Assembly: GCA_023653095.1 (NCBI GenBank)
Contig: JAMNXP010000001.1
Location: 574,853-638,852 of the forward strand
DNA: 64,000 bases
Reading direction: 5' to 3'
From: Bacteroidia bacterium
Lineage (GTDB): Bacteria > Bacteroidota > Bacteroidia > NS11-12g > UBA955
Positions within the stretch are counted from its first letter, which is position 1. Every line of letters begins with the position of its first letter. This document shows positions 1 through 64,000 of the stretch, piece after piece. The notes below the pieces were generated by a model. That model was not told the DNA's origin and did not search any database. It worked only from the letters and a program-made list of their open reading frames with translations. The position numbers and the translations under genes are program-made.

Positions 1-168
1 AATGCGGTGGTTTTATCTGTGCATATTCTTGATGCGGCCGGACGTTTGGTGAAAATTGCGGATCAGCAAAACCACATAGACATCAGTTTACTTCCGTCAG
101 GAACTTATTACGCAAAAGTATTTACGGTTGACGGCCGACAAAACAGCGTCAAATTTCACAAACTTTAA
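1..168 (+). CDS. C-terminal fragment of a T9SS type A sorting-domain protein
   Basis: Frame 1 is open from the window edge to TAA at 166-168, giving the last 55 residues of a protein whose body lies outside the window. The residues fit the C-terminal sorting domain of type IX secretion cargo (type A, TIGR04183-like): a beta strand, then DAAGRLV, then ISLLPSGTYYAKV, a final strand and a short basic tail (KFHKL). Such proteins are exported by Sec, pass the outer membrane through the T9SS, and usually lose this domain at the surface. The catalytic or binding part cannot be named. The next gene starts 3 bases after the stop, so the two may be co-transcribed. Confidence 0.85.
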   Translation, partial: NAVVLSVHILDAAGRLVKIADQQNHIDISLLPSGTYYAKVFTVDGRQNSVKFHKL

Positions 169-171
169 GAA

Positions 172-2115
172 ATGAAAAGAATTGTAACATTTACAGCCAT
201 TGTAAGTGCATTCTTTGTTTTTTCTTGTCAATTTTTTCAATCAAACTCCAGCAGTGAGCAAACTGACTCATTGGCTTTTTGGAATCTGCATGATACCGTT
301 GACTATGTGGGCATGAAAGAATGTCAAACCTGCCATTCCAACGTTCACGAAACCTTCATTCACACGGGAATGGGAAAAAGTTTCGGAGCTGCCACACCCG
401 AAAAATCCAGTGCTCAGTTCCCCTTAAATGGAGAGGCAATCTTGGTATTTAAAGGCGACAAGGCATCCCCCGTGATAAAAGACCCCAAAACCAACCGTTG
501 GTATCAAGCCTTTTGGAACAAGGATAGTTTATTTATTGCCGAACACACCCTAATGGGCGGTCAAATAGTGGGTTCAAGAAAAGAGCATATTCCTTTCATT
601 ATTGGAAGCGGACAACACACCAACAGCCATTTCTGGCAGGACGGAAAGTACTTATACCAAGCGCCCCTCACCTATTACACTCAAAAAGGCATTTGGGATT
701 TACCACCGGGATTCAAAGAAAACAATTCGGGATTTTCACGAAAAATTGACGTGGAATGCATGAGTTGCCACAACGCCATGCCTGCAGTGAATAAGAATTC
801 CAAAAATTTCTTCGAAAAGATTCCCTTGGGCATTGATTGTGAACGTTGTCATGGACCGGGTGAACTGCATGTAAATCTGAAAAAACAAGGAATTCTGGTT
901 GATACATCGAAGGAAGCTGACCGAAGCATTGTGAATCCCAAAAGACTATCGTATCAAAGGCAGGTAGACATTTGCCAAAGATGTCATTTGCAGGGGAACA
1001 ATGTTCTTAAACCCGGCAAGCACTTCGAAGACTTCAGACCCGGAATGAAGTTATCTGACGTGTTTGAAGTTTACATGCCCAAATACCAAAACAACGATTA
1101 CTTTGTCATGGCTGGGCATTCTGATAGATTTCAGCAAAGTGCTTGTTTCATCTCATCGAACCCGAAAAACACGGAGGTCTATGATAAAAAAGTGAACTTC
1201 ACTTGCATCAGTTGTCACAATCCGCACGTTAGCGTAAAAGCTACGCGTATTCAATCGTTTAACAATACCTGCAACGGTTGCCATCAAGCTGAGAGTAAAA
1301 AGAGTGAATTAAAGGGCTGTTCTCTTTCCTCGAAAAAACAAATCCACCAAAACGGCTGTGTGGGATGCCATATGCCCGGCAGCAGCGCTGAAGACATTCC
1401 TCACGTGATGGTGCATGACCACAAGATTCAGCGTCCCCAAAAAACGGGAAACCTAGATGCATCGAAGGGAGCCTTGTTGGGATTACACGCCGTAAACAAT
1501 AAAAATCCGAAATCAGCAGATCAAATTAGAGGGTACATCAGCTATTTTGAGAAGTTTGACAACAAACCTTTGTATCTGGAAAAGGCAGAGCAAATGTTAG
1601 AATCAGAAAATGAGATTGAGGCGCAAATTCATTTGAACTTTGTACAACGTAAATTTAAGGAGGTAGCAGATCTTGCAATGAAAGAAAATGATGCAATCTC
1701 TGAATTGAAAGATGCTTGGACAAACTACCGAATTGCCAAAAGTTTTGATGAGTTGAAAATGCTCAATAAAGCACTGCCTTATTACAAAAGCGCCCACGAT
1801 TTGATGAAATTAGACCTCGATTTTGGATCAGAGTACGCCAATGCATTAATACGCTCCAAGCGACTTCCGGAAGCTGAAACATTGTTAAAATCTCAGTTAA
1901 ACAGAGCTCAAAAGCATCCATTGACATGGATCAATTGGGGCAGCGTTAACTTTTTAAACAACAAATTGACTGAGGCTAAGCGGGCTTATTTAAAGGTTTT
2001 AGAACTGGAGCCCAACAACCAGACTGCGCATTTATTTTTATCGGAATTGTATGACCGAGTGGGTGATCTTGAAAAAAAGCAAGTTCATTTGAAGTTTTTG
2101 AATCAAGGGCGTTAA
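172..2115 (+). CDS. Seven-heme cytochrome c lipoprotein with C-terminal TPRs
   Basis: Predicted exported lipoprotein of 647 aa: the N-terminus is a signal peptide ending in FVFSC with the lipid-bearing Cys at residue 19. Seven CXXCH heme-binding motifs are visible: CQTCH 51, CMSCH 196, CERCH 223, CQRCH 268, CISCH 345, CNGCH 367 and CVGCH 396. From about residue 490 the protein turns into helical tetratricopeptide-type repeats, with a clear TPR near the end (TEAKRAYLKVLELEPNN). The arrangement resembles the cytochrome c554/c'-like multiheme proteins with TPR tails found in many Bacteroidota. An electron-transfer or redox role at the cell envelope is inferred; the partner is unknown. It starts 3 bases after a T9SS cargo gene and is followed by a CoA-transferase subunit with which it has no obvious metabolic link. 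Confidence 0.85.
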   Translation: MKRIVTFTAIVSAFFVFSCQFFQSNSSSEQTDSLAFWNLHDTVDYVGMKECQTCHSNVHETFIHTGMGKSFGAATPEKSSAQFPLNGEAILVFKGDKASPVIKDPKTNRWYQAFWNKDSLFIAEHTLMGGQIVGSRKEHIPFIIGSGQHTNSHFWQDGKYLYQAPLTYYTQKGIWDLPPGFKENNSGFSRKIDVECMSCHNAMPAVNKNSKNFFEKIPLGIDCERCHGPGELHVNLKKQGILVDTSKEADRSIVNPKRLSYQRQVDICQRCHLQGNNVLKPGKHFEDFRPGMKLSDVFEVYMPKYQNNDYFVMAGHSDRFQQSACFISSNPKNTEVYDKKVNFTCISCHNPHVSVKATRIQSFNNTCNGCHQAESKKSELKGCSLSSKKQIHQNGCVGCHMPGSSAEDIPHVMVHDHKIQRPQKTGNLDASKGALLGLHAVNNKNPKSADQIRGYISYFEKFDNKPLYLEKAEQMLESENEIEAQIHLNFVQRKFKEVADLAMKENDAISELKDAWTNYRIAKSFDELKMLNKALPYYKSAHDLMKLDLDFGSEYANALIRSKRLPEAETLLKSQLNRAQKHPLTWINWGSVNFLNNKLTEAKRAYLKVLELEPNNQTAHLFLSELYDRVGDLEKKQVHLKFLNQGR

Positions 2116-2120
2116 ATTTG
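2113..2120 (+). promoter_or_regulatory. TAnnTTTG box just before scoB
   Basis: TAAATTTG matches the Bacteroidota -7 consensus TAnnTTTG. It starts on the stop codon of the cytochrome gene and ends 6 bases before the ATG at 2127, so a transcript starting the usual few bases downstream would have almost no leader. A TTTG lies upstream at 2097-2100, but 12 bases is shorter than the usual -33/-7 spacing. Confidence 0.45.
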
Positions 2121-2126
2121 TGCAAC

Positions 2127-2780
2127 ATGTTAGATAAGTTTGGTATCGCTCAGGTAATTGCTCGTGAATTGAAAGACGGGTACTATGTCAACTTAGGTAT
2201 TGGTATTCCCACGTTGGTGGCCAATTATATACCTGAGGGCATTGAGGTTGTTCTTCAGAGCGAAAATGGACTTTTGGGCATGGGTCCTTTTCCATTTGAG
2301 GGAGAGGAAGATCCAGATTTGATTAATGCGGGCAAACAAACCATTACTATGGCAGCGGGAGCATCTTTATTTGATAGTGCCACCAGTTTTGGTATGATTA
2401 GAGCCGGAAAGGTTGACTTAACGGTTCTCGGCGCCATGGAAGTGAGTGACCAAGGAGATATTGCCAACTGGAAAATCCCGGGCAAAATGGTAAAAGGAAT
2501 GGGTGGAGCTATGGACTTGGTAGCATCGGCTAAAAACATCATTGTTGCGATGCAACACACCAACAAGGCTGGAGAAAGCAAGCTCTTGAGGTCTTGTACC
2601 CTTCCCATTACGGGTTTAAAATGCGTTAAAAAGGTAGTTACAGAGTTAGGTGTATTTGACATCACAGAGCGCGGATTTGAACTCAAAGAAATAGCCCCAG
2701 GCGTTACCATTGACGAGGTAAAGCAAAAGACGGAAGGCCGATTGGTGATAGAGGGCGAAATTCCGGTTGTAAGGCTATAG
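2127..2780 (+). CDS. scoB: 3-oxoacid CoA-transferase subunit B
   Basis: Subunit B of succinyl-CoA:3-ketoacid (acetoacetate) CoA-transferase, which moves CoA between succinyl-CoA and acetoacetate in ketone-body or butanoate metabolism. The 217-aa length is right for the B subunit. Family signatures seen are GYYVNLGIGIPTLV near the start, the SENGLLGMGP block holding the catalytic-type glutamate (QSENG), and GAMEVSDQGDIANW. I chose ATG 2127 (MLDKFGIAQ) rather than the in-frame TTG at 2118, because the TTG overlaps the TAAATTTG box. The partner subunit A is not next to it or anywhere in this window. The stop codon TAG abuts the first heptamer repeat array. Confidence 0.9.
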   Translation: MLDKFGIAQVIARELKDGYYVNLGIGIPTLVANYIPEGIEVVLQSENGLLGMGPFPFEGEEDPDLINAGKQTITMAAGASLFDSATSFGMIRAGKVDLTVLGAMEVSDQGDIANWKIPGKMVKGMGGAMDLVASAKNIIVAMQHTNKAGESKLLRSCTLPITGLKCVKKVVTELGVFDITERGFELKEIAPGVTIDEVKQKTEGRLVIEGEIPVVRL

Positions 2781-2828
2781 GTCTTTGGTCTTTGGTCTTT
2801 GGTCTTTGGTCTTTGGTCTTTGGTCTTT
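2780..2828 (+). repeat. Heptamer array 1a: seven copies of GGTCTTT
   Basis: Seven perfect head-to-tail copies of a 7-base unit. The first G is also the last base of the scoB stop codon. It is followed at 2829-2850 by a short non-repeat linker containing a small hairpin (GCGGC 2835-2839, GCCGC 2843-2847), then by array 1b. Confidence 0.97.
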
Positions 2829-2850
2829 GGCTAGGCGGCTTTGCCGCAAG

Positions 2851-2976
2851 TTGAGAGTTGAGAGTTGAGAGCTGAGAGCTGACCGCTGAGAGCTGAGAGC
2901 TGAGAGCTGACCGCTGAGAGCTGAGAGCTGACCGCTGAGAGCTGAGAGCTGACCGCTAAACTCTAAACCCTAAACT
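2851..2976 (+). repeat. Heptamer array 1b: 18 in-phase heptads of changing sequence
   Basis: Exactly 18 heptads (126 bases). The order is TTGAGAG three times, then CTGAGAG and CTGACCG units mixed in runs that form a 21-base super-repeat (CTGAGAG, CTGAGAG, CTGACCG), then CTAAACT, CTAAACC, CTAAACT. Phase is never lost. Together with array 1a it fills the convergent gap between scoB and the small membrane protein gene, ending 2 bases before that gene's stop codon on the other strand. Confidence 0.97.
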
Positions 2977-2978
2977 TA

Positions 2979-3173
2979 TTACAATTCTGAGCGATATTTC
3001 TTGTTGTGATTTTTGGCTTGTGTTTCTGAAGATTTGAATTTCTTCAGTGCAAAATAAGCGGCCACAAAAATGATGATGGTCAGCACCACTTCCCATAGAA
3101 AAACATCACCTTTAAATGCGTTGATTTCTGCTTGTCGTTGAAGTTGGGCGGCTGTCGAAGTATCGGGATTCAC
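2979..3173 (-). CDS. Small single-pass membrane protein, unknown function
   Basis: 64-aa protein with a polar N-terminal part (residues 1-27), one strong transmembrane helix (about 28-45, WEVVLTIIIFVAAYFAL) and a basic C-terminal tail rich in Lys, suggesting an N-out/C-in single-pass protein. No family is recognised. The only plausible start is GTG at 3173, preceded after 4 bases by a perfect TAnnTTTG box, which supports expression as a leaderless or nearly leaderless message. It is divergent from the dipeptidase gene and its 3' end faces heptamer array 1. Confidence 0.65.
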   Translation of the reverse strand: MNPDTSTAAQLQRQAEINAFKGDVFLWEVVLTIIIFVAAYFALKKFKSSETQAKNHNKKYRSEL

Positions 3174-3177
3174 GCTG

Positions 3178-3185
3178 CAAAATTA
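3178..3185 (-). promoter_or_regulatory. TAnnTTTG box for the 64-aa membrane protein
   Basis: On the minus strand TAATTTTG lies 4 bases before the GTG start at 3173. It matches the Bacteroidota -7 consensus. The whole divergent gap to the dipeptidase gene is only 38 bases, so any promoter of this gene must lie about here. Confidence 0.5.
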
Positions 3186-3211
3186 CGCGAATTTCTTTGT
3201 AAATTGCCGGT

Positions 3212-4579
3212 ATGTCAACTTTGAGTTATATTGAAGCAAATCGAGAGCGATTTTTAGAGGAACTATTTGAAATTCTTCGAATTCCAAGCATAAGTGCTGA
3301 CTCTTCTTATTCAGCCGAAGTCAGAAAATGTGCTGAAAAAGTGGCCGAATTCATCAAATCTGCAGGTGCAGACCACGTTGAATTAGAGGAAACCGCAGGA
3401 TATCCCATAGTATACGCAGAAAAAATAATTGACCCTAACCTACCTACAGTATTGGTTTATGGGCATTATGATGTGCAACCTAGTGTTCCAAACGAACTTT
3501 GGCACACTCCCCCATTTGAACCCACCATCAGAGACGGTAAAATATATGCTCGTGGTGCTTGCGATGATAAAGGACAAGCATTTATGCATGTTAAAGCCTT
3601 CGAAACCATGATGCAAACCAATTCATTGGCCTGTAACATCAAATTCATGATTGAAGGTGAAGAGGAAGTTGGAAGTTCGAACCTTGGAACCTATTGCCGC
3701 AATAACAAAGAAAAACTCAAGGCCGACGTTATTTTAATCTCAGACACTTCTATGATTGCTAATGACATTCCGAGCATTGATGTTGGTTTACGTGGACTGT
3801 CATACGTGGAAGTGGAGGTAACAGGTCCAAACATTGATCTTCATTCAGGCGTTTATGGCGGAGCAGTTGCAAATCCAATCAACGTATTGTGTCAAATGAT
3901 TGCCAGCATGCACGATGAAAATCGTCATATAACCATTCCTGGATTTTATGAAGATGTGTTGGAGGTTTCTGCTGCTGATCGCGATGCTTTGGCGAAAGTT
4001 CCTTTCGATATCAATGAATATAAAAAACACCTAGACATAGAAGATGTGATGGGTGAAGCTGGATTTTCAACTATTGAAAGAACAGGTATACGTCCAACAT
4101 TAGATGTCAATGGTATTTGGGGCGGTTACATTGGCGAAGGTGCAAAAACCGTTTTGCCAAGTAAAGCATATGCGAAAATATCTATGCGATTGGTTCCTAA
4201 CCAAACATCTGATAAAATTACTGAAATCTTCCAAAAGCACTTCGAATCTATTGCTCCTAAAGGGGTAAAGGTAAAGGTAACTCCTCACCACGGCGGTGAA
4301 CCTGTAGTTACTCCAACTGATAGTGTTCCATTCAAAGCGGCGGCAAAGGCCATGTTCGATACATTTGGTAAAGAACCCATTCCAAGCAGGGGCGGCGGAA
4401 GTATTCCTATTGTAGCTTTATTCGAAAAAGAATTACAAACCAAAACAGTATTGATGGGATTCGGATTGGATAGCGATGCGATTCACAGCCCTAACGAACA
4501 CTATGGAGTTTTCAATTACTTTAAAGGAATTGAAACCATACCAAGGTTCTTCCACCATTTCGCTGAATTAAACAAGTAA
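3212..4579 (+). CDS. M20 family dipeptidase
   Basis: Zinc peptidase of the M20/M25/M40 clan, 455 aa, the usual length for bacterial dipeptidases of this group. The first metal-ligand motif is VYGHYDVQP, followed by the ligand region RGACDDKGQ and the catalytic/ligand pair in EGEEEVGSSN; DTSMI and the late HSPNE segment hold the remaining ligands. A dimerisation/lid domain lies between (about residues 200-330). No signal peptide is seen, so it probably cleaves small peptides in the cytoplasm. The stop is one base before the start of the (p)ppGpp synthetase gene, so the two are likely co-transcribed. Confidence 0.9.
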   Translation: MSTLSYIEANRERFLEELFEILRIPSISADSSYSAEVRKCAEKVAEFIKSAGADHVELEETAGYPIVYAEKIIDPNLPTVLVYGHYDVQPSVPNELWHTPPFEPTIRDGKIYARGACDDKGQAFMHVKAFETMMQTNSLACNIKFMIEGEEEVGSSNLGTYCRNNKEKLKADVILISDTSMIANDIPSIDVGLRGLSYVEVEVTGPNIDLHSGVYGGAVANPINVLCQMIASMHDENRHITIPGFYEDVLEVSAADRDALAKVPFDINEYKKHLDIEDVMGEAGFSTIERTGIRPTLDVNGIWGGYIGEGAKTVLPSKAYAKISMRLVPNQTSDKITEIFQKHFESIAPKGVKVKVTPHHGGEPVVTPTDSVPFKAAAKAMFDTFGKEPIPSRGGGSIPIVALFEKELQTKTVLMGFGLDSDAIHSPNEHYGVFNYFKGIETIPRFFHHFAELNK

Positions 4580-4580
4580 T

Positions 4581-6821
4581 ATGGCGCTGCTTGACGGGGA
4601 AGTTTATGAAGCATATCGGACAGAATTACTGAACCGATACCGTCAGTTGTTGCGCACCCTCGGAAACCGAATCACCAAGGAAAAGACGGCCAAAATCAGA
4701 GAAGCTTTTGATTTTGCAGCCCGCGCGCACGAAGGAACCTTCCGAAAAAGCGGTGAACCGTATATATTCCACCCATTGGCAGTTGCTCAAATTGCTGTGG
4801 GTGAATTGGGACTTGGATCAACGTCAGTAATATCAGCGCTTCTTCATGATGTGGTTGAGGATACTGACGTTACTCTTGATGAAATTGAACGTCGATTTGG
4901 ACCGAAAGTGGCTGATATAATCAACGGATTAACCAAAATTTCTGTTGTATTTGAAGCCGTCGATAATTCCAGCATCCAAGCGGAGAATTTCAAAAAAATG
5001 CTTCTGACCCTTGGCGAAGATCTTAGGGTGATACTCATCAAATTGTGTGATCGACTCCACAATATGAGAACGTTAGGGTCAGTTTCAGAAAATACCAAAC
5101 TGAAAATTGCTTCGGAGACCATGTATATCTACGCTCCATTGGCACACCGACTGGGTTTGAATGCCATCAAAACGGAGATGGAAGATTTGGCATTAAAATT
5201 CACGGACCCATCCGTGTATAGAGAAATATCATCAAAGATTGCAGAATCAAAGCTCAGTAGACAACGTTATATTCGGGAATTCATAGAACCTATCAAGGAA
5301 ACCTTGAATGCCTCTGGTTTGAATATTCATGAAATAAAGGGTCGCCCAAAAAGTATTTATAGCATCCATAAAAAGATGCTAAAACAAGGCATTCCCTTTG
5401 AGGAAGTTTACGATGCCTTTGCCATTAGAATCATTGTAGATTCTCCCATTAATCAAGAAAAAACAGACTGCTGGCGTGTATACAGCATAATATCAGATAG
5501 TTATCAAACTCACGAATCTCGTCTTAGAGATTGGTTGAGCAGACCCAAAAATAACGGATATTCAGCATTACACACAACTGTTTTAGGTCCAAAAGGAAGG
5601 TGGGTTGAGGTGCAAATTCGTTCCAAAAGGATGGATGAAATTGCGGAACGCGGACTTGCTGCGCATTGGAGATATAAAGCCATTCATAATGAAGATGTTC
5701 CTCCTACTCCACAAGATCAAGCCTTTGATCATTGGTTAGATGCTGTAAAAGAAACCTTAGACAACAATGATTTATCAGCCCTTGATTTGGTCAATGAATT
5801 CAAGAATACCCTGCTTGGGGAAGATATTTATGTATTTACACCCAAAGGAGCTGTTAAATCGTTCCCAATGGGTTCTATTGCCCTTGATTTTGGATTTTCC
5901 ATTCACACCGAAGTAGGATTAAAAACGCTTGGCGCAAAAGTCAACAATAAACTCGTTCCTATCAGTCATGAGTTAAAAAATGGAGATATCGTTGAAATAT
6001 TAACTACCACCAAATACAGGGCAACTCAACATTGGTTGGGTATAGTAAAAACAGGACGATCTAAATCAAAGATTCGTGAATTTCTGCGAGACGAAAAAAC
6101 CAAACAATCAGGTAGAGGAAGACAAATCATGGAACGCATGTTCCAAAAGCACGCAATAAATTTTACCGATAAGAACATAAAATTACTCAATAAACACTAC
6201 GGTTATACTCATAGTAGCGAATTCTTTCATGCGGTTGCCGATGGGCAAATTAGAATGAACAAAGAGTTGCTCTTGGAAATTCTACAAAAAGACAAAAACA
6301 AAGATTCGGTAGTTCCAACTACTAAAGATGGGGTAAATAAATCCCCAGAAAATATAAGAAAAAAAGCAGCTCAAATTGTTTTTGGCGAAGATTATGACCT
6401 ACCGTATTCTTTAGCAAGATGTTGTAATCCGCTGCCTGGCGAACCGATTTTTGGATTTATCACCGTGGGTGAAGGAGTAAAGATACACCGTACCACATGC
6501 CCCAACGCTTCCAAACTGATGAGTCAATATGGCTATAGAATCATTCCTGCCACGTGGAGATCAGTTTACGAAACAGCCTTTGATGCACATATTTCTGTAA
6601 GAGGTATTGATGACGTAGGTATTGTAAGCAAGATAGCTGATATCATCTCAAAAGATATGGAAGTAAATATGAAAAGCATCAACATCAAAGCCCATGATGA
6701 TGGTACTTTCGGCGGACAAATAGAAGTATTGGTTAGAAACTCAGAAGATTTACAATTGCTTTGCGACCGAATAAAAAGTACACATAAACACATTGAGGTA
6801 AGCAGAATTGAAGGCAAATAA
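4581..6821 (+). CDS. Bifunctional (p)ppGpp synthetase/hydrolase (Rsh)
   Basis: RelA/SpoT homologue of 746 aa, the stringent-response enzyme that makes and degrades (p)ppGpp. Domains in order: HD hydrolase with an intact LLHDVVEDT (about residues 87-95); synthetase with RPKSIYSIHKKM and GYSALHTTV (about 328-335); TGS domain starting near DIYVFTPKGAVKSFP; a conserved-cysteine region (RCCNPLPGEP); and a C-terminal ACT domain. Both the HD and the synthetase motifs look intact, so it should be bifunctional, as in other bacteria with a single long Rsh. It follows the dipeptidase by one base and ends in a bidirectional terminator shared with the ATP synthase cluster. Confidence 0.93.
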   Translation: MALLDGEVYEAYRTELLNRYRQLLRTLGNRITKEKTAKIREAFDFAARAHEGTFRKSGEPYIFHPLAVAQIAVGELGLGSTSVISALLHDVVEDTDVTLDEIERRFGPKVADIINGLTKISVVFEAVDNSSIQAENFKKMLLTLGEDLRVILIKLCDRLHNMRTLGSVSENTKLKIASETMYIYAPLAHRLGLNAIKTEMEDLALKFTDPSVYREISSKIAESKLSRQRYIREFIEPIKETLNASGLNIHEIKGRPKSIYSIHKKMLKQGIPFEEVYDAFAIRIIVDSPINQEKTDCWRVYSIISDSYQTHESRLRDWLSRPKNNGYSALHTTVLGPKGRWVEVQIRSKRMDEIAERGLAAHWRYKAIHNEDVPPTPQDQAFDHWLDAVKETLDNNDLSALDLVNEFKNTLLGEDIYVFTPKGAVKSFPMGSIALDFGFSIHTEVGLKTLGAKVNNKLVPISHELKNGDIVEILTTTKYRATQHWLGIVKTGRSKSKIREFLRDEKTKQSGRGRQIMERMFQKHAINFTDKNIKLLNKHYGYTHSSEFFHAVADGQIRMNKELLLEILQKDKNKDSVVPTTKDGVNKSPENIRKKAAQIVFGEDYDLPYSLARCCNPLPGEPIFGFITVGEGVKIHRTTCPNASKLMSQYGYRIIPATWRSVYETAFDAHISVRGIDDVGIVSKIADIISKDMEVNMKSINIKAHDDGTFGGQIEVLVRNSEDLQLLCDRIKSTHKHIEVSRIEGK

Positions 6822-6848
6822 AAAGGCCACCCTTTTGAGGCGGCCTTT
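6822..6848. terminator. Bidirectional terminator between rsh and atpG
   Basis: Inverted repeat 6822-6831 / 6839-6848 with a 7-base loop. Ten paired positions contain one mismatch (AAAGGCCACC with GGCGGCCTTT). A-rich and T-rich flanks lie on both sides, so it can stop both the convergent rsh and ATP synthase transcripts. Confidence 0.8.
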
Positions 6849-6884
6849 CATCATGAGATCTTTTAATACTATCCTTACAAAAAA

Positions 6885-7760
6885 TTAGCCTTCCAAAGCG
6901 GCAACACCACCCACGATTTCTGAAATTTCGCGTGTAATGGCTGCTTGTCTGGCTTGGTTATAAGCTAGTTTCAATGCTTTAAGAAGTTCTCCTGCATTTT
7001 CAGTGGCTTTGTCCATCGCTACCATTCGAGCACCATGTTCTGATGCTAAAGAATCTAAAATGGCTCTTAAAACTTGTGTTTTCAAACTGCGAGGAATCAA
7101 ATCTTCCAAGATGGCTACTTTTGAAGGTTCAAAAATATAGTCTGACTGAACGTTTTTGTTTGACACTGCTTTTGCAATAGGCAATAAAGGTTCATTCTTC
7201 AATATTTGAGTGGCAGCATTCTTGAACTGATTATAAATCACTTCCACTTTATCCGTATCCCCAGACAAAAATTTGTTAATCAAGGTTTGAGCGAAGGCAA
7301 AAACGGATTCCGAATTGGCAGTCAACAACAAACTCACGTGTTCGGTATTCACTGAATAGCCTAAACGCTTTAAACTTTCTGCACCTTTTTTACCGATACA
7401 AAGAAGTTCAACCTTGTTATTCTTCACCAATGAGGAATAATCGTTTTCCAACAAAGCTCTTGTGCGCTTTACCACATTCGCGTTGAAGGCACCGCATAAA
7501 CCACGATCACTAGTTACTACAACTAAAGTGACTTTTTGAAGCTCCCTTTGATGGAAATAGCCAGCCAATTTTTCATCGTCGGCACTTTCTTGAAGATTCG
7601 ACATGATGCCTTGCAATTTCAAAGAATAAGGGCGCATACGAACAATTGCATCGCTCGCTTTACGCAATTTCGTTGCACTCACCAACTTCATAGCTTTGGT
7701 TATCTGCTGTGTGCTGATGGTAGACGAAATTCTTGCTCTGATTTCTTTTTGATTCGACAT
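6885..7760 (-). CDS. atpG: ATP synthase F1 subunit gamma
   Basis: Central rotor shaft of the F1 sector, 291 aa. The N-terminal helix carries the family pattern IRARISSTISTQQITKAMK, and the C-terminal helix ends in the typical QARQAAITREISEIVGG block. Residues such as TSDRGLCGAFN in the middle are also characteristic. It is the last gene of the minus-strand cluster, 19 bases after atpA, and is followed by the bidirectional terminator. As is usual in Bacteroidota, the beta and epsilon genes (atpD, atpC) are not in this cluster. Confidence 0.96.
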   Translation of the reverse strand: MSNQKEIRARISSTISTQQITKAMKLVSATKLRKASDAIVRMRPYSLKLQGIMSNLQESADDEKLAGYFHQRELQKVTLVVVTSDRGLCGAFNANVVKRTRALLENDYSSLVKNNKVELLCIGKKGAESLKRLGYSVNTEHVSLLLTANSESVFAFAQTLINKFLSGDTDKVEVIYNQFKNAATQILKNEPLLPIAKAVSNKNVQSDYIFEPSKVAILEDLIPRSLKTQVLRAILDSLASEHGARMVAMDKATENAGELLKALKLAYNQARQAAITREISEIVGGVAALEG

Positions 7761-7779
7761 GATGGTTCGAAATCTTTAA

Positions 7780-9360
7780 TTAAGCTGAATAATTCTTAGC
7801 TAATTCTGCGCCTACAGATTCAAGAACTTTGGTAACATTATCATCAATCTTACCGGACTTCAATGAATCTAATACGTCTTTGTGTTTATTTTCAAGATAT
7901 TCAACGTAAGCAACCTCAAACTCGCGAACACGATTTACAGGAATAGTACGCAACAAGTTTTTAGTACCTAGGTAAATCATTGCAATTTGCTTTTCAACCG
8001 TTTGAGGGCTGAACTGAGCTTGCTTTAACATTTCTACGTTACGTGAACCCTTATCAAGTACAGACTTAGTTGCAGCATCTAAATCAGAACCGAATTTTGC
8101 AAACGCTTCCAATTCGCGATACTGAGCTTGGTCTAGCTTCAAAGTACCTGCTACTTTCTTCATAGACTTGATTTGAGCATTACCTCCCACACGTGATACA
8201 GAAATACCTACGTTAATTGCAGGACGAACACCTGAATTAAATAAGTTAGATTCCAAGAATATCTGTCCGTCAGTAATAGAAATTACGTTTGTTGGAATGT
8301 ATGCCGAAACGTCACCTGCTTGTGTCTCAATGATTGGTAATGCCGTCAAAGATCCACCACCTTTAACTTTACCAGCTAAACTAGCAGGAAGGTCATTCAT
8401 TTTTGAAGTGATTTCATCGTTGGAGTTCAACTTACAAGCACGCTCCAAAATACGGCTATGCAAGTAAAACACGTCACCAGGATAAGCTTCACGCCCTGGA
8501 GGACGACGCAACAACAAAGATACCTCACGGTAAGCTACCGCTTGTTTTGATAAATCATCATAAACAACCAATGCGGGTAAACCTAAATCACGGAAGTACT
8601 CTCCTATTGCACAACCTGACATTGGAGCAAAGAATTGCAATGGAGCAGGAGCTGAAGCAGGAGCTGATACTACAACAGTGTATGCCATTGCACCATTTTC
8701 TTCCAACGCTTTAACTACTTGCTTTACGGTAGATTCTTTCTGTCCACAAGCTACATAAATACAATATACGGGTTTTCCAGCTTCGTAAAATTCTTTTTGA
8801 TTGATGATGGTATCAAGTGCAATGGCCGTTTTACCTGTTTGACGATCACCGATGATTAACTCACGCTGTCCACGTCCAATAGGAATCATAGCATCAATCG
8901 CTTTAATACCCGTTTGTAAAGGCTCAGTTACTGGCTCACGGAACAATACACCTGGTGCTTTGCGCTCAAGGGGCATTTCAAACATTTCACCTTGAATAGG
9001 ACCTTTACCGTCAATAGGTTCTCCTAACGCATTAACAACACGTCCAAGCATTCCGTGTCCTACATTCAATGAAGCGATTTTATTGGTTCTTTTAACTTTA
9101 TCACCTTCTTTGATGTTGGTACTGCTACCCATCAAAACCGCGCCCACATTGTCTTCTTCAAGGTTCAAAACTACGGCGCGAACACCGTTTTCGAATTCAA
9201 CAAGCTCACCACTTTGAACTCCGAAAAGTCCATAAATACGAGCAATACCGTCTCCTACTTGGAGTACAGTACCTACTTCTTCTAAACTTGCAGCACTGCT
9301 AAAACCTGAAATTTGGTCTTTTAAGATGCTGGATACTTCGTCTGGCCTGATTTGTGACAT
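7780..9360 (-). CDS. atpA: ATP synthase F1 subunit alpha
   Basis: 526-aa nucleotide-binding, non-catalytic alpha subunit of the F1 head. The Walker A motif GDRQTGKT is at about residues 171-178. The beta-barrel crown precedes it, and the late block [21 protein letters not shown] contains the conserved arginine finger region (ISVSRVG). Length and start ([14 protein letters not shown], with the usual DEVSSILK N-terminus) are normal. It follows atpH by 4 bases and precedes atpG. Confidence 0.97.
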
Positions 9361-9364
9361 AATG

Positions 9365-9904
9365 TTATGCGATTTGAAGTTCTTTTTTAATTTTTTTGAT
9401 TTGAGTAACTACCGTATTATCGTAAATCTTTCCGTCAAACTCTACGGTAAGCCCACCAAGTAGTTCTTTTTCTACTTTGGTAGTAAGTTCAACTGATTTT
9501 GCTTGTGTTTTCTCAATAACGTAAGACTCAATTTGTGATAAAACTGTTTTATCTAATTCTACCGCTGAAGTAACTTCAACCGAAACAATTTGATTCTTGG
9601 TATTGAATTGTTTTAAAAACACCTTACCCATAGCAGGTATATACGCTTCTCTGAATTTGGAAATCATCAATGCGTATAAGTTACGGGTTAATTCATGAGA
9701 CGAAGCGAAGATCTTATCAATAGCTTCTTTTTTCATAGACATTTTGTACAGAGGACTTTCAAGAAACACTTCTAATTCTCTGCTTTCTTTTGTCAAATGG
9801 AGCATATGCTCAATATCTTTCTTCACATCATTCAACACGCCCTTTTCAACAGAAATGTCAAACAAGGCTTTCGCGTATCTTGATGCAATTTTATATTCTG
9901 ACAT
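9365..9904 (-). CDS. atpH: ATP synthase F1 subunit delta (OSCP)
   Basis: 179-aa peripheral stalk subunit connecting F1 to subunit b. The N-terminal helical domain starts [18 protein letters not shown], a family signature, and the C-terminal part contains the [19 protein letters not shown] block (LGG..V..G..I.D.S pattern). It lies between atpF and atpA with gaps of 6 and 4 bases, so expression is surely coupled. Confidence 0.94.
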
Positions 9905-9910
9905 AATCCT

Positions 9911-10414
9911 TTATGCAGTTGCTTTTTGGGTTAAATCAGTTAAATGGTGAGCTATCAGCTTTTGCTGGGCTTCGTTGTTTTCAAGTTTATCTGAAACTAA
10001 TTTTTCGGCGATTTGAATAGAGAAATTTGCCACTTCTTTCTTCAATTCATCCATTGCTGCGTGTTTCTGCTTACTTATTTCGTCGTTAGCACGAGCAATG
10101 AGCTTTTTAGCTTCATCTTCTGCGGTGATTTTTGCTTCGCCGATGATTTTCTCGCGAATTTCACGAGCTTCTTTCAACATAGCATCACGTTCAGAACGAG
10201 CTTGTGCTAAAAGCTGCTCGTTTTCACCCTGCAATCTAGCCATTTCAGCTTTCGCTTGCTCTGCTTGAGTTAGTGCATTGTGAATCGTTTCCTCACGTTC
10301 TGAAATTGAATTCAAGATGGGTTTCCATGCGAATTTACGCAAGATGAACAACAGGATGGAGAACGTAAGTCCCATCCAAAATACTAAACCTATTGCGGGT
10401 GTTACTAATTGCAT
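9911..10414 (-). CDS. atpF: ATP synthase Fo subunit b
   Basis: 167-aa peripheral stalk protein: one N-terminal transmembrane helix (about residues 8-25, IGLVFWMGLTFSILLFIL), then the FAWKPIL motif at the membrane exit, then a long charged coiled coil rich in Glu, Lys and Ala. The start ATG at 10414 is preceded by an A/T-only tract and a strong hairpin separating it from atpE. Confidence 0.95.
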   Translation of the reverse strand: MQLVTPAIGLVFWMGLTFSILLFILRKFAWKPILNSISEREETIHNALTQAEQAKAEMARLQGENEQLLAQARSERDAMLKEAREIREKIIGEAKITAEDEAKKLIARANDEISKQKHAAMDELKKEVANFSIQIAEKLVSDKLENNEAQQKLIAHHLTDLTQKATA

Positions 10415-10429
10415 TTTTTTAATTTTTTT

Positions 10430-10461
10430 AAAAAATCGGGGACCTTTTTACAGTCCCCGAT
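10430..10461 (-). terminator. Terminator-like hairpin between atpE and atpF
   Basis: A perfect 9-base inverted repeat, ATCGGGGAC at 10435-10443 and GTCCCCGAT at 10453-10461, has a 9-base loop. Read in the direction of transcription (minus) the stem is followed by a run of T (6 including the last stem base), then an A/T-only stretch up to the atpF start. The form is that of an intrinsic terminator placed inside the operon. It could partly stop transcription after atpE, or protect the atpE 3' end. Confidence 0.65.
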
Positions 10462-10468
10462 GGATATC

Positions 10469-10729
10469 TTACAAGAAAAGAATCAACAAACAAACTACGA
10501 TTGCGAAGAATACAGCACCTTCGATAAGAGCTGCTGCAACAATCATATTTGCACGAATGTCACCAGTAGATTCTGGTTGACGAGCAATTGATTCCATTGC
10601 ACTCGCACCAATTTTACCGATACCAATACCAGCAGCAATAGCTGACAATCCAGCGCCGATAGCGGCACCCATTTTGCTGTAAGCAGCTGCTAAGTCTGCT
10701 GCTTGAAGAAGCGTGTTCATTAAACTCAT
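10469..10729 (-). CDS. atpE: ATP synthase Fo subunit c
   Basis: 86-aa hairpin of two transmembrane helices joined by the polar loop ARQPE (residues 49-53), which contacts the rotor shaft. The Gly/Ala-rich first helix (GAAIGAGLSAIAAGIGIGK) and the ion-binding glutamate E70 in AALIEGAVFF are intact. I do not see the extra Gln/Ser/Thr ligands typical of Na+-binding c subunits, so a proton-driven enzyme is the better guess. It is separated from atpB by 24 bases and from atpF by a terminator-like hairpin. Confidence 0.96.
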   Translation of the reverse strand: MSLMNTLLQAADLAAAYSKMGAAIGAGLSAIAAGIGIGKIGASAMESIARQPESTGDIRANMIVAAALIEGAVFFAIVVCLLILFL

Positions 10730-10753
10730 ATTTATTTTATTTATGTGTTGGTT

Positions 10754-11962
10754 TTAAATTTTTTCGTGATGATCTTCTGCGTGATGGTGTTCTTCAATCG
10801 CCATTCCTATGTAAATAGAGGTCAATAACGTAAATACAAATGCTTGTAGAAACGCCACCAACAACTCCAACATGCTCATGAAAACAGTAAATGCCACACT
10901 CAGCGGACTTACAGCGTAACCCAAATTTGGATTCATTGCACCAAAAATGAAAATCAAACTGAAAAATCCAAGTATGATAATATGTCCGGCTGTGATGTTT
11001 GCAAATAAACGCAACATCAAAACAAATGGCTTAAGAATAACCCCTAAAATTTCGATAGGTATCAAGATGATGTACATCAAAACTGGTACATCTGGCATAA
11101 ATATGTGCTTCCAGTAGTATTTATTACCATTTAAGTTAACAGTAATGAAAACCACCAAAGCTAGAACCATAGTAACTGCGATGTTACCTGTTACGTTAGC
11201 CCCACCAGGGAAAATTGGAATCAAACCGAAAAGGTTATTTACAAAAATAAAGAAGAAAATAGATAACAATAAAGGAACAAACTTATGTGCTTTGTCCCCC
11301 ATCGCTGGTTTTGCAACATCATCTCTGATGAACAAAATCAAGGGCTCGATAAGGTTGTAAAATCCTTTAGGGGCTTGTCCTGGGCGTGAAGTGTAATGTT
11401 TAGACATTCTGATGGTCACCACAATCAAAAACAATACGGCTACCATCATAGCTGCAACATTCTTGGTGATTGAAAGATCATAAATGGTTTCAGTGTTTGT
11501 TTCGACTTCCCAAACTATATGTCCATCATGCAACATAAAACCTTGAAAAGGCTCGTGACCGTGATGAAAGTTTGCAGAAGAGAAAATAGTTAAGCCTTTA
11601 GAAGATGTATATAAAATTACAGGCAAAGGAATAGAAACAGCGTGTTCACCTTCACCCCATAAATGCCAATCATGTGCATCACCAATATGCTCCATGATCA
11701 TTTTACCTGGATCGTATTTTGCGTCTTCTGCATGAGCAGCTTCCGAATGTTCTGAAGTTTCCTCATGAACTGAAGCTTCAGTTCCATGAACGTGACCGTT
11801 GTGGCTACTATCAGAAACAGCGATAGTGTGTTTTGCTACATTTTGTGCTGCATGATTTTCGGGATTACCCCAAGCCAAATTGGCTACAAAAAACAAGAAT
11901 AAGGGGAGAAATAATAACTTCCCGAAAAAAGCACTTTTCACAACGTATTGATTATCAGACAT
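10754..11962 (-). CDS. atpB: ATP synthase Fo subunit a with His-rich N-terminal extension
   Basis: 402-aa proton-channel subunit. The C-terminal 230 residues carry the family core, including the essential arginine in LMLRLFANITAGHII. I start it at ATG 11962 (MSDNQYVVKS), 4 bases after the preceding gene, because upstream in-frame codons would run deep into that gene. A hydrophobic signal-like helix (FGKLLFLPLFLFFVANLAWG) is followed by about 110 periplasmic residues unusually rich in His, Glu and Asp (for example HNGHVHG and HEETSEHSEAAHAED) and the conserved HDWHLWGEGEH segment; the C-terminus is also His-rich (EEHHHAEDHHEKI). Long N-terminal extensions are typical of Bacteroidota AtpB; the local His density is notable. 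Confidence 0.94.
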   Translation of the reverse strand: MSDNQYVVKSAFFGKLLFLPLFLFFVANLAWGNPENHAAQNVAKHTIAVSDSSHNGHVHGTEASVHEETSEHSEAAHAEDAKYDPGKMIMEHIGDAHDWHLWGEGEHAVSIPLPVILYTSSKGLTIFSSANFHHGHEPFQGFMLHDGHIVWEVETNTETIYDLSITKNVAAMMVAVLFLIVVTIRMSKHYTSRPGQAPKGFYNLIEPLILFIRDDVAKPAMGDKAHKFVPLLLSIFFFIFVNNLFGLIPIFPGGANVTGNIAVTMVLALVVFITVNLNGNKYYWKHIFMPDVPVLMYIILIPIEILGVILKPFVLMLRLFANITAGHIIILGFFSLIFIFGAMNPNLGYAVSPLSVAFTVFMSMLELLVAFLQAFVFTLLTSIYIGMAIEEHHHAEDHHEKI

Positions 11963-11966
11963 TTGG

Positions 11967-12350
11967 TTATTTTTTGGCTTGCTTCGAATCGGGGCGCAAT
12001 TTAGAATACATTTTAGACATTTCAAAGAAAAGAAAGAAAAGAAAACTTGAAATAAAGACAAGAATAAAACCAAGATCTACTTTCCCTAAATTGAAAAGAC
12101 TGATTCCTAAGAAAATAACCATTAAAAACAAGCGAATCATAGAGCCAATCATCACACGACGGATGGATTTTTTAGGATCACCGCCATCGTTCTGAATGAA
12201 GCGATGAACCACAGAAAAAACAACCAAATTATAAACAACGGCTAAATAAGCCAAGGGCGTTAATGGATAATTCATGATGTTTTGAGCGATGGCAGCGCTG
12301 ATGAGCAATAAACCTGCCACCACTGATATTCTTTTCTCGTAACTGTTCAT
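11967..12350 (-). CDS. Small four-helix membrane protein in the ATP synthase cluster
   Basis: 127-aa hydrophobic protein with about four predicted transmembrane helices (near residues 8-24, 31-48, 69-86 and 93-110) separated by the basic loop DPKKSIRRVMIG. It occupies the place where many bacteria carry atpI (subunit I), directly before atpB, with 4-base gaps on both sides. The sequence is not clearly AtpI, so I leave it unnamed. A role in assembly of the c-ring or Fo is suggested only by position. Confidence 0.75.
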   Translation of the reverse strand: MNSYEKRISVVAGLLLISAAIAQNIMNYPLTPLAYLAVVYNLVVFSVVHRFIQNDGGDPKKSIRRVMIGSMIRLFLMVIFLGISLFNLGKVDLGFILVFISSFLFFLFFEMSKMYSKLRPDSKQAKK

Positions 12351-12354
12351 GGTG

Positions 12355-12561
12355 TTATTTTATTTGTTTGATTGATTTAAAACCTTGGTAGAGAGCAATA
12401 CTTAATCCAAGCAAGACCCCAACAACGGTAAAAATCTGAAAATCTATAATTTTATATGTGTCAATATATCTTCCTAAAAAGGTAAAAATCAATATGGTTG
12501 CAATCATTTGAAATGCCATGCTAGCAAACCTTAAAAATCCAAGATTGCTTTTCACCGACAT
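12355..12561 (-). CDS. AtpZ/AtpI-like small membrane protein
   Basis: 68-aa protein with two transmembrane helices (about residues 15-30 and 42-58) and the pattern GRYID between them, like the AtpZ/AtpI family (FxGxxLD-type motif followed by G.LLG.....). These proteins are encoded at the head of F-type ATPase operons and are linked to c-ring assembly or cation uptake. Start ATG 12561 (MSVKSNLGFLRF) is chosen because the longer in-frame reading overlaps the bactofilin gene and adds no family-like sequence. The gap to the bactofilin stop is 7 bases. Confidence 0.8.
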   Translation of the reverse strand: MSVKSNLGFLRFASMAFQMIATILIFTFLGRYIDTYKIIDFQIFTVVGVLLGLSIALYQGFKSIKQIK

Positions 12562-12568
12562 ATACGGG

Positions 12569-12958
12569 TCAATCGTTATTCTGAGAATGTTGCGTTGATT
12601 TAATGGAACCCATGCTGCATTTACCGTTGAACTGGGCGCCTTGTTCAATGATGATCTGTTGAGTTGCAATATCACCGGTAACATTTGATTTGCCGTGAAG
12701 CACAGTAGTCTTATCTGCAGAGATATTGCCTAATACCTCTCCTGATATATTGATATCTCCCGCAATGATGTGGCCTTTTACCTTACCTGACTCACCTATA
12801 ACCAGTTTCTGACCTACTTCCACATTGCCTTCTACATGACCATCAATGCGAATGTCACCATTGCAAACAATGTTGCCTTTGATTACGGTACCTGAACCTA
12901 TGAGATTCAGAAGAGTTTGGCCTGCAACGGCTGGCTTAGCTTTTGAACTTCCCAACAT
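12569..12958 (-). CDS. Bactofilin (polymer-forming cytoskeletal protein)
   Basis: 129-aa bactofilin. The sequence is a run of short beta-helix turns with regularly spaced hydrophobic and Gly residues (IKGNIVCNGDIRIDGHVEG, then similar turns such as GHIIAGDINISGEVLG), the DUF583 pattern. Bactofilins self-assemble without nucleotide and act in cell shape, often through nearby M23 peptidases. The ATG at 12958 is preferred over the in-frame TTG at 12967, which overlaps a TATCTTTG box. The upstream neighbour looks like the membrane anchor of an M23 peptidase lacking the peptidase, which fits a bactofilin-linked morphogenesis module. Confidence 0.9.
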   Translation of the reverse strand: MLGSSKAKPAVAGQTLLNLIGSGTVIKGNIVCNGDIRIDGHVEGNVEVGQKLVIGESGKVKGHIIAGDINISGEVLGNISADKTTVLHGKSNVTGDIATQQIIIEQGAQFNGKCSMGSIKSTQHSQNND

Positions 12959-12964
12959 GTTCTG

Positions 12965-12972
12965 CAAAGATA
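12965..12972 (-). promoter_or_regulatory. TAnnTTTG box before bactofilin
   Basis: TATCTTTG on the minus strand ends 6 bases before ATG 12958 and lies next to the stop codon (12974) of the gene upstream. It could start a leaderless message for bactofilin and the ATP synthase genes behind it. Confidence 0.5.
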
Positions 12973-12973
12973 A

Positions 12974-13354
12974 TCAATTATTAGCAGGATTTTGACGTTG
13001 AGAAGTAGAATCGTAAAGGCTTTCTTTGCCCGATAAGAGGTTGTTTAGGACTTCTGCTTTGGAATTTCTAATTTCCACTTGATTTTTCAATACGTCGAGT
13101 TGCTCATGCAACTCTAAAATTTCACTTCGAGCAGAACTTGGCAATTCCTTGGGAAGTAAATTCTGAACAGGGGTATATGCAAATATCCAATAGAAAACCA
13201 AAGAAAATAAGATCAATAGTCCACTAAAAATACTCAAAACATTAAGCAAAGTGAGTCGCACCGATGCAACTTCTGCAAACGACTCATCATTTATTAAAAC
13301 AAAACGATGTTTGTTACGAAGTTTAGAGATAATTTTGCTGCGTTTGCTTTTCAT
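12974..13354 (-). CDS. M23-peptidase-like membrane anchor without peptidase domain
   Basis: 126-aa protein: basic N-terminus (MKSKRSKIISKLRNKHRFV), the block LINDESFAEVASVRLTLLNV, one transmembrane helix (about residues 39-58), then YTPVQNLLP and a coiled coil (about 75-108). This order resembles the N-terminal third of a Bacteroidota membrane M23 metallopeptidase family (a LNDDTFEE-like block, a helix, then YTPLREYIP), whose full length I recall as around 300 aa. Here the reading frame stops after the coiled coil and the zinc peptidase domain (HxxxD and HxH motifs) is absent; the next gene is bactofilin. It may be a truncated remnant or a stand-alone anchor. Start 13354 avoids overlap with the divergent gene; an in-frame start at 13381 is possible. 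Confidence 0.65.
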   Translation of the reverse strand: MKSKRSKIISKLRNKHRFVLINDESFAEVASVRLTLLNVLSIFSGLLILFSLVFYWIFAYTPVQNLLPKELPSSARSEILELHEQLDVLKNQVEIRNSKAEVLNNLLSGKESLYDSTSQRQNPANN

Positions 13355-13407
13355 AACCCTCAGTGACCAATATTTTTTCAAAAATATCGTTTTCTACAAA
13401 CAAATCT

Positions 13408-16044
13408 ATGCACTTAAAAGGTAAGTTTACCTACAAATCAATATTGATAGCCCTTTTCATTTTTGGAGGATATTCTTGTAAAAATGAAAATGCTTGGGCA
13501 TACAAGGAGTGGCACAATACCCTTGCGCACTACAATAAATACTTCAATGCAGAGCAAAACTGGCTAACCACTGTTGAAACAGTTAGAGATGCTTACAAAG
13601 AAGATTTTAGACAACCCATTGAACTTTTCAATTACGGAACCTTAGAATCTTTACAATCTAATTTAGCTGCCATGGACGATGTTATCAAGAGGTCTAGCAC
13701 CATGATTGATAAACACCCCAAAAGCCGCTGGGTAGATGACGCTTATTTGTTGACTGGGAAAGCTTACCTATTTAAAGGAGACGCAACTGCAGCCATCAAT
13801 ATTTTTGATTTTGTTAACAGTCAATACCCTGATCCTGAGATAAAATTTCTGGCTAAACTATGGACGGTTAGAGCGTTGATGTTAAAAAACAAAATTGTTG
13901 ACGCAGAAGCACTGGCTCTCAATATTTCAGAAAGTCCAGAGCTACCAAAGAAACTGAAACCTCTAGCTCAATTTACTTTAGGAGCCGTTTATCACAAAGA
14001 AAAAAAGTACCATCTGTCGCAAAAATTGTTGAGAGAAGCTCTACCCTTCCTAAAAAACAGGATGGATAAATATAGAACTTATTTTGCTTTAGGACAGGCA
14101 TACCAAGCCACCGAAAACTACAAACAAGCCGAACTGTTTTACGGAAGAATTCCAAGATTCAATCCCCCCTATGAAATTGCTTTCAACGCACAAATTGAGC
14201 AGGTCAGCATTCTCAGTGTAAAACAAAAAAACTATCTGAAGGCCAATAAAATCCTTCAAAACATGCTCAAAGACGATAAGAATTTGGACTTTCGCGGACA
14301 GATTTACTATCGTATAGCGTTGAATCAAATCAATGCAAAGCAACCCAATTTAGCCTTAAATACCTTAAAAACTTCGGTTCAATTCTCTAAGACAGATAAA
14401 ACCCAACTGACCTCTTCCTATTTAAAATTGGGAGACCTGTATTTTGAGCAGAGGAACTTTGAGACTTCGGGATTGTATTACGATAGCGCAATGAAATCTT
14501 TAGATGAAAAACATCCAGACTTTGAAGCAATAGCTTCAAAAAATGAGATTTTATCTGACTTGTTAGAGCATTTATTGAGAATAAGAAACAACGATTCCCT
14601 GATTCGAATGGTCAACGATGACAATTTCAGAAAGGATAAAATCAGGCAGGCAAAAAAAGCCGAAAAAGATTTGGCTGATAAACTACAAGCCGAAAAAGAA
14701 CTACAAGCGCAAAAAAACAACGGCAATAACAGCGTGATGCCTGGAGGAATGCCCTCTCCTACTATCAACAGCGGCGGTGGCGGAAGTAGTTTTCCTTTTT
14801 ACAATGTAGTCACTCGAAAAAATGGCATCAACGAATTCAATAAAAAATGGGGTTCTAGAATTAACCGTGATTTCTGGAGATACAACGTTAAATCAACGGA
14901 ATTAGCCAATGCGAGCACTCCTCAGAATGATAATAACAATACCAATAATACGGATCCTTCCAAAAGTCAAGCCGAAAAGAACACCATTGATTCTGCCCTA
15001 TTAAAAAATGTTCCCGAAGACGAACGCAAGTATTATGCAGATCTTCCGTTCGATGCTAAAAAACAAGGACTCATGAAGCAAGAAATTGAAGTGTCTTTGT
15101 TTGAATCTGGAGGAATCTATGCCAATAGGCTTCAAGAATTTCAGCAAGCCATCAATCAGTTTGAATATCTCATTAAAACCCATCCTAATAGCGCATACAA
15201 ACCTCAAGTATTTTACGAATTATCTAAACTTTACCGTTTGGTTTCTGATTCGAATAAATCTAACTCCTGTAAAAGTCAGTTAAAATCGGAGTATCCCAAC
15301 AGTATTTATGTAAAAATGATTGAGAATCCGGGAGCTAACTTGGAACAGGAATCAACAGAAAATAGCAATAAAATAATCATACAAAGTAGTTACGATACTT
15401 TGGTGGTTTTATTTCAAAATCAACAATACAAGCAAGCGTTAGAATACAAATTGAATACCGACAAGTTGTATTCTGGCAATGCTTTACAACCTCGATTTGA
15501 CTTTATTTATGCCATGTGTATGCTCAAAACGGAGCACCCTAAGGCCATGTCATATTTCGAACAAATTGCCCAAGATTATCCCAATACCGATGTTGCTGAA
15601 CGCGCTTCCAACTTAATCAATGCGGTAGAAAGACGTAAAAATCCGACAAAAGACAGCGGTAATGCCCTTGCATCTGGGTTGTATCTAAACGACCTCCCAA
15701 ATAACCCCATGATGTGTATCATGTTCATTCCCAAAGGATCAAATTCCAATTTGATCAAGGCCGGAATTAATGACTTGAACAACAAAGAATTTTCTTTTGA
15801 CGAACTGATTGTGGGAAGATCTATTCCTATTTCCAATGGGAGTTTGATTCTGATTGAGAATTTCCCTAACCTCCAAAAAGCAAAATTCTATCAACAATAT
15901 TTGGCTAAACAGCAAGAATATTTTGCTTCCAAAGGACTTTTTGAATTCGAAATAGCCACCATCAGTAAAGACAATTTACAACGCTTGGTTGCCAACATGA
16001 ATTGGAAGGCATACCTTGATTGGTTTAAGATGCAAAATCCGTAA
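13408..16044 (+). CDS. PorW/SprE-like T9SS TPR lipoprotein
   Basis: 878-aa lipoprotein, starting at ATG 13408 so that the signal peptide ends in GGYSC (Cys 24). The rest is mostly helical TPR-type repeats: N-terminal repeats around HYNKYFNAEQNW, SRWVDDAYLLTGKAYLFKG and further units to about residue 360, a low-complexity Gln/Asn/Gly-rich linker (about 430-480), then a second TPR block (SLFESGGIYANRLQEFQQAI and following) and a C-terminal globular part. This matches the SprE/PorW lipoprotein of the type IX secretion and gliding system, which is needed for stable secretion of CTD cargo. T9SS cargo genes at 1-168 and 34220-36526 give it substrates. It is followed after 12 bases by the PBP1A gene. 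Confidence 0.8.
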   Translation: MHLKGKFTYKSILIALFIFGGYSCKNENAWAYKEWHNTLAHYNKYFNAEQNWLTTVETVRDAYKEDFRQPIELFNYGTLESLQSNLAAMDDVIKRSSTMIDKHPKSRWVDDAYLLTGKAYLFKGDATAAINIFDFVNSQYPDPEIKFLAKLWTVRALMLKNKIVDAEALALNISESPELPKKLKPLAQFTLGAVYHKEKKYHLSQKLLREALPFLKNRMDKYRTYFALGQAYQATENYKQAELFYGRIPRFNPPYEIAFNAQIEQVSILSVKQKNYLKANKILQNMLKDDKNLDFRGQIYYRIALNQINAKQPNLALNTLKTSVQFSKTDKTQLTSSYLKLGDLYFEQRNFETSGLYYDSAMKSLDEKHPDFEAIASKNEILSDLLEHLLRIRNNDSLIRMVNDDNFRKDKIRQAKKAEKDLADKLQAEKELQAQKNNGNNSVMPGGMPSPTINSGGGGSSFPFYNVVTRKNGINEFNKKWGSRINRDFWRYNVKSTELANASTPQNDNNNTNNTDPSKSQAEKNTIDSALLKNVPEDERKYYADLPFDAKKQGLMKQEIEVSLFESGGIYANRLQEFQQAINQFEYLIKTHPNSAYKPQVFYELSKLYRLVSDSNKSNSCKSQLKSEYPNSIYVKMIENPGANLEQESTENSNKIIIQSSYDTLVVLFQNQQYKQALEYKLNTDKLYSGNALQPRFDFIYAMCMLKTEHPKAMSYFEQIAQDYPNTDVAERASNLINAVERRKNPTKDSGNALASGLYLNDLPNNPMMCIMFIPKGSNSNLIKAGINDLNNKEFSFDELIVGRSIPISNGSLILIENFPNLQKAKFYQQYLAKQQEYFASKGLFEFEIATISKDNLQRLVANMNWKAYLDWFKMQNP

Positions 16045-16056
16045 TTTCGTGCATCC

Positions 16057-18276
16057 ATGCGCGAGTTTAAATTCATTCGGGTTATCTGGTTCTCTTTATT
16101 GGGAATCATCTTGTTTTCATTGCTTTTCTTTTTTTCCATTGCCAAAGGTTTTTTAGGTGAAATGCCCCAAGTTGAAGACTTAGAACATCCTAAAAATGCT
16201 CTAAGTTCTGAAATCATTGGCGAAGACGGAGTAGTTATTGGTAGTTTTTTCTTGGAAAACAGAACCAATATTGAATATTCTGAGTTGAGTCCGCACGTAG
16301 TGAATGCCTTGATTGCTACCGAAGACATTCGTTTTTATTCTCATTCGGGTATTGATCTTCGGGGGACATTGAGAGCGGTTGCTAGTTTCGGAACAGACGG
16401 CGGGGCGAGTACCATCACTCAACAATTATCCAAGAATTTATTCAGCCGGTTTGAACGTCCATCCAATAAATTGGGCCGAATCATGCAAAAATTCAAGGAA
16501 TGGGTGATTTCTGTAGAACTTGAAAAAAGATACACCAAAAATGAAATTTTGGTCATGTATTTAAATACAGTTCCTTTTTCTGGAGTATCATTCGGAATAG
16601 ACGCTGCCTCCAAAGAATTCTTTAATAAAACTCCAAAGGAACTAAATGTAGAAGAAGCGGCCGTTTTGATTGGCATGTTAAAGGCCAATCATAGATATAA
16701 TCCCAAGTACAATCCCGATAACTCGAAAAATAGAAGAAACACGGTTTTAGGGCAAATGAAAAAATACGGGTATCTGACTAATGACAGCTTGGAATTACTT
16801 AAGGCCTTACCCATAAAACTAGACTACAGACCCACATCCTCTCAAGGAATAGCTCCTTACTTTAAAACCGAATTGGGCGAATATTTGAAAAAATGGTGCA
16901 GTGAGCGGGGATTGAATCTATACAGAAGTGGATTGAAGATTTACACCACCATCAACAGCGAAATGCAAAAGGAGGCTGAAAAAGCCGTTCAAATGCACCT
17001 CACCGAATTCCAAAAGAAATTTGACAGAAGCTGGGGCAAAGACAAGCCTTGGAGATATATTACTGACAGAAAAGTAATTCCTGACTTTATTGAAACTCAT
17101 ATGCGAAGAACCGAACGCTATCAGTCTTTGAAAGAAGAATTTGGTGGCGATGAAAAACGCATTTGGGCTGAATTGAAGAAACCCATCAAGATGACCGTTT
17201 TCTCTTGGAAGGGCGATAAAGACACCGTCATGAGTCCTTATGATAGTATGGCTTACATCAAGAAAATCTTGCATGCAGGGTTCATTGCCATAGATCCAGA
17301 ATCAGGTCAAATTAGAGCTTGGGTAGGCGGAATCAATCACAAATATTTTAAATACGATCACGTAAATATCAGAGCCAAACGTCAAGTAGGTTCAACATTC
17401 AAGCCGCTGGTATATGCAACGGCTATAGATATCAATAAATTTACCCCTTGTACCGAATTCAAGAGAGAAAGAACCACTTTCTATTCGGGTGGACAAGAAT
17501 GGTCTCCGAGAAATTTTGACGGAAAAGAAGGCGGAGTTTGGACCATGTGGAAGGGTCTAGCATTATCTGACAATTTAATCACCGCACAAATCATGAAATC
17601 CTTGGGTGACGATGCCCCTGATTTAGTGGTTCAATTTGCCGAAAGGTTGGGTATAGAAAAAGATAAAGTTCCTCATGTTCCTTCCATCTGTTTGGGAACC
17701 GTTGAACTTTCACCCTTCGAAATGGCTTCTGCTTATACGGCGTTTGTGAATAGTGGTCTTTGGGTTCAACCATCATTCATCGTAAGAATTGAAGATAAAG
17801 ACGGTAACGTCATTGAAGAGTTTGATAGTCCGAAACACGATCAAGTATTGAGTGCTGAAAAGGCTTATATCATGACTCATTTACTTGAAAGAGTTGTACA
17901 AAGAGGTACGGCCTTTGGAATGACCGGCCGCTTTGGAATTGAAGGAAGTGTGGGCGGAAAAACAGGTACCACGCAAGGTGCTGCCGATGGTTGGTTTATT
18001 GGTGTAACCAAAAACTTGGTTTGCGCTACTTGGGTAGGAGCTGATGATCCAACAGTAAGAGTTCGAACCAGCGCCTTAGGACAAGGTTCGCAGATGGCTA
18101 TGCCTGTGTTTGGATATTTCATGAGCGGGATTCAAAAAAATCCCAAAATCAAATACAAAGCCAATGCATTCGACATTCCCGCGAATTTCAATCCCGCCCT
18201 TTTTGATTGCACGAAAAAGGCCGATTTAGATTTTGACCCAAGCAGAACGCTTGAAATTCAAGGACTAGGAGATTAA
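16057..18276 (+). CDS. Class A penicillin-binding protein 1A
   Basis: 739-aa bifunctional peptidoglycan synthase. One N-terminal transmembrane helix (about residues 9-30) anchors it. The glycosyltransferase 51 domain has the catalytic E89 in TEDIRFYSHSGIDLRG, and GGASTITQQLSKNLF. The transpeptidase domain has the active serine motif S446-T-F-K449 (GSTFKPLVYATA), SDN in ALSDNLITAQ, and K635-T-G (GGKTGTTQGAADGWF). All key residues are present. It makes and cross-links the cell wall at the inner membrane. It sits 12 bases after the PorW-like gene and probably shares its transcript. Confidence 0.95.
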   Translation: MREFKFIRVIWFSLLGIILFSLLFFFSIAKGFLGEMPQVEDLEHPKNALSSEIIGEDGVVIGSFFLENRTNIEYSELSPHVVNALIATEDIRFYSHSGIDLRGTLRAVASFGTDGGASTITQQLSKNLFSRFERPSNKLGRIMQKFKEWVISVELEKRYTKNEILVMYLNTVPFSGVSFGIDAASKEFFNKTPKELNVEEAAVLIGMLKANHRYNPKYNPDNSKNRRNTVLGQMKKYGYLTNDSLELLKALPIKLDYRPTSSQGIAPYFKTELGEYLKKWCSERGLNLYRSGLKIYTTINSEMQKEAEKAVQMHLTEFQKKFDRSWGKDKPWRYITDRKVIPDFIETHMRRTERYQSLKEEFGGDEKRIWAELKKPIKMTVFSWKGDKDTVMSPYDSMAYIKKILHAGFIAIDPESGQIRAWVGGINHKYFKYDHVNIRAKRQVGSTFKPLVYATAIDINKFTPCTEFKRERTTFYSGGQEWSPRNFDGKEGGVWTMWKGLALSDNLITAQIMKSLGDDAPDLVVQFAERLGIEKDKVPHVPSICLGTVELSPFEMASAYTAFVNSGLWVQPSFIVRIEDKDGNVIEEFDSPKHDQVLSAEKAYIMTHLLERVVQRGTAFGMTGRFGIEGSVGGKTGTTQGAADGWFIGVTKNLVCATWVGADDPTVRVRTSALGQGSQMAMPVFGYFMSGIQKNPKIKYKANAFDIPANFNPALFDCTKKADLDFDPSRTLEIQGLGD

Positions 18277-18285
18277 TGCAATTAA

Positions 18286-18317
18286 TTGTGAAATTATCTT
18301 ATTTCTTTGTATCTTTG
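18286..18317 (+). promoter_or_regulatory. Promoter of the L31 gene
   Basis: TTG at 18286-18288, then 21 bases, then TATCTTTG at 18310-18317: a -33/-7 pair in the Bacteroidota arrangement. Transcription should start near 18322, giving a leader of about 23 bases before ATG 18345. Confidence 0.7.
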
Positions 18318-18344
18318 CAGTCCTTTTAACAATACGATATTGAT

Positions 18345-18593
18345 ATGAAAGCAGATATACATCCTTCAACCTACCGCAAAGTGGTATTTAAGGACATGAG
18401 TTGTGATTACTCATTCTTGACTCACAGTTGTGTTGACACCAAAGAATCCGTAGTTTGGGAAGACGGTAACGAATACCCCTTGTACAAATTAGAGATTTCT
18501 TCTCAGTCACACCCTTTCTACACCGGTAAGCAAAACTTGATAGATACAGCAGGACGTATCGACAAGTTCATGAAGCGTTACGGCAAGAAATAA
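18345..18593 (+). CDS. rpmE: Ribosomal protein L31 type B
   Basis: 82-aa protein of the large ribosomal subunit. It begins [17 protein letters not shown] and has the HPFYTGKQ segment ([20 protein letters not shown]), as in type B L31. It lacks the CxxC zinc-binding pairs of type A, so it is the zinc-free form; in many bacteria that form replaces the zinc form under zinc limitation, while in Bacteroidota it is often the only copy. It is monocistronic with a clear promoter and terminator. Confidence 0.97.
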
Positions 18594-18622
18594 GACTATT
18601 CATCAATTAAGTTTGATCATTG

Positions 18623-18653
18623 AGAGGTTGCCCAAAAGCAACCTCTTTTTTTT
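18623..18653 (+). terminator. Intrinsic terminator after the L31 gene
   Basis: Perfect 9-base stem AGAGGTTGC (18623-18631) / GCAACCTCT (18638-18646), 6-base loop, then seven T. A textbook Rho-independent terminator 30 bases after the stop codon. Confidence 0.93.
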
Positions 18654-18656
18654 GAC

Positions 18657-18664
18657 TATTTTTG
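18657..18664 (+). promoter_or_regulatory. TAnnTTTG box 4 bases before the GlmU-like gene
   Basis: TATTTTTG directly after the L31 terminator and 4 bases before ATG 18669. Because a terminator precedes it, this gene must have its own promoter, and the only room is here. This makes it one of the better leaderless-transcript candidates in the window. Confidence 0.6.
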
Positions 18665-18668
18665 TCCC

Positions 18669-19838
18669 ATGAATATTTCGTTTTTCGAAGATCTCCAAGA
18701 TCGATCCTTATTCCCACTCACCTTAACTCGCCCCGCCGCTCACCTTCGTATTGGCATTATGACCATTGCCGGAAAGTGGATTCACAGGCTGTATGCGTCT
18801 TCTTGGGGATTTGAAACGCGCGAATATTTACAACCAAAATTCCCAACCTTGCAGTCTCCCGCTGATCTCAGAATCTCTGGAAATACACTCCCCACCCCTG
18901 CCCTAGTTCAAGCGGTACTTGCTTTAACTGCTGACCAAGCTTTGGTTTCTTCCGAGGGACAATTAATCGCGGTAAGGTCATCCAACAGCAGCATCAATGC
19001 ATCAGACTACACGAATCAAGTGGTTTTTTCAGATTCGTTTAGCACCGTTAAACGTCCCTATCAAATCTTCAAATGGAATGCACAAGAAATTACCTTAGAC
19101 TTTGACTTCCTGACTCAAGGAAGAACCTCTATTGAAATTTCAGCCACTAACCAAATCATTGGTAAATACCCCATTTTCTTCGAAGAGGGCGCAAAAGCCG
19201 AATGCTGTATTTTCAACACTCAAGATGGCCCGATTTACATTGGCAAAAATGCTCAGGTAATGGAAGGCTCCATCATTCGAGGTCCATTTGCCATGGGCGA
19301 AGGCAGCAATGTGAAACTAGGTACTAAAATTTATCCAGGAACTTCTCTAGGTCCTTACTGCAATGTGGGTGGAGAGCTCAACAATGTAGTCATGCACGGT
19401 TATTCCAACAAAGGCCACGACGGCTTCCTAGGTAACGCCGTGTTGGGTGAATGGTGCAACATTGGTGCAGATACCAACTGTTCAAACCTTAAAAACACCT
19501 ACGAAGAAGTAAAAGTCTGGAACTACCAAAACGAACGTTTTGATAAATCTGGCGAGCAATTCTGTGGACTCATTATGGGTGATCACAGCAAATGCGGAAT
19601 CAATACCATGTTCAATACCGGCACGGTAGTGGGCGTTGGATGCAATATTTTTGGAGCGGGCTTTCCACGCCAATTCATTCAAGACTTCAGTTGGGGCGGT
19701 GCTCAAGGAATCGAACCCCACAAAATTCCACAATTCGAAAAAACCGCAAAGCTTGTCATGCAACGCCGCGGCAAAGAATACACCGACACAGATCAGAACA
19801 TCATGCGCTATATTTCTGCAACGTTTGGGGTGGGATAA
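18669..19838 (+). CDS. Alternative GlmU-type sugar nucleotidyltransferase/acetyltransferase
   Basis: 389-aa two-domain protein. The N-terminal half (MNISFFEDLQDRSLFPLTLTR, RPAAHLRIG) belongs to the Bacteroidota 'alternative GlmU' group (TIGR03991), thought to be UDP-N-acetylglucosamine diphosphorylase/glucosamine-1-phosphate N-acetyltransferase in peptidoglycan and LPS precursor synthesis. The C-terminal half is a left-handed beta helix of hexapeptide repeats (about residues 190-330: GPIYIGKNAQVMEGSIIRG, VKLGTKIYPGT, GAGFP). It starts MNISFFED just behind a TATTTTTG box. The last base of its TAA stop is the first base of heptamer array 2. Confidence 0.82.
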   Translation: MNISFFEDLQDRSLFPLTLTRPAAHLRIGIMTIAGKWIHRLYASSWGFETREYLQPKFPTLQSPADLRISGNTLPTPALVQAVLALTADQALVSSEGQLIAVRSSNSSINASDYTNQVVFSDSFSTVKRPYQIFKWNAQEITLDFDFLTQGRTSIEISATNQIIGKYPIFFEEGAKAECCIFNTQDGPIYIGKNAQVMEGSIIRGPFAMGEGSNVKLGTKIYPGTSLGPYCNVGGELNNVVMHGYSNKGHDGFLGNAVLGEWCNIGADTNCSNLKNTYEEVKVWNYQNERFDKSGEQFCGLIMGDHSKCGINTMFNTGTVVGVGCNIFGAGFPRQFIQDFSWGGAQGIEPHKIPQFEKTAKLVMQRRGKEYTDTDQNIMRYISATFGVG

Positions 19839-19977
19839 TCGGTTGTCGGTTGTCGGCCGATCACCGATCACCGATCACCGATCACCGATCACCGATCACC
19901 GATCACCGATCACCGATCACCGATCACCGATCACCGATCACCGATCACCGATCACCGATCACCGATCACCGATCACC
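19838..19977 (+). repeat. Heptamer array 2: 3 variant heptads plus 17 copies of GATCACC
   Basis: Twenty in-phase heptads (140 bases): ATCGGTT, GTCGGTT, GTCGGCC, then 17 perfect GATCACC units at 19859-19977. The first base is the last base of the GlmU-like stop codon. The far end contains the TGA stop of the convergent permease gene (19973-19975 on the minus strand). The array therefore is the whole intergenic space. It packs 17 GATC sites into 119 bases. Because 7 is not a multiple of 3, all reading frames across it stay open and encode a 7-residue repeat; these are not genes. Confidence 0.98.
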
Positions 19978-20869
19978 GTTTCCCAAACCCAACATTCAAC
20001 ACCATCCCTAATAAAACCAAAAACATACCAGCAAATTGGTAGAAATTGTAGGTTTCTTGAAACAAGGTGATGCTGAAAAAGGTGCCCCAAATGATGCCCG
20101 CGTAGCTGATGCTAGACACTAAGCCGGTGTTCGACTCTTGATAAGCGCGGGTCATGAAAAATTGGCCAATTTGGGTGAAAATGCCGGTTAATAGCAACCA
20201 CATCCACTGCGGCGCAGTGGGCATAAACCAAGTAGAAATCCCGGTAAAGGGAGCAATCAGAGAAATGGGTATGGTCACCAAGGGGAAATATAGAACCACG
20301 ACGTTGGGATTTTCAATGCCCTTTAGTCGTCTGATGGTGTTGTAAGCGAAAGCTGAAAACACAGCACCTCCAAACGCAGATGCAAGTCCCAAGGGAGTAA
20401 TGGATCCGGCAATGTGGTGAAACTTAAGGGTGCCATTGTGGAATTCGTGAGCTACTTCTGAAGTGAGTAAATTGACCATGAGCACACCAAAAAAAGTCAC
20501 TCCAAAGAACAACCATTGTCTGGATTGAACTTTTTCATCGCCCAATAAAAGAGCGAGCACGGTGGTGAAAATGGGAGACAAATAATGGATGACTAGGGCA
20601 TTTGAAAGCGGCATCAATTGCAAGGAATAGAAGTAGCAAAGCAGTCCCATAGAACCAAAAAAGCCGCGAAGGATGAGTAATTTAGGATTATTTCCCCAGG
20701 GCGATTGCTTCTGTTGAAAGAGAAAAACGGCGGAAATGAGAATTTGCACGAGGGCTCTAAAAAAAACGATTTCGGACACGTGCATGCCCGAAATCATTTT
20801 TACGGTAACGTTCATAAACCCAAATGCCAGACTGGCGATGAGCATCATCCAGACGCCTTTGGGAATCAT
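19973..20869 (-). CDS. EamA/DMT family permease
   Basis: 298-aa protein with ten predicted transmembrane helices in two EamA halves (first half from MIPKGVWMMLIASLAFGFMN, second from about residue 150). The drug/metabolite transporter superfamily exports or imports small metabolites; the substrate cannot be read from sequence. The final residues and the TGA stop are encoded by the edge of the GATCACC repeat array, so the C-terminus (GFGKR) is shaped by the repeat. The gene lies 9 bases after malate dehydrogenase and probably shares its transcript. Confidence 0.9.
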   Translation of the reverse strand: MIPKGVWMMLIASLAFGFMNVTVKMISGMHVSEIVFFRALVQILISAVFLFQQKQSPWGNNPKLLILRGFFGSMGLLCYFYSLQLMPLSNALVIHYLSPIFTTVLALLLGDEKVQSRQWLFFGVTFFGVLMVNLLTSEVAHEFHNGTLKFHHIAGSITPLGLASAFGGAVFSAFAYNTIRRLKGIENPNVVVLYFPLVTIPISLIAPFTGISTWFMPTAPQWMWLLLTGIFTQIGQFFMTRAYQESNTGLVSSISYAGIIWGTFFSITLFQETYNFYQFAGMFLVLLGMVLNVGFGKR

Positions 20870-20878
20870 TTTATAATA

Positions 20879-21802
20879 TTAAAGTGCTGCGTTCATGTTG
20901 CGCACAGCAGCAGCAGATTTTTCGAATTCGGCTTTTTCAGCGTCGTTTAGATCAAGGTTAACGATTTTCTCCCAACCTGACTTACCGAGAATTACTGGAA
21001 CCCCGATGCAAATATCTGATTGTCCGTATTCGCCATCCAAAGCAACGCAGCAAGGCATCATTTTCTTTTGATCGCAAACAATAGACTGAACCAAAGCAGA
21101 AACGGCCGCACCAGGTGCATACCAAGCAGAAGTACCCAACATTGCGGTCAAAGTTGCACCACCTACCATAGTAGAAGCTTTGATTTTTTCAAGTTCTTCT
21201 GCAGAAAGGAACTGGCTAACAGGAACACCTTTATACGATGCCAAACGCGTCAAAGGAATCATGGTAGTGTCACCGTGTCCACCAATGACCATGCCATCTA
21301 CTTCAGATGATGGAACACCCAAAGCCTGTGACAAGAAATAACGGAAACGAGCGCTATCTAGTGCTCCACCCATACCAATGATTCTATTCTTTGGCAATCC
21401 AGAGGTTTGCTTAGCCAAGTAGGTCATGGTATCCATAGGATTTGAAACGACCACAATGATAGCATTGGGAGAATGCTGCAAGCAGTTTTCCATAACCGTT
21501 TTTACGATTCCAGCATTGATACCTATCAATTCTTCACGAGTCATACCTGGTTTTCTTGGAACACCGCTGGTAATTACTACCACTTCACTATTTGCGGTTT
21601 TACTGTAATCATTGGTACTTCCAACAATTCTAGTATCGAAACCGTTCAAAGCAGTGGTCTGCATTAAATCCATGGCTTTACCTTCGGCAAAGTTTTCTTT
21701 GATGTCTAACAAAATAACTTCTGACGCGAAGTTTTTCATAGCGATGTACTCTGCACAGCTTGCGCCTACATTTCCTGCTCCAATTACGCTGATTTTGCTC
21801 AT
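20879..21802 (-). CDS. mdh: Malate dehydrogenase
   Basis: 307-aa NAD-dependent malate dehydrogenase of the LDH-like type; it interconverts malate and oxaloacetate in the TCA cycle. Seen are the dinucleotide motif GAGNVGASCAEYIA at the N-terminus, GVPRKPGMTREEL with the substrate arginines (an RK at the loop favours malate over lactate), VSNPMDTMTYL, and the catalytic histidine in GGHGDTTMIPL. The length is normal. Its promoter box TAATTTTG lies at 21829-21836. Confidence 0.95.
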   Translation of the reverse strand: MSKISVIGAGNVGASCAEYIAMKNFASEVILLDIKENFAEGKAMDLMQTTALNGFDTRIVGSTNDYSKTANSEVVVITSGVPRKPGMTREELIGINAGIVKTVMENCLQHSPNAIIVVVSNPMDTMTYLAKQTSGLPKNRIIGMGGALDSARFRYFLSQALGVPSSEVDGMVIGGHGDTTMIPLTRLASYKGVPVSQFLSAEELEKIKASTMVGGATLTAMLGTSAWYAPGAAVSALVQSIVCDQKKMMPCCVALDGEYGQSDICIGVPVILGKSGWEKIVNLDLNDAEKAEFEKSAAAVRNMNAAL

Positions 21803-21828
21803 AAATGATGGTATTTTACTAAGTTCCG

Positions 21829-21836
21829 CAAAATTA
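21829..21836 (-). promoter_or_regulatory. TAnnTTTG box of mdh
   Basis: TAATTTTG on the minus strand, 26 bases before the mdh start, giving an ordinary short leader. It lies in the 138-base divergent gap shared with the decarboxylase-like gene. No convincing -33 TTTG is visible at the right distance. Confidence 0.5.
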
Positions 21837-21900
21837 CAACTTTAAAGTATTAATTTTTTGCATTTATTGCAAATTCATAAAAAGAAGAATCTAATTGAGT

Positions 21901-21908
21901 TATCTTTG
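21901..21908 (+). promoter_or_regulatory. TAnnTTTG box of the arginine-decarboxylase-like gene
   Basis: TATCTTTG 32 bases before ATG 21941. It matches the Bacteroidota -7 consensus. The -33 region is A/T-rich without a clear TTTG. Confidence 0.55.
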
Positions 21909-21940
21909 CATTTCAAAAGCAATCCAACTCACTTAGATTA

Positions 21941-23338
21941 ATGAAAAATAAGTACATCGACTTAATCCAACAGACTTTCGATTTTCCAATTTCCGAATTT
22001 GACTTGGACGACAATGGACATCTTTACTTTCATGACATTCCATTAATGGAACTGATTAAACAGTATGGAACACCGTTGAAATTCACTTACTTACCTAAGA
22101 TATCTGAGAACATTAAACGTGCTCGATCTATGTTTAATGTGGCAATTGCAAAGGCAGATTACAAAGGAAAATACTATTATTGTTACTGTACCAAGAGCAA
22201 CCACTTTCAACATACTCTCGACGAAGTACTGAAAAACGATGTACATATTGAAACATCATCGGCCTTTGATATAAACATCATTGAGACCCTAGAGGAGCAA
22301 GGCAAATTGACTAAAGATCACTTTGTTGTTTGCAACGGATTCAAAAAAGAAAATTACATCGAGAACATTGCCGGCCTTATAAACAACGGATGGAACAACG
22401 TCATACCGGTATGCGATAACCAACGAGAAATTAGTTTATTGCAAAGTTTTACAGACAAGGAATTTAAATGCGGTATCAGAATTGCAGCCGAAGAAGAGCC
22501 CAAATTTGAGTTCTACACCAGCAGATTGGGAATTGGTTACAAAGATATCCTACCCTTCTATCGATCTCACATAAAGAACAACAAGCAAGTAAAGTTGAAG
22601 ATGTTACACTTCTTCATCAATACTGGAATTTATGACACAGCTTACTATTGGAATGAGTTACATAAATGTTTAAGAGTCTATATTGAACTCCGTAAAGAAT
22701 GTCCCGAGTTGGATACTTTGAACATCGGTGGCGGATTCCCAATAAAGAACTCGTTGAATTTCCAATACGATTATGATTACATGGCCACTGAAATTGTGAG
22801 TCAAATTAAGCAAGTTTGCGAAGAAAACAACATTCCTGAGCCAGACATTTTCACAGAATTTGGTTCATATACTGTGGGTGAAGCGGGCGGAGCAATCTTC
22901 TCGGTTTTAGATCAAAAAGCTCAAAACGACCGTGAAAAATGGAATATGATTGATTCTAGCTTTATGACTCAACTACCTGATGCATGGGCTATCAACAAGA
23001 AGTTCATTATGTTGCCTATAAATAGATGGAACGAAGAGTACGAGCGCGTCTTGCTAGGAGGTATAACTTGTGACAGCGATGATTACTACAATTCAGAGCA
23101 ACATGTAAACGCAATTTACTTGCCTCAGTTTGAAAAAGAAGACCCATTATATATTGGCTTTTTCCATACAGGCGCTTACCAAGAGAGTATTGGAGGTTAT
23201 GGCGGAATTCAACACTGCCTAACACCAGCACCGAAGCACGTGATTATTGATAGAGATGAAAATGGAGATTATTTCTTCAAAATGTTCTCCAAGGAGCAGA
23301 GCTACAAGAGCATGTTAAAAACGCTTGGATACTTTTGA
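21941..23338 (+). CDS. Arginine decarboxylase-like PLP enzyme
   Basis: 465-aa fold-type III PLP decarboxylase, in the short 'biosynthetic arginine decarboxylase' group common in Flavobacteriia and related to diaminopimelate/carboxynorspermidine decarboxylases. The PLP lysine is expected in YYYCYCTKSNHF (residues about 80-92). Also seen are the Gly-rich phosphate loop LNIGGGFPIKNS, the ETSSAFDI and EFGSYTVGEAGG blocks, and the substrate-binding ITCDSDDYYNS near the C-terminus. Likely function: decarboxylation of an amino acid, probably arginine, for polyamine synthesis. Substrate choice is inference. Its 3' end overlaps the convergent symporter gene by 24 bases. Confidence 0.82.
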   Translation: MKNKYIDLIQQTFDFPISEFDLDDNGHLYFHDIPLMELIKQYGTPLKFTYLPKISENIKRARSMFNVAIAKADYKGKYYYCYCTKSNHFQHTLDEVLKNDVHIETSSAFDINIIETLEEQGKLTKDHFVVCNGFKKENYIENIAGLINNGWNNVIPVCDNQREISLLQSFTDKEFKCGIRIAAEEEPKFEFYTSRLGIGYKDILPFYRSHIKNNKQVKLKMLHFFINTGIYDTAYYWNELHKCLRVYIELRKECPELDTLNIGGGFPIKNSLNFQYDYDYMATEIVSQIKQVCEENNIPEPDIFTEFGSYTVGEAGGAIFSVLDQKAQNDREKWNMIDSSFMTQLPDAWAINKKFIMLPINRWNEEYERVLLGGITCDSDDYYNSEQHVNAIYLPQFEKEDPLYIGFFHTGAYQESIGGYGGIQHCLTPAPKHVIIDRDENGDYFFKMFSKEQSYKSMLKTLGYF

Positions 23339-24793
23339 TGTGAAATAATATCCCCCAAAAGAAAGCAATCCATTAATTAGCAGCAATTCAAACCCGAATT
23401 GATACTTCAAGTTTAGCGGCTTTAAACCTAATAAACTTGAGACAAGGTTATTATTACCCAAATACCAACAAATAAGTGGTACAACCACACTTACGAGCAA
23501 TACTCCTTTCGAATTGGTATTTGATTGGGTGAAAATGCCCAATGCAAATAAGCCAAGCAAGGGTCCATAGGTGTAATTTGCCAAACCTAAAACTACATCG
23601 ATTAGTGCTCCTGAGGAGTATTTGTAAAAACCCATGATAGACAACAAAAGCAACACGGCAAATAAGCCATGCAAAATTCTTCTGTAGCTAAGTTTTTGAG
23701 AATCTGACAAAGACCTGTTTGCGTCCAATTTTAGTAGATCAAAATACGTACTAGTGGTTAAAGTGGTTAACACCGAATCAGCACTGGAAAAGGTTGCCGC
23801 CGACAATCCCAAAACAAAGGCCATACCTGCTGCAGGCCCTAGATGTTGGAGTGCAATAGTTGGAAAAAACTGATCTGTTTGCTCCGGAAAAGAACCTAAT
23901 TGCGTAAAAAACTCAATCATTACAGCTCCTAAACTCAAAAACACGACATTCACTAATACCACTATAAAGGCGGTACTAATCATATTCTTTTGTGCTTCCT
24001 TGAGCGACTTGCAACTCAAGTTCTTTTGCATCATGTTTTGATCTAAACCAGTCATTGCAATGCACATAAATGCTCCTCCTAAAAAGTGCTTCCAAAAGAA
24101 CGAATTGCTGTAAAAATCTCCATTTATAATGGATACGTGGCTGGATTTCGTCAATATTTCAGACAATCCGACAGAATTCAATACATCCGAATTGAGCAAT
24201 GCTCCTACCGTGAATAACAGTCCACCTATGAGAAAAGTACTTTGGATGGCATCGGTAAACACCAAAGTTTTGATTCCACCTTTGAAGGTATAGGCTAAAA
24301 TCAACAGAATTATTACGGCCACGGTTACAAAAAATGGAACTCCGAGTGGCTCAAAAAGGAACTTTTGGAACACAATAGCGGTCAAGAATAGTCTACCAGC
24401 CGCCCCAAGTAATCTACTTACAATGAAGAAAAATGAGCCCGTTCGTTGCTCAACTACCCCAAATCGTTGTTCTAAATAGGTATAAATTGAGGTCAAATTA
24501 TGCTTGTAATACAACGGAAGTAACCAATATGCTATGGCCAAATACCCAACAAAATATCCAAAAACCACTTGGAGATAGTAGAAATTCGACTTGAATACAG
24601 CCCCAGGAACCGAAATAAAGCTGACTCCACTCATAGAATCAGACAACATTCCCAAGGCAACCATCCACCATAAACTTTGTTTGTTCCCTAGGAAGTAACT
24701 ATCGTTATTGGCTTTTCGGCCGGTAACATATCCTATCCCTAAAAGGATTAAAAAATAGGAACTTAGTCCAATAAGTATGAGCGTTGGGGTCAT
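23315..24793 (-). CDS. Sodium:solute symporter (SSS family)
   Basis: 492-aa membrane protein with about 13 transmembrane helices. N-terminal motifs YVTGRKANNDSYFLGNK and LGMLSDSMSGVSFISVPG are typical of SSS transporters, which couple Na+ entry to uptake of sugars, amino acids or similar solutes. Substrate unknown. It is the last gene of a six-gene minus-strand run, overlapping the upstream 820-aa gene by 4 bases (ATGA). Its last 24 bases overlap the end of the convergent decarboxylase gene. Confidence 0.9.
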   Translation of the reverse strand: MTPTLILIGLSSYFLILLGIGYVTGRKANNDSYFLGNKQSLWWMVALGMLSDSMSGVSFISVPGAVFKSNFYYLQVVFGYFVGYLAIAYWLLPLYYKHNLTSIYTYLEQRFGVVEQRTGSFFFIVSRLLGAAGRLFLTAIVFQKFLFEPLGVPFFVTVAVIILLILAYTFKGGIKTLVFTDAIQSTFLIGGLLFTVGALLNSDVLNSVGLSEILTKSSHVSIINGDFYSNSFFWKHFLGGAFMCIAMTGLDQNMMQKNLSCKSLKEAQKNMISTAFIVVLVNVVFLSLGAVMIEFFTQLGSFPEQTDQFFPTIALQHLGPAAGMAFVLGLSAATFSSADSVLTTLTTSTYFDLLKLDANRSLSDSQKLSYRRILHGLFAVLLLLSIMGFYKYSSGALIDVVLGLANYTYGPLLGLFALGIFTQSNTNSKGVLLVSVVVPLICWYLGNNNLVSSLLGLKPLNLKYQFGFELLLINGLLSFGGYYFTSKVSKRF

Positions 24794-27252
24794 TTTAATT
24801 TCTTAGGTTTTTGCAACAAGGTTTTATACAAGATTTCAGGGGTATTTACATCTGCTGAAATCAGACGCATATCTATATAAGTCAAAGTATAGGGTGCTAG
24901 TTGCAGTTTTTGCAATTCATCACCGCCAATTCCGTAGATTTTATATTTCTCATCTCGAACTAAAATCATTTCTATTTGAGCCGGATTGAATGGTACACGG
25001 TATCTATCAGAAGCAAAATATGCTACAGAAGCATTGGGTTTGTTTAGGGAAACAATGACTTCTTTTACTTTTAAAGGTATTTTGCCGGTCTCACAAAACA
25101 CCAATTCCAACTTATATTCACTGGAAGTTGTATCAGGTTCGGCCATCATGAAAGTACCAGAACTTCGGATGGAGAACTCATATCTTTTCTTGGTTGATTT
25201 CAGAGCAGCAGCGCTTCCCAGCAATGTAGAACTTGATACCTGAATCTGTTGGTTTTTTTCCGAATCATTCAGATTCTTTAATGCGAGTGCCTTTTGCGAT
25301 TGAACCGTTAAGTACTTTGTTAAGGCATTTTCAAATTTCTTTTGTTGAATCAGCTTTTCTGTATTGGTCAAAAAAGGCAAATCTTTAGGTTCGATAATGT
25401 TCATAGTCCAATATCCATCGGTACATTTTAAATTCAACGCGAGCATGCCATTGCTTCTATAAATTTGAATATCAATGATTCTATGATCTTTGAAAAAGGT
25501 TTTGACCGCAGCTATTCCGTTATCGGTTTTAATGGCTAAATTAAGCTCCTCAAAAGATTTCAACTCTGGAAACAATACTTGCGTCCTATCAAAGAGTTGC
25601 AAGTAAACGAAGGATTTTGAAGGTGCTGGAATGCTTCTTATTTGAATTAGGGGTTTACCTCTAAGAATTTTTCGAAATTCTTTGGTTCCCGTAGGAAGTT
25701 GATCTGATGTTTTTACCCAAAACTTTGAAAACGGACTAAAATACATCGCCGCTTTGTGGGGAGGAATTAAATAGGCATAATTGAAATGTTCAAAATTCTC
25801 ATCCAAGTTCAAATTCTCGCTGTTAACCGACACCCCCTCTAAATATGGAGGTTGTGCAATTTGGTAAAAGTCAATTTTTTGCAACTGCTCGTCTGAAAAT
25901 TCATAATCGTAGTCGTAATGATTTTCCCATTTTTGTTTGCTGGAATTCCATGCATAGAATTGGGCTGCATCTGATTTATTGCCTATAAATCGTATTTGAA
26001 TAAAATAACCGTCTCGAACCTCCAATTCCTCTAAGGTGTTTAATTTTAATTGGTAGAACCGAACATCAACTATTCCAGCTGAATTGAAAATTTGAGCGGC
26101 CAAAGGATTGGAAGTAGACAAACCGTTTGCGGCTCGTTCATCTTCAGATTGGGCTATCCTCACTGAAATTAAATAATCACCTTGAAATACTTGCTTATCT
26201 TGCCAAGCTAATGACCCTTTAGGTACAATAACAGCAACTCGTTGATCACCCAAGAATCGTTGCGTTTTATCGGAATTCCCAACAAATGCATACCTCCCAG
26301 AAGAATACGACTTTAAATAATTTTTGTTGGGAACTATTTCTATTAATTCATTGTGATTCAAGTTTTTAGGATCAACCCCAATGTCAAAAGCTGCAACGAA
26401 ATCCAATGGAATTTCATCATCATCATCATAGGACTGTTTAGGAACTTCAGCTGCTTTTACATTGAATAATTTTTGCAAATGTTCTATATCAACTGAAGGT
26501 AATGCTGGATTTTGCGAGACATACCGCACAGTGATTTTGGGAACATAAACCACTATTTCGCCCAACTCTAACAATGATTGTCCCTGCTCTATGGAGGAAA
26601 AATCTATCAACGTCAATGACTTGAGTTTCTTGATTTTTTTTATTTCGATGGGGACATCTTTAACTGAAGACACTGAGATACCTAAGGAAATCAATTTGGG
26701 CGCATCTAGAATTGCGGCATTGATGCATTGTTTGGTCGTCTCTGGATCAAAGTCCCCCAAAAGAGTCAATGATTTGAGCGATTTCCAATAGCGAAGAAAC
26801 TCCCAAGATTCAGGCACAGATTCAAAATGCAAGGTCACATTTTGAAGGTATTTCCAAGCACCATTGAGTAAAAAAGCCTCTTCTCTATTGGCCGGAACGT
26901 GCAAGTAAATGGACGGAATCCACTCCAATGATTGGATGTCGGCATCAGAAAGTATGCCTTGAAATTCAATCAGTTGAACCTCATCCAATCCATCTAATTT
27001 AGATGCCACTTTGGCAACTTCGGCAATGTCTATTGCACCTTGAACTTTCAATGTTTCAATGTGTTTGAATGCCAGAATATTGGATTGAATCACTTTCAAA
27101 TCGCTGCGCGAAGCAACGATCATTTTGGTTTGAAGGTAATTCTTGATGTTCTTTGGTGGCAAGAATGATTGAGCGTGGAGCGCGCTAAAGAATCCCAAGA
27201 AAGGGCATCCCAAAAATCCCAACAAAAACAAAAATCCGACCCGTTTAAACAT
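24790..27252 (-). CDS. Large exported protein of unknown function with LRR-like N-terminal part
   Basis: 820 aa with a signal peptide (MFKRVGFLFLLGFLG..., cleavage likely after HAQS near residue 29). Residues about 55-230 show leucine-rich-like repeats (KLKSLTLIDFSS, WKSLKSLTLLGDF). The middle holds an Asp/Tyr-rich segment (HYDYDYEFSDEQ) and several predicted beta-rich stretches; near residue 660 there is a helical linker. I do not recognise a family. It is translationally coupled to its neighbours: it overlaps the NlpC/P60 gene by 8 bases and the symporter by 4. This suggests a shared envelope or nutrient role, but no function can be assigned. Confidence 0.75.
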   Translation of the reverse strand: MFKRVGFLFLLGFLGCPFLGFFSALHAQSFLPPKNIKNYLQTKMIVASRSDLKVIQSNILAFKHIETLKVQGAIDIAEVAKVASKLDGLDEVQLIEFQGILSDADIQSLEWIPSIYLHVPANREEAFLLNGAWKYLQNVTLHFESVPESWEFLRYWKSLKSLTLLGDFDPETTKQCINAAILDAPKLISLGISVSSVKDVPIEIKKIKKLKSLTLIDFSSIEQGQSLLELGEIVVYVPKITVRYVSQNPALPSVDIEHLQKLFNVKAAEVPKQSYDDDDEIPLDFVAAFDIGVDPKNLNHNELIEIVPNKNYLKSYSSGRYAFVGNSDKTQRFLGDQRVAVIVPKGSLAWQDKQVFQGDYLISVRIAQSEDERAANGLSTSNPLAAQIFNSAGIVDVRFYQLKLNTLEELEVRDGYFIQIRFIGNKSDAAQFYAWNSSKQKWENHYDYDYEFSDEQLQKIDFYQIAQPPYLEGVSVNSENLNLDENFEHFNYAYLIPPHKAAMYFSPFSKFWVKTSDQLPTGTKEFRKILRGKPLIQIRSIPAPSKSFVYLQLFDRTQVLFPELKSFEELNLAIKTDNGIAAVKTFFKDHRIIDIQIYRSNGMLALNLKCTDGYWTMNIIEPKDLPFLTNTEKLIQQKKFENALTKYLTVQSQKALALKNLNDSEKNQQIQVSSSTLLGSAAALKSTKKRYEFSIRSSGTFMMAEPDTTSSEYKLELVFCETGKIPLKVKEVIVSLNKPNASVAYFASDRYRVPFNPAQIEMILVRDEKYKIYGIGGDELQKLQLAPYTLTYIDMRLISADVNTPEILYKTLLQKPKKLK

Positions 27253-27994
27253 TGGTGAAACATCTTTTTATGCAAGACAACTCATGAGTTAATCTTTGAT
27301 TGTCAATGTGTTGAATTCCATTAATAGTAAAATTATCTATTCTCACTTTACCACTCGCATGGATGATTTTTTGATCTTCAAGTATAATTCCTACATGCGT
27401 TATTCTGCCGGAAGCGTTGTGAAAAAAGGCCAAATCACCTGGTTGGTGATGACCATAATTGACTGTAGAACCCACTTCTGCCTGTTGGTAGGCATCTCTG
27501 GGAAGGGCAAGTCCTCTATACTCTGCATACACCTGGGTAAATCCGCTGCAATCTATTCCAAAAATACTTCTTCCTCCCCACAAATAGGGTGTATTGAGAT
27601 ATTGGAGGCAAAAGGGAACCCAATGGCTAATTTCAGTACCACCTTGAAGATTTTGCAGCAATTTTTTGGAGATTTTACTGCCAGGAGACAGTAAAAAAGG
27701 CTGATTTTCAATCTCAATGGATATTAACTTAGGGTTGAATGAGATTTCCGAATTCCAATCAATCGATAAAGAAGATTCAAAATAGCTTTCTGGTATAAAA
27801 CCAATATAATCATCGTGAAGGCATTGAACTTCTAACCAATCGTTTTGTTGAGAAATAACCTTAGCTTTTTCACCAAAAAGAAGGCTCGATACCATTTCTG
27901 AAGCGCTCGATGCCTCTTTCCGCATGGGAATCCACGATTGTTGGGCAATTTTCACAATTGCTGTGTTGGAAATTTCAGATGCTGCTTCTGCCAC
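27245..27994 (-). CDS. NlpC/P60 cell-wall hydrolase with SH3-like domain; start uncertain
   Basis: 249 aa from GTG 27994. The N-terminal SH3-like part (WIPMRKEASSASEMVSSLLFGE, WLEVQCLHDDYIGFIPESY) is followed by an NlpC/P60 domain with catalytic Cys in WGGRSIFGIDCSGFTQ and His in RITHVGIILE. Such enzymes cut peptidoglycan peptides, commonly the gamma-D-Glu to diamino-acid bond. Upstream of the GTG the same frame reads KRTLAFIIFCHLCAVAEA, an excellent signal peptide, but directly before it stands TAG (28037-28039) and no ATG, GTG or TTG lies between. The exported form would therefore need a non-standard start (ATT 28013-28015 or ATA 28016-28018) or a sequence error. It overlaps the next gene by 8 bases. 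Confidence 0.85.
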   Translation of the reverse strand: MAEAASEISNTAIVKIAQQSWIPMRKEASSASEMVSSLLFGEKAKVISQQNDWLEVQCLHDDYIGFIPESYFESSLSIDWNSEISFNPKLISIEIENQPFLLSPGSKISKKLLQNLQGGTEISHWVPFCLQYLNTPYLWGGRSIFGIDCSGFTQVYAEYRGLALPRDAYQQAEVGSTVNYGHHQPGDLAFFHNASGRITHVGIILEDQKIIHASGKVRIDNFTINGIQHIDNQRLTHELSCIKRCFTNV

Positions 27995-28014
27995 AGCACA
28001 AAGATGGCAAAAAA

Positions 28015-28362
28015 TTATAAATGCAAGCGTTCTTTTCTATCCAAAAGAACTTCAACCGATTCAACGTGGTCTGGATCGGGCACACAACAGTCAACTGGAC
28101 AAACGGCTGCACATTGAGGTTCTTCGTGAAATCCTGTGCATTCTGTGCATTTATCGGGTACAATAAAATATACTTCCTGGCTTACGGGTTGAAACTTTTC
28201 ATTCACATCAACTTCAGAGCCATTGGCCATTTTGAATATGCCAGTAACGCCGGTTCCATCGGCAATGGCCCACTCCACTCCTGCTTCGTAGATGGCATTA
28301 TTAGGACATTCGGGCTCACAAGCTCCGCAATTGATGCATTCTTCGGTGATGATGATTGCCAT
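28015..28362 (-). CDS. Ferredoxin, 2x[4Fe-4S], Alvin type
   Basis: 115-aa electron carrier. Cluster 1 ligands: CINCGACEPECP at the N-terminus. Cluster 2: CTECTGFHEEPQCAAVC with the long C-x2-C-x8-C-x3-C spacing of the Allochromatium-type ferredoxins. A central insert of about 45 residues separates them, common in Bacteroidota members. The start ATG 28362 lies 7 bases after a TAAATTTG box that overlaps the stop of the uridine kinase gene. Its last codons overlap the region that would encode the NlpC signal peptide. Confidence 0.93.
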   Translation of the reverse strand: MAIIITEECINCGACEPECPNNAIYEAGVEWAIADGTGVTGIFKMANGSEVDVNEKFQPVSQEVYFIVPDKCTECTGFHEEPQCAAVCPVDCCVPDPDHVESVEVLLDRKERLHL

Positions 28363-28369
28363 AATTATG

Positions 28370-28377
28370 CAAATTTA
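28370..28377 (-). promoter_or_regulatory. TAnnTTTG box before the ferredoxin gene
   Basis: TAAATTTG on the minus strand overlaps the udk stop codon (28375) and ends 7 bases before the ferredoxin ATG. It may be an internal promoter of the six-gene run. Confidence 0.45.
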
Positions 28378-29040
28378 CGGATTAAATTTTGAGAAGACCT
28401 CCTGAATCACCGTTGGATGTGCATTATTACGTATTTGTTGTATGATAAATTCAACATTTTCTTCAGCGGGCCCATTGTTTTCAATAACTAAATCACAACG
28501 ATCTTTGTGAGGCTGAATGAAGTTATTATACGCCGGCATCACATGGAAATTCCACTGATGAAGGCTTCTTTCTCTGGGGATATTTCTCTCGGCGATGTCT
28601 CTTTTCAAACGTCTATCGAAGCACAGTTCAGTGTCGCATTCAATGAAAATTCGATAATCTAACAAGGCATCTACAGGTTTAAATTCCATGACAAACAGTC
28701 CCTCAACCAAAATAATCGGAGCTGGATAAACGGTTTCAACCACTTCTGGAGCATCGTAATGTTCAAACTGATATTTGCGAATTAACACCGGATGGTATTC
28801 TAATAGTTTGAGCAAATCTTCATGGAACTTATCAGAATATAGGGCCGTTGGAAGATCGTAATTGGCTTCACCATGTTCATCAATATGCTGTTCTTGCAAT
28901 GGTTTGTAATAATCATCAAAGCCAACTATGGTGATATCAGAGCCAAACTTCACTTTTAATCTATTAACATAAAATGATTTACCAGCACCTGACAAACCTG
29001 TCAAACCAATTACGTAAGGTTCAATTTTGTGTTTGGACAT
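28375..29040 (-). CDS. udk: Uridine kinase
   Basis: 221-aa P-loop kinase of the pyrimidine salvage pathway, phosphorylating uridine or cytidine with NTP. Walker A is GLSGAGKS (residues about 15-22), then VGFDDYYKP (the substrate-binding DDFY-type motif), NYDLPTALYSD, and the lid region RLKRDIAERN. The length is normal. It follows the MORN-repeat gene by 3 bases and is followed by ferredoxin. Confidence 0.9.
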   Translation of the reverse strand: MSKHKIEPYVIGLTGLSGAGKSFYVNRLKVKFGSDITIVGFDDYYKPLQEQHIDEHGEANYDLPTALYSDKFHEDLLKLLEYHPVLIRKYQFEHYDAPEVVETVYPAPIILVEGLFVMEFKPVDALLDYRIFIECDTELCFDRRLKRDIAERNIPRERSLHQWNFHVMPAYNNFIQPHKDRCDLVIENNGPAEENVEFIIQQIRNNAHPTVIQEVFSKFNP

Positions 29041-29043
29041 TTT

Positions 29044-30162
29044 TTATTGGGCTTCGTCTTTTAATAAGTTTCCGTCATTGTCATACTCTTGAATGAGTAA
29101 TAATTCTCCTTTATGATCGTAATACTTCCAAGTACCAATTTTAACACCGTGATCATACGTTCCTTCACGCTTCTGAAAGTTACTCACTTGTCCGTAAATC
29201 CAATAACCGTGTGCAAATCCAGAATCGTAATAACCCATAGTTTCTATTTGCAAATAAGCTCTTTTGGTATCTACCTCTCGCGCTTCTTTAAATTGGGCAT
29301 ATTTACCGTGTTTTTTTCCTTCTTGGAAGGACATCAAACTGAGGGTATCTCCAAAAGCGTTGTAATCAACAAAGACCCCGTGTTCTTTGCCTTCCTTCCA
29401 AAATCCCGACTTGATGATGGTGCAAGTGAGTACATCCCAAGCGCGTTGCACTGAGTCTAATTTGCCATTTTTATAATATTCTTCGTTAGCAGCACAACCG
29501 GTTCTGTGAAACACGTAGTTCTCGCCATGCAATTCACCCTTTTGGTTGAATGCTTTTTGATAGCGGAGGTTTTCATCGGGAAAATATCCAAAATGTCTTC
29601 CAACAGGAACACCTTCGTTCCATTCGGTTTCGGTTTCAAGATTTCCATTTTCGAAATAAGCGGTGCATTTACCATGTCTTTCCCCGTTCTGGTAGAGATT
29701 GACGTAGTATTTTTTACCAGATTTATAATATCCATCAATCAAACCATTGAGGGTGTCATTTTTAAAAAATCCCTTCACTTCAAGTTCTCCCGTTTCATAA
29801 TAGTAATAAAATGGGCCATTCTTAATGCCGTTGGTGTAGGTTTCTCGAGATATAAATGTTTGATTGGGATTGTAAACGGTGTACTCACCGTGTAATTGTC
29901 CGTTGATGAATGAACCCTTTTTCGCAAATGGAGGTCGCTTACGGACATCAGAACCGGGCTTAAGTGGGTAATAACCCTCTGCATTTCCCGTAAACGGTGA
30001 GTTTTTGTAGAAGGCCACCCCATTTTGAAAGGTCAAATTTTCCCAACGAATGGCTTTTTGCTGAGTAATGGGTTTGTCTTGCATTTGAGCGAAGGCGGGT
30101 TTTGATAGAAGAAACATCCCTCCCAAACACACAAATCCAATAATCTGTCGAAAATAGGTCAT
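29044..30162 (-). CDS. MORN-repeat exported protein (YwqK-like)
   Basis: 372 aa with a signal peptide (MTYFRQIIGFVCLGGMFLLS..., cleavage near FAQ, residue 26). The rest is a row of MORN-type units: YYPLKPGSD, GQLHGEYTVYNPN, NGIKNGPFYYYYETGELEVKG, NDTLNGLIDGYYKSGKKYY, NGERHGKCTAYFENGNLE and further copies, about 20-24 residues each. Databases often call this family 'toxin-antitoxin YwqK antitoxin', but no toxin is near and a toxin-antitoxin role is not supported here. Likely a periplasmic or surface structural protein. It begins the six-gene minus-strand run, with a TAAATTTG box 21 bases before the start. Confidence 0.85.
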   Translation of the reverse strand: MTYFRQIIGFVCLGGMFLLSKPAFAQMQDKPITQQKAIRWENLTFQNGVAFYKNSPFTGNAEGYYPLKPGSDVRKRPPFAKKGSFINGQLHGEYTVYNPNQTFISRETYTNGIKNGPFYYYYETGELEVKGFFKNDTLNGLIDGYYKSGKKYYVNLYQNGERHGKCTAYFENGNLETETEWNEGVPVGRHFGYFPDENLRYQKAFNQKGELHGENYVFHRTGCAANEEYYKNGKLDSVQRAWDVLTCTIIKSGFWKEGKEHGVFVDYNAFGDTLSLMSFQEGKKHGKYAQFKEAREVDTKRAYLQIETMGYYDSGFAHGYWIYGQVSNFQKREGTYDHGVKIGTWKYYDHKGELLLIQEYDNDGNLLKDEAQ

Positions 30163-30183
30163 GAAATATTAACGGTTATGGTG

Positions 30184-30191
30184 CAAATTTA
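30184..30191 (-). promoter_or_regulatory. TAnnTTTG box of the MORN-gene run
   Basis: TAAATTTG on the minus strand, 21 bases before ATG 30162. It lies in a 58-base divergent gap with another box for the plus-strand gene 11 bases away, so the two promoters overlap and may compete. Confidence 0.6.
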
Positions 30192-30202
30192 ATGCGAATC
30201 AG

Positions 30203-30210
30203 TAGTTTTG
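30203..30210 (+). promoter_or_regulatory. TAnnTTTG box of the yjbR-like gene
   Basis: TAGTTTTG 10 bases before ATG 30221, divergent from and nearly back to back with the box at 30184-30191. Confidence 0.5.
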
Positions 30211-30220
30211 TAATGCATCA

Positions 30221-30571
30221 ATGAATTTTGAACTGATACAATCTTACTGTTTATCTAAAAATGGAGTGGAAGAAACCTTCCCATTTGATGAATACACGGT
30301 AGTTTGGAAGGTAGCTGGAAAGATGTTTTGCTTGGGTGACATCAGGGAGTTTCATCAAATTGCCTTAAAGTGCGACCCACAAGAAGCATTAGAACTTCGT
30401 GAAAAACACGAACAAATAACTGGGGCCTTTCACATGAATAAAACTCATTGGAACAATATAGAATTGGAAGGTTTCAGCAGAGAATTTATTTTTGAGCTCA
30501 TTGACAAAAGCTATCATTTAGTGGCACAAAAGTTGCCGAAGAAAATCAAAGAACAAATACAATATCCATGA
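30221..30571 (+). CDS. MmcQ/YjbR family protein
   Basis: 116-aa cytoplasmic protein of the MmcQ/YjbR (DUF419) fold. Family features seen: [20 protein letters not shown] near residue 24-43 (the P..E....V.GK.F pattern), [13 protein letters not shown], and [12 protein letters not shown]. These proteins resemble DNA-binding folds, but function is not established. The stop overlaps the start of the prolyl isomerase gene by 4 bases (ATGA), so they are coupled. Confidence 0.9.
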
Positions 30572-31629
30572 AAAAAATAAAAAACATTTCACAATGGTTG
30601 GTGGCTTTGGGGTTACTCGCTTGGAGCACTACCTTTGCAACATCTTCTAAAATTATGACAACAGAATCTAAAGACCCTAAATTGGGTGACGGACTATTCG
30701 CAAAAATGACCACCACTAAAGGGGTTATTGTGTTGCAGTTGCACTACGACAAAACTCCTTTGACGGTTTGTAATTTCGTAGCATTGGCAGAGGGAAAAAT
30801 GGAAAACAACGCTAAGTCTGCTGGTACTCCCTTTTACGACGGGCTATCTTTTCACCGTGTAATTCCTCAATTCATGATTCAAGGTGGTGACCCACAAGGA
30901 ACAGGCGCCGGTGGACCAGGATACCAATTTGAAGATGAAATTCACCCAGAATTGAAGCATACAGGTCCTGGTATTTTATCAATGGCTAATGCAGGACCTG
31001 GAACCAACGGTTCACAGTTTTTCATCACTCACGTGGCTACTCCTTGGTTAGACGGCATGCACACCGTTTTCGGAAAAGTTATTTCAGGCCAAGATGTTGT
31101 AGATGCCATTGCACAAGGCGATAAAATCGATAAAATTGAAATCATCCGCAACGGAAAAGCCGCTGAAAACTTCAAGGCTGATACCGAAGCATTTAAAACA
31201 TACAAAGCAGGAATTGCTGATAGACAAAAAGCCATGCAAGCAGAAGAACAAAAGAAATTTGAAGAGTGGGTGTTAACCAACTACCCTACTGCAAAAAGAA
31301 CCAATAGCGGACTTTGGTACGTTGTTGAACAAGAAGGAAAAGGTGCTCCAGCAGTATCTGGCAAAACCGTTGCGGTTCATTACAGTGGAAAATTAACCAA
31401 TGGTACCGAATTTGATAATTCATTCCGTCGTGGTCAACCTATTGAGTTTAAATTAGGAATTGGTCAAGTAATACCAGGTTGGGATGAAGGTATCGGTTTG
31501 ATGAAAGAAGGATCAAAATACAAATTGATCATTCCCTCTGAATTGGGTTATGGTAAGCGCGGTGCAGGTGGGGTTATTCCTCCTAATGCAACTTTGATTT
31601 TCGATACTGAATTGATTTCAGTTAAATAA
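30568..31629 (+). CDS. Cyclophilin-FKBP fusion peptidyl-prolyl isomerase
   Basis: 353-aa exported double prolyl isomerase. Signal peptide at residues 1-27 ([20 protein letters not shown]...). Residues about 45-195 are a cyclophilin ([45 protein letters not shown]). A helical linker of about 55 residues follows. Residues about 255-353 are an FKBP domain ([49 protein letters not shown]). This is the dual-family immunophilin layout in cyclophilin-FKBP order. It probably folds proteins in the periplasm. Both domains look complete. Confidence 0.93.
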
Positions 31630-31643
31630 TTAATTCATCACTG

Positions 31644-32381
31644 ATGTTATACGGGCTCCGCGGTTGGATTGGCAAACTCCTCCCACGGGGCCCTTTTTTT
31701 TGCAACCTCTGCGGTTACAAAGGAAACATTTGGCTATGGCGTGGACACCACAATGCAGCCATCAAAAAGCACCAAATAATTGGGGCCGGAATAAGAAAAT
31801 GTGATTGCTTTTCTTGCGGTTCTAGTGATAGAGACAGATTGGTTTTTGAATTTTTAACTTCGGAAATTTCTGATTTTCGTAGGTTGAAATTTCTTCATGT
31901 AGCCCCTGAAAGGCAATTGAATAAAAAATTAGTTTCTTTAGGAGCCAAAATGACCAACATTGATGCCCGTAAATCGGGCTACACATTTGCTTACGGTCGG
32001 AAAACCATTACTGCTGATTTAACTGATTTACCCTTTGAAAATGAGTCCTTTGATTGGGTGATTGCCAATCATGTTTTGGAACATATTGAAAATGAAAAAC
32101 AAGCTCTATCAGAAATACATAGAGTCTTAAAACCGAGCGGAAAAGCCATCTTGATGATTCCATTTTCACCAAATTTATCTAGTACATTAGAAGCTAATAA
32201 AAATTGGAATTCCTCTAAAAGAGTTGAAGAATTAGGGCAAGCTGACCATGTTAGACTCTATGGAAACACTTTTGTGAATTCTTGGTCTCAAATCTTTGAT
32301 GCTGTTAAACTTGTGGAGGTTGTTTATAATGTTGATTTAAATCTATTCAACGGAGAAAAAATTATTTTAGTCGAAAAATAA
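31644..32381 (+). CDS. SAM-dependent methyltransferase with N-terminal cysteine motif
   Basis: 245-aa class I methyltransferase. A SAM-binding strand and acidic residue are in FLHVAPERQLNKKL and MTNIDARKSG; the later motif WVIANHVLEHIENEKQALSEIHRVLKPSGKAIL is typical of Methyltransf_11. N-terminal cysteines (CNLCG at about residue 20 and CDCFSCGSSDRDR near residue 52) may bind zinc, as in several polysaccharide- or glycan-associated methyltransferases. Substrate unknown. A terminator-like hairpin with eight T lies within the first 60 bases of the gene; an internal start after it would remove the first cysteine pair. Confidence 0.85.
   Translation: MLYGLRGWIGKLLPRGPFFCNLCGYKGNIWLWRGHHNAAIKKHQIIGAGIRKCDCFSCGSSDRDRLVFEFLTSEISDFRRLKFLHVAPERQLNKKLVSLGAKMTNIDARKSGYTFAYGRKTITADLTDLPFENESFDWVIANHVLEHIENEKQALSEIHRVLKPSGKAILMIPFSPNLSSTLEANKNWNSSKRVEELGQADHVRLYGNTFVNSWSQIFDAVKLVEVVYNVDLNLFNGEKIILVEK
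31653..31701 (+). terminator. Terminator-like hairpin inside the 5' end of the methyltransferase gene
   Basis: Arms 31653-31663 (GGGCTCCGCGG) and 31683-31693 (CCACGGGGCCC) pair over 11 positions with one G-T wobble and one mismatch. The loop is 19 bases, followed directly by eight T (31694-31701). It is placed correctly to stop the prolyl isomerase transcript 24 bases after its stop codon, but lies within codons 4-20 of the next gene. Confidence 0.55.
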
Positions 32382-32439
32382 CAATTACCAAAATCTAAGT
32401 ATATTTACAAAAAAATCATACTGTATAAATCTCTGATTT

Positions 32440-34212
32440 ATGAATAAACGATTACAAAAAGTATTATTTACCGCTGCAATCACTTTTTCTTCTTTTGCTT
32501 ACAGCCAAAACGTTGGGATTAATGAAATAGGAACCACGCCAGATGCTTCAGCCATGTTAGATGTAAGTGCAACAAGCAAAGGAATTCTCATTCCGCGAAT
32601 GACCCGAGCTCAGAAGTTCTTGATTCCTTCACCGTCAAATGGACTTCTCATTTATCAGACCGATGATACTATTGGGTTTTGGTATTACGAAAAGACCAAT
32701 TGGGTGCCATTGATGAGATCTATCACTTTTGGAAAAGGACTTACGGGTGGCTTTGTTCAGGGAAAAGGTTCAGTTGATGTCAATAAGCCAGGCGTATCAG
32801 CTGGAGTTTATGGCAATAACAACGAATATCCCATTGTGACCGTCAATGATTACGGGCAAATCACCATGTCCACCACCAAGAAATTGGTGGATAATGACAC
32901 ATTAAACGAGATTCAAGATTTAAAATTTGCAAATGACACCCTTCGATTAACCAAAAGTAAGTCATTCATACATATGAAAGATTTTTGGAATACCAAAGGC
33001 AATAGTGGTTTGTCAGCATCCAATAATTTTATTGGAACGATTGATAATATCCCTTTGAGATTTAGAGTAAACAATACTTGGTTTGGAGAACTAAACGCTT
33101 CGAATGCCAATATTTCGTTTGGAACATCGTCTAACGTAAATTCTGCTGGCTATTCGAATATCTCTATAGGCACCAATGCTTTAAGAAAAAATGCAGGAGG
33201 TTATTACAACACCGTTGTAGGTTGGGAAGCTATGTATGATAATGACAACGGAAATTACAATACTGCATTAGGGGCAAGAACACTTTATAATAACTCGAGC
33301 GGAGCTCACAATATTGGGATTGCATACGAAGCCCTTAGTTCTAATACATCAGGTAGTTATAACATTGGAATTGGTTTCAGAAGCTTGTTTAATAATACTA
33401 CAGGCACCTATAACATGGCCTTGGGTATGTATTCACTGCTGTACAACGTATCAGGAATCATGAATGCTGCCATGGGGTATTATGCTTTAGGCGCAAATGT
33501 GTATGGTCATTATAACGCGGGATTTGGAAACTATGCATTAACTAGCAATAATTTAGGTTACGGAAATGCATTTGTGGGTTATGCTGCAGGTTATTACAAT
33601 TCTTCGGGTTACTATAACCAAGGCGTAGGTTATTACGCTGGATTTCAAAATGGTACGGGGTATTACAACTCTTCTTTGGGATATTACAACGGGCCAAACG
33701 CGGCCGGTTTAAATAACACTACAGCACTAGGTTCAAGCACTCGAACAACTGCTTCAGACCAAGTCAGAGTGGGTAATGCGTCTGTCACCAGTATTGGCGG
33801 TCCCGTAGGATGGACCAATCTGTCAGATGCACGTTTCAAAAGAAATATTGAAACAAACGTAGTGGGTCTAGATTTCATTTTAAAGCTACAACCTGTTACT
33901 TACAATCTAGATGTTCGAAAAATGTATGACTTTGTTGGTATGGATACCGACACAATGATGTGGAGTTCCAAATACGATCAAGAAAAAATCAGGTATTCTG
34001 GATTCCTGGCTCAAGATGTAGAAAAAGCAGCCAAAGAAGTAGGTTATGATTTTTCTGGGGTTGATAAACCCAAGAATGAAAACGATACCTACGGGTTAAG
34101 ATACGGAGAATTTGTGGTTCCCATGATCAAAGCCATGCAAGAGCAACAACAGGAGATTGAAATCCTTAAAAAGCAAATTGAAGAACTCAAAAAGTTGATA
34201 GAATCCAAATAA
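32440..34212 (+). CDS. Fibre-like repeat protein with C-terminal S74 self-cleaving chaperone
   Basis: 590 aa with signal peptide (MNKRLQKVLFTAAITFSSFAYSQ). The N-terminal region NVGINEIGTTPDASAMLDVS, then RGILIPRMTRAQ-like sequence, is common in Bacteroidota surface fibre proteins. Residues about 237-433 are roughly eight 24-residue repeats rich in GYYN and NTALG-type words, predicted to form an extended trimeric beta fibre. From about residue 460 (LSDARFKRNI) a Peptidase S74 intramolecular chaperone follows, ending in a coiled coil (EQQQEIEILKKQIEELKKLI). S74 domains drive trimerisation of phage tailspikes and then cut themselves off. No phage genes surround it, so a cellular surface fibre is likelier. 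Confidence 0.85.
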   Translation: MNKRLQKVLFTAAITFSSFAYSQNVGINEIGTTPDASAMLDVSATSKGILIPRMTRAQKFLIPSPSNGLLIYQTDDTIGFWYYEKTNWVPLMRSITFGKGLTGGFVQGKGSVDVNKPGVSAGVYGNNNEYPIVTVNDYGQITMSTTKKLVDNDTLNEIQDLKFANDTLRLTKSKSFIHMKDFWNTKGNSGLSASNNFIGTIDNIPLRFRVNNTWFGELNASNANISFGTSSNVNSAGYSNISIGTNALRKNAGGYYNTVVGWEAMYDNDNGNYNTALGARTLYNNSSGAHNIGIAYEALSSNTSGSYNIGIGFRSLFNNTTGTYNMALGMYSLLYNVSGIMNAAMGYYALGANVYGHYNAGFGNYALTSNNLGYGNAFVGYAAGYYNSSGYYNQGVGYYAGFQNGTGYYNSSLGYYNGPNAAGLNNTTALGSSTRTTASDQVRVGNASVTSIGGPVGWTNLSDARFKRNIETNVVGLDFILKLQPVTYNLDVRKMYDFVGMDTDTMMWSSKYDQEKIRYSGFLAQDVEKAAKEVGYDFSGVDKPKNENDTYGLRYGEFVVPMIKAMQEQQQEIEILKKQIEELKKLIESK

Positions 34213-34219
34213 TTTGGAA

Positions 34220-36526
34220 ATGAAAAAGACGCTGTCGTTGGTTTTACTTTGCAGCTTTTGGGTTTCAAATGCATTGATGTCCCAAGGAATCATCCAAAAT
34301 GGTGGAAGCATTGTGGTTGGTAGCGGCGCATACATAAAAGTTAACGGCGCCAAAGGCAATTACAAGTCCACCGGAAACAGTAAGATCAGCTTATCTCCCA
34401 ACAGTTATTTGATTGTAGATAATCATTGGATAAACGATGGCTCATCGGTGGTATTCACCAACAATCAAGGCAAGGTGGAATTAACATCGGCAACAGCTGA
34501 AATAAAGGGTAATAAGACCACGCATTTCCCTGAGCTTAATCTATCTGGCAATGGCAGTGTCTATATCTTCGTAAATACTTTAGTGGGTGGTGGCTATTCG
34601 AGCGGTGGAAGCGGCGTTTTGAGATTGAATAATACCAAACTAGAATTACAGGGTAGAACTCTTATATTGAATAATCCTAAAAGTTCAGCCATTACATACA
34701 ACACCAATGGGGGGATTGTTGCGGAAACTAATTCGAGCAGCGGTTATGGTTGGGTTCAATGGAACATTCGAAACGGAAACGGCGGACCGGTGTATTTGGT
34801 TCCCTTCGTTAATGCAGGTGGCAATAGAGTTACCATGCAATACACCGTAAATTACCAAGGCACACAATTGGCTGATTCAGGGTACATATCTATGACAACA
34901 TACCCTACTGCAGATGCTCCTGTTCCCAATAACAGACCACTTCCTACAGGTGTTTTCCATACTGAAAATGAGTGTGAGGGAGAAAATAGCGAACGATTCA
35001 TCAACAGATATTTTATTGTAGATGATGGCGGCTATACGGTTGCTCCAGATATTACTTTAGATTATAGTTATACCAATAATGATTTCACGGGGGGCAACGA
35101 TAAAATAAATGAAAATTCTTTAGGCTTATTATGGTGGAATACTGCTTTGGGAAAATGGAATTACCCGCTTACTGGTAACCTAGATGCCTCTAATAACAGT
35201 ATTAGTTACCGAGCGAAGAAGAACTATAAAGGCGTTTGGACACTATCTGATACAACACCCTTCCCTAGAGCCGCTTTTAGTTTTAGTGGATTTTGTCAAA
35301 ACGACAGTATCACCTTTAGCCCGCAAAATAGCAGTAGCACTGATAAAATTGTTCAATGGGTATGGAATTTTGGCGATGGGGGTATCTCAACTGTGCAAAA
35401 AGCCATTCACTATTACGCGAGTTCTGGAACTTTTGAAGCTCAGTTAGTCATTCGTTCTCAATCTGGTTGTTACGACACTACCTACAGAAAAGTTCAAATT
35501 CAACCCTCACCAACCGCAAATTTTATTTTAGATGATACTTGTGAAAATTCTTGGGTGAAATTTGAAAGTAAAAGCTGGCCTGGTGCGGGTTTTATAGGCG
35601 ATCAAATCTGGGATTTTGGTGATGGAACACCCACCGTTAAAGCTTCGGCTACTTCACATTTTTACGGAGCCGTGGGAATTCCGGATGTTTCCTTGATTGT
35701 GTTCAATTCTAAAGGATGCAAGGACACCATGAGCCGACAGGTTTTCATCGCTCCCCAACCATACGCTTACATTGATTTCAAGAACGATTGCCAAGGTACA
35801 CCCATTACTTTCTCCCATGGATCAACAGCAGGCGGAGGCACCATCATTAACAAATGGTGGGACTTTGGCAACGGTAGAAGATCCTCTAACGATATTGAAT
35901 CTATTGTTTTCGCTGAATTTGGATCCTTCCCCATCACCTTCAGTGTAGAAAATAGTTACGGTTGTGTTGATACCGCTTTGGGAACCATTGAAATTCATCC
36001 AAGAGCCATCGCCGATTTCAAATTCTCTCCAGATGATAATCCCAAAATGTTATCTGATATCTTGTTTTCTAACTTGTCGCAATACGATGAATCATGGGAT
36101 TGGGACTTTGACGATGGATATTTTTCAACTTTGGAAAGTCCTATCCATCAATTCCCCAATCACAGTACTTACAATGTGCGTTTGATTGCCAATACTCAAT
36201 ACAATTGTGCTGATACCATTATAAAACCAATTACGGTAAAGAGTATACCACTATATTGGTTTCCAGAAGCCTTTACACCCAAAAACAGCATCGGCCGAAA
36301 CGATGAATTTGGGTTAACCACACCCTTAACTATTTCTGATTATGAATTCCGCATTTTTAACAGATGGGGACAATTAGTTTTTGAAACTAGGGATGTGAAT
36401 GAAAAGTGGAACGGGGAATTCAATGGTGTTGAATGCGTTCCGGGACAATATATTTACACTGCGACTTTCATGAGCCCTGAAAACGATATTCAGGTGCATC
36501 AGGGTACGGTTTTATTGATTAAATAG
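34220..36526 (+). CDS. PKD-repeat surface protein with T9SS type B sorting domain
   Basis: 768 aa from ATG 34220 (MKKTLSLVLLCSFWVSNALMSQ signal peptide); the TTG at 34214 is an unlikely start. The first 340 residues are a beta-rich region with Gly/Ser/Asn-rich sequence. Four PKD domains follow, each with a WxFGDG-like word: WVWNFGDGG, QIWDFGDGT, KWWDFGNGR, WDWDFDDGY. The last 90 residues (YWFPEAFTPKNSIGRNDEFG, FRIFNRWGQLVFE, WNGEFNG, GQYIYTATF) are the gliding-motility-associated C-terminal domain (TIGR04131), the type B signal for T9SS secretion and surface attachment. It lies 7 bases after the fibre-like gene, so the pair may build one surface structure. Confidence 0.92.
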   Translation: MKKTLSLVLLCSFWVSNALMSQGIIQNGGSIVVGSGAYIKVNGAKGNYKSTGNSKISLSPNSYLIVDNHWINDGSSVVFTNNQGKVELTSATAEIKGNKTTHFPELNLSGNGSVYIFVNTLVGGGYSSGGSGVLRLNNTKLELQGRTLILNNPKSSAITYNTNGGIVAETNSSSGYGWVQWNIRNGNGGPVYLVPFVNAGGNRVTMQYTVNYQGTQLADSGYISMTTYPTADAPVPNNRPLPTGVFHTENECEGENSERFINRYFIVDDGGYTVAPDITLDYSYTNNDFTGGNDKINENSLGLLWWNTALGKWNYPLTGNLDASNNSISYRAKKNYKGVWTLSDTTPFPRAAFSFSGFCQNDSITFSPQNSSSTDKIVQWVWNFGDGGISTVQKAIHYYASSGTFEAQLVIRSQSGCYDTTYRKVQIQPSPTANFILDDTCENSWVKFESKSWPGAGFIGDQIWDFGDGTPTVKASATSHFYGAVGIPDVSLIVFNSKGCKDTMSRQVFIAPQPYAYIDFKNDCQGTPITFSHGSTAGGGTIINKWWDFGNGRRSSNDIESIVFAEFGSFPITFSVENSYGCVDTALGTIEIHPRAIADFKFSPDDNPKMLSDILFSNLSQYDESWDWDFDDGYFSTLESPIHQFPNHSTYNVRLIANTQYNCADTIIKPITVKSIPLYWFPEAFTPKNSIGRNDEFGLTTPLTISDYEFRIFNRWGQLVFETRDVNEKWNGEFNGVECVPGQYIYTATFMSPENDIQVHQGTVLLIK

Positions 36527-36528
36527 AT

Positions 36529-37167
36529 TTATTGTCCTTTCCAAATGATGCTGTTGCGGTGCAGCTCTAATATTGCGCGTTGCTCCATTTTCTTTAACAG
36601 CCTTGAAACCACCTCGCGGGAAGTATTCAAATCATTGGCAATAGCTTGGTGAGAAACAGTCAGATTATTTCCTTTGATTCGCTTTGATTCTTTGATTAAA
36701 TAAAACTCCAAACGTTCGTCCATTCCTCTAAATGCCACCGAATCAAGCACTGCGAGAACCTCTTCAAACCTATTTCTATAAGAGTTAATCACAAATTCTT
36801 GCCAAGATTGGTATTCTCTAACCCATTGGTTGATTTTCATCATAGGAACCATCAAAACCTCCGAATCGTCCACTGCCATTCCCATCACTTGACTTTGCTC
36901 CTGATGTCTTAGGCATGACATTGACATGGCACAAGCTTGCCCAGGATTTAAATAATACAAGAAAAACTCACCGCCTTCATCGCCTTCACGGTAAATTTTA
37001 AGTGCCCCCCTCAAAACAATGATTGCAGAAGTAAGATGTTGCCCGGTTCTAATTAAGATTTCACCGGCTTCTACTTCTTTCACCTCTGAATGATCGGAAA
37101 TTTCTTGCAATAATTCGGATTCTATTCCCGGAAATTTAAGTCGAAGATGTTCTGGGGATATTTTCAT
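36529..37167 (-). CDS. Crp/Fnr-type transcription regulator
   Basis: 212 aa from ATG 37167. N-terminal cyclic-nucleotide-binding-like barrel (VEAGEILIRTGQHLTSAIIVLRG), a long dimer helix, and a C-terminal winged helix with NLTVSHQAIANDLNTSREVV SRLLKK-type recognition region. The CAP family phosphate-binding RxS is not obvious in the barrel (EGGEFFLYYLNPGQACAMS instead), so cAMP binding is doubtful. Cys residues in ACAMSMSC (about residues 77-84) could sense redox, but this is inference. Its 3' end is 2 bases from the convergent PKD gene. A TATTTTTG box lies 9 bases before the start. Confidence 0.9.
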   Translation of the reverse strand: MKISPEHLRLKFPGIESELLQEISDHSEVKEVEAGEILIRTGQHLTSAIIVLRGALKIYREGDEGGEFFLYYLNPGQACAMSMSCLRHQEQSQVMGMAVDDSEVLMVPMMKINQWVREYQSWQEFVINSYRNRFEEVLAVLDSVAFRGMDERLEFYLIKESKRIKGNNLTVSHQAIANDLNTSREVVSRLLKKMEQRAILELHRNSIIWKGQ

Positions 37168-37176
37168 AGACTCTTC

Positions 37177-37184
37177 CAAAAATA
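37177..37184 (-). promoter_or_regulatory. TAnnTTTG box of the Crp-type regulator
   Basis: TATTTTTG on the minus strand ends 9 bases before ATG 37167, which again implies a very short leader. The in-frame TTG at 37179 overlaps the box, which is why the later ATG is chosen. Confidence 0.55.
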
Positions 37185-37279
37185 GTTATTTTTACCCAAT
37201 TCTAGTGATCTCATATGTTTATTCACTAAAAATACGGTTTGATTTAGGTATTTAAACCTTTATTCTGCTTGAATATCAC

Positions 37280-37287
37280 TAATTTTG
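37280..37287 (+). promoter_or_regulatory. TAnnTTTG box of the 690-aa lipoprotein gene
   Basis: TAATTTTG 41 bases before ATG 37329 in the 161-base divergent gap with the Crp-type gene. No good -33 TTTG at the expected distance. The rest of the gap is A/T-rich with no other clear element. Confidence 0.45.
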
Positions 37288-37328
37288 ATTTATCATTTAA
37301 AATAACAATCCATTCATAGATTTTATCA

Positions 37329-39401
37329 ATGAAAAAGCTTACCTATTTATTCGGATTGTCCATCGCCCTAATCTTTTCTCAGTGCAAGAAAAACGAAGTG
37401 AACTTTGATAAGTTCAACGATGTGACCATTAAACCAGAAGTACTTACTCCCCTAGCAAATGCAAGAGTTATTGCTTCAGATATCCTTAAACAAGATGATA
37501 TCATTCAATACGATCCAGATGGATTGATACGACTAACGTTTAAACAAGACAGTGTTTTTCAATTATCAGCAGACTCCATTTTGAAAGATGTTGCGCTTGC
37601 GGGCGCTACCTCAGTTTTCAAAATAGGTGAGTTGTCTATAACTGGTCAAAAAGAAACCACTTCACAAACATTAGATCAAATGTCGCAAAGTGCCAATGAT
37701 ACCGCTAAGTTATTGTTGCAAATGGCTAACGGAACCACAGACACTTTCCCAGCCGTTAAATCTGATTTATTGACCATTACCAATCTAGCTCAGAGTGCAG
37801 ATTATGAGTCGGTGAAGCTATCTAATGGTTATTTGGTGTTCTCCATGATCAATGGAATGCCAACCACCATCAATAAAATCCAAATTGGAATTTATGATAA
37901 TGTCCCCACTCAAACTTTATTGGGTACAGCCACCTTTACCAATGTTTTGCCTGGGGCTACCGGAAAAGACAGCATCTATCTTGGCGGTAAAACACTGAGT
38001 AATCAGTTAGGATACAATATCCCAAGTATTGACATCGCTAAGAGTCTAGCACCTGTTCTCATCGATTTGCAGGATGAGGTAACCATTGAAGTTACCTACA
38101 ACAACATGAAGTGCATTGGTGGAAAAGCCAAAATACCTCAACAGATTTTACCCGTACAAAACATCACCCTTGATTTATCTGATCCTAATTTAGATGCAAG
38201 AATTAAGAATTTGAAGTTTACTACGGCTGTACTTCCCATTAAAACAACATCGAGCATCAATACTACTGTAAAGGTAGGTTTGGAACTCCCTGATGCTACG
38301 GTAAACGGAAATACAATTGATAAGAAAGAAATTACGGTTCCCACGGGATTTGTGAATTCTAGCGTTGATTTGAGTGGGGCTCAAATTTACTTGGGAGCAG
38401 ATACAGCAAAAGAATACAACATTCTTCGCATGGCGGTTTATACCGAAGTAGCGGCGAGCAGCGGGTTGGTTACCTTTGATTCGTCTGACTATATACAAAT
38501 TGATTTTGACGCGAGCGGCGCTCGATTTGATTATATCGATGGATATTTAGGCAGTAAAACATTCAATATCAACATTGAAAACATGGATGTAAGCCAACTT
38601 GCCGAATTGGGTAAGGGTATAACCATGGCAAATCCATCTATGCATGTTTACGTTGACAATTCATTCGGATTCCCCATTCTGGTTAAACTTAATATCACTG
38701 CAAAAGATGCTCAAGGCAACGCATTACCCATGAATGCCCCAGATATGGCATTCCCCTATCCTACTATTGCAGAAAAAGGACAAACCAAGTCTGAAACCTT
38801 CGCTATTGATAAAACGAATTCTAAAATTGTTGAATGCTTGGGTATGCCAGCTGTTTTATTTGATGTTAAAGGACAAGCTTTGATGAATCCAGATGGTTTT
38901 ACTGGCCAATACCTTGATCACATTACGCAAAGCAGCGCCATTAATATTGGGTTTGATGCCGATATTCCAATGACTTTGATTGCCAAAGATTTCAAGTTCA
39001 GTGACACTCTTAAAGAGGGGGCATCTTTACAAAATCTCCAAGATTTTGAATTCATGGAGTTGAAGATCAAAACTATTAATGGGTTTCCCTTAGGTGGATC
39101 TTTAGATCTGGATTTCACAGATATCAACTACAAATCGATAACAAAACTCACTGATGTTACCTTGCTAAGTTCAGCTGTAGTGGATATTAATGGCCGACCC
39201 ACAAAAACTTCAGAAAATATATCTGTAATTGCTTTGAACAACAATACCTTGAAAAAACTAAACGAAAAAAAGGTTGAATACATAATTATTAAAACCAATT
39301 TTAATACATATGACAACGGTAATCAGCCGGTTAGTATTTACACTGATTGCCGTTTGGATATTTCATTGGCCCTTCGACTAAAATTAACACAACAATTTTA
39401 A
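37329..39401 (+). CDS. Large lipoprotein of unknown function
   Basis: 690-aa lipoprotein: signal peptide ends in IFSQC with Cys 19, followed by KKNE. The mature part is predicted almost wholly beta-strand, with repeated immunoglobulin-like stretches (for example VKLSNGYLVFSMINGMPTTI, ITLDLSDPNLDARIKNLKF and FNINIENMDVSQLAELGKG) alternating hydrophobic and polar residues. I do not recognise a family. It is followed after 8 bases by a DUF5723-type outer-membrane protein and the two are probably an outer-membrane pair. Regulation by the divergent Crp-type protein is possible. Confidence 0.75.
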   Translation: MKKLTYLFGLSIALIFSQCKKNEVNFDKFNDVTIKPEVLTPLANARVIASDILKQDDIIQYDPDGLIRLTFKQDSVFQLSADSILKDVALAGATSVFKIGELSITGQKETTSQTLDQMSQSANDTAKLLLQMANGTTDTFPAVKSDLLTITNLAQSADYESVKLSNGYLVFSMINGMPTTINKIQIGIYDNVPTQTLLGTATFTNVLPGATGKDSIYLGGKTLSNQLGYNIPSIDIAKSLAPVLIDLQDEVTIEVTYNNMKCIGGKAKIPQQILPVQNITLDLSDPNLDARIKNLKFTTAVLPIKTTSSINTTVKVGLELPDATVNGNTIDKKEITVPTGFVNSSVDLSGAQIYLGADTAKEYNILRMAVYTEVAASSGLVTFDSSDYIQIDFDASGARFDYIDGYLGSKTFNINIENMDVSQLAELGKGITMANPSMHVYVDNSFGFPILVKLNITAKDAQGNALPMNAPDMAFPYPTIAEKGQTKSETFAIDKTNSKIVECLGMPAVLFDVKGQALMNPDGFTGQYLDHITQSSAINIGFDADIPMTLIAKDFKFSDTLKEGASLQNLQDFEFMELKIKTINGFPLGGSLDLDFTDINYKSITKLTDVTLLSSAVVDINGRPTKTSENISVIALNNNTLKKLNEKKVEYIIIKTNFNTYDNGNQPVSIYTDCRLDISLALRLKLTQQF

Positions 39402-39409
39402 TTAATAAA

Positions 39410-41152
39410 ATGAAAAATATTCGACTAATCGCACTTAGTTTAATACTATTTCTTGCTCAAAATATCGCCTTCGCGCAAGATTTATTTGAATTGAATAATC
39501 GTCATATAAGTCAATCACATTTATCCAATCCAGCATTTATCCCGCAGTACAAAATTAGTTTAAGCAGTGGACGATCAATGTTGGGGTTAGATCTTGTAGG
39601 CTTTGATTTGAATTCTCTATTAAAACCAGAAACACCACTAAAAACAGTGCAGCGTTTGATCAAGCAACCAAACAAACAAATAGGATTAGATGCAAATCAT
39701 AGAACTGAATTGTTTCACATTGGGTATAGAAGCTTGAAATCCTATTTTTCAATAAACGCAGCCTTAGTTTCTGAATTCTCTGTCAGAATTCCAGTTGATT
39801 TATTGGGATTGGCTTTCTTGGGTAATAATGCGTACATAGCAAATGACGCAATGTTGGATTTTAGCGGAACTGAATTTCAAAGTTATTTGCAAACTAAAAT
39901 CAGCTATGGTAGATACATAAATAACAAACTTTCAGTAGGTGTAAACCTGAGCCAACTGAACGGTTTGGCTTATATGGGATTTGACAGGGCGAATATATCT
40001 ATCAATACTGATACGGGTACAGCAAGTATTTATTCAATGGCAATTTCTGGCGAGCTCGATGGAAAAGCGTCTTTGATGGGCGGAAGTATTGCTTCGGCGA
40101 TCAATGACTCTGGTTACAATATTACTGAGGTCATCAATAACAACTTGAGTAACGGATTTAACCCTATTTCTTCTAACCGCGGATTTGCTGCGGGATTTGG
40201 AGCCGTTTACAGATTGAATGAACGTTGGAGATTTTCCGCTTCAGCTCAGAACATTGGTTCAATTATGTGGAATTATGGGGTAGAAAGCGTAAAAATGAAC
40301 CCGAGCACTTGGACTTGGAATGGATTGGATACCAATCAGATTTCTGACTTCAATAACAACACCATCAACAACATTTTAGATACCGCCATTGGAACCTTTG
40401 AAGTTAAATCTGGCAGTATTTCTACCTTTGAAAGAAAGCTGAAGCCGCGTTACACTTTGGGTGCAGAGTTTTTCTTACATCCAAGAACCATGATTCAAGT
40501 ATATGGAGGAGTTGGTTACGGCGTTAAAGGAGATAAAGCATTTGTAAGTACCAGCATCCATCAAGAGTTAAACGAATTCGTAGATTTGCGTTTGAGTTAC
40601 AGCTATTTTGATCCTTCTGGTATTGCTAATCACCGCTTGGGATTTGGAATGAGTTTGAATTTAGGTCCGTTGCAAGCATTTTTTGCTTTAAACGACATTC
40701 TAGCTCCTATCAACTATGGAAGCACAACGGGTATTTCAGGAATGGCTGGTGTAAACATCAACATCATCACTTGGAAAGACCGCGACCATGACATGACTCC
40801 AGACCGCAAAGACAGTTGCCGTAAAGTATATGGTGTGTTGAGCAACAAGGGTTGTCCTTATGGATTCTTGGGAGAATCTATGAATGGCGAAAATGAAATT
40901 ACGGAAGACGCTGTTCCTTTAGATAAAAATGAACCGTCTACAGAGGCCATACCTGCGGTTGAAGAAAAACCTCAAGTTGGAACAGCACAACCTTACACAG
41001 AAGTATCTGCTGAAGAAGCGGCCATGGAAAAGCCTAAAAAAGTAAAGAAAGAAAAAGCACCTAAGGCACCAAAAGCCGTTAAAGAACCAAAAGCGCCAAA
41101 AGAAAAGAAGAAGAAAAAAGAGATAGACGCTACCGACTTAATGAATAATTAA
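39410..41152 (+). CDS. DUF5723-type outer-membrane protein with Lys/Pro-rich tail
   Basis: 580 aa from ATG 39410 (MKNIRLIALSLILFLAQNIAFAQ signal peptide); the longer in-frame reading begins inside the upstream gene. The mature region begins with SHLSNPAFIPQYKISLSSGRS and shows the alternating amphipathic strands of a beta barrel, like DUF5723 proteins. Near residue 460 is DRDHDMTPDRKDSCRKVYG, a thrombospondin type 3-like calcium-binding stretch. The last 60 residues are low-complexity Lys/Glu/Pro/Ala (KEKAPKAPKAVKEPKAPKE), perhaps periplasmic. Its 3' end overlaps the convergent metallo-hydrolase gene by 15 bases. Confidence 0.78.
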   Translation: MKNIRLIALSLILFLAQNIAFAQDLFELNNRHISQSHLSNPAFIPQYKISLSSGRSMLGLDLVGFDLNSLLKPETPLKTVQRLIKQPNKQIGLDANHRTELFHIGYRSLKSYFSINAALVSEFSVRIPVDLLGLAFLGNNAYIANDAMLDFSGTEFQSYLQTKISYGRYINNKLSVGVNLSQLNGLAYMGFDRANISINTDTGTASIYSMAISGELDGKASLMGGSIASAINDSGYNITEVINNNLSNGFNPISSNRGFAAGFGAVYRLNERWRFSASAQNIGSIMWNYGVESVKMNPSTWTWNGLDTNQISDFNNNTINNILDTAIGTFEVKSGSISTFERKLKPRYTLGAEFFLHPRTMIQVYGGVGYGVKGDKAFVSTSIHQELNEFVDLRLSYSYFDPSGIANHRLGFGMSLNLGPLQAFFALNDILAPINYGSTTGISGMAGVNINIITWKDRDHDMTPDRKDSCRKVYGVLSNKGCPYGFLGESMNGENEITEDAVPLDKNEPSTEAIPAVEEKPQVGTAQPYTEVSAEEAAMEKPKKVKKEKAPKAPKAVKEPKAPKEKKKKKEIDATDLMNN

Positions 41153-42193
41153 ATTCCCACCCAATTCAGGAATGATGATAGAGGAGTCTTTACGAGACTC
41201 CTTTATTGTTTCTAGCATTTTTTGGGGAAAACAAACCGGTTCATCAGAGAGGTCAAAAGTACCGTAATGCATAGGAATCATATATTTGGCATTTAGATCT
41301 TTAAACGCCTGATATGCTTTCTCTGGAGATGCATGGTTGGTTTCCATAAACCATTCTGGTTCAAATGCGCCTATACCTAAAATTGCATAATCAATTTCAG
41401 GAAACAACTCTGCAATCTCTTTGTAATGAGAGCTGTAGCCAGAATCTCCACCGAAATAAATGGTTGTTCCTCGAATTTTTAAAATAAAAGAGCCCCACAA
41501 ACGTTTGTTGGTGTCGAATAAACCGCGTTTAGCCCAATGCCGTGTAGGAAGAAAATACAATTCAAATGAATCTGTTTTATACTGTTGATACCACCCAGCC
41601 ACCTGCCCTTCAGAACCTTTTAAAAATCGATTCAAGACCCCGTTCATGTTCAATCCAGAAAAATATTTCAAATCGGGGTTGAGCTTTTTCAATAATTTTA
41701 GACTGCGTTTATCACAATGATCACGGTGATCGTGAGACATTAATAAATACTGTGTTTGGGGTAATTCTTCTACTTCAATAGGCAATTTAGAGAACCTCTT
41801 GAGAACGGTTGCTTTACCAAAAACGGGATCTGTGATGAATTGAATACCATTGATTCTAATCACAAATGTGGCATGTCCTAACCAAAAAATACCGTCTGTT
41901 GAATCAGATTTCAAGGCGCTGAGGTCTTTGGCTATGGGCAATTGAACGGTATCGGTTTTCTTTTCAGCCTCGTAGGGATTTTTCATTTTCTTCCATTTCA
42001 TGACGTCTGAAAAGGAATTATTCATGGGATAAAGAGGGTTAAAAAATCTGCCTTTCACGGTAGGATTTCCGTTCCAATCAGAGGGCTTTCCTTGTAAAAA
42101 GGGCAAATCGGGATTGTATACTTGCGACATTAAAGAGGGTGAAATCAGAATATTAAAAACCAACAAAAGCAGTCTCAATTTGTTCATGTTCAT
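41138..42193 (-). CDS. Metallo-beta-lactamase-fold hydrolase (UlaG/NAPE-PLD-like)
   Basis: 351 aa with signal peptide (MNMNKLRLLLLVFNILISPSLMSQ), so exported. The metal site is complete: HATFVIRINGIQFITDPVF, then MSHDHRDHCD (HxHxDH), GGDSGYS, and a late histidine in MIPMHYGTF. The layout resembles UlaG and N-acyl-phosphatidylethanolamine phospholipase D-like proteins; a phosphodiester or lactone substrate is likely but not identifiable. It starts 1 base after the mfd stop, so it is coupled to the mfd/transketolase operon. Confidence 0.85.
   Translation of the reverse strand: MNMNKLRLLLLVFNILISPSLMSQVYNPDLPFLQGKPSDWNGNPTVKGRFFNPLYPMNNSFSDVMKWKKMKNPYEAEKKTDTVQLPIAKDLSALKSDSTDGIFWLGHATFVIRINGIQFITDPVFGKATVLKRFSKLPIEVEELPQTQYLLMSHDHRDHCDKRSLKLLKKLNPDLKYFSGLNMNGVLNRFLKGSEGQVAGWYQQYKTDSFELYFLPTRHWAKRGLFDTNKRLWGSFILKIRGTTIYFGGDSGYSSHYKEIAELFPEIDYAILGIGAFEPEWFMETNHASPEKAYQAFKDLNAKYMIPMHYGTFDLSDEPVCFPQKMLETIKESRKDSSIIIPELGGNLIIH
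41182..41202 (+). terminator. Hairpin serving the DUF5723 gene, inside the opposite gene
   Basis: Perfect 8-base stem AGGAGTCT (41182-41189) / AGACTCCT (41195-41202), 5-base loop, followed by TTATT on the plus strand. It lies 30 bases after the plus-strand stop codon and inside the coding region of the convergent hydrolase. Confidence 0.5.
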
Positions 42194-42194
42194 A

Positions 42195-45100
42195 TCAATC
42201 AGTTTCGGTAAAACTTGTTGACTCGGTTGGCTTTAAAGCTTTTTTCCATTCATTTAACTCATACAAAGCTTGGAAAACGTCAGAAATTCCAATGACTTCT
42301 ATGATAAATGCCCTGTCTGTTTGTTTGGCGTTGTATTTGTTTGGTTGGGTAGCTACCATACCAATGAGCATGGTAAACGCTTCGGTTTGGTATACTGGCG
42401 CAGCAGCGTCCCCCGGAAAGAAACAACGCATTTTAGTTGGCAACAATGCTACTTTCTCAAGTCCCAATTCCTTGGCGGCCCATTTCAAACGCACAGAATC
42501 TACCAGTGCGAGAACTTCGTTTGGGGGCCTTCCAAATCGGTCTTTCAACTCCTTGATGAATCCTTGTAAACCTATTTCTGTATTGATGTTTGACAGTTCG
42601 CTGTATAAACTGATTCTTTCAGATGTTTGGGTGACATATTCAGAAGGAATCAAGATTTCATAATGAGTATCAATTTGACAATCACGACTTTCAATATTGA
42701 TTTCTTGAGGGCTGTCGAATAGGTCTCTAAATTCATCTTGTTTTAATTCTTGGACGGCTTCATCGAGGATCTTATGGTACATATCAAATCCCATATCGGC
42801 AATAAAACCACTTTGTTCCGCACCCAACAGATTACCGGCGCCTCGGATATCTAAATCGCGCATAGCAACTTGAAATCCGCTACCCAACTCAGAATATTCT
42901 TCTAAAGTTCTTAAACGTTTTCGGGAATCTTCGGGCAACACCGAAAGCGGCGGTGACAACAAGTAACAGAACGCTTTGATGTTTGAACGCCCTACTCTAC
43001 CTCGCATTTGGTGCAAGTCAGAAAGTCCGAATAAATGGGCATTATTGATGATGATGGTATTGGCGTTAGGAATGTCAAGTCCACTTTCAATGATGCTGGT
43101 AGCCACAAGAACGTCGTATTCCCCTTCAATGAATCGTACCATCACGTCTTCTAATTCGTGACCTTCCATTTGTCCGTGTGCTACACAAACTCTGGCTTCG
43201 GGCACTTCTTCTTCAATGATGCGGGCCAATTCATGTATGTCTTTGATGCGGGTATGAACCACGAAAACCTGTCCACCGCGAGAAATTTCATCAATCACAG
43301 CTCTACCGAGTATATCTCTTGAAAAAGAGGCCAATTCAGTATGCACTGGTTGTCTGTTAGGCGGAGGTGTATTGATGATACTCAAATCACGGGCTCCCAT
43401 CAAACTAAAATGTAACGTTCGAGGTATGGGGGTGGCAGTTAATGTGAGTGTATCAACGTTCACACGAATACTCTTTAATTTTTCCTTCGCACCCACCCCA
43501 AATTTTTGCTCTTCGTCAATGATTAAAAGGCCTAAATCCTTGAATTTGATATCTTTACCAATCAATCGATGAGTACCAATAACTACATCTACCTTTCCTT
43601 GAGCAAGTTTTTCAATCACGGCTTTCTGATCTTTGGCCGACTTGAACCTATTGAGATATTCTACGGTCACCGGAAATCCAGAAAAACGCTTGGTAAATGT
43701 TCTATAGTGTTGCTGTGCCAAGATGGTTGTAGGCACTAAAACCGCCACCTGTTTCGAATCACAAACCGCTTTAAATGCGGCTCGCATGGCCACTTCAGTT
43801 TTCCCGAAACCCACGTCCCCACAAACCAAACGATCCATGGGTTGCTCGTTTTCCATGTCCTTTTTAACCGCCTCAATGGCCTTTCCTTGGTCAGGAGTAT
43901 CTTCGTAAAAAAACGAAGCTTCAAGCTCCAATTGAAGGTAGTTATCAGGAGCAAAGGCAAAGCCTTTTTCTTGTTTTCTTTGTGCGTAAAGTTGAATCAA
44001 CTCACGGGCAATATCTTTAACTTTCTTTTTGGTATTCTTTTTCTGCTTATCCCAAGCCGGCGAACCCAGCTTGTGTAGAGTTGGTGTCGTACCGTCTTTT
44101 CCAGTGTATTTGGAGATTTTATGAAGGCTATTAACAGAAACGTACAACAAGTCATTGTCTCTGTAAACCAACCTGAGAACTTCCTGATTGACTCCATTCA
44201 TTTCCATTTTTTGAAGCCCAGCGAATCGACCAATTCCATGATCAATGTGCGTCACAAAATCACCGGGTTTCAAATGCCTTAGTTCCCTCAGAGTCAATGT
44301 ATTGCCACTTTGAGAAGCTCTTGATTTGGGTTTGTAGTATTTATCAAAAAGTTGATGCTCTGTGATGAAGGCCATCTTCAAATCAGCATCAATAAATCCG
44401 GAGGCAAGTCCCGTATAAACCGGTTGAAATTGCTCGTCTTGATCTGTGGTCTTCAGAAGCACCTGCAATCGTTCAATTTGTCGGTTATTATCGCTAAAAA
44501 CCAAGGTGGTGTATCCTTTTTGGTGCTGACTTTGCATCCATTCTTTCAGCAATTCAATGTTTCGCTTGAATATGGGCTGAGGCTCGTGATTGAAGGTAAT
44601 GCTCTGATGTTTATCTGTTGGCCTTTCACCGCCCATAAAAACCTGAGTAAATTTCTGTACTCCATTGAACCATTCCTTTGGAGTGAGCCAAATTTCTTTG
44701 GGATGCTTGGGGATGTGCTCCGCTTTAAGGTCAATGGCACTTTGATGATCTTGCAGATAGCGTTCCCATGCCTTGGCCAATTTTTCCAATTGCAGAGGCA
44801 TGTCAACAGACATCAACAATGTATCTTGAGGAAGGTAACTAAATAGCGAGGTAAAGGTACTTTGATGGGTTTCCGATTGAATTTTGGGCACCAACGTAAA
44901 GTGTGCCATTTCTTTTATGGACAACTGCGAATTGACATCAAATGCTCTGATACTTTCAATGATGTCACCGTCTAATTCCATTCTAAATGGATACTCGTGT
45001 GCAAATGAAAATAGATCTACAATGCCCCCTCTGATGGAAAATTGACCGGGTTCAAAGACAAAATCCTCCCTTTCAAATCCATTTTCATGAAGAAAGTCAA

Positions 45101-45563
45101 TCAGAAAATCAATGTCTAATGTTTGTCCCCGTGCAATTTCAAACGAATTGGATTCTAAGGCCGCACGCTCTACTACAAGTTCTGCGAGTGCTTCTGTATA
45201 CGTAATTACAATTCTTCTGTTGTTCTTACGCAAGGCATTGAGAGTTTCAATGCGCTCTTGTACATTCATGGCGTGTTCTCTTTGAGGAGAAAAACTCTTA
45301 ACGAAAGAGTCAGGCAAGAAATAAATGGGTTGTCCAGTGAGGAGATTCTCTAAATCTGATTTGAAATATTGAGATTCTTCCTTGGTGGGAAGCACTATCA
45401 ACATGGGTCTTTGAGTCTCGGCGAATACGGCTGCGCATGCAACACTTCCACCAGAACCTGCCATCCCTTGCAGATAGAGTAATTTGGAAGATATTATTCC
45501 TCCTAATAATTCTTGTATGGCCTCAGATTCTCTGAGTTTGCTTAAAATGTCTTTGGTATTCAT
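42195..45563 (-). CDS. mfd: Transcription-repair coupling factor
   Basis: 1122-aa Mfd, which removes RNA polymerase stalled at DNA damage and recruits UvrA. Domains: N-terminal UvrB-like region; RNA-polymerase-interacting domain ([20 protein letters not shown]); SF2 translocase with Walker A GDVGFGKT (about residues 581-588), [19 protein letters not shown] and [10 protein letters not shown]-terminal TRCF domain. The length is normal for Bacteroidota. It overlaps the transketolase C-subunit gene by 4 bases and is followed after 1 base by the metallo-hydrolase gene. Confidence 0.96.
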
Positions 45564-46513
45564 TTGCGAGCCATCACCTTCAACGCAGCCTCAACCACAT
45601 TGGGGGTATCAAGTCCGTATTTTACCAAAAGTTCATCAGGGGTACCGCTTTCACCAAAAGAATCGTTCACCGCCACCATTTCAAGTGGTTTTGGCAACAT
45701 TCTAGACAATAATTGAGCCACTGCGTCACCCAATCCACCGTTCATTTGATGTTCTTCAGCCGTTACCACACAACCGGTTTTTTGAACGGAAGCCAAAATA
45801 GCTTCATCATCAAGCGGTTTGATGGTATGAATATTGATAATTTCAGCACTGATGCCTTTTTCAGCAAGAATATGTCCAGCCTCAATGGCTTTCCACACCA
45901 AGTGACCGGTTGCCAAGATGGTAACATCGGTCCCTTCACTCAGCATTAATGCCTTTCCAATGATGAATGGGGTCTCTTCCGAAATAAACACTGGCCATTT
46001 TGGACGTCCAAATCTCAAATAAACTGGACCATGGTGGTCAGCAATAGCAATAGTAGCGGCTTTTGTTTGATTGTAATCGCAAGGATTGATCACTGTCATT
46101 CCTGGCAACATTTTCATCAATCCAATGTCTTCCAATATTTGGTGAGTAGCACCGTCTTCGCCCAGAGTTAAACCCGCATGTGAAGCACAAATTTTCACGT
46201 TTGCATGAGAATAGGCAATACTCTGACGAATCTGATCGTAAACGCGACCTGTTGAGAAGTTGGCAAAGGTACCAGTAAATGGAATTTTACCTCCTAAAGC
46301 CAAACCAGCGGCAACACCCATCATATTGGCTTCGGCAATTCCGGCTTGATAAAATCTTTCAGGGAATTCACCTTGAAAGTGATTCATCAATAATGAACCG
46401 GTTAAATCAGCACACATGGCTACCACGTTTGGATTTGTGCGTCCCAATTCAAGGAGTCCAGCTCCAAATCCGCTACGCGTGTCTTTTTGTCCTAGTATTT
46501 CGAAATGTTTCAT
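45560..46513 (-). CDS. Transketolase C-terminal subunit
   Basis: 317 aa. It holds the pyrimidine-binding and C-terminal domains of transketolase: [21 protein letters not shown]..., [19 protein letters not shown] (the glutamate that activates thiamine diphosphate is in GIAEANM), [14 protein letters not shown], and a C-terminal swivel domain ([17 protein letters not shown]). It pairs with the separate N-subunit encoded upstream (47918-48766); a vWA gene sits between. The protein transfers two-carbon units in the pentose phosphate pathway. Confidence 0.93.
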
Positions 46514-46522
46514 TGAAGATTT

Positions 46523-47911
46523 TTATAACGATAATGAGGTATTGATACCTGAAGTTATGCTAAATGGTTTTTTACGGGTGTATAGGGTTCTGGTTTCGCT
46601 TTTGGGACGATAAACTACCTCGTAATTTCCCGGTTGAATGATCAATTCATGTCGGCCAGCAGTGGTAGGAAGATCCATGACCCACACCATTTTTCCATCT
46701 TTCACTTGAAAAACAGCACCTTGAATATCTTTGGCCAACGAAAGTTGCAACATTCCTGGTGCTGGAATCTCAATGACGGTGGTTTTGTTCTGACTCACTT
46801 GAACGTCCTTAAAAACCAGTCTTGGAACTGATAAAATTTCAAGATCATAAGAACCAGTCAGGTATTTTTGAGTGGAATTGAAAGGCTGATTGTGCAGAAT
46901 TCCGCACTGATCTTTGACCTTTACAATGGCTTCCAACTGTCTGTAACGGGTAATTCCGCCCACTTTCAACAGAATATTTCCTCTTGGAGTATTTGCAGCG
47001 ATGGTATTGTGTCTACCACCTACCAATTCAATATTGGCTAGATTTACTGGCGGTAGGGAGTGCACCGTCATGTTGTATTTTCTCAAAGGATCTAAATACA
47101 AGGTATCAGGTATACCCTTTCCATTCATGGTGTGAACGAAATACTCTACCGATTCGTTTGTTTGTTGGTCGTATAAAGTAATGGGTATATCGGTTTCTAA
47201 CGGTCTTCCTTGCTGATCCAATAAATTGATTTGAGCACTGGTATTGTTCAACACTTGCGACACAATTACGCCCATGACTTTTTGAAACTGTGATGCATCT
47301 TCGGCGTTGAAATACTTTCCAGCACAGGAATAAGCGGTTCTGAATTTCTCTGAATCCGTTCCAAGTCCAATAATAAAGGGTCTTAGTACAATTCCTTTTT
47401 TCTGAAGCACTCTGCTTACTTCGCATGGGTCACCTGGACATTCTTCTACTCCATCGGTGATAATGATCACTACGTTTCGAGCGGTTTTATCTACGGGGAA
47501 GTCTTTTTCAGTTGCCAGCAACGATTGTGTGATACTGGTGTAACCCAAAGGCTTGATAGATTTTAATCTTTTATTAAACTCCTTATGATTGTAGGGTCCA
47601 AACGGCACCTCTAGTTTAGTATCATTACAATCTCTGAGTTCATTGGGTTTATTGTGCCCAAAAACGCGAAGTCCCATTTCAAGATCGGGAACGGTTCTTA
47701 GGGAGTCTACCATTCTCGACATCAACGTGATGGCGATTGACCATCTGTTGGATGTTTCCATGGGCTCTAACATAGACCCGCTTCCGTCAAGGAGGAAGAG
47801 AATACGCGTTTTACGGCCTGGGAAGGCATTTTGAATTTGCGCATTCAGAGGAATACACCCGAGAGCGCATCCCCAGAAAAGCAAAGTCCAAATGATCTTC
47901 CTTAAATTCAT
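46523..47911 (-). CDS. Exported von Willebrand factor A domain protein
   Basis: 462 aa with signal peptide (MNLRKIIWTLLFWGCALGC..., cleavage near NAQ, residue 25). The vWA domain (about residues 35-215) has the full MIDAS motif: DGSGSM (D42, S44, S46), a Thr in YTSITQSL, and ITDGVEECPGD. The following 240 residues are beta-rich (LNLLDQQGRPLETDIPITL-like and NILLKVGGITRYRQLEA) without a recognised domain. It likely binds a partner through a metal at the cell envelope. Placement between the two transketolase genes, 6 and 9 bases apart, is unusual. Confidence 0.85.
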   Translation of the reverse strand: MNLRKIIWTLLFWGCALGCIPLNAQIQNAFPGRKTRILFLLDGSGSMLEPMETSNRWSIAITLMSRMVDSLRTVPDLEMGLRVFGHNKPNELRDCNDTKLEVPFGPYNHKEFNKRLKSIKPLGYTSITQSLLATEKDFPVDKTARNVVIIITDGVEECPGDPCEVSRVLQKKGIVLRPFIIGLGTDSEKFRTAYSCAGKYFNAEDASQFQKVMGVIVSQVLNNTSAQINLLDQQGRPLETDIPITLYDQQTNESVEYFVHTMNGKGIPDTLYLDPLRKYNMTVHSLPPVNLANIELVGGRHNTIAANTPRGNILLKVGGITRYRQLEAIVKVKDQCGILHNQPFNSTQKYLTGSYDLEILSVPRLVFKDVQVSQNKTTVIEIPAPGMLQLSLAKDIQGAVFQVKDGKMVWVMDLPTTAGRHELIIQPGNYEVVYRPKSETRTLYTRKKPFSITSGINTSLSL

Positions 47912-47917
47912 TAATTC

Positions 47918-48766
47918 TTAATAATCACCTAGTTCAGTAACGGGCAATTGCGCTAGAGCTTTCTCTAATTGTTCATCGCTAGGGGCTTTACCGTGCCAAG
48001 CATGGCTACCCATCATAAAGTCAACGCCTTGTCCCATTTCGGTTTTCATGATAATCACAATAGGCTTACCAGCACCCAAATGCGATTGAGCTTGAGGCAC
48101 TACAGTATGAATGCTGTCGTAGTTATTACCATCCATTTCTAGGACCATCCAACCAAAAGCTTCAAACTTTGATTTTAGCTCGGTGATGCCCATAACATCG
48201 CCGGTAGAACCATCAATTTGTTGTTGATTGAAGTCAACAGCAACAATCATATTGTCAATTTTATTGTGGGCCGAGAACATAACGGCCTCCCATATTTGAC
48301 CTTCCTGAAGTTCACCATCGCCGGTGAGTACCCAAACGGTAGATGAATCTTTATCTAATTTCTTTTGTAACGCAAATCCTACGGCTACTGAAAGTCCCTG
48401 TCCTAAAGAACCTGTCGCAACGCGCACCCCGGGAAGTCCTTCGTGAGTAGTAGGATGTCCCTGCAAGCGGGTATTCAACTTTCTAAAAGTAGCTAATTCT
48501 GAAACGTCAAAGTAGCCGGAGCGGGCCAACACTGAGTAAAACACGGGCGAAATGTGCCCGTTGCTCATGATGAATACATCTTCGCCTTTTCCTGAGGGAT
48601 CGAATTTCTGGGGATTGTGATTCATGTATTGAAAATACAACGCGGTCAGATAATCTGCACAGCCCAAAGAACCACCTGGGTGACCGCTATTCACAGCGTG
48701 TACCATACGGAGGATATCGCGACGAACTTGACGCGAAACCACGGAAAGAGGGAGGTTATTGCTCAT
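47918..48766 (-). CDS. Transketolase N-terminal subunit
   Basis: 282 aa from ATG 48766 (MSNNLPLSVVSRQVRRDI); the longer in-frame start at 48808 lies upstream of the TAACTTTG box and is unlikely. It is the diphosphate-binding domain: NSGHPGGSLGCADYLTALYF and the thiamine diphosphate motif GDGELQEGQIWEA followed by N in VAVDFNQQQ. Together with the C-subunit it forms a complete enzyme. First gene of the five-gene minus-strand operon. Confidence 0.94.
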   Translation of the reverse strand: MSNNLPLSVVSRQVRRDILRMVHAVNSGHPGGSLGCADYLTALYFQYMNHNPQKFDPSGKGEDVFIMSNGHISPVFYSVLARSGYFDVSELATFRKLNTRLQGHPTTHEGLPGVRVATGSLGQGLSVAVGFALQKKLDKDSSTVWVLTGDGELQEGQIWEAVMFSAHNKIDNMIVAVDFNQQQIDGSTGDVMGITELKSKFEAFGWMVLEMDGNNYDSIHTVVPQAQSHLGAGKPIVIIMKTEMGQGVDFMMGSHAWHGKAPSDEQLEKALAQLPVTELGDY

Positions 48767-48774
48767 AAAGGATA

Positions 48775-48782
48775 CAAAGTTA
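48775..48782 (-). promoter_or_regulatory. TAnnTTTG box of the transketolase-mfd operon
   Basis: TAACTTTG on the minus strand, 8 bases before ATG 48766. It is one of a divergent pair with 48820-48827. Confidence 0.6.
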
Positions 48783-48819
48783 ACCGATAATTGGCTGCTA
48801 ATATTCACAAGTTATTCGT

Positions 48820-48827
48820 TATATTTG
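48820..48827 (+). promoter_or_regulatory. TAnnTTTG box of the bamD operon
   Basis: TATATTTG 17 bases before ATG 48845; a TTG at 48791-48793 lies 26 bases upstream of the box, slightly beyond the usual spacing. Confidence 0.6.
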
Positions 48828-48844
48828 CGGGTTAATTGTAAACT

Positions 48845-49654
48845 ATGCGCACAAAAATCTTGGTTTGGGCATTGAGCACCTTTATTTTACTTGCTTCTTG
48901 CGGGGAATATCAAAAGGTGTACAAGAGCAAAGATACTTCCTTGAAGTACCAAAAGGCCATGTCTCTGTATCAAGATAAAAAGTATGCTAAATCTGCTCAA
49001 TTGTTAGAGCAATTGAGAGACATGTATCGTCGCACAGATAGTTTGGAAGTAGTATACTACCGCTTAGCAATGTGTTATTACAACTTAAAAGATTATCCGT
49101 TTGCTTCCTTGTTTTTCAAAGACTTTACCGATAATTTTTCTTCGAGTCCTAGAGCTGTGGAATGCGCCTACATGGCACTTTATTGCGATTTCTTGGGAAT
49201 AGGCTCTCACGACCTTGACCAATCTGAAACACGCAACGTTTTAGAGGCACTGCAAAATTTTACCAATTTCCATCCTGATTCTGAATACACCGAAAAGTGC
49301 AACTCACACATAGACGAACTCAGAAACAAGTTGCAAAAGAAGGAATACGACATGGTCATGCAGTATTACAACATGACCGAGTATAAGTCGGCAGTTACCG
49401 CAAGTAAAAATACGGTTAAACTTTACCCCGACATTCCTGAAAGAGAAGAATTGGAATACATTGCGGTAAAAGCGCAATTCTTGTATGCCAAAAACAGCAT
49501 TGAATCTAAACGAAAGGAACGCTACCAATTGGTGGTTGAGAATTTCGAAGACTATAAATACAACAACCCTCCAAGCAGTAAACACTACGAAGAATGTAAA
49601 AACTTCGCAGAAATCAGCAAAAAGGAGATAAAAAAAATGGAAGAACTTTTATGA
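48845..49654 (+). CDS. bamD: Outer-membrane assembly lipoprotein BamD
   Basis: 269-aa lipoprotein: signal peptide ends LLASC with Cys 19. The mature part is a stack of five TPR-like helix pairs (KYQKAMSLYQDKKYAKSAQLLEQL, EVVYYRLAMCYYNLKDYPFA, and the family block SPRAVECAYMALYCDF). BamD is the essential partner of BamA in inserting beta-barrel proteins. In Bacteroidota it is regularly followed by the omega-like RNA polymerase gene and coaBC, as here. The stop overlaps the next start by 4 bases. Confidence 0.92.
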   Translation: MRTKILVWALSTFILLASCGEYQKVYKSKDTSLKYQKAMSLYQDKKYAKSAQLLEQLRDMYRRTDSLEVVYYRLAMCYYNLKDYPFASLFFKDFTDNFSSSPRAVECAYMALYCDFLGIGSHDLDQSETRNVLEALQNFTNFHPDSEYTEKCNSHIDELRNKLQKKEYDMVMQYYNMTEYKSAVTASKNTVKLYPDIPEREELEYIAVKAQFLYAKNSIESKRKERYQLVVENFEDYKYNNPPSSKHYEECKNFAEISKKEIKKMEELL

Positions 49655-49977
49655 ACATAAAAAGTAAAAATCAAGCAGAGACCCGTGATTTGAAAATCAT
49701 GGAAGAACAAACCCAAAGTGTTTATTTAACCACCGCTATCATTTCGCGCAGAGCTGACCAAATTGCTGAAAAGCAAAAAGAAGAATTGCGTAATCGTTTG
49801 GAACCCTTCGCGCACGACTCTGACAACCTTGAGGAAGTTCAAGAAAATCGTGAACAAATTGAAATCAGTTTGATGTACGAGCGTATGCCAAAGCCTACTC
49901 TTTTGGCTACTCACGAGTACATTGACGGAAAAACCTACTGGAGAATGCCTGAAGCTCCAGCCAATGATCCAAAATAA
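49651..49977 (+). CDS. RNA polymerase omega/Rpb6-like subunit
   Basis: 108 aa, in the place and with the motif of the Bacteroidota omega subunit: VYLTTAIISRRADQIAEKQKEEL resembles the omega/Rpb6 helix (A...A.R...L). The C-terminal half (ERMPKPTLLATHEYIDGKTYW) is the Bacteroidota-specific tail. Omega assists RNA polymerase assembly and can bind (p)ppGpp in some bacteria. It overlaps both neighbours (4 bases with bamD, 14 with coaBC). Confidence 0.85.
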   Translation: MNIKSKNQAETRDLKIMEEQTQSVYLTTAIISRRADQIAEKQKEELRNRLEPFAHDSDNLEEVQENREQIEISLMYERMPKPTLLATHEYIDGKTYWRMPEAPANDPK

Positions 49978-51199
49978 AAACATATTAATAGGAATTACAG
50001 GCGGCATTGCCGCCTATAAAATTCCACTTTTGGTAAGGTTACTCAAACAAGCAGGTGCCCATGTACAAGTTATTTGTACAGAATCTGCATTGCAGTTTGT
50101 AACCGCTCAAACCCTTTCCGTCTTATCAGAGAATAAGGTTCATTCAGAATTTTTCGACCCCGAAACCCATCTTTGGAATCACCACGTGAATTTAGGGCTT
50201 TGGGCAGATGCTTTCATCATCGCTCCTGCAGGTTCAAATACCTTGGCAAAAATGGTGCAAGGGCAATGCGACAATCTACTCCTCACCACTTATCTGTCTG
50301 CTCGTTGTCCAGTTTGGGTCGCTCCAGCTATGGACTTAGACATGTACGAACAACCGGGAGTTAAATTGAATCTTGAAACTCTGAAATCTAGAGGAGTTCA
50401 TGTCATTGATGCTGAGGAAGGTCCACTAGCCAGCGGTTTATCAGGAAAAGGCCGAATGGCCGAGCCCGAAACCCTATTTCAAGCATTGAACGATTATTTT
50501 GCCCCTCCTGTAACTGGATGGTTGGGTAAAAAAGTCTTAGTAACTGCGGGTCCAACGTATGAAGCCATTGATCCTGTTCGATTTATTGGCAATCACAGCA
50601 CGGGCAAAATGGGTATATGCATTGCCGAAGCATTGGCAAACTTGGGAGCCCATGTAGAACTTGTTTTAGGCCCTACTCACTTGTCAGTATCTGAAAATAG
50701 ATATGCAGGTAACATAAAAACTACAAGGGTCAAATCAGCTAAAGAAATGCTTCAGGTTTGCAAGGACTTGTTTGTTCATTGCGATGGACTGATCATGTCA
50801 GCGGCGGTAGCTGATTACACTCCAGAGTTTGTTGCCCCTGAAAAAATAAAGAAATCAGACGAACGCATATCATTGAATTTGGTCAAAAACCCAGATATAT
50901 TGTTTGAACTTTCAACTCATCGAGAACAACATCAATTTTCAGTGGGATTTGCCTTAGAAACACAAAACGGTGAAGAAAATGCGTTACAAAAACTTCATAA
51001 AAAACGTTTGGATGCCATAGTATTGAACATGGTCAATGAAAATACAGGATTTCAAAGTGAAACCAATAAAATTGTCATATTAGATAATTCAGGTAAAAAA
51101 ATTGAGTCTGATTTAAAATCTAAATCAGATATTGCTGTTTACCTATTAGAACATTTAAATTTGATTTTATTCAAACATGAGAATGAAAACCGTCACTAA
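49964..51199 (+). CDS. coaBC: Phosphopantothenoylcysteine decarboxylase/synthetase
   Basis: 411-aa bifunctional enzyme of coenzyme A synthesis. The N-terminal CoaC flavoprotein has GITGGIAAYKIPLLVRLLK, the catalytic histidine in NHHVNLGLWADAFIIAPA, and the PAMDLDMY substrate loop. The CoaB domain has LVTAGPTYEAIDPVRFIGNH and MSAAVADYTP. Start ATG 49964 (MIQNKNILIGIT) is preferred over the in-frame start at 49922 because the extra residues lie within the omega gene and match nothing in the family. Confidence 0.93.
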   Translation: MIQNKNILIGITGGIAAYKIPLLVRLLKQAGAHVQVICTESALQFVTAQTLSVLSENKVHSEFFDPETHLWNHHVNLGLWADAFIIAPAGSNTLAKMVQGQCDNLLLTTYLSARCPVWVAPAMDLDMYEQPGVKLNLETLKSRGVHVIDAEEGPLASGLSGKGRMAEPETLFQALNDYFAPPVTGWLGKKVLVTAGPTYEAIDPVRFIGNHSTGKMGICIAEALANLGAHVELVLGPTHLSVSENRYAGNIKTTRVKSAKEMLQVCKDLFVHCDGLIMSAAVADYTPEFVAPEKIKKSDERISLNLVKNPDILFELSTHREQHQFSVGFALETQNGEENALQKLHKKRLDAIVLNMVNENTGFQSETNKIVILDNSGKKIESDLKSKSDIAVYLLEHLNLILFKHENENRH

Positions 51200-52097
51200 T
51201 TATAGTTTCAAAATACTTTTTTCCTTTACTGCTGCTCTTTTCTCCATTCATCTTTTAGATGCTCAAGAGATCAATGCCTCTGTTCAAGTGGTAGCTCCTA
51301 GAGTTCAGCAATCTGATAAAAACATCCTCCAAACTCTTCAAAACAGCATTCAGCAATTCATCAATAACCGAAAGTGGACAGAGGATAAGGTTGAGATGGT
51401 TGAGAGAATTGATGTTTCCTTGTTCATGGAAATCACTTCTTTCGAAAACAACAACTTCTCAGGAACGGTACAATTGCAAGTCATTAGACCTGTTTATAAT
51501 TCTACCTACAAAACAACGGTTTTGCAGTTTAACGATGATGACGTTTCATTTAGTTATCGCGAATTTGAGAATTTAGATTATCAGGAAAACATGAACATGA
51601 ATGATCTAACTACCTTATTGGCTTATTACGTGTATATTGCCCTAGGAGTTGATCACGATAGTTTTGGTGAATTGGCGGGCAGTGAGCACCTCACTAAAGC
51701 ACAAAGCATTGTCAATCTAATGTCAAATAAACCCGGTTGGAATCAAGGAGACGGTAAGGGATTTAGAAATCGTTTTTACCTGGCTGAAAACTTGACAAGT
51801 CCAAGATTCAAGGAATTTAGGGAATTGAGCTACCGTTATCACCGTTTGGGATTGGACCAATTTCATGAAAATCCTGAAAAAGGCAGAAAAATAATCACTG
51901 AAACTCTACAAAAAATTCAAGAGGCCTCACAAAACAATCGAAACTCTTTGATGCAAAAATTGTTCTTCACTACAAAATGGCCTGAACTTGTTGAAATATA
52001 CAAAGGAGCGACAGCGGCTGAGAAAGCCAACATCACCAAACTCCTCATGGATATAGACCCCACTAACAGTAAGCGCTACGAAAACATAAAAGCATGA
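51177..52097 (+). CDS. DUF4835 family exported protein
   Basis: 306 aa with signal peptide (MRMKTVTNYSFKILFSFTAALFSIHLLDAQ). The mature protein begins EINASVQVVAPRVQQSDKNI, with LQNSIQQFINNRKWTEDK, QVIRPVYNSTYKTTV, and LTTLLAYYVYIALGVDHDSF, all matching DUF4835, a Bacteroidota family regularly encoded after coaBC. Function unknown; its place next to bamD and coaBC suggests an envelope role. It overlaps coaBC by 23 bases and aroB by 4. Confidence 0.9.
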   Translation: MRMKTVTNYSFKILFSFTAALFSIHLLDAQEINASVQVVAPRVQQSDKNILQTLQNSIQQFINNRKWTEDKVEMVERIDVSLFMEITSFENNNFSGTVQLQVIRPVYNSTYKTTVLQFNDDDVSFSYREFENLDYQENMNMNDLTTLLAYYVYIALGVDHDSFGELAGSEHLTKAQSIVNLMSNKPGWNQGDGKGFRNRFYLAENLTSPRFKEFRELSYRYHRLGLDQFHENPEKGRKIITETLQKIQEASQNNRNSLMQKLFFTTKWPELVEIYKGATAAEKANITKLLMDIDPTNSKRYENIKA

Positions 52098-53170
52098 TTG
52101 TACGTACCGAAACCATCGACTCTCGCATAGAAACTTGGTTAGACAAGAACCAACCCGATAAAATTGTGGTAGTTGTATCTCAAACCAGCAAGTTATTGTG
52201 TTTGCCAAAACTCCAGATACATTTAAAACTAGACAATATCATTTACGAAGTACCTGATGGAGATGATTCTAAAACCATGGGTTATTGCCAAGATTTATGG
52301 GAAGTCATGCTTCGTAACGACGTTAGCCGTAATTCTCTTGTGATCGCAGTTGGCGGTGGTGCAGTACTTGATTTTGCTGGTTTCTGCGCCTCGGTTTACA
52401 TGCGCGGAATCCCTTGCATGTACGTACCTACTACCCTTCTTTCTATGGTAGACGGTTCAGAAGGCGGCAAAACGGGAATCAATTTCTATGGAACGAAAAA
52501 CATCATAGGAACCTTTACTGAACCGGTTAAAATTCTAAGAAACGTTGATTTTTTACCCACCCTACCGCAATTTGAGGTGTTGGCAGGATGGGCTGAAATC
52601 ATCAAACACGCCATAATCAATAACGGCGCTTTGTGGAATCACATTCAAAACGGCATCCCCTCCCTAGACAACACCGAACTTTGGATGGATATAATTCGCG
52701 AAAACATCACCTTCAAGAAAGGTATAGTTGAAAATGATTTTAGAGAAAAAGGTGAACGTAAATTATTAAACCTTGGACATACCATTGGTCACGGATTAGA
52801 AGCTCTCCATTTCGAGAATCCCGAAGTAACTCATGGAATATGTGTCGCAAATGGCATCTATTGGGAAACATTGCTAGCCATTGACGCAGGCTTGGCTGAC
52901 CCTTCCTTGCTCGAAACCATTGAGAATTTAATTTTCCCATTGTATCCCAAAATCTACTGGTCAACTGACGAAGTAGAGCCTTTGGTTTCTTTGCTGATGC
53001 ATGATAAGAAAAACAGAAACGGTAAAATTCAATTCACCTTGCCGCTTTCAATTGGAAATTGCAAATACGATGTGGAAATCAGCGACGCCAACCTACGATA
53101 TTTCTTGAATAAACACGCATCTGCTGAATTAGCCAATGAATCTGACACAGTTTCATCTGCCGAGTTCTAA
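52094..53170 (+). CDS. aroB: 3-dehydroquinate synthase
   Basis: 358-aa second enzyme of the shikimate pathway, converting DAHP to 3-dehydroquinate with NAD and a divalent metal. Seen: GGGAVLDFAGFCASVYMRGI (NAD-binding), PTTLLSMVDGSEGGKTGINF, a metal ligand glutamate in AGWAEIIKHA, and GHTIGHGLEAL with two more ligands. In many Bacteroidota this position holds recN; here the aroB-aroA pair completes the operon. It overlaps aroA by 35 bases. Confidence 0.94.
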   Translation: MIVRTETIDSRIETWLDKNQPDKIVVVVSQTSKLLCLPKLQIHLKLDNIIYEVPDGDDSKTMGYCQDLWEVMLRNDVSRNSLVIAVGGGAVLDFAGFCASVYMRGIPCMYVPTTLLSMVDGSEGGKTGINFYGTKNIIGTFTEPVKILRNVDFLPTLPQFEVLAGWAEIIKHAIINNGALWNHIQNGIPSLDNTELWMDIIRENITFKKGIVENDFREKGERKLLNLGHTIGHGLEALHFENPEVTHGICVANGIYWETLLAIDAGLADPSLLETIENLIFPLYPKIYWSTDEVEPLVSLLMHDKKNRNGKIQFTLPLSIGNCKYDVEISDANLRYFLNKHASAELANESDTVSSAEF

Positions 53171-54407
53171 AAGCGAATCTCACCGGGTTCTTGCGCTACT
53201 TTATCTATCGAAACTTGATCTAAAAGGGTTGAAGAACCCATCTCATTCTCGAGATACCCAACTCTTTATCCATAATCTTCAAAGTAAGGAAAGCTGCATT
53301 GATTTTCACGATGCAGGAACTCCTGCGCGCATTGCATTGGCCTTATTTGCTTTCGAAGGACGAAAAGTCACGCTAACCGGCAACCAGAGTCTTCAAAAAC
53401 GACCCATAAAAGCTCTAGTTGATGGGCTTAATTCTCTCGGCGCAAAAATTAAATACTTAAAAAACGACGGATTTTTTCCCTGCACCATTGAAGGACAGAT
53501 AAATTCTGAATCTCTTAGAGATAATCCTAACATTGTTCTGGATCGAACTGAAAGTAGTCAGTTCGCCACTGCCATGATGCTGATTTGCAGTCAAATGTTT
53601 GACCTCCCAAAAATTCAAATTTCATTAATCGGTAAGGAACATTCCAATTCCTATATTGAAATGACCGCAAAAACCTTGAATCAATTTCAAATTCCTTGCA
53701 TTTTTAATCAAGCAGACGATCTAATCGAAATCAATCCTCAAAAACCCTTTATACCCTCTGATATTTACATAGAAGCCGATTGGTCAGCCGCTCTTTATGG
53801 ATTTCAATATCTGCTTGCCCTCCGTTGGACAAAAAAACAGAATTACGAGTGGTGTTTCCCTCAACTGAAACTGCCCTCTCTCCAAGGAGACTCCCAGACA
53901 TTGCTCATATTTGTGTCCCTCGGTTTGAATGCAGATATTCAAGAAAACGGCATCGTTTGTACGACTCAAAATATCCATTCATTAGAAAATGCCTTTCAAA
54001 AATCGGTATCTATAGATTGCCGAAACTTCCCTGATGCGGTACCTACATTGGTTAGTACTTTTTCCTTGGCCTGGTTCTTAAAAGATGGTAAAAAACCTAA
54101 TTATAACATCGTTTTCCAGGGTATATCCAACTTGATAACCAAGGAAAGCAACCGTATTGAAGCGCTGAATGTCAATTTGTTACTTTTTGGCTTTGAACTA
54201 ACAAAAGTCAATGAAGAAGATTATAAACTGACTCAATTGAATTACTCTGCAGACGTCAATGAAATCTTAACCATCAAAACCTTCCACGATCATAGAATTG
54301 CCATGAGCTTTGCCCCTTGGAAACTGATATTTCCTCAACTGCAATTCGATGATACCGATTGTGTAGTAAAAAGCTTTCCTGATTTTTGGAATCAAATCAA
54401 CCCTTAA
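53136..54407 (+). CDS. aroA: 3-phosphoshikimate 1-carboxyvinyltransferase (EPSP synthase)
   Basis: 423-aa enzyme joining shikimate-3-phosphate and PEP. Motifs are recognisable but somewhat divergent: SSKSESHRVLAL (substrate lysine), DAGTPARIALALF in place of the usual NSGTT..R, LTGNQSLQKRPIKALVDGL, RTESSQFATAMML, SNRIEALNV and FHDHRIAMSFA. The start at 53136 lies within aroB and is supported by the direct entry into the SKS motif. Its last 11 bases overlap the convergent mazG gene. Confidence 0.9.
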   Translation: MNLTQFHLPSSKSESHRVLALLYLSKLDLKGLKNPSHSRDTQLFIHNLQSKESCIDFHDAGTPARIALALFAFEGRKVTLTGNQSLQKRPIKALVDGLNSLGAKIKYLKNDGFFPCTIEGQINSESLRDNPNIVLDRTESSQFATAMMLICSQMFDLPKIQISLIGKEHSNSYIEMTAKTLNQFQIPCIFNQADDLIEINPQKPFIPSDIYIEADWSAALYGFQYLLALRWTKKQNYEWCFPQLKLPSLQGDSQTLLIFVSLGLNADIQENGIVCTTQNIHSLENAFQKSVSIDCRNFPDAVPTLVSTFSLAWFLKDGKKPNYNIVFQGISNLITKESNRIEALNVNLLLFGFELTKVNEEDYKLTQLNYSADVNEILTIKTFHDHRIAMSFAPWKLIFPQLQFDDTDCVVKSFPDFWNQINP

Positions 54408-55170
54408 TTTTGGCGTTTTGCCAAAGGGCTTCCATCTCATCCAACGACATATCATTCAGTCCCTTGCCCAAATTTTCTGCTTGTGATTCCATGCTTTGGA
54501 AACGAGTTTTAAACTTGATATTACACCGCTCTAGAGCCGTATCAGGATTGATGCCTTTCAACCGGGCATAATTGATCAATGCAAACAAATAATCTCCAAA
54601 TTCCTCTTCTTGATGCTCGGGCGTGGTAGCTTCTTGAAACTCTATCCACTCCTCTTCCACTTTCTCGTAAGCAAGATCAGCTGAATCCCAATCGAAGCCC
54701 ACTTGCGAAGCTTTTTCCTGCATTCTGAAGGCTTTCACCACGCTATTCAATCCCTTAGGAACCCCATCCAACACCCCGTTTTTCTTTTGCCCCTTTTCTT
54801 GAAGCTTTATCTGCTCCCAATTCTTCAGCACCGTTTCTGAATCGTTTGCTTCCACATCACCATAAATATGTGGATGTCTGCGAATCAACTTTTGTATCAG
54901 GGTATCACACACCTCTCCTACATCAAAATGCCCATTTTCGGTAGCGATTCTTGAGTAAAATACAATGTGCAACAACAAATCACCAAGCTCTTTTTTTACT
55001 TCTTCGGGATTGTTTTCCAAAATGGCATCGCTCAATTCATGAACTTCTTCAATGCTCAGAGGGCGAATGCTTTCCCAGGTCTGTTTCATGTCCCAGGGAC
55101 ATTTCTCTCTGAGGTCGTTCATTACGTCTAGAAGACGTGAAAATTGATTGAGTATTTCTGGGCGGGTCAT
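54397..55170 (-). CDS. mazG: Nucleoside triphosphate pyrophosphohydrolase MazG
   Basis: 257 aa with two all-alpha MazG repeats, which clear non-standard NTPs and lower (p)ppGpp in some bacteria. First repeat: LREKCPWDMKQTWESIRPLSIEEVHELSDAI and KELGDLLLHIVFYSRIA; second: EEWIEFQEA and EEFGDYLFALINYARLKGI. All acidic metal ligands (E-E-D) are present. Its ATG is 2 bases from heptamer array 3, so its whole leader is repeat sequence. Downstream of aroC on the same strand. Confidence 0.92.
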   Translation of the reverse strand: MTRPEILNQFSRLLDVMNDLREKCPWDMKQTWESIRPLSIEEVHELSDAILENNPEEVKKELGDLLLHIVFYSRIATENGHFDVGEVCDTLIQKLIRRHPHIYGDVEANDSETVLKNWEQIKLQEKGQKKNGVLDGVPKGLNSVVKAFRMQEKASQVGFDWDSADLAYEKVEEEWIEFQEATTPEHQEEEFGDYLFALINYARLKGINPDTALERCNIKFKTRFQSMESQAENLGKGLNDMSLDEMEALWQNAKIKG

Positions 55171-55172
55171 TG

Positions 55173-55247
55173 TTTAGTTTAGAGTTTAGAGTTTAGGGTT
55201 GAGAGTTTAGGGTTGAGGGTTTAGGGTTGAGAGTTTAGAGTTTGGCG
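55173..55247 (+). repeat. Heptamer array 3: TTTAGGG/TTTAGAG/TTGAGAG units
   Basis: After a 5-base partial unit, nine perfect in-phase heptads run from 55178 to 55240, alternating TTTAGAG, TTTAGGG, TTGAGAG and TTGAGGG, and a decayed one (TTTGGCG) follows. The TTTAGGG word is identical to the plant-type telomere repeat; this is similarity of sequence only. The array fills the space between the aroC stop (whose TAA and last codons lie inside it) and the mazG start. Confidence 0.96.
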
Positions 55248-56317
55248 GGGGATTCGAGCCAGAGATCCATGATAGCGAGGTAGCATAGGGCTTCGACAAT
55301 GGGTACAGCTCGGGGCAAAACACAGGGATCGTGGCGGCCTTTGGCTTGTAGCTTGACTTCCTCAAAGGAAGCGTTTACAGTGGTTTGTTCTTTGGCAATG
55401 GTGGATGTTGGTTTAAAGGCTATTTCCATCTTGACGGGCTCGCCCGTACTCATTCCGCCAATAATTCCGCCGCTGTGGTTGGTGCGGGTGCCAATTTTCC
55501 CAAATTCTTCACGAAAAATCCATTCATCGTTGTGGTTGCTTCCGCTGAGTTCAGCAGCATCAAATCCGTCGCCAAATGAAATGCCTTTTACGGCGTTTAA
55601 ATTTAATATGTATTGACCCAGAATGGCGTTCAACTTTCCGAAAACGGGTTCACCCAAACCTTGTGGAAGTCCCTCGATAAGACAAGTAATTTTACCACCC
55701 AAACTGTCTCCATTTGATTTTGCTTCTTCAATTAAAACAATCATCTGGTTTGAAGATTCTGGATGTGGACAACGAACGGCGGAAGATTCAATTTCATCGC
55801 GTGTAACTGCAACAATGGAAGGAGCCTTAATTGTGGCAATCTGACTGACCCAAGCGTTAATATTGACAGATGACTGGTTATTTAACCATTGTTTTGCCAA
55901 AGCGCCGGCTGCAACCCAAGCGGCTGTAATTCTCGCGCTACTTCTACCGCCTCCTCTCCAATCTCGGTGCCCGTATTTTACATCGTACAGTAAATCTGCA
56001 TGTCCGGGACGATAAACATCTTTTAAATGCAAATAATCGTCGCTTCGAACATCTTGATTGGGGATGAGTATAGCGATGGGAGTACCTAAGGTTTTCCCTT
56101 CGAAGACACCAGATATGATTTGAACTTCGTCGGTTTCCGAGCGTTGAGTGGTAAGGGCAGATTGACCGGGCCTACGTCGGTTCATTTCTAACTGCAAGTC
56201 CTCGCTGCTGATGGACAGTCCCGCTGGGAAACCGTCAATTACTGCACCTACAAAGGAGCCGTGGCTTTCACCAAAACTGGTAATGACTAGGTTTTTGCCA
56301 ATGCTGTTTCGACTCAT
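55235..56317 (-). CDS. aroC: Chorismate synthase
   Basis: 360-aa last enzyme of the shikimate pathway, making chorismate from EPSP with reduced flavin. Diagnostic blocks: NLVITSFGESHGSFVGAVID at the start, RRRPGQSALTTQRSETDEVQ, YRPGHADLLYDVKYGHRDWRGGGRSSARIT-type active-site region, and GRHDPCVLPRAVPIVEA at the end. The last two codons and the stop are encoded by heptamer array 3. A TAACTTTG box lies 7 bases before its start. aroB and aroA are in the opposite-strand operon just to the left. Confidence 0.95.
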   Translation of the reverse strand: MSRNSIGKNLVITSFGESHGSFVGAVIDGFPAGLSISSEDLQLEMNRRRPGQSALTTQRSETDEVQIISGVFEGKTLGTPIAILIPNQDVRSDDYLHLKDVYRPGHADLLYDVKYGHRDWRGGGRSSARITAAWVAAGALAKQWLNNQSSVNINAWVSQIATIKAPSIVAVTRDEIESSAVRCPHPESSNQMIVLIEEAKSNGDSLGGKITCLIEGLPQGLGEPVFGKLNAILGQYILNLNAVKGISFGDGFDAAELSGSNHNDEWIFREEFGKIGTRTNHSGGIIGGMSTGEPVKMEIAFKPTSTIAKEQTTVNASFEEVKLQAKGRHDPCVLPRAVPIVEALCYLAIMDLWLESPAKL

Positions 56318-56324
56318 TCTGGTG

Positions 56325-56332
56325 CAAAGTTA
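56325..56332 (-). promoter_or_regulatory. TAnnTTTG box before aroC
   Basis: TAACTTTG on the minus strand ends 7 bases before ATG 56317, in the 22-base gap after the DUF4153 gene. It implies a leaderless or ultrashort-leader aroC message. Confidence 0.5.
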
Positions 56333-56339
56333 CTACGCA

Positions 56340-58298
56340 CTATTTGACCCACACCATTCCTGAGAATTTATGTGGTAAAAATCTTTTGCATTTTTCGCTG
56401 TATTTAAGCTCCAAATAGTGAACAGCAAGTATGCTATTTTTCCCTTGAATGATCATGCCTTCATTACCCCAGTTGTATCCCGTGTTTTTATTGATCTTTA
56501 TGTTCTCTAAATTCGGGAACTTCTTTTGTAGTGAACTGTAAAAGGCATATTTATCATTCAATCCCTCGGCTTTAATCTGTAAAGTATCAAAAGACCCGTC
56601 ATAATCCAAGGTAATATTTCCATCAAATATTCTCATGAAAAGACCGTCGCAATCGTCCCCATTTCCGTAAAACATTGTTTCGTTTTTGTCGGGATTGATT
56701 AAAACCAAGCGTTTCCAATTTCCAGCAGGTATGTTCAGATTGTTTCGGGCAGATGAAGCACTTCCAGAGATAGTGAGAATATGTTCTGGAACCTCTATTG
56801 AGTCGCTATCTACTGTAACTGGGTCTTCGATTGATTCTGCGATAGTATTGTATCTATCATATTCATCTCGGACTCCGTAAACTTTCAGAGTATCAGACAA
56901 CCATGATTTTACTTCCCAAGTACTGATTCGATTGGTTTTTACCAATTTCCCTGTATCGTTGGCAATCATATCTGGCAACACCAATGCGGGTTCTAAACCA
57001 GTAATATTGTGCTGATCAAACATATACATCACGTCTTCATGTAATTTATCAGAGGCGCTATCACTTAGAATAACTCCTTGTTTGAGTTGTTTACCGTCAA
57101 ATATTCCCGCTTTTTTGAATTCCTCTTGGATGCGCTGGGTTTGATCTCTTTTGGATACTGACCATGCGTTGATTCCAGGCACAAAAAATACCAAAAACGC
57201 GGTCACCGCTAAGCTAAAAGGTATCATTCCAATGTACTTGTTCTTAGTCAGTATCATAAAAATGGAAATGGCGGTCAACCAAATAGCCAAAGCCAATAAA
57301 CTGTATCTCAATACCGTAAATCCGTATTCATCAATCCTAATTCCAGCCGCTACAAAAAGTAAAATCAACAAAGGCAGAAGCGCAATGTAATATCCACGTG
57401 AATAGTTGTGAATCCAACGATCATTCGTCCCAAAGGGATATAACAAAAGCAGAGCCAACATTCCCGCTACAGCGAATGATAGTATCATGTTCGAAACCCA
57501 TCCAACGGGGAGTTTCCACTGAACCAATATTTGACCGGCGTAGGCGTATAAAATCAACAGGTAGATGAGAACGAGCGGCAGCAAAACATATTGAGCAAAT
57601 ACCTTGAGCGGCTTGGGAAAGTTTTGGTTGTCGTCTTGAAACTGCACCCCATTTGGAATCCCCGAAACGAAAATCAAGGTAGATACCAATCCCAACATAA
57701 TAAACATCAAATAAGCATAATAATGCCCCTTAATTTCGAGTCCGAACAACTGGTCTAGCGCCAACATTGCACCAGCTAGTCCCAAATATAAAACTCCACA
57801 GTACAAAGCCGTGGTGAATGTTCTTAAAAATAGGGTTTGATTGTATTGCCAAACGGCATTTGAATTCTTTTTGTTGACCACCGGTAAAATGGCCGCCAAC
57901 AAATGGAATACCACGGAATAACTCCAATATCTCAGCCAGATCCGCTCTTCAACATTGATGCTCTGTTGATAGGAACTCAGATCAAAGTAAACGAAAATCA
58001 ATATACCAAATAACAGATTGATCAATCCCAATCGGAATATTCTGTTTCTGTGCAGATTGTTCTCTAAAAGCAAGTGCACCGTAAAAGACAATGGTAAAGA
58101 CAGAGATGCGGTCATACCAACTCTTAACAAGAAACTTAGAAATTCATCTTGATACTGTTTTTCAGCAATTCCAATACGAACGGACCACATCCCAACAGCA
58201 GTCAAAATCAAACCGCTAAATATGGTGAATGGAAAACGCTTGACCGAATTCAAGGCCAATTGCAGCAAAACTTGGGGAGATTTAAACCAATTAGCCAT
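56340..58298 (-). CDS. DUF4153-type polytopic membrane protein
   Basis: 652 aa. About the first 390 residues hold roughly 11-12 hydrophobic helices (for example AMLALDQLFGLEIKGHYYAYL, LVLIYLLILYAYAGQILVQW), matching the DUF4153 region seen in many Bacteroidota. The remaining 260 residues are a soluble domain with mixed strands, including VYGVRDEYDRYNTIAESIEDP. No enzymatic motif recognised; function unknown. It begins 2 bases after the M13 peptidase stop and may be coupled to it. Confidence 0.8.
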   Translation of the reverse strand: MANWFKSPQVLLQLALNSVKRFPFTIFSGLILTAVGMWSVRIGIAEKQYQDEFLSFLLRVGMTASLSLPLSFTVHLLLENNLHRNRIFRLGLINLLFGILIFVYFDLSSYQQSINVEERIWLRYWSYSVVFHLLAAILPVVNKKNSNAVWQYNQTLFLRTFTTALYCGVLYLGLAGAMLALDQLFGLEIKGHYYAYLMFIMLGLVSTLIFVSGIPNGVQFQDDNQNFPKPLKVFAQYVLLPLVLIYLLILYAYAGQILVQWKLPVGWVSNMILSFAVAGMLALLLLYPFGTNDRWIHNYSRGYYIALLPLLILLFVAAGIRIDEYGFTVLRYSLLALAIWLTAISIFMILTKNKYIGMIPFSLAVTAFLVFFVPGINAWSVSKRDQTQRIQEEFKKAGIFDGKQLKQGVILSDSASDKLHEDVMYMFDQHNITGLEPALVLPDMIANDTGKLVKTNRISTWEVKSWLSDTLKVYGVRDEYDRYNTIAESIEDPVTVDSDSIEVPEHILTISGSASSARNNLNIPAGNWKRLVLINPDKNETMFYGNGDDCDGLFMRIFDGNITLDYDGSFDTLQIKAEGLNDKYAFYSSLQKKFPNLENIKINKNTGYNWGNEGMIIQGKNSILAVHYLELKYSEKCKRFLPHKFSGMVWVK

Positions 58299-58300
58299 GA

Positions 58301-60337
58301 TTACCAGATTTTAACGCGGTCTTGATCGGCTTTGTACATTTTATGTCCTTCTTTGACACCAAAAGCTTCATAGAAACCAGGGTGATTTTGCAAAGGACCA
58401 ATAGCTCTAAAATATCCAGGCGAATGAGGGTCAGTAACCAATCTCATGCTCAATTCTTCGTCGCGAATTTTACTTCTCCAAATAGTTGCCCAACTTAAGA
58501 AGAAACGTTGTTGTTGAGTGAATCCATCCAACTTTTCAGTAACGGGTTCGCGCTTCAAATGAATCATCAATCCATCGTATCCGGCAGCTACACCGCCTAA
58601 ATCACCAATATTTTCACCCAAGGTAAACTCGCCGTTCACGAATTTTCCGGGCAATGCTTCGTAACCGCTGTATTGTTCAGCCAATTTCTTTCCTCTTTCC
58701 TTGAATTGCTTCAAATCTTGCTCTGTCCACCAATTTTGAAGGTTTCCGTCTGCATCAAACTGAGCACCCGCATCGTCAAATCCGTGAGAGATTTCATGTC
58801 CAATAACCGCTCCAATTCCCCCGAAATTCACTGCAGGATCGTTTCTAAAATCAAAGAAAGGAGGCTGTAAAATAGCTGCAGGGAATACAATCTCATTGTT
58901 CACCGGATTGTAATACGCATTCACCGTTTGAGGCGACATACCCCACTGGGTTTTATCAACGGGTTTGCCAAATTCGGCCATATTTTTAGCGGTACCCCAT
59001 TTAGCTGCATTCAGCATATTTTGGAAGTAACTTCCGCCTTGAGCATAAGTCTTAACATTCAATTGACTGTAGTCTTCCCACTTGTCAGGGTAACCAATTT
59101 TTACCATCATTTTATCCAATTTCCCGTTGGCTTTTTTCTTGGTTTCAGCACTCATCCAGTCCAAATTATTGATTCGAACGCGGTACGCTGCAATTACGTC
59201 GTCTACCATGGCTTTGGCCACTTTTTTCGCTTCCTCGGGGAAGTATTTCTCTACGTACAATTTGCCCAACGCTTCGCCCAAAGTACCGTTCACCACGGCC
59301 AATGCTCTTTCTTCCTGGGGACGTTGAGCCGGTGTACCTCTCAAGGTTTTTCCGTAGAATTCGAAGCGTAATTTTTCCATATCCTCGCTCAAATTCTCCA
59401 TTGCTCCGCGCATATCGCTCCATAAAAGCAAAGCTTTTAAATCTTCCACATCTCTCTCCTGAAACAATTTAGCGGTTGCTTCCATGTTCTTCACATCGCC
59501 CAAAATCACTTTATCAGGACTCACGCCCAAGGCCCTCAACATGCCATCTACGTCCATTCCCTTGACCATTTTCTTGAATTGCTTCAAGCTTCTAGGATTG
59601 TATCTCTTCGCAGGGTCGCGCATTTCCACACGTGACATCTTATTTTCTGCCAAATATTTTTCCATACCATAAATGGTTTCAGCAATGTTCTCTGGATTTC
59701 CCTTCCAATCGTATGCTTTAAACACATCTACAATAAACTTCTTATAGGCCACTTGCAATTTCACCGACTTCTCATCGGTCTTCAAATAATAATCTCTGTC
59801 AGGCAATCCCAATCCAGGTCCATAAGTATACATGACGTTCTGGTTGGAATTTTTCACATCCGCACCGACATAAAATCCCAAGAAAAAGCTACCCCCGTAA
59901 GGAGCGTATTTCACCATGTAATTAGCTACCTCTTTCTTGTTCTTCAGCATGGCAATTTCCATCAAATAAGGAACCACGGGCTTCACGCCTTGCTTGTTTC
60001 TATTTTGGATATCCATCACCGATGCATACAATGCAATAGCCTTACCTTGATCGGTTTCTGGCCCGTACTCTCCAGACTTCGCCGCTGTTTTCAACACCGC
60101 TAGCGCCATAGAATCGGCCATTTTACCGAGGGCATCAAACGCCCCCCAACGACCTCTGTCGCTAGGAATTTCGGTTTGCTTCATCCATTTCCCGTTCACA
60201 AACGAATAAAAATCGTCACCGGGTTTCACACTAGAATCTAGATAATTCAAATTCAGGGCTCTGTAATCACCACCCGCTACAAAAGCGGTCAAAAAAGCAG
60301 CCGTTGCTGCTGAAAATATGAGTTGTTTGAGGTTCAT
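58301..60337 (-). CDS. M13 family (neprilysin-like) metallopeptidase
   Basis: 678-aa exported zinc endopeptidase. N-terminal signal peptide (MNLKQLIFSAATAAFLTAFVAG). The zinc motif H514-E-I-S-H518 lies in GHEISHGFDDAGAQFD, the third ligand and the structural Asp are in GENIGDLGGVAAGYDG, and NAYYNPVNNEIVFPAAIL is the substrate-binding NAYY block. The final residues end in KIW, near the usual M13 C-terminus. Such enzymes cut peptides in the periplasm. Its leader, between a TATATTTG box at 60444-60451 and the start, consists mostly of heptamer array 4. Confidence 0.93.
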   Translation of the reverse strand: MNLKQLIFSAATAAFLTAFVAGGDYRALNLNYLDSSVKPGDDFYSFVNGKWMKQTEIPSDRGRWGAFDALGKMADSMALAVLKTAAKSGEYGPETDQGKAIALYASVMDIQNRNKQGVKPVVPYLMEIAMLKNKKEVANYMVKYAPYGGSFFLGFYVGADVKNSNQNVMYTYGPGLGLPDRDYYLKTDEKSVKLQVAYKKFIVDVFKAYDWKGNPENIAETIYGMEKYLAENKMSRVEMRDPAKRYNPRSLKQFKKMVKGMDVDGMLRALGVSPDKVILGDVKNMEATAKLFQERDVEDLKALLLWSDMRGAMENLSEDMEKLRFEFYGKTLRGTPAQRPQEERALAVVNGTLGEALGKLYVEKYFPEEAKKVAKAMVDDVIAAYRVRINNLDWMSAETKKKANGKLDKMMVKIGYPDKWEDYSQLNVKTYAQGGSYFQNMLNAAKWGTAKNMAEFGKPVDKTQWGMSPQTVNAYYNPVNNEIVFPAAILQPPFFDFRNDPAVNFGGIGAVIGHEISHGFDDAGAQFDADGNLQNWWTEQDLKQFKERGKKLAEQYSGYEALPGKFVNGEFTLGENIGDLGGVAAGYDGLMIHLKREPVTEKLDGFTQQQRFFLSWATIWRSKIRDEELSMRLVTDPHSPGYFRAIGPLQNHPGFYEAFGVKEGHKMYKADQDRVKIW

Positions 60338-60338
60338 T

Positions 60339-60429
60339 TTGGGAGTTGGGGGTTGGTCTTTGGTCTTTGGTCTTTGGTCTTTGGTCTTTGGTCTTTGGTC
60401 CTTGGTCCTTGGTCCTTGGTCCTTGGGGG
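60339..60429 (+). repeat. Heptamer array 4: TTGGTCT/TTGGTCC units
   Basis: Thirteen in-phase heptads (91 bases): TTGGGAG, TTGGGGG, TTGGTCT six times, TTGGTCC four times, TTGGGGG. The central unit is the same as GGTCTTT of array 1a, read in another register. It lies one base from the M13 start codon and makes up nearly the whole 5' leader of that gene. Confidence 0.97.
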
Positions 60430-60448
60430 ATTTGTAATAATTACAAAT
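60430..60448. promoter_or_regulatory. Perfect 9-base inverted repeat at the M13 promoter
   Basis: ATTTGTAAT (60430-60438), one base, ATTACAAAT (60440-60448). It overlaps the -7 box and the likely start point of the M13 gene, where an operator for a dimeric repressor would lie; a hairpin in the leader is the alternative. Confidence 0.5.
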
Positions 60449-60451
60449 ATA
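60444..60451 (-). promoter_or_regulatory. TAnnTTTG box of the M13 peptidase gene
   Basis: TATATTTG on the minus strand, 106 bases before ATG 60337, in the only non-repeat part of the gap (60430-60503). The transcript would run through heptamer array 4 as its leader. Confidence 0.6.
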
Positions 60452-60503
60452 ATAAATTAGTTGACCATTGAGTTGCGAATATCGCCAAGGAATCAGACAG
60501 AAT

Positions 60504-60594
60504 CGGTAATCGGTTATCGGTTGTCGGCTGTCCGCTGTCCGCTGATGGCTGATGTCTGATCACTGATCACCGATCACCGATCACTGATCACCGT
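60504..60594 (+). repeat. Heptamer array 5: a stepwise-changing ladder
   Basis: Thirteen in-phase heptads (91 bases) in which neighbours change by one to three bases: CGGTAAT, CGGTTAT, CGGTTGT, CGGCTGT, CCGCTGT, CCGCTGA, TGGCTGA, TGTCTGA, TCACTGA, TCACCGA twice, TCACTGA, TCACCGT. It converts the CGGTTGT type into the GATCACC type of array 2. The stop codon (60574-60576, minus strand) and the last six codons of the NagZ-like gene lie inside it. Confidence 0.97.
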
Positions 60595-63474
60595 CCCCAA
60601 CAATCTCCCCCTCCACCCTTTCTTGGCTAAGATGTTTTGTTGATCGTTGGGATAGGTGCGGTTGGATAGGAAGACGAAAACGGTTTGTGATTCGGGATCG
60701 GCCCAGAGCCATGTGCCGGTGAAACCGGAATGTCCAAATAAAGAGGTGGGCGCACCGGGGTAAACGTTGTTTCCGTGGGGTTTGTCAAAGCCTAGACCGC
60801 GTTGGTTGGCGGTGGTGATTCGTTCAGTGTGGTAGACTTCGGTGAATTTTTGAACGGTTTCGGGTTTGAACAGTTTGAAGCCATCGTAATCATTTCGAGA
60901 TGAGTTCAATAAGGCTTGCATGAATTTGGCCAAGTCAACCGAGTTACTGAACAGACCTGCGTTGCCTGAAAGTCCCCCGAGAAAAAAAGCAGAGGGGTCA
61001 TGAACTTCACCGCGAATAAGTCCTCTCCATGAAGAATCATATGCCGTGGGAGCCACATGAGCGGCCAAACCGAATTGATTGGGCTTATATCGGGTCATGT
61101 TCATGCCAAGGGGTTGGAATATTTTCTTGTATAAAAATTCATCTAATGGGAGGTCAGATAGATGCTCAACAAATTTGCCTAAAATGATGGCGTTCAAATC
61201 GCTGTAAAGATATTCAGCATTGAACCCGCCTCGAGGTTGGGTTTTGCAAATCCAACGCCAAACCGAATCACGCAATCGTTCGGGCAAGGAATCAAACAAC
61301 AAGGTATCGGGGTGACTAGAAATACGCTGATAGAGGGGCAAAAATGCCGGAAGTCCGGTTCTGTGTGTGAGAAAACTAGATATGGGAAGGTGGCTCCAAG
61401 GATATTTACGAACTTCCTTCCAATAGCGGCCAATGGGATCATCTAAACGGTATTCACGCTCTTCGAAAAGCTCCATCATGGCAGCCGTCATGCCTACAAT
61501 TTTAGTGATGCTGGCAATGTCATAGACGGTGTATTCATTCACGGGAAGCAGGGTGTCGCCATCAGAAAAATGCGCTAAGTAAGATCCGCGAGAGATGTTA
61601 TATTTTAATTGGCCATCTTTGAGAACCAAAAGCTGAGCAGACGTTGACGCTCCGCTGCTGATGATAGAGTCCATGAGGTCGTTCAACTGCTTGAACTTCC
61701 CGCAAGAATCTTCCTGGTTGAATTCAGGATGCATGGGAAAACTCGCTTCCCAATCAGATTCGCGACCAATGACCACGTTGTGGTTCAAAGGTTCACTAGA
61801 CAGCTTAACGGGTGGCTTTCCCAAGATATTACGTCTACCAAAAAGAGCATCTATACAGGCCGATTGAAATTCTTCGCCGGTCTCATAGCCCACCATGACG
61901 GGAATTTTCCGGGTTAAATCGCGTAAAGCATAGATGTTTCCTGTGTGAATCAATACAGGGCTGCTCTTGGTAGATTCTACAAACTGAACCAAGTTTTTCG
62001 GCAATTTCCGGGGACTGTTACTCCACATCCGTTGGTTTCCGTTGAAAATCACCCAACGTTCATCTTTCAAAGAATCAGACAATGCAATCAACGCTTGGGT
62101 AGAATCGAATTTCTTTGCCCAAATGAGTTGCACATTGGCATAGCATTCCATCCTGCGGATAAGTGTTCTCAATATTCCATCCCCAAAAACCAATAAACGA
62201 ACCGTGTCTTTTTGAAACGGCAAAAGATGTCCTAATTTTAGAGGATTGTTATCATCGTCTGAAGAGCCGTTGATCAACGTAATTACCTTGTCGATGGGTT
62301 CGTTTTGCTGGTAAACAGTGTAATTCTCAAAAATACGCTGATCAATGGTTTCGGGGTTGACTTCAAATTTGTGATACAACCCTAATTGATGCTTAGAGAA
62401 CAAAATTCGTTTTACTTTTTGGGCAATTTCAGCACTGTCTATCCAGCCCGAATCTTTTAGTCGAAGGGCTTCGGTGATGATTCCAGGCACATCCTCCGGA
62501 AAACAAATAATATCATTGCCTGCCTTCAATGCTCGAATTCCTGCATCCACGGCACCAAAATGATTGGCGATGCCTTTCATATTGAGTGCATCAGTGATGA
62601 TTAACCCCTCAAAATTCAACTCTTTACGAAGCAAATCAGTGACTACGCTCCTACTCAATGAAGTAGGCATACTGTCTAATAATGGAACCTTTAAATGACC
62701 CACCATCACCGACTTTACGCCATTTTTCAACATCAAATCAAAAGGCAAAAGCTCGTTTTGAAGGCTTGAAGGGGTATGATCAACCACCGGCAGTTCTTTG
62801 TGAGAATCAGCAATAGTGTTGCCATGTCCCGGGAAATGCTTGGCGCAACCCCAAACACCTTCGCTCTCCATTCCTCTGTTGTATGCGGCTGCCAAAGAGG
62901 CCGTCAGCAAAGGATTTTCGCCAAAACTTCGGAAGCCAATGATGGGATTGTTGGGATTGACGTTCAGGTCAACCACGGGTGCGTAATTGAGCTGAATTCC
63001 CAGCATCCGAAGTTCACGCCCTATGTACTTCCCCACCCTAAAGGCCCACTGAGTGTCTCTTGCCGCGCCCAAAGTTAACGGATAAGGAAACTTATGAATA
63101 TGATCTAAGCGCATGGCTGCGCCCCATTCGGCATCCATGCTGATCAACAACGGAATTTTTGATTCTTGCTGATAAAAGTTCAACGCCATGCTCTGATTGA
63201 CGGCCGTGCCTTGGAAAAATATGATTCCGCCCACTTCCCAATCTCTGATTTGCGATAACACCACAGGGTCAATTTCGGCGTTGCGCGTCCATGCCGGAAC
63301 CATCATGGTTTGTCCCAACATTTGCTTGAAAGTTAAGGTCTTTAATAAGGAATCTGCCCAAATTTCACTTTTTTCTTTCGGGGGATATGTATACGTTTCA
63401 GCACCCAAAACGGACTGCGAAAACACGCTTAAAACATTGAAAATCAAATATATAAATACAAATACCCTCCTCAT
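60574..63474 (-). CDS. Glycoside hydrolase 3 (NagZ-like) fused to a beta-lactamase-type serine hydrolase
   Basis: 966 aa from ATG 63474 (MRRVFVFIYLIFNVLSVFSQ signal peptide). Residues about 35-380 are a GH3 beta-N-acetylhexosaminidase: CAKHFPGHGNTIADSH carries the acid/base D-x-H loop and LIITDALNMKGI the nucleophile Asp. A linker domain follows. Residues about 610-960 are a class C beta-lactamase/esterase-type fold: S655-I-T-K658 in DIASITKIVG, YSDLNAIILG in place of YSN, and HSGFTGTW near the end. GH3 plus beta-lactamase-family fusions are known in Bacteroidota and are linked to cell-wall recycling. The last six codons are encoded by heptamer array 5. Confidence 0.92.
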   Translation of the reverse strand: MRRVFVFIYLIFNVLSVFSQSVLGAETYTYPPKEKSEIWADSLLKTLTFKQMLGQTMMVPAWTRNAEIDPVVLSQIRDWEVGGIIFFQGTAVNQSMALNFYQQESKIPLLISMDAEWGAAMRLDHIHKFPYPLTLGAARDTQWAFRVGKYIGRELRMLGIQLNYAPVVDLNVNPNNPIIGFRSFGENPLLTASLAAAYNRGMESEGVWGCAKHFPGHGNTIADSHKELPVVDHTPSSLQNELLPFDLMLKNGVKSVMVGHLKVPLLDSMPTSLSRSVVTDLLRKELNFEGLIITDALNMKGIANHFGAVDAGIRALKAGNDIICFPEDVPGIITEALRLKDSGWIDSAEIAQKVKRILFSKHQLGLYHKFEVNPETIDQRIFENYTVYQQNEPIDKVITLINGSSDDDNNPLKLGHLLPFQKDTVRLLVFGDGILRTLIRRMECYANVQLIWAKKFDSTQALIALSDSLKDERWVIFNGNQRMWSNSPRKLPKNLVQFVESTKSSPVLIHTGNIYALRDLTRKIPVMVGYETGEEFQSACIDALFGRRNILGKPPVKLSSEPLNHNVVIGRESDWEASFPMHPEFNQEDSCGKFKQLNDLMDSIISSGASTSAQLLVLKDGQLKYNISRGSYLAHFSDGDTLLPVNEYTVYDIASITKIVGMTAAMMELFEEREYRLDDPIGRYWKEVRKYPWSHLPISSFLTHRTGLPAFLPLYQRISSHPDTLLFDSLPERLRDSVWRWICKTQPRGGFNAEYLYSDLNAIILGKFVEHLSDLPLDEFLYKKIFQPLGMNMTRYKPNQFGLAAHVAPTAYDSSWRGLIRGEVHDPSAFFLGGLSGNAGLFSNSVDLAKFMQALLNSSRNDYDGFKLFKPETVQKFTEVYHTERITTANQRGLGFDKPHGNNVYPGAPTSLFGHSGFTGTWLWADPESQTVFVFLSNRTYPNDQQNILAKKGWRGRLLGTVISDR

Positions 63475-63482
63475 GAATTGCA

Positions 63483-63490
63483 CAAAGTTA
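63483..63490 (-). promoter_or_regulatory. TAnnTTTG box of the NagZ-like gene
   Basis: TAACTTTG on the minus strand, 8 bases before ATG 63474. The in-frame codon at 63501 lies upstream of the box, which supports the 63474 start. Confidence 0.55.
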
Positions 63491-63514
63491 CGAAGAACCA
63501 ACGCTTAAATAAGA

Positions 63515-63583
63515 TTTGTTCGTTTGAGGTATTTTAAGTTTTTTCGAAATATTGACTTGCCCAGGCCACGTTTTACGAACAAA
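63515..63583. promoter_or_regulatory. Separated inverted repeat upstream of the sigma factor gene
   Basis: TTTGTTCGT at 63515-63523 and its exact complement ACGAACAAA at 63575-63583, 51 bases apart, in the 160-base divergent gap between the NagZ-like and sigma factor genes. It could be a two-half-site operator. No clear TAnnTTTG box for the sigma factor gene is visible in the gap. Confidence 0.3.
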
Positions 63584-63634
63584 ATGTGTCTATGGAATTG
63601 CTGTTGCAATGATGGCAAGCTATGAACCCTGCAA

Positions 63635-64000
63635 ATGACAGACAAAGAAATCGTGGAAGGCTGCATTCGGGAAGACCGAAAATGTCAGAAGTTTCTGTGG
63701 GAAAAACACTCCCGGAAACTCATGTCCCTTTGTCTGCGGTACTGTCAAAATCAGGAAGAAGCTGAAGACGCCCTTATGGAAGCCTACGTAAAAATATACG
63801 ACAATATGAAAACATTTCGGTACCAAAGTTCTTTGGAAACCTGGATGCGTCGTATCTGCGTAAACATATCCATCAATAAAATCAGAGCCCGCAAATTCAA
63901 CTGGCAAGACATTTCCGAAAACGAATACCAAATTGGTTACGATGATCACGCATTTGATCAAGTGAACGTTGACCAAATAATGAAATTCATTGGCAAATTA
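63635..64000 (+). CDS. ECF-type RNA polymerase sigma factor, N-terminal part
   Basis: Open from ATG 63635 to the window edge, 122 codons without a stop. The sequence has region 2 of sigma-70/ECF factors: CQNQEEAEDALMEAYVKIYDNM (the -10-binding and core-binding helix, here broken after MEAYVK) and FRYQSSLETWMRRICVNIS INKIR-type continuation (usual F.....WL..I..N...). The linker starts after KIRARKFN. A ten-codon open frame (63609-63638) ends on the start codon with an ATGA overlap. Its target promoters and any anti-sigma factor lie outside the window. Confidence 0.88.
   Translation, partial: MTDKEIVEGCIREDRKCQKFLWEKHSRKLMSLCLRYCQNQEEAEDALMEAYVKIYDNMKTFRYQSSLETWMRRICVNISINKIRARKFNWQDISENEYQIGYDDHAFDQVNVDQIMKFIGKL

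Follow-up and report, generated by a model that had tools for sequence, protein, structure and literature searches.

Descriptions of heptanucleotide repeats in cyanobacteria, Bacteroidota, Xanthomonas and giant sulfur bacteria have so far stood apart, and no shared origin has been given for the repeats. The STRR heptanucleotides of cyanobacteria are intergenic tandem 7-mers of varying words. MITEs and REPINs are short, gene-less, dispersed palindromic elements that are derived from, or served by, a fuller element. A 23S rRNA intervening sequence (IVS) with complementary ends carries an S23p ORF directly preceded by tandem GACAGAT heptamers, whose copy number varies among strains, and the available portion of the report terms it selfish and possibly once mobile (PMC4990558). 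This paper, on the Coxiella IVS, is the only one in which our literature search met a link between S23 and heptads; subscription journals lay mostly outside the search and an earlier report is possible. TAACTGA heptamers occur in Beggiatoaceae, cyanobacteria and Bacteroidetes, mostly in 2–6 copies near start codons, according to the accessible text of another study (PMC4679880). In a third, likewise accessible in part, heptanucleotides of Calothrix PCC 7601 are mentioned and the GGGNATC and GGGGA(C/T)T heptamers of Xanthomonas and Nostoc are read as G-quadruplexes (PMC4692102).

The window, the 64,000-nucleotide stretch of a Bacteroidia draft genome analysed here, contains five intergenic tandem arrays with a 7-bp unit, all located between protein ORFs and none in a 23S rRNA gene. 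We consider it probable that they are gene-less arms of S23-type elements, that the gene has mostly been lost in this genome, and that the elements are kin to the S23-bearing rRNA IVSs. Like the 23S IVSs as presented in the available text, relatives of these arrays hold an S23-family ORF between complementary ends and have tandem heptamers varying in copy number; unlike the IVSs, which are located in 23S rRNA and removed by RNase III (PMC4990558), the elements described here occur between protein genes, their heptad arms are long and in this genome most have no gene. No S23/IVP ORF lies inside the window arrays themselves; one is present in related loci and, in a sister species, at the site of array 5.

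A likeness to the cyanobacterial repeats had been remarked upon in an earlier, sequence-only reading of this DNA. It goes beyond analogy, because cyanobacterial heptads, besides being intergenic tandem 7-mers of varying words, flank the same S23 gene family. STRRs are not known to have been described as element arms, the comparison here being with their description. Unlike MITEs and REPINs, which have fixed termini and a known transposase, the present elements have rewritable tandem heptad ends, and no known transposase was seen for them. The Avd proteins of diversity-generating retroelements form a related small family: a Nostoc S23 protein weakly matches the Avd model (E 1.4e-6, 28.5 bits), although its score lies under the curated cut-off of 80 and the array-rich sister species has no RVT_1 match. 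The TAACTGA repeats are also tandem heptamers, often mixed and patchy over distant phyla, for which sister genomes without them were noted and a mobile origin was considered; unlike ours they are single-word repeats, and neither an S23 link nor a polarity is reported in the accessible text (PMC4679880). The Xanthomonas and Nostoc heptamers share with the present arrays their dispersal, G-richness, a fixed G-run anchor, a noted inverted pair and positions unshared between relatives; in the accessible part of that report they are given the G-quadruplex reading and no S23 link (PMC4692102).

Heptad arrays in the source genome and its sister species

The source genome, G000, is a 2.04-Mb draft in 14 contigs, 75% complete. 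The five window arrays are as follows.

Array 1, 2780–2976, no strand assigned: GGTCTTT x7 (2780–2830), an 18-bp interruption with a GC-rich hairpin (2831–2848), then AGTTGAG/AGCTGAG/AGCTGACCG and CTAAACC words (2849–2976); gene-less, running from G-rich to C-rich.
Array 2, 19839–19978, no strand assigned: TCGGTTG x2 and TCGGCCG, then ATCACCG/GATCACC x17; between the convergent ORFs 18669–19838 (+) and 19973–20869 (−).
Array 3, 55176–55243, plus strand: AGTTTAG/GGTTGAG words; G-rich on the plus strand over its whole length, a single arm.
Array 4, 60339–60429, plus strand: TTGGGAG and TTGGGGG, then TTGGTCT/TTGGTCC; G-rich on the plus strand over its whole length, a single arm.
Array 5, 60501–60594, no strand assigned: AATCGGT, then TGTCGGC/TGTCCGC, then TGATGGC, then TGATCAC/CGATCAC; running from G-rich to C-rich.

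The number, period and, within a few bases, the positions of these arrays agree with the sequence-only reading. Its claim that the phase is unbroken in each array fails for array 1, which is split by 18 bp at 2831–2848. Small GC-rich hairpins between the two kinds of arm are seen both there and in a gene-less Brasilonema array (L289, about 1211–1240). The statement that every array borders a gene's 3' end is not borne out either: array 4 begins 2 nt away from the start codon of ORF 58301–60337 (−), and array 3 has the start of one minus-strand ORF on one side and the stop of the following one on the other. The stop codon of ORF 19973–20869 (−), at 19973–19975, falls inside array 2, and that of ORF 60574–63501 (−), at 60574–60576, is supplied by array 5; hence arrays reach into gene ends. 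Convergent gaps hold 9 of the 23 classified arrays of the wider sample against a background of 47/275 (p=0.02), while divergent gaps hold 2/23 against the same background of 47/275 (p=0.39). The statement that no array lies between divergent genes thus holds for the five of the window and gives way in the wider sample.

A lag scan of 464 kb of G000 (the window plus 20 stretches, two of which, L049 and L050, were picked owing to word-search matches there) found 31 segments with a lag of 7. Every other period from 2 to 30, multiples of 7 aside, gave 0–2 segments each in the same 464 kb, and first-order Markov resamples gave no period-7 segment. After merging, 30 arrays were counted in a wider sample of 664 kb, so that the five of the window belong to a genome-wide set, with other periods almost absent. 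Arrays share words, with GGTGATC present in 20 and GGTCTTT in 11 of the 30. The shared period, the shared words and a single polarity support the proposal that one 7-base system underlies all arrays. Their distribution is uneven: eight consecutive stretches (L154–L161, alternate 20-kb pieces of G000:C1:60001–360000) are array-free and other parts of the contig are crowded.

Polarity was measured in a strand-symmetric way, on arrays 70 bp or longer, from the G–C skew of their outer 28 nt. G-rich words lie on the left and C-rich words on the right, whichever strand is read, in 33 of 49 arrays of G000 and its sister species G002 (19/26 and 14/23), and the reverse order was found in none. Arrays from other Bacteroidota show the same order in 5/17 cases (6/18 if gaps of up to 100 bp are bridged), again with no reversal. 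Splitting arrays in half gave a G/T-rich to A/C-rich order in 12/30 arrays of G000 and 13/30 of G002, with 0 and 0 reversed and the rest one-sided or flat; random windows gave both orders about equally. The commonest word, GGTGATC, stood in the first half of its array in 22/22 readings. Ordinary hairpins outside arrays lack a G-to-C order (44 vs 54, with 15 ties; n=113). Heptad loci drawn at random from the phylum were too sparse for half-array keto skew (3 vs 1, with 14 all-keto and 12 all-amino; n=30). Set against MITE-type ends, the G000 arrays combine G-to-C order in 19 of 26 with poor complementarity of their own arms; arrays 3 and 4 are single-armed.

Two sources of strand bias were considered and rejected. 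A bias linked to transcription is at odds with the finding that none of the gene contexts examined reverses the polarity, and also with arrays 3 and 4, which are G-rich on the plus strand although minus-strand genes lie on both sides. Deamination around breaks would enrich T, whereas G000 arrays are richer in G and poorer in A at their left ends, with T near the genome level.

DNA identity between G000 and G002 around the window arrays is 82–96%. The G002 sample comprised 471 kb, of which 45 kb, in four stretches, had been selected for their match to G000 array sites. Twelve G000 arrays were compared, ten of which could be placed (L045:45 and L045:6373 could not). Words are kept in 2/10: arrays 3 and 4 are shorter in G002 by exactly 35 and 21 nt, and this bears out the part that the sequence-only reading gave to slippage. 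At 5/10 sites G002 has an array of different words; these are array 1 (where the G002 array is 439 bp), array 2 (214 bp), L045:1191, L050:3198 and L050:18022. No G002 array is present at 2/10 (L045:4689 and L050:6081), and one further array was found in G002 only. At the remaining site (1/10), that of array 5, 498 bp with an S23/PF05635 gene and heptads replace window positions 60507–60589. Words present in at least four arrays number 16 in G000 and 18 in G002, with one common to both. Seven other members of the genus were array-free in 320 kb at the same threshold, and 18 genomes of the family and order yielded one array in 400 kb. Copying of long multi-word tracts between arrays was rejected as a source of their words: a strict criterion found none, and a looser one gave blocks with at least four word classes that are 18–27 nt long.

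The earlier reading mentions neither polarity nor species-specific words, nor the S23 gene flanked by such arrays elsewhere.

Association of heptads with S23 genes

The G002 insert at the array 5 site encodes a 23S-rRNA-IVP/S23 four-helix-bundle protein (PF05635; TIGR02436) whose solved relatives, by sequence, are 2gsc and 2rld. A search of the genus found 14 full-length and 2 partial PF05635 loci in 10/14 genomes. Heptads lie within 500 bp of 8/14 full-length loci and are missing from the other 6/14. The S23 loci of G005 and G010 have heptads though the other stretches sampled from these genomes had none. One S23 gene occupies the same site in G000 and G002 (flanks 83–86% identical) and lies between a G-rich and a C-rich arm, the words of which differ by species. 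A partial S23 gene is likewise found at one site in both species (G000:C1:648022–648171 and G002:C17:25988–26137; L236 and L237, 3.1 kb at 96%); the G000 copy has a stop, and no heptads lie nearby.

The association extends beyond the genus. The best-scoring S23 loci were taken from 30 other Bacteroidota genomes, with PF05016 loci of the same panel as the control; this control was added because a first one, a 389-aa gene (heptads at 1/27 loci), came from near relatives only. Heptads lie within 260 bp of 18/30 S23 loci and 1/30 PF05016 loci (p=2.6e-6), or 0/24 when full-length PF05016 loci are counted. Anywhere in the locus, the counts out of 30 are 23 vs 3 at the laxest threshold and 11 vs 2 at the strictest. 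Other periods occur near the same 30 S23 genes in 0–5 cases. Period 8 is the highest of these (5/30), and as the next commonest flank period (L238–L267) it suggests that the unit may differ from 7 in some lineages. Among lags 3–21, lag 7 ranks first in 4/4 sets of S23 flanks and in 0/2 control sets. Arrays left of the S23 gene are G-rich in 15/18 cases and those to its right C-rich in 13/17.

Read in the opposite direction, the association is looser: an S23 gene adjoins 4/30 loci chosen for heptads alone. S23 genes are present in 298 of 395 Bacteroidota genomes, and the heptad pattern occurs in 153/298 genomes with S23 and in 8/97 without, counts that ignore phylogeny and genome size; the numbers of S23 genes in this comparison have a ceiling of about 11. 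The 60 arrays sampled from G000 and G002 yielded just 2 S23 genes, and the search of the window found no S23 remnant.

When the G002 S23 protein was used as a query, 11 plasmid records were returned, all cyanobacterial, with S23 loci between annotated protein genes. Heptads lie within 260 bp on both sides, usually inverted, in 10/11 of these loci, and on one side in the other; examples are AGTAGGG-gene-TACTCCC, between nrdB and nrdA, GGGAACA-gene-TGTTCCC and GGGAAAA-gene-TTTTCCC. Some plasmid S23 genes lie inside gene clusters (nrdB/nrdA, cas6/cas4 and two secretion genes; L268, L275 and L271). Among two-armed S23 loci, a word of the left arm recurs as its reverse complement in the right arm in 17/23, and the remaining 6/23, including the G002 gene at the window site, have no inverted word in common. 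Arms pair with their own partner at −22.3 kcal/mol and with swapped partners at −9.6 kcal/mol (p=0.002; n=21, two near-duplicates dropped). Complementary ends around the ORF, as in IVSs, are thus found in gene-bearing relatives, and the tendency is the opposite in gene-less arrays.

Occupied, empty and gene-less sites

In plasmid family 1, the filled sites L270 and L272 and the empty sites L280 and L281 have flanks 97–98% identical. The insert carries GTAAT at both ends, with 409 bp between; the empty site has one copy of GTAAT, which makes a clean target duplication of 5 bp. The empty sites have no heptads; the arms arrive along with the gene. In Brasilonema (L289) this site is occupied by a G-to-C array without the gene, and in Nostoc C052 (L282) by one arm and an S23 gene remnant. 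Plasmid family 2 has filled (L276 and L286), empty (L283, L290 and L291) and gene-less two-armed (L284) representatives. Elsewhere this site bears other inverted AT-rich heptads and palindromic repeats without an S23 match (L285 1223–1466 and L288 1773–1807), as if it were a hotspot. In Stanieria (L296 vs L273; flanks 96–98%), the gene-free plasmid retains the left arm together with the final few bases of the right one, a state that looks like a 461-bp deletion between short GCCT repeats. Apart from the L282 remnant, an HMM search of the empty and gene-less records found no S23 match.

Insertion is also seen in the nrd, TraM, secretion-gene and L274 pairs, with junctions that have diverged or been altered. 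At the cas6-cas4 site, the S23-free plasmid already has AATTACG heptads. Just one plasmid family, a gene-bearing one, shows a clean target duplication; the empty sites G and J of the G000/G002 comparison are too diverged to show one.

Origin and spread of the arrays

A complete element would consist of G-rich heptads, an S23/23S-IVP gene (PF05635/TIGR02436, about 120 aa) and C-rich heptads, the right arm usually holding the reverse complements of the left-arm words, so that the first words read inward from either flank are G-rich. We propose that arm, gene and arm move together, through a short staggered cut made by S23 or by a host enzyme, and that gene-less arrays arise when the gene is deleted between the arms. 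Tandem heptads would allow the arms to grow and shrink by slippage in steps of 7. The gene may also act as a spacer: without it, two one-word arms would form a near-perfect palindrome, and surviving gene-less arrays would for this reason tend to have arms of unlike words. Within one genome, words may become uniform as arrays recombine or fresh copies spread, and sister species would then show different words at the same sites. Such differences count against simple insertion, which does not predict them.

The order of events might be the reverse, with slippage products tolerated between genes and later entered by S23 genes, for which they would be a safe haven or a target. In G000 and G002 there are vastly more arrays than S23 genes, copy number shifts by whole units, and the heptads of the S23-free cas6-cas4 plasmid fit this order. 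We nevertheless regard it as unlikely, since the family 1 empty sites, in near-identical flanks, are free of heptads that come with the gene, and since it leaves the polarity and the matching arms on either side of the gene unexplained. Lower still do we place the idea that the arrays are RNA or DNA hairpins under selection, for example bidirectional terminators, whose heptad make-up is incidental. Arrays do fold better than dinucleotide shuffles (mean z −3.6 for 26 G000 arrays and −1.6 for 23 of G002) and somewhat better than arrays with shuffled heptad order (z −1.95 and −0.95), and convergent gaps are preferred. However, left arms of gene-less arrays pair worse with their own right arm than with those of other arrays (p=0.0008 in G000 and p=0.065 in G002 for all arrays; p=0.04–0.21 and 0.03–0.05 for bipartite arrays only), a result on which fold-back palindromes or hairpin selection were rejected. 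Array-free members of the genus do without such hairpins, and hairpins give no reason for a G-first order.

Templated addition of 7-base words, one of the mechanisms that the sequence-only reading had offered, would have a telomerase-like or DRT10-like reverse transcriptase add G-rich 7-mers to both 3' ends of a break before joining. G-rich words do run inward from both flanks, and DRT10 is reportedly a bacterial reverse transcriptase that synthesises repeats. The sole RVT_1 match among the 14 genus genomes lies at a contig end of G000 (G000:C11:326–886; L132), and addition of this kind would leave the S23 gene between the arms unexplained. We dropped this telomere-like route, which we hold to be the most improbable of the three, because G002, 99% complete and array-rich, has no RVT_1 match and the S23 anatomy is a simpler and better fit.

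Returning to S23-type elements as the source of the arrays, a broader and more tentative suggestion, on the doubtful side of even, is that the S23 four-helix-bundle protein is the putative mobility factor of a new class of minimal bacterial transposable elements whose heptad ends are recognised by spacing and G-to-C polarity, with the heptads across Bacteroidota, Cyanobacteria and beyond as their footprints. Ends recognised in this way, and not by a fixed sequence, could be rewritten while the element still moves. If the arrays are the arms of S23 elements, the polarity and patchiness of the repeats would follow, and heptad repeats and the S23 genes, so far without a known function, would become one testable question.
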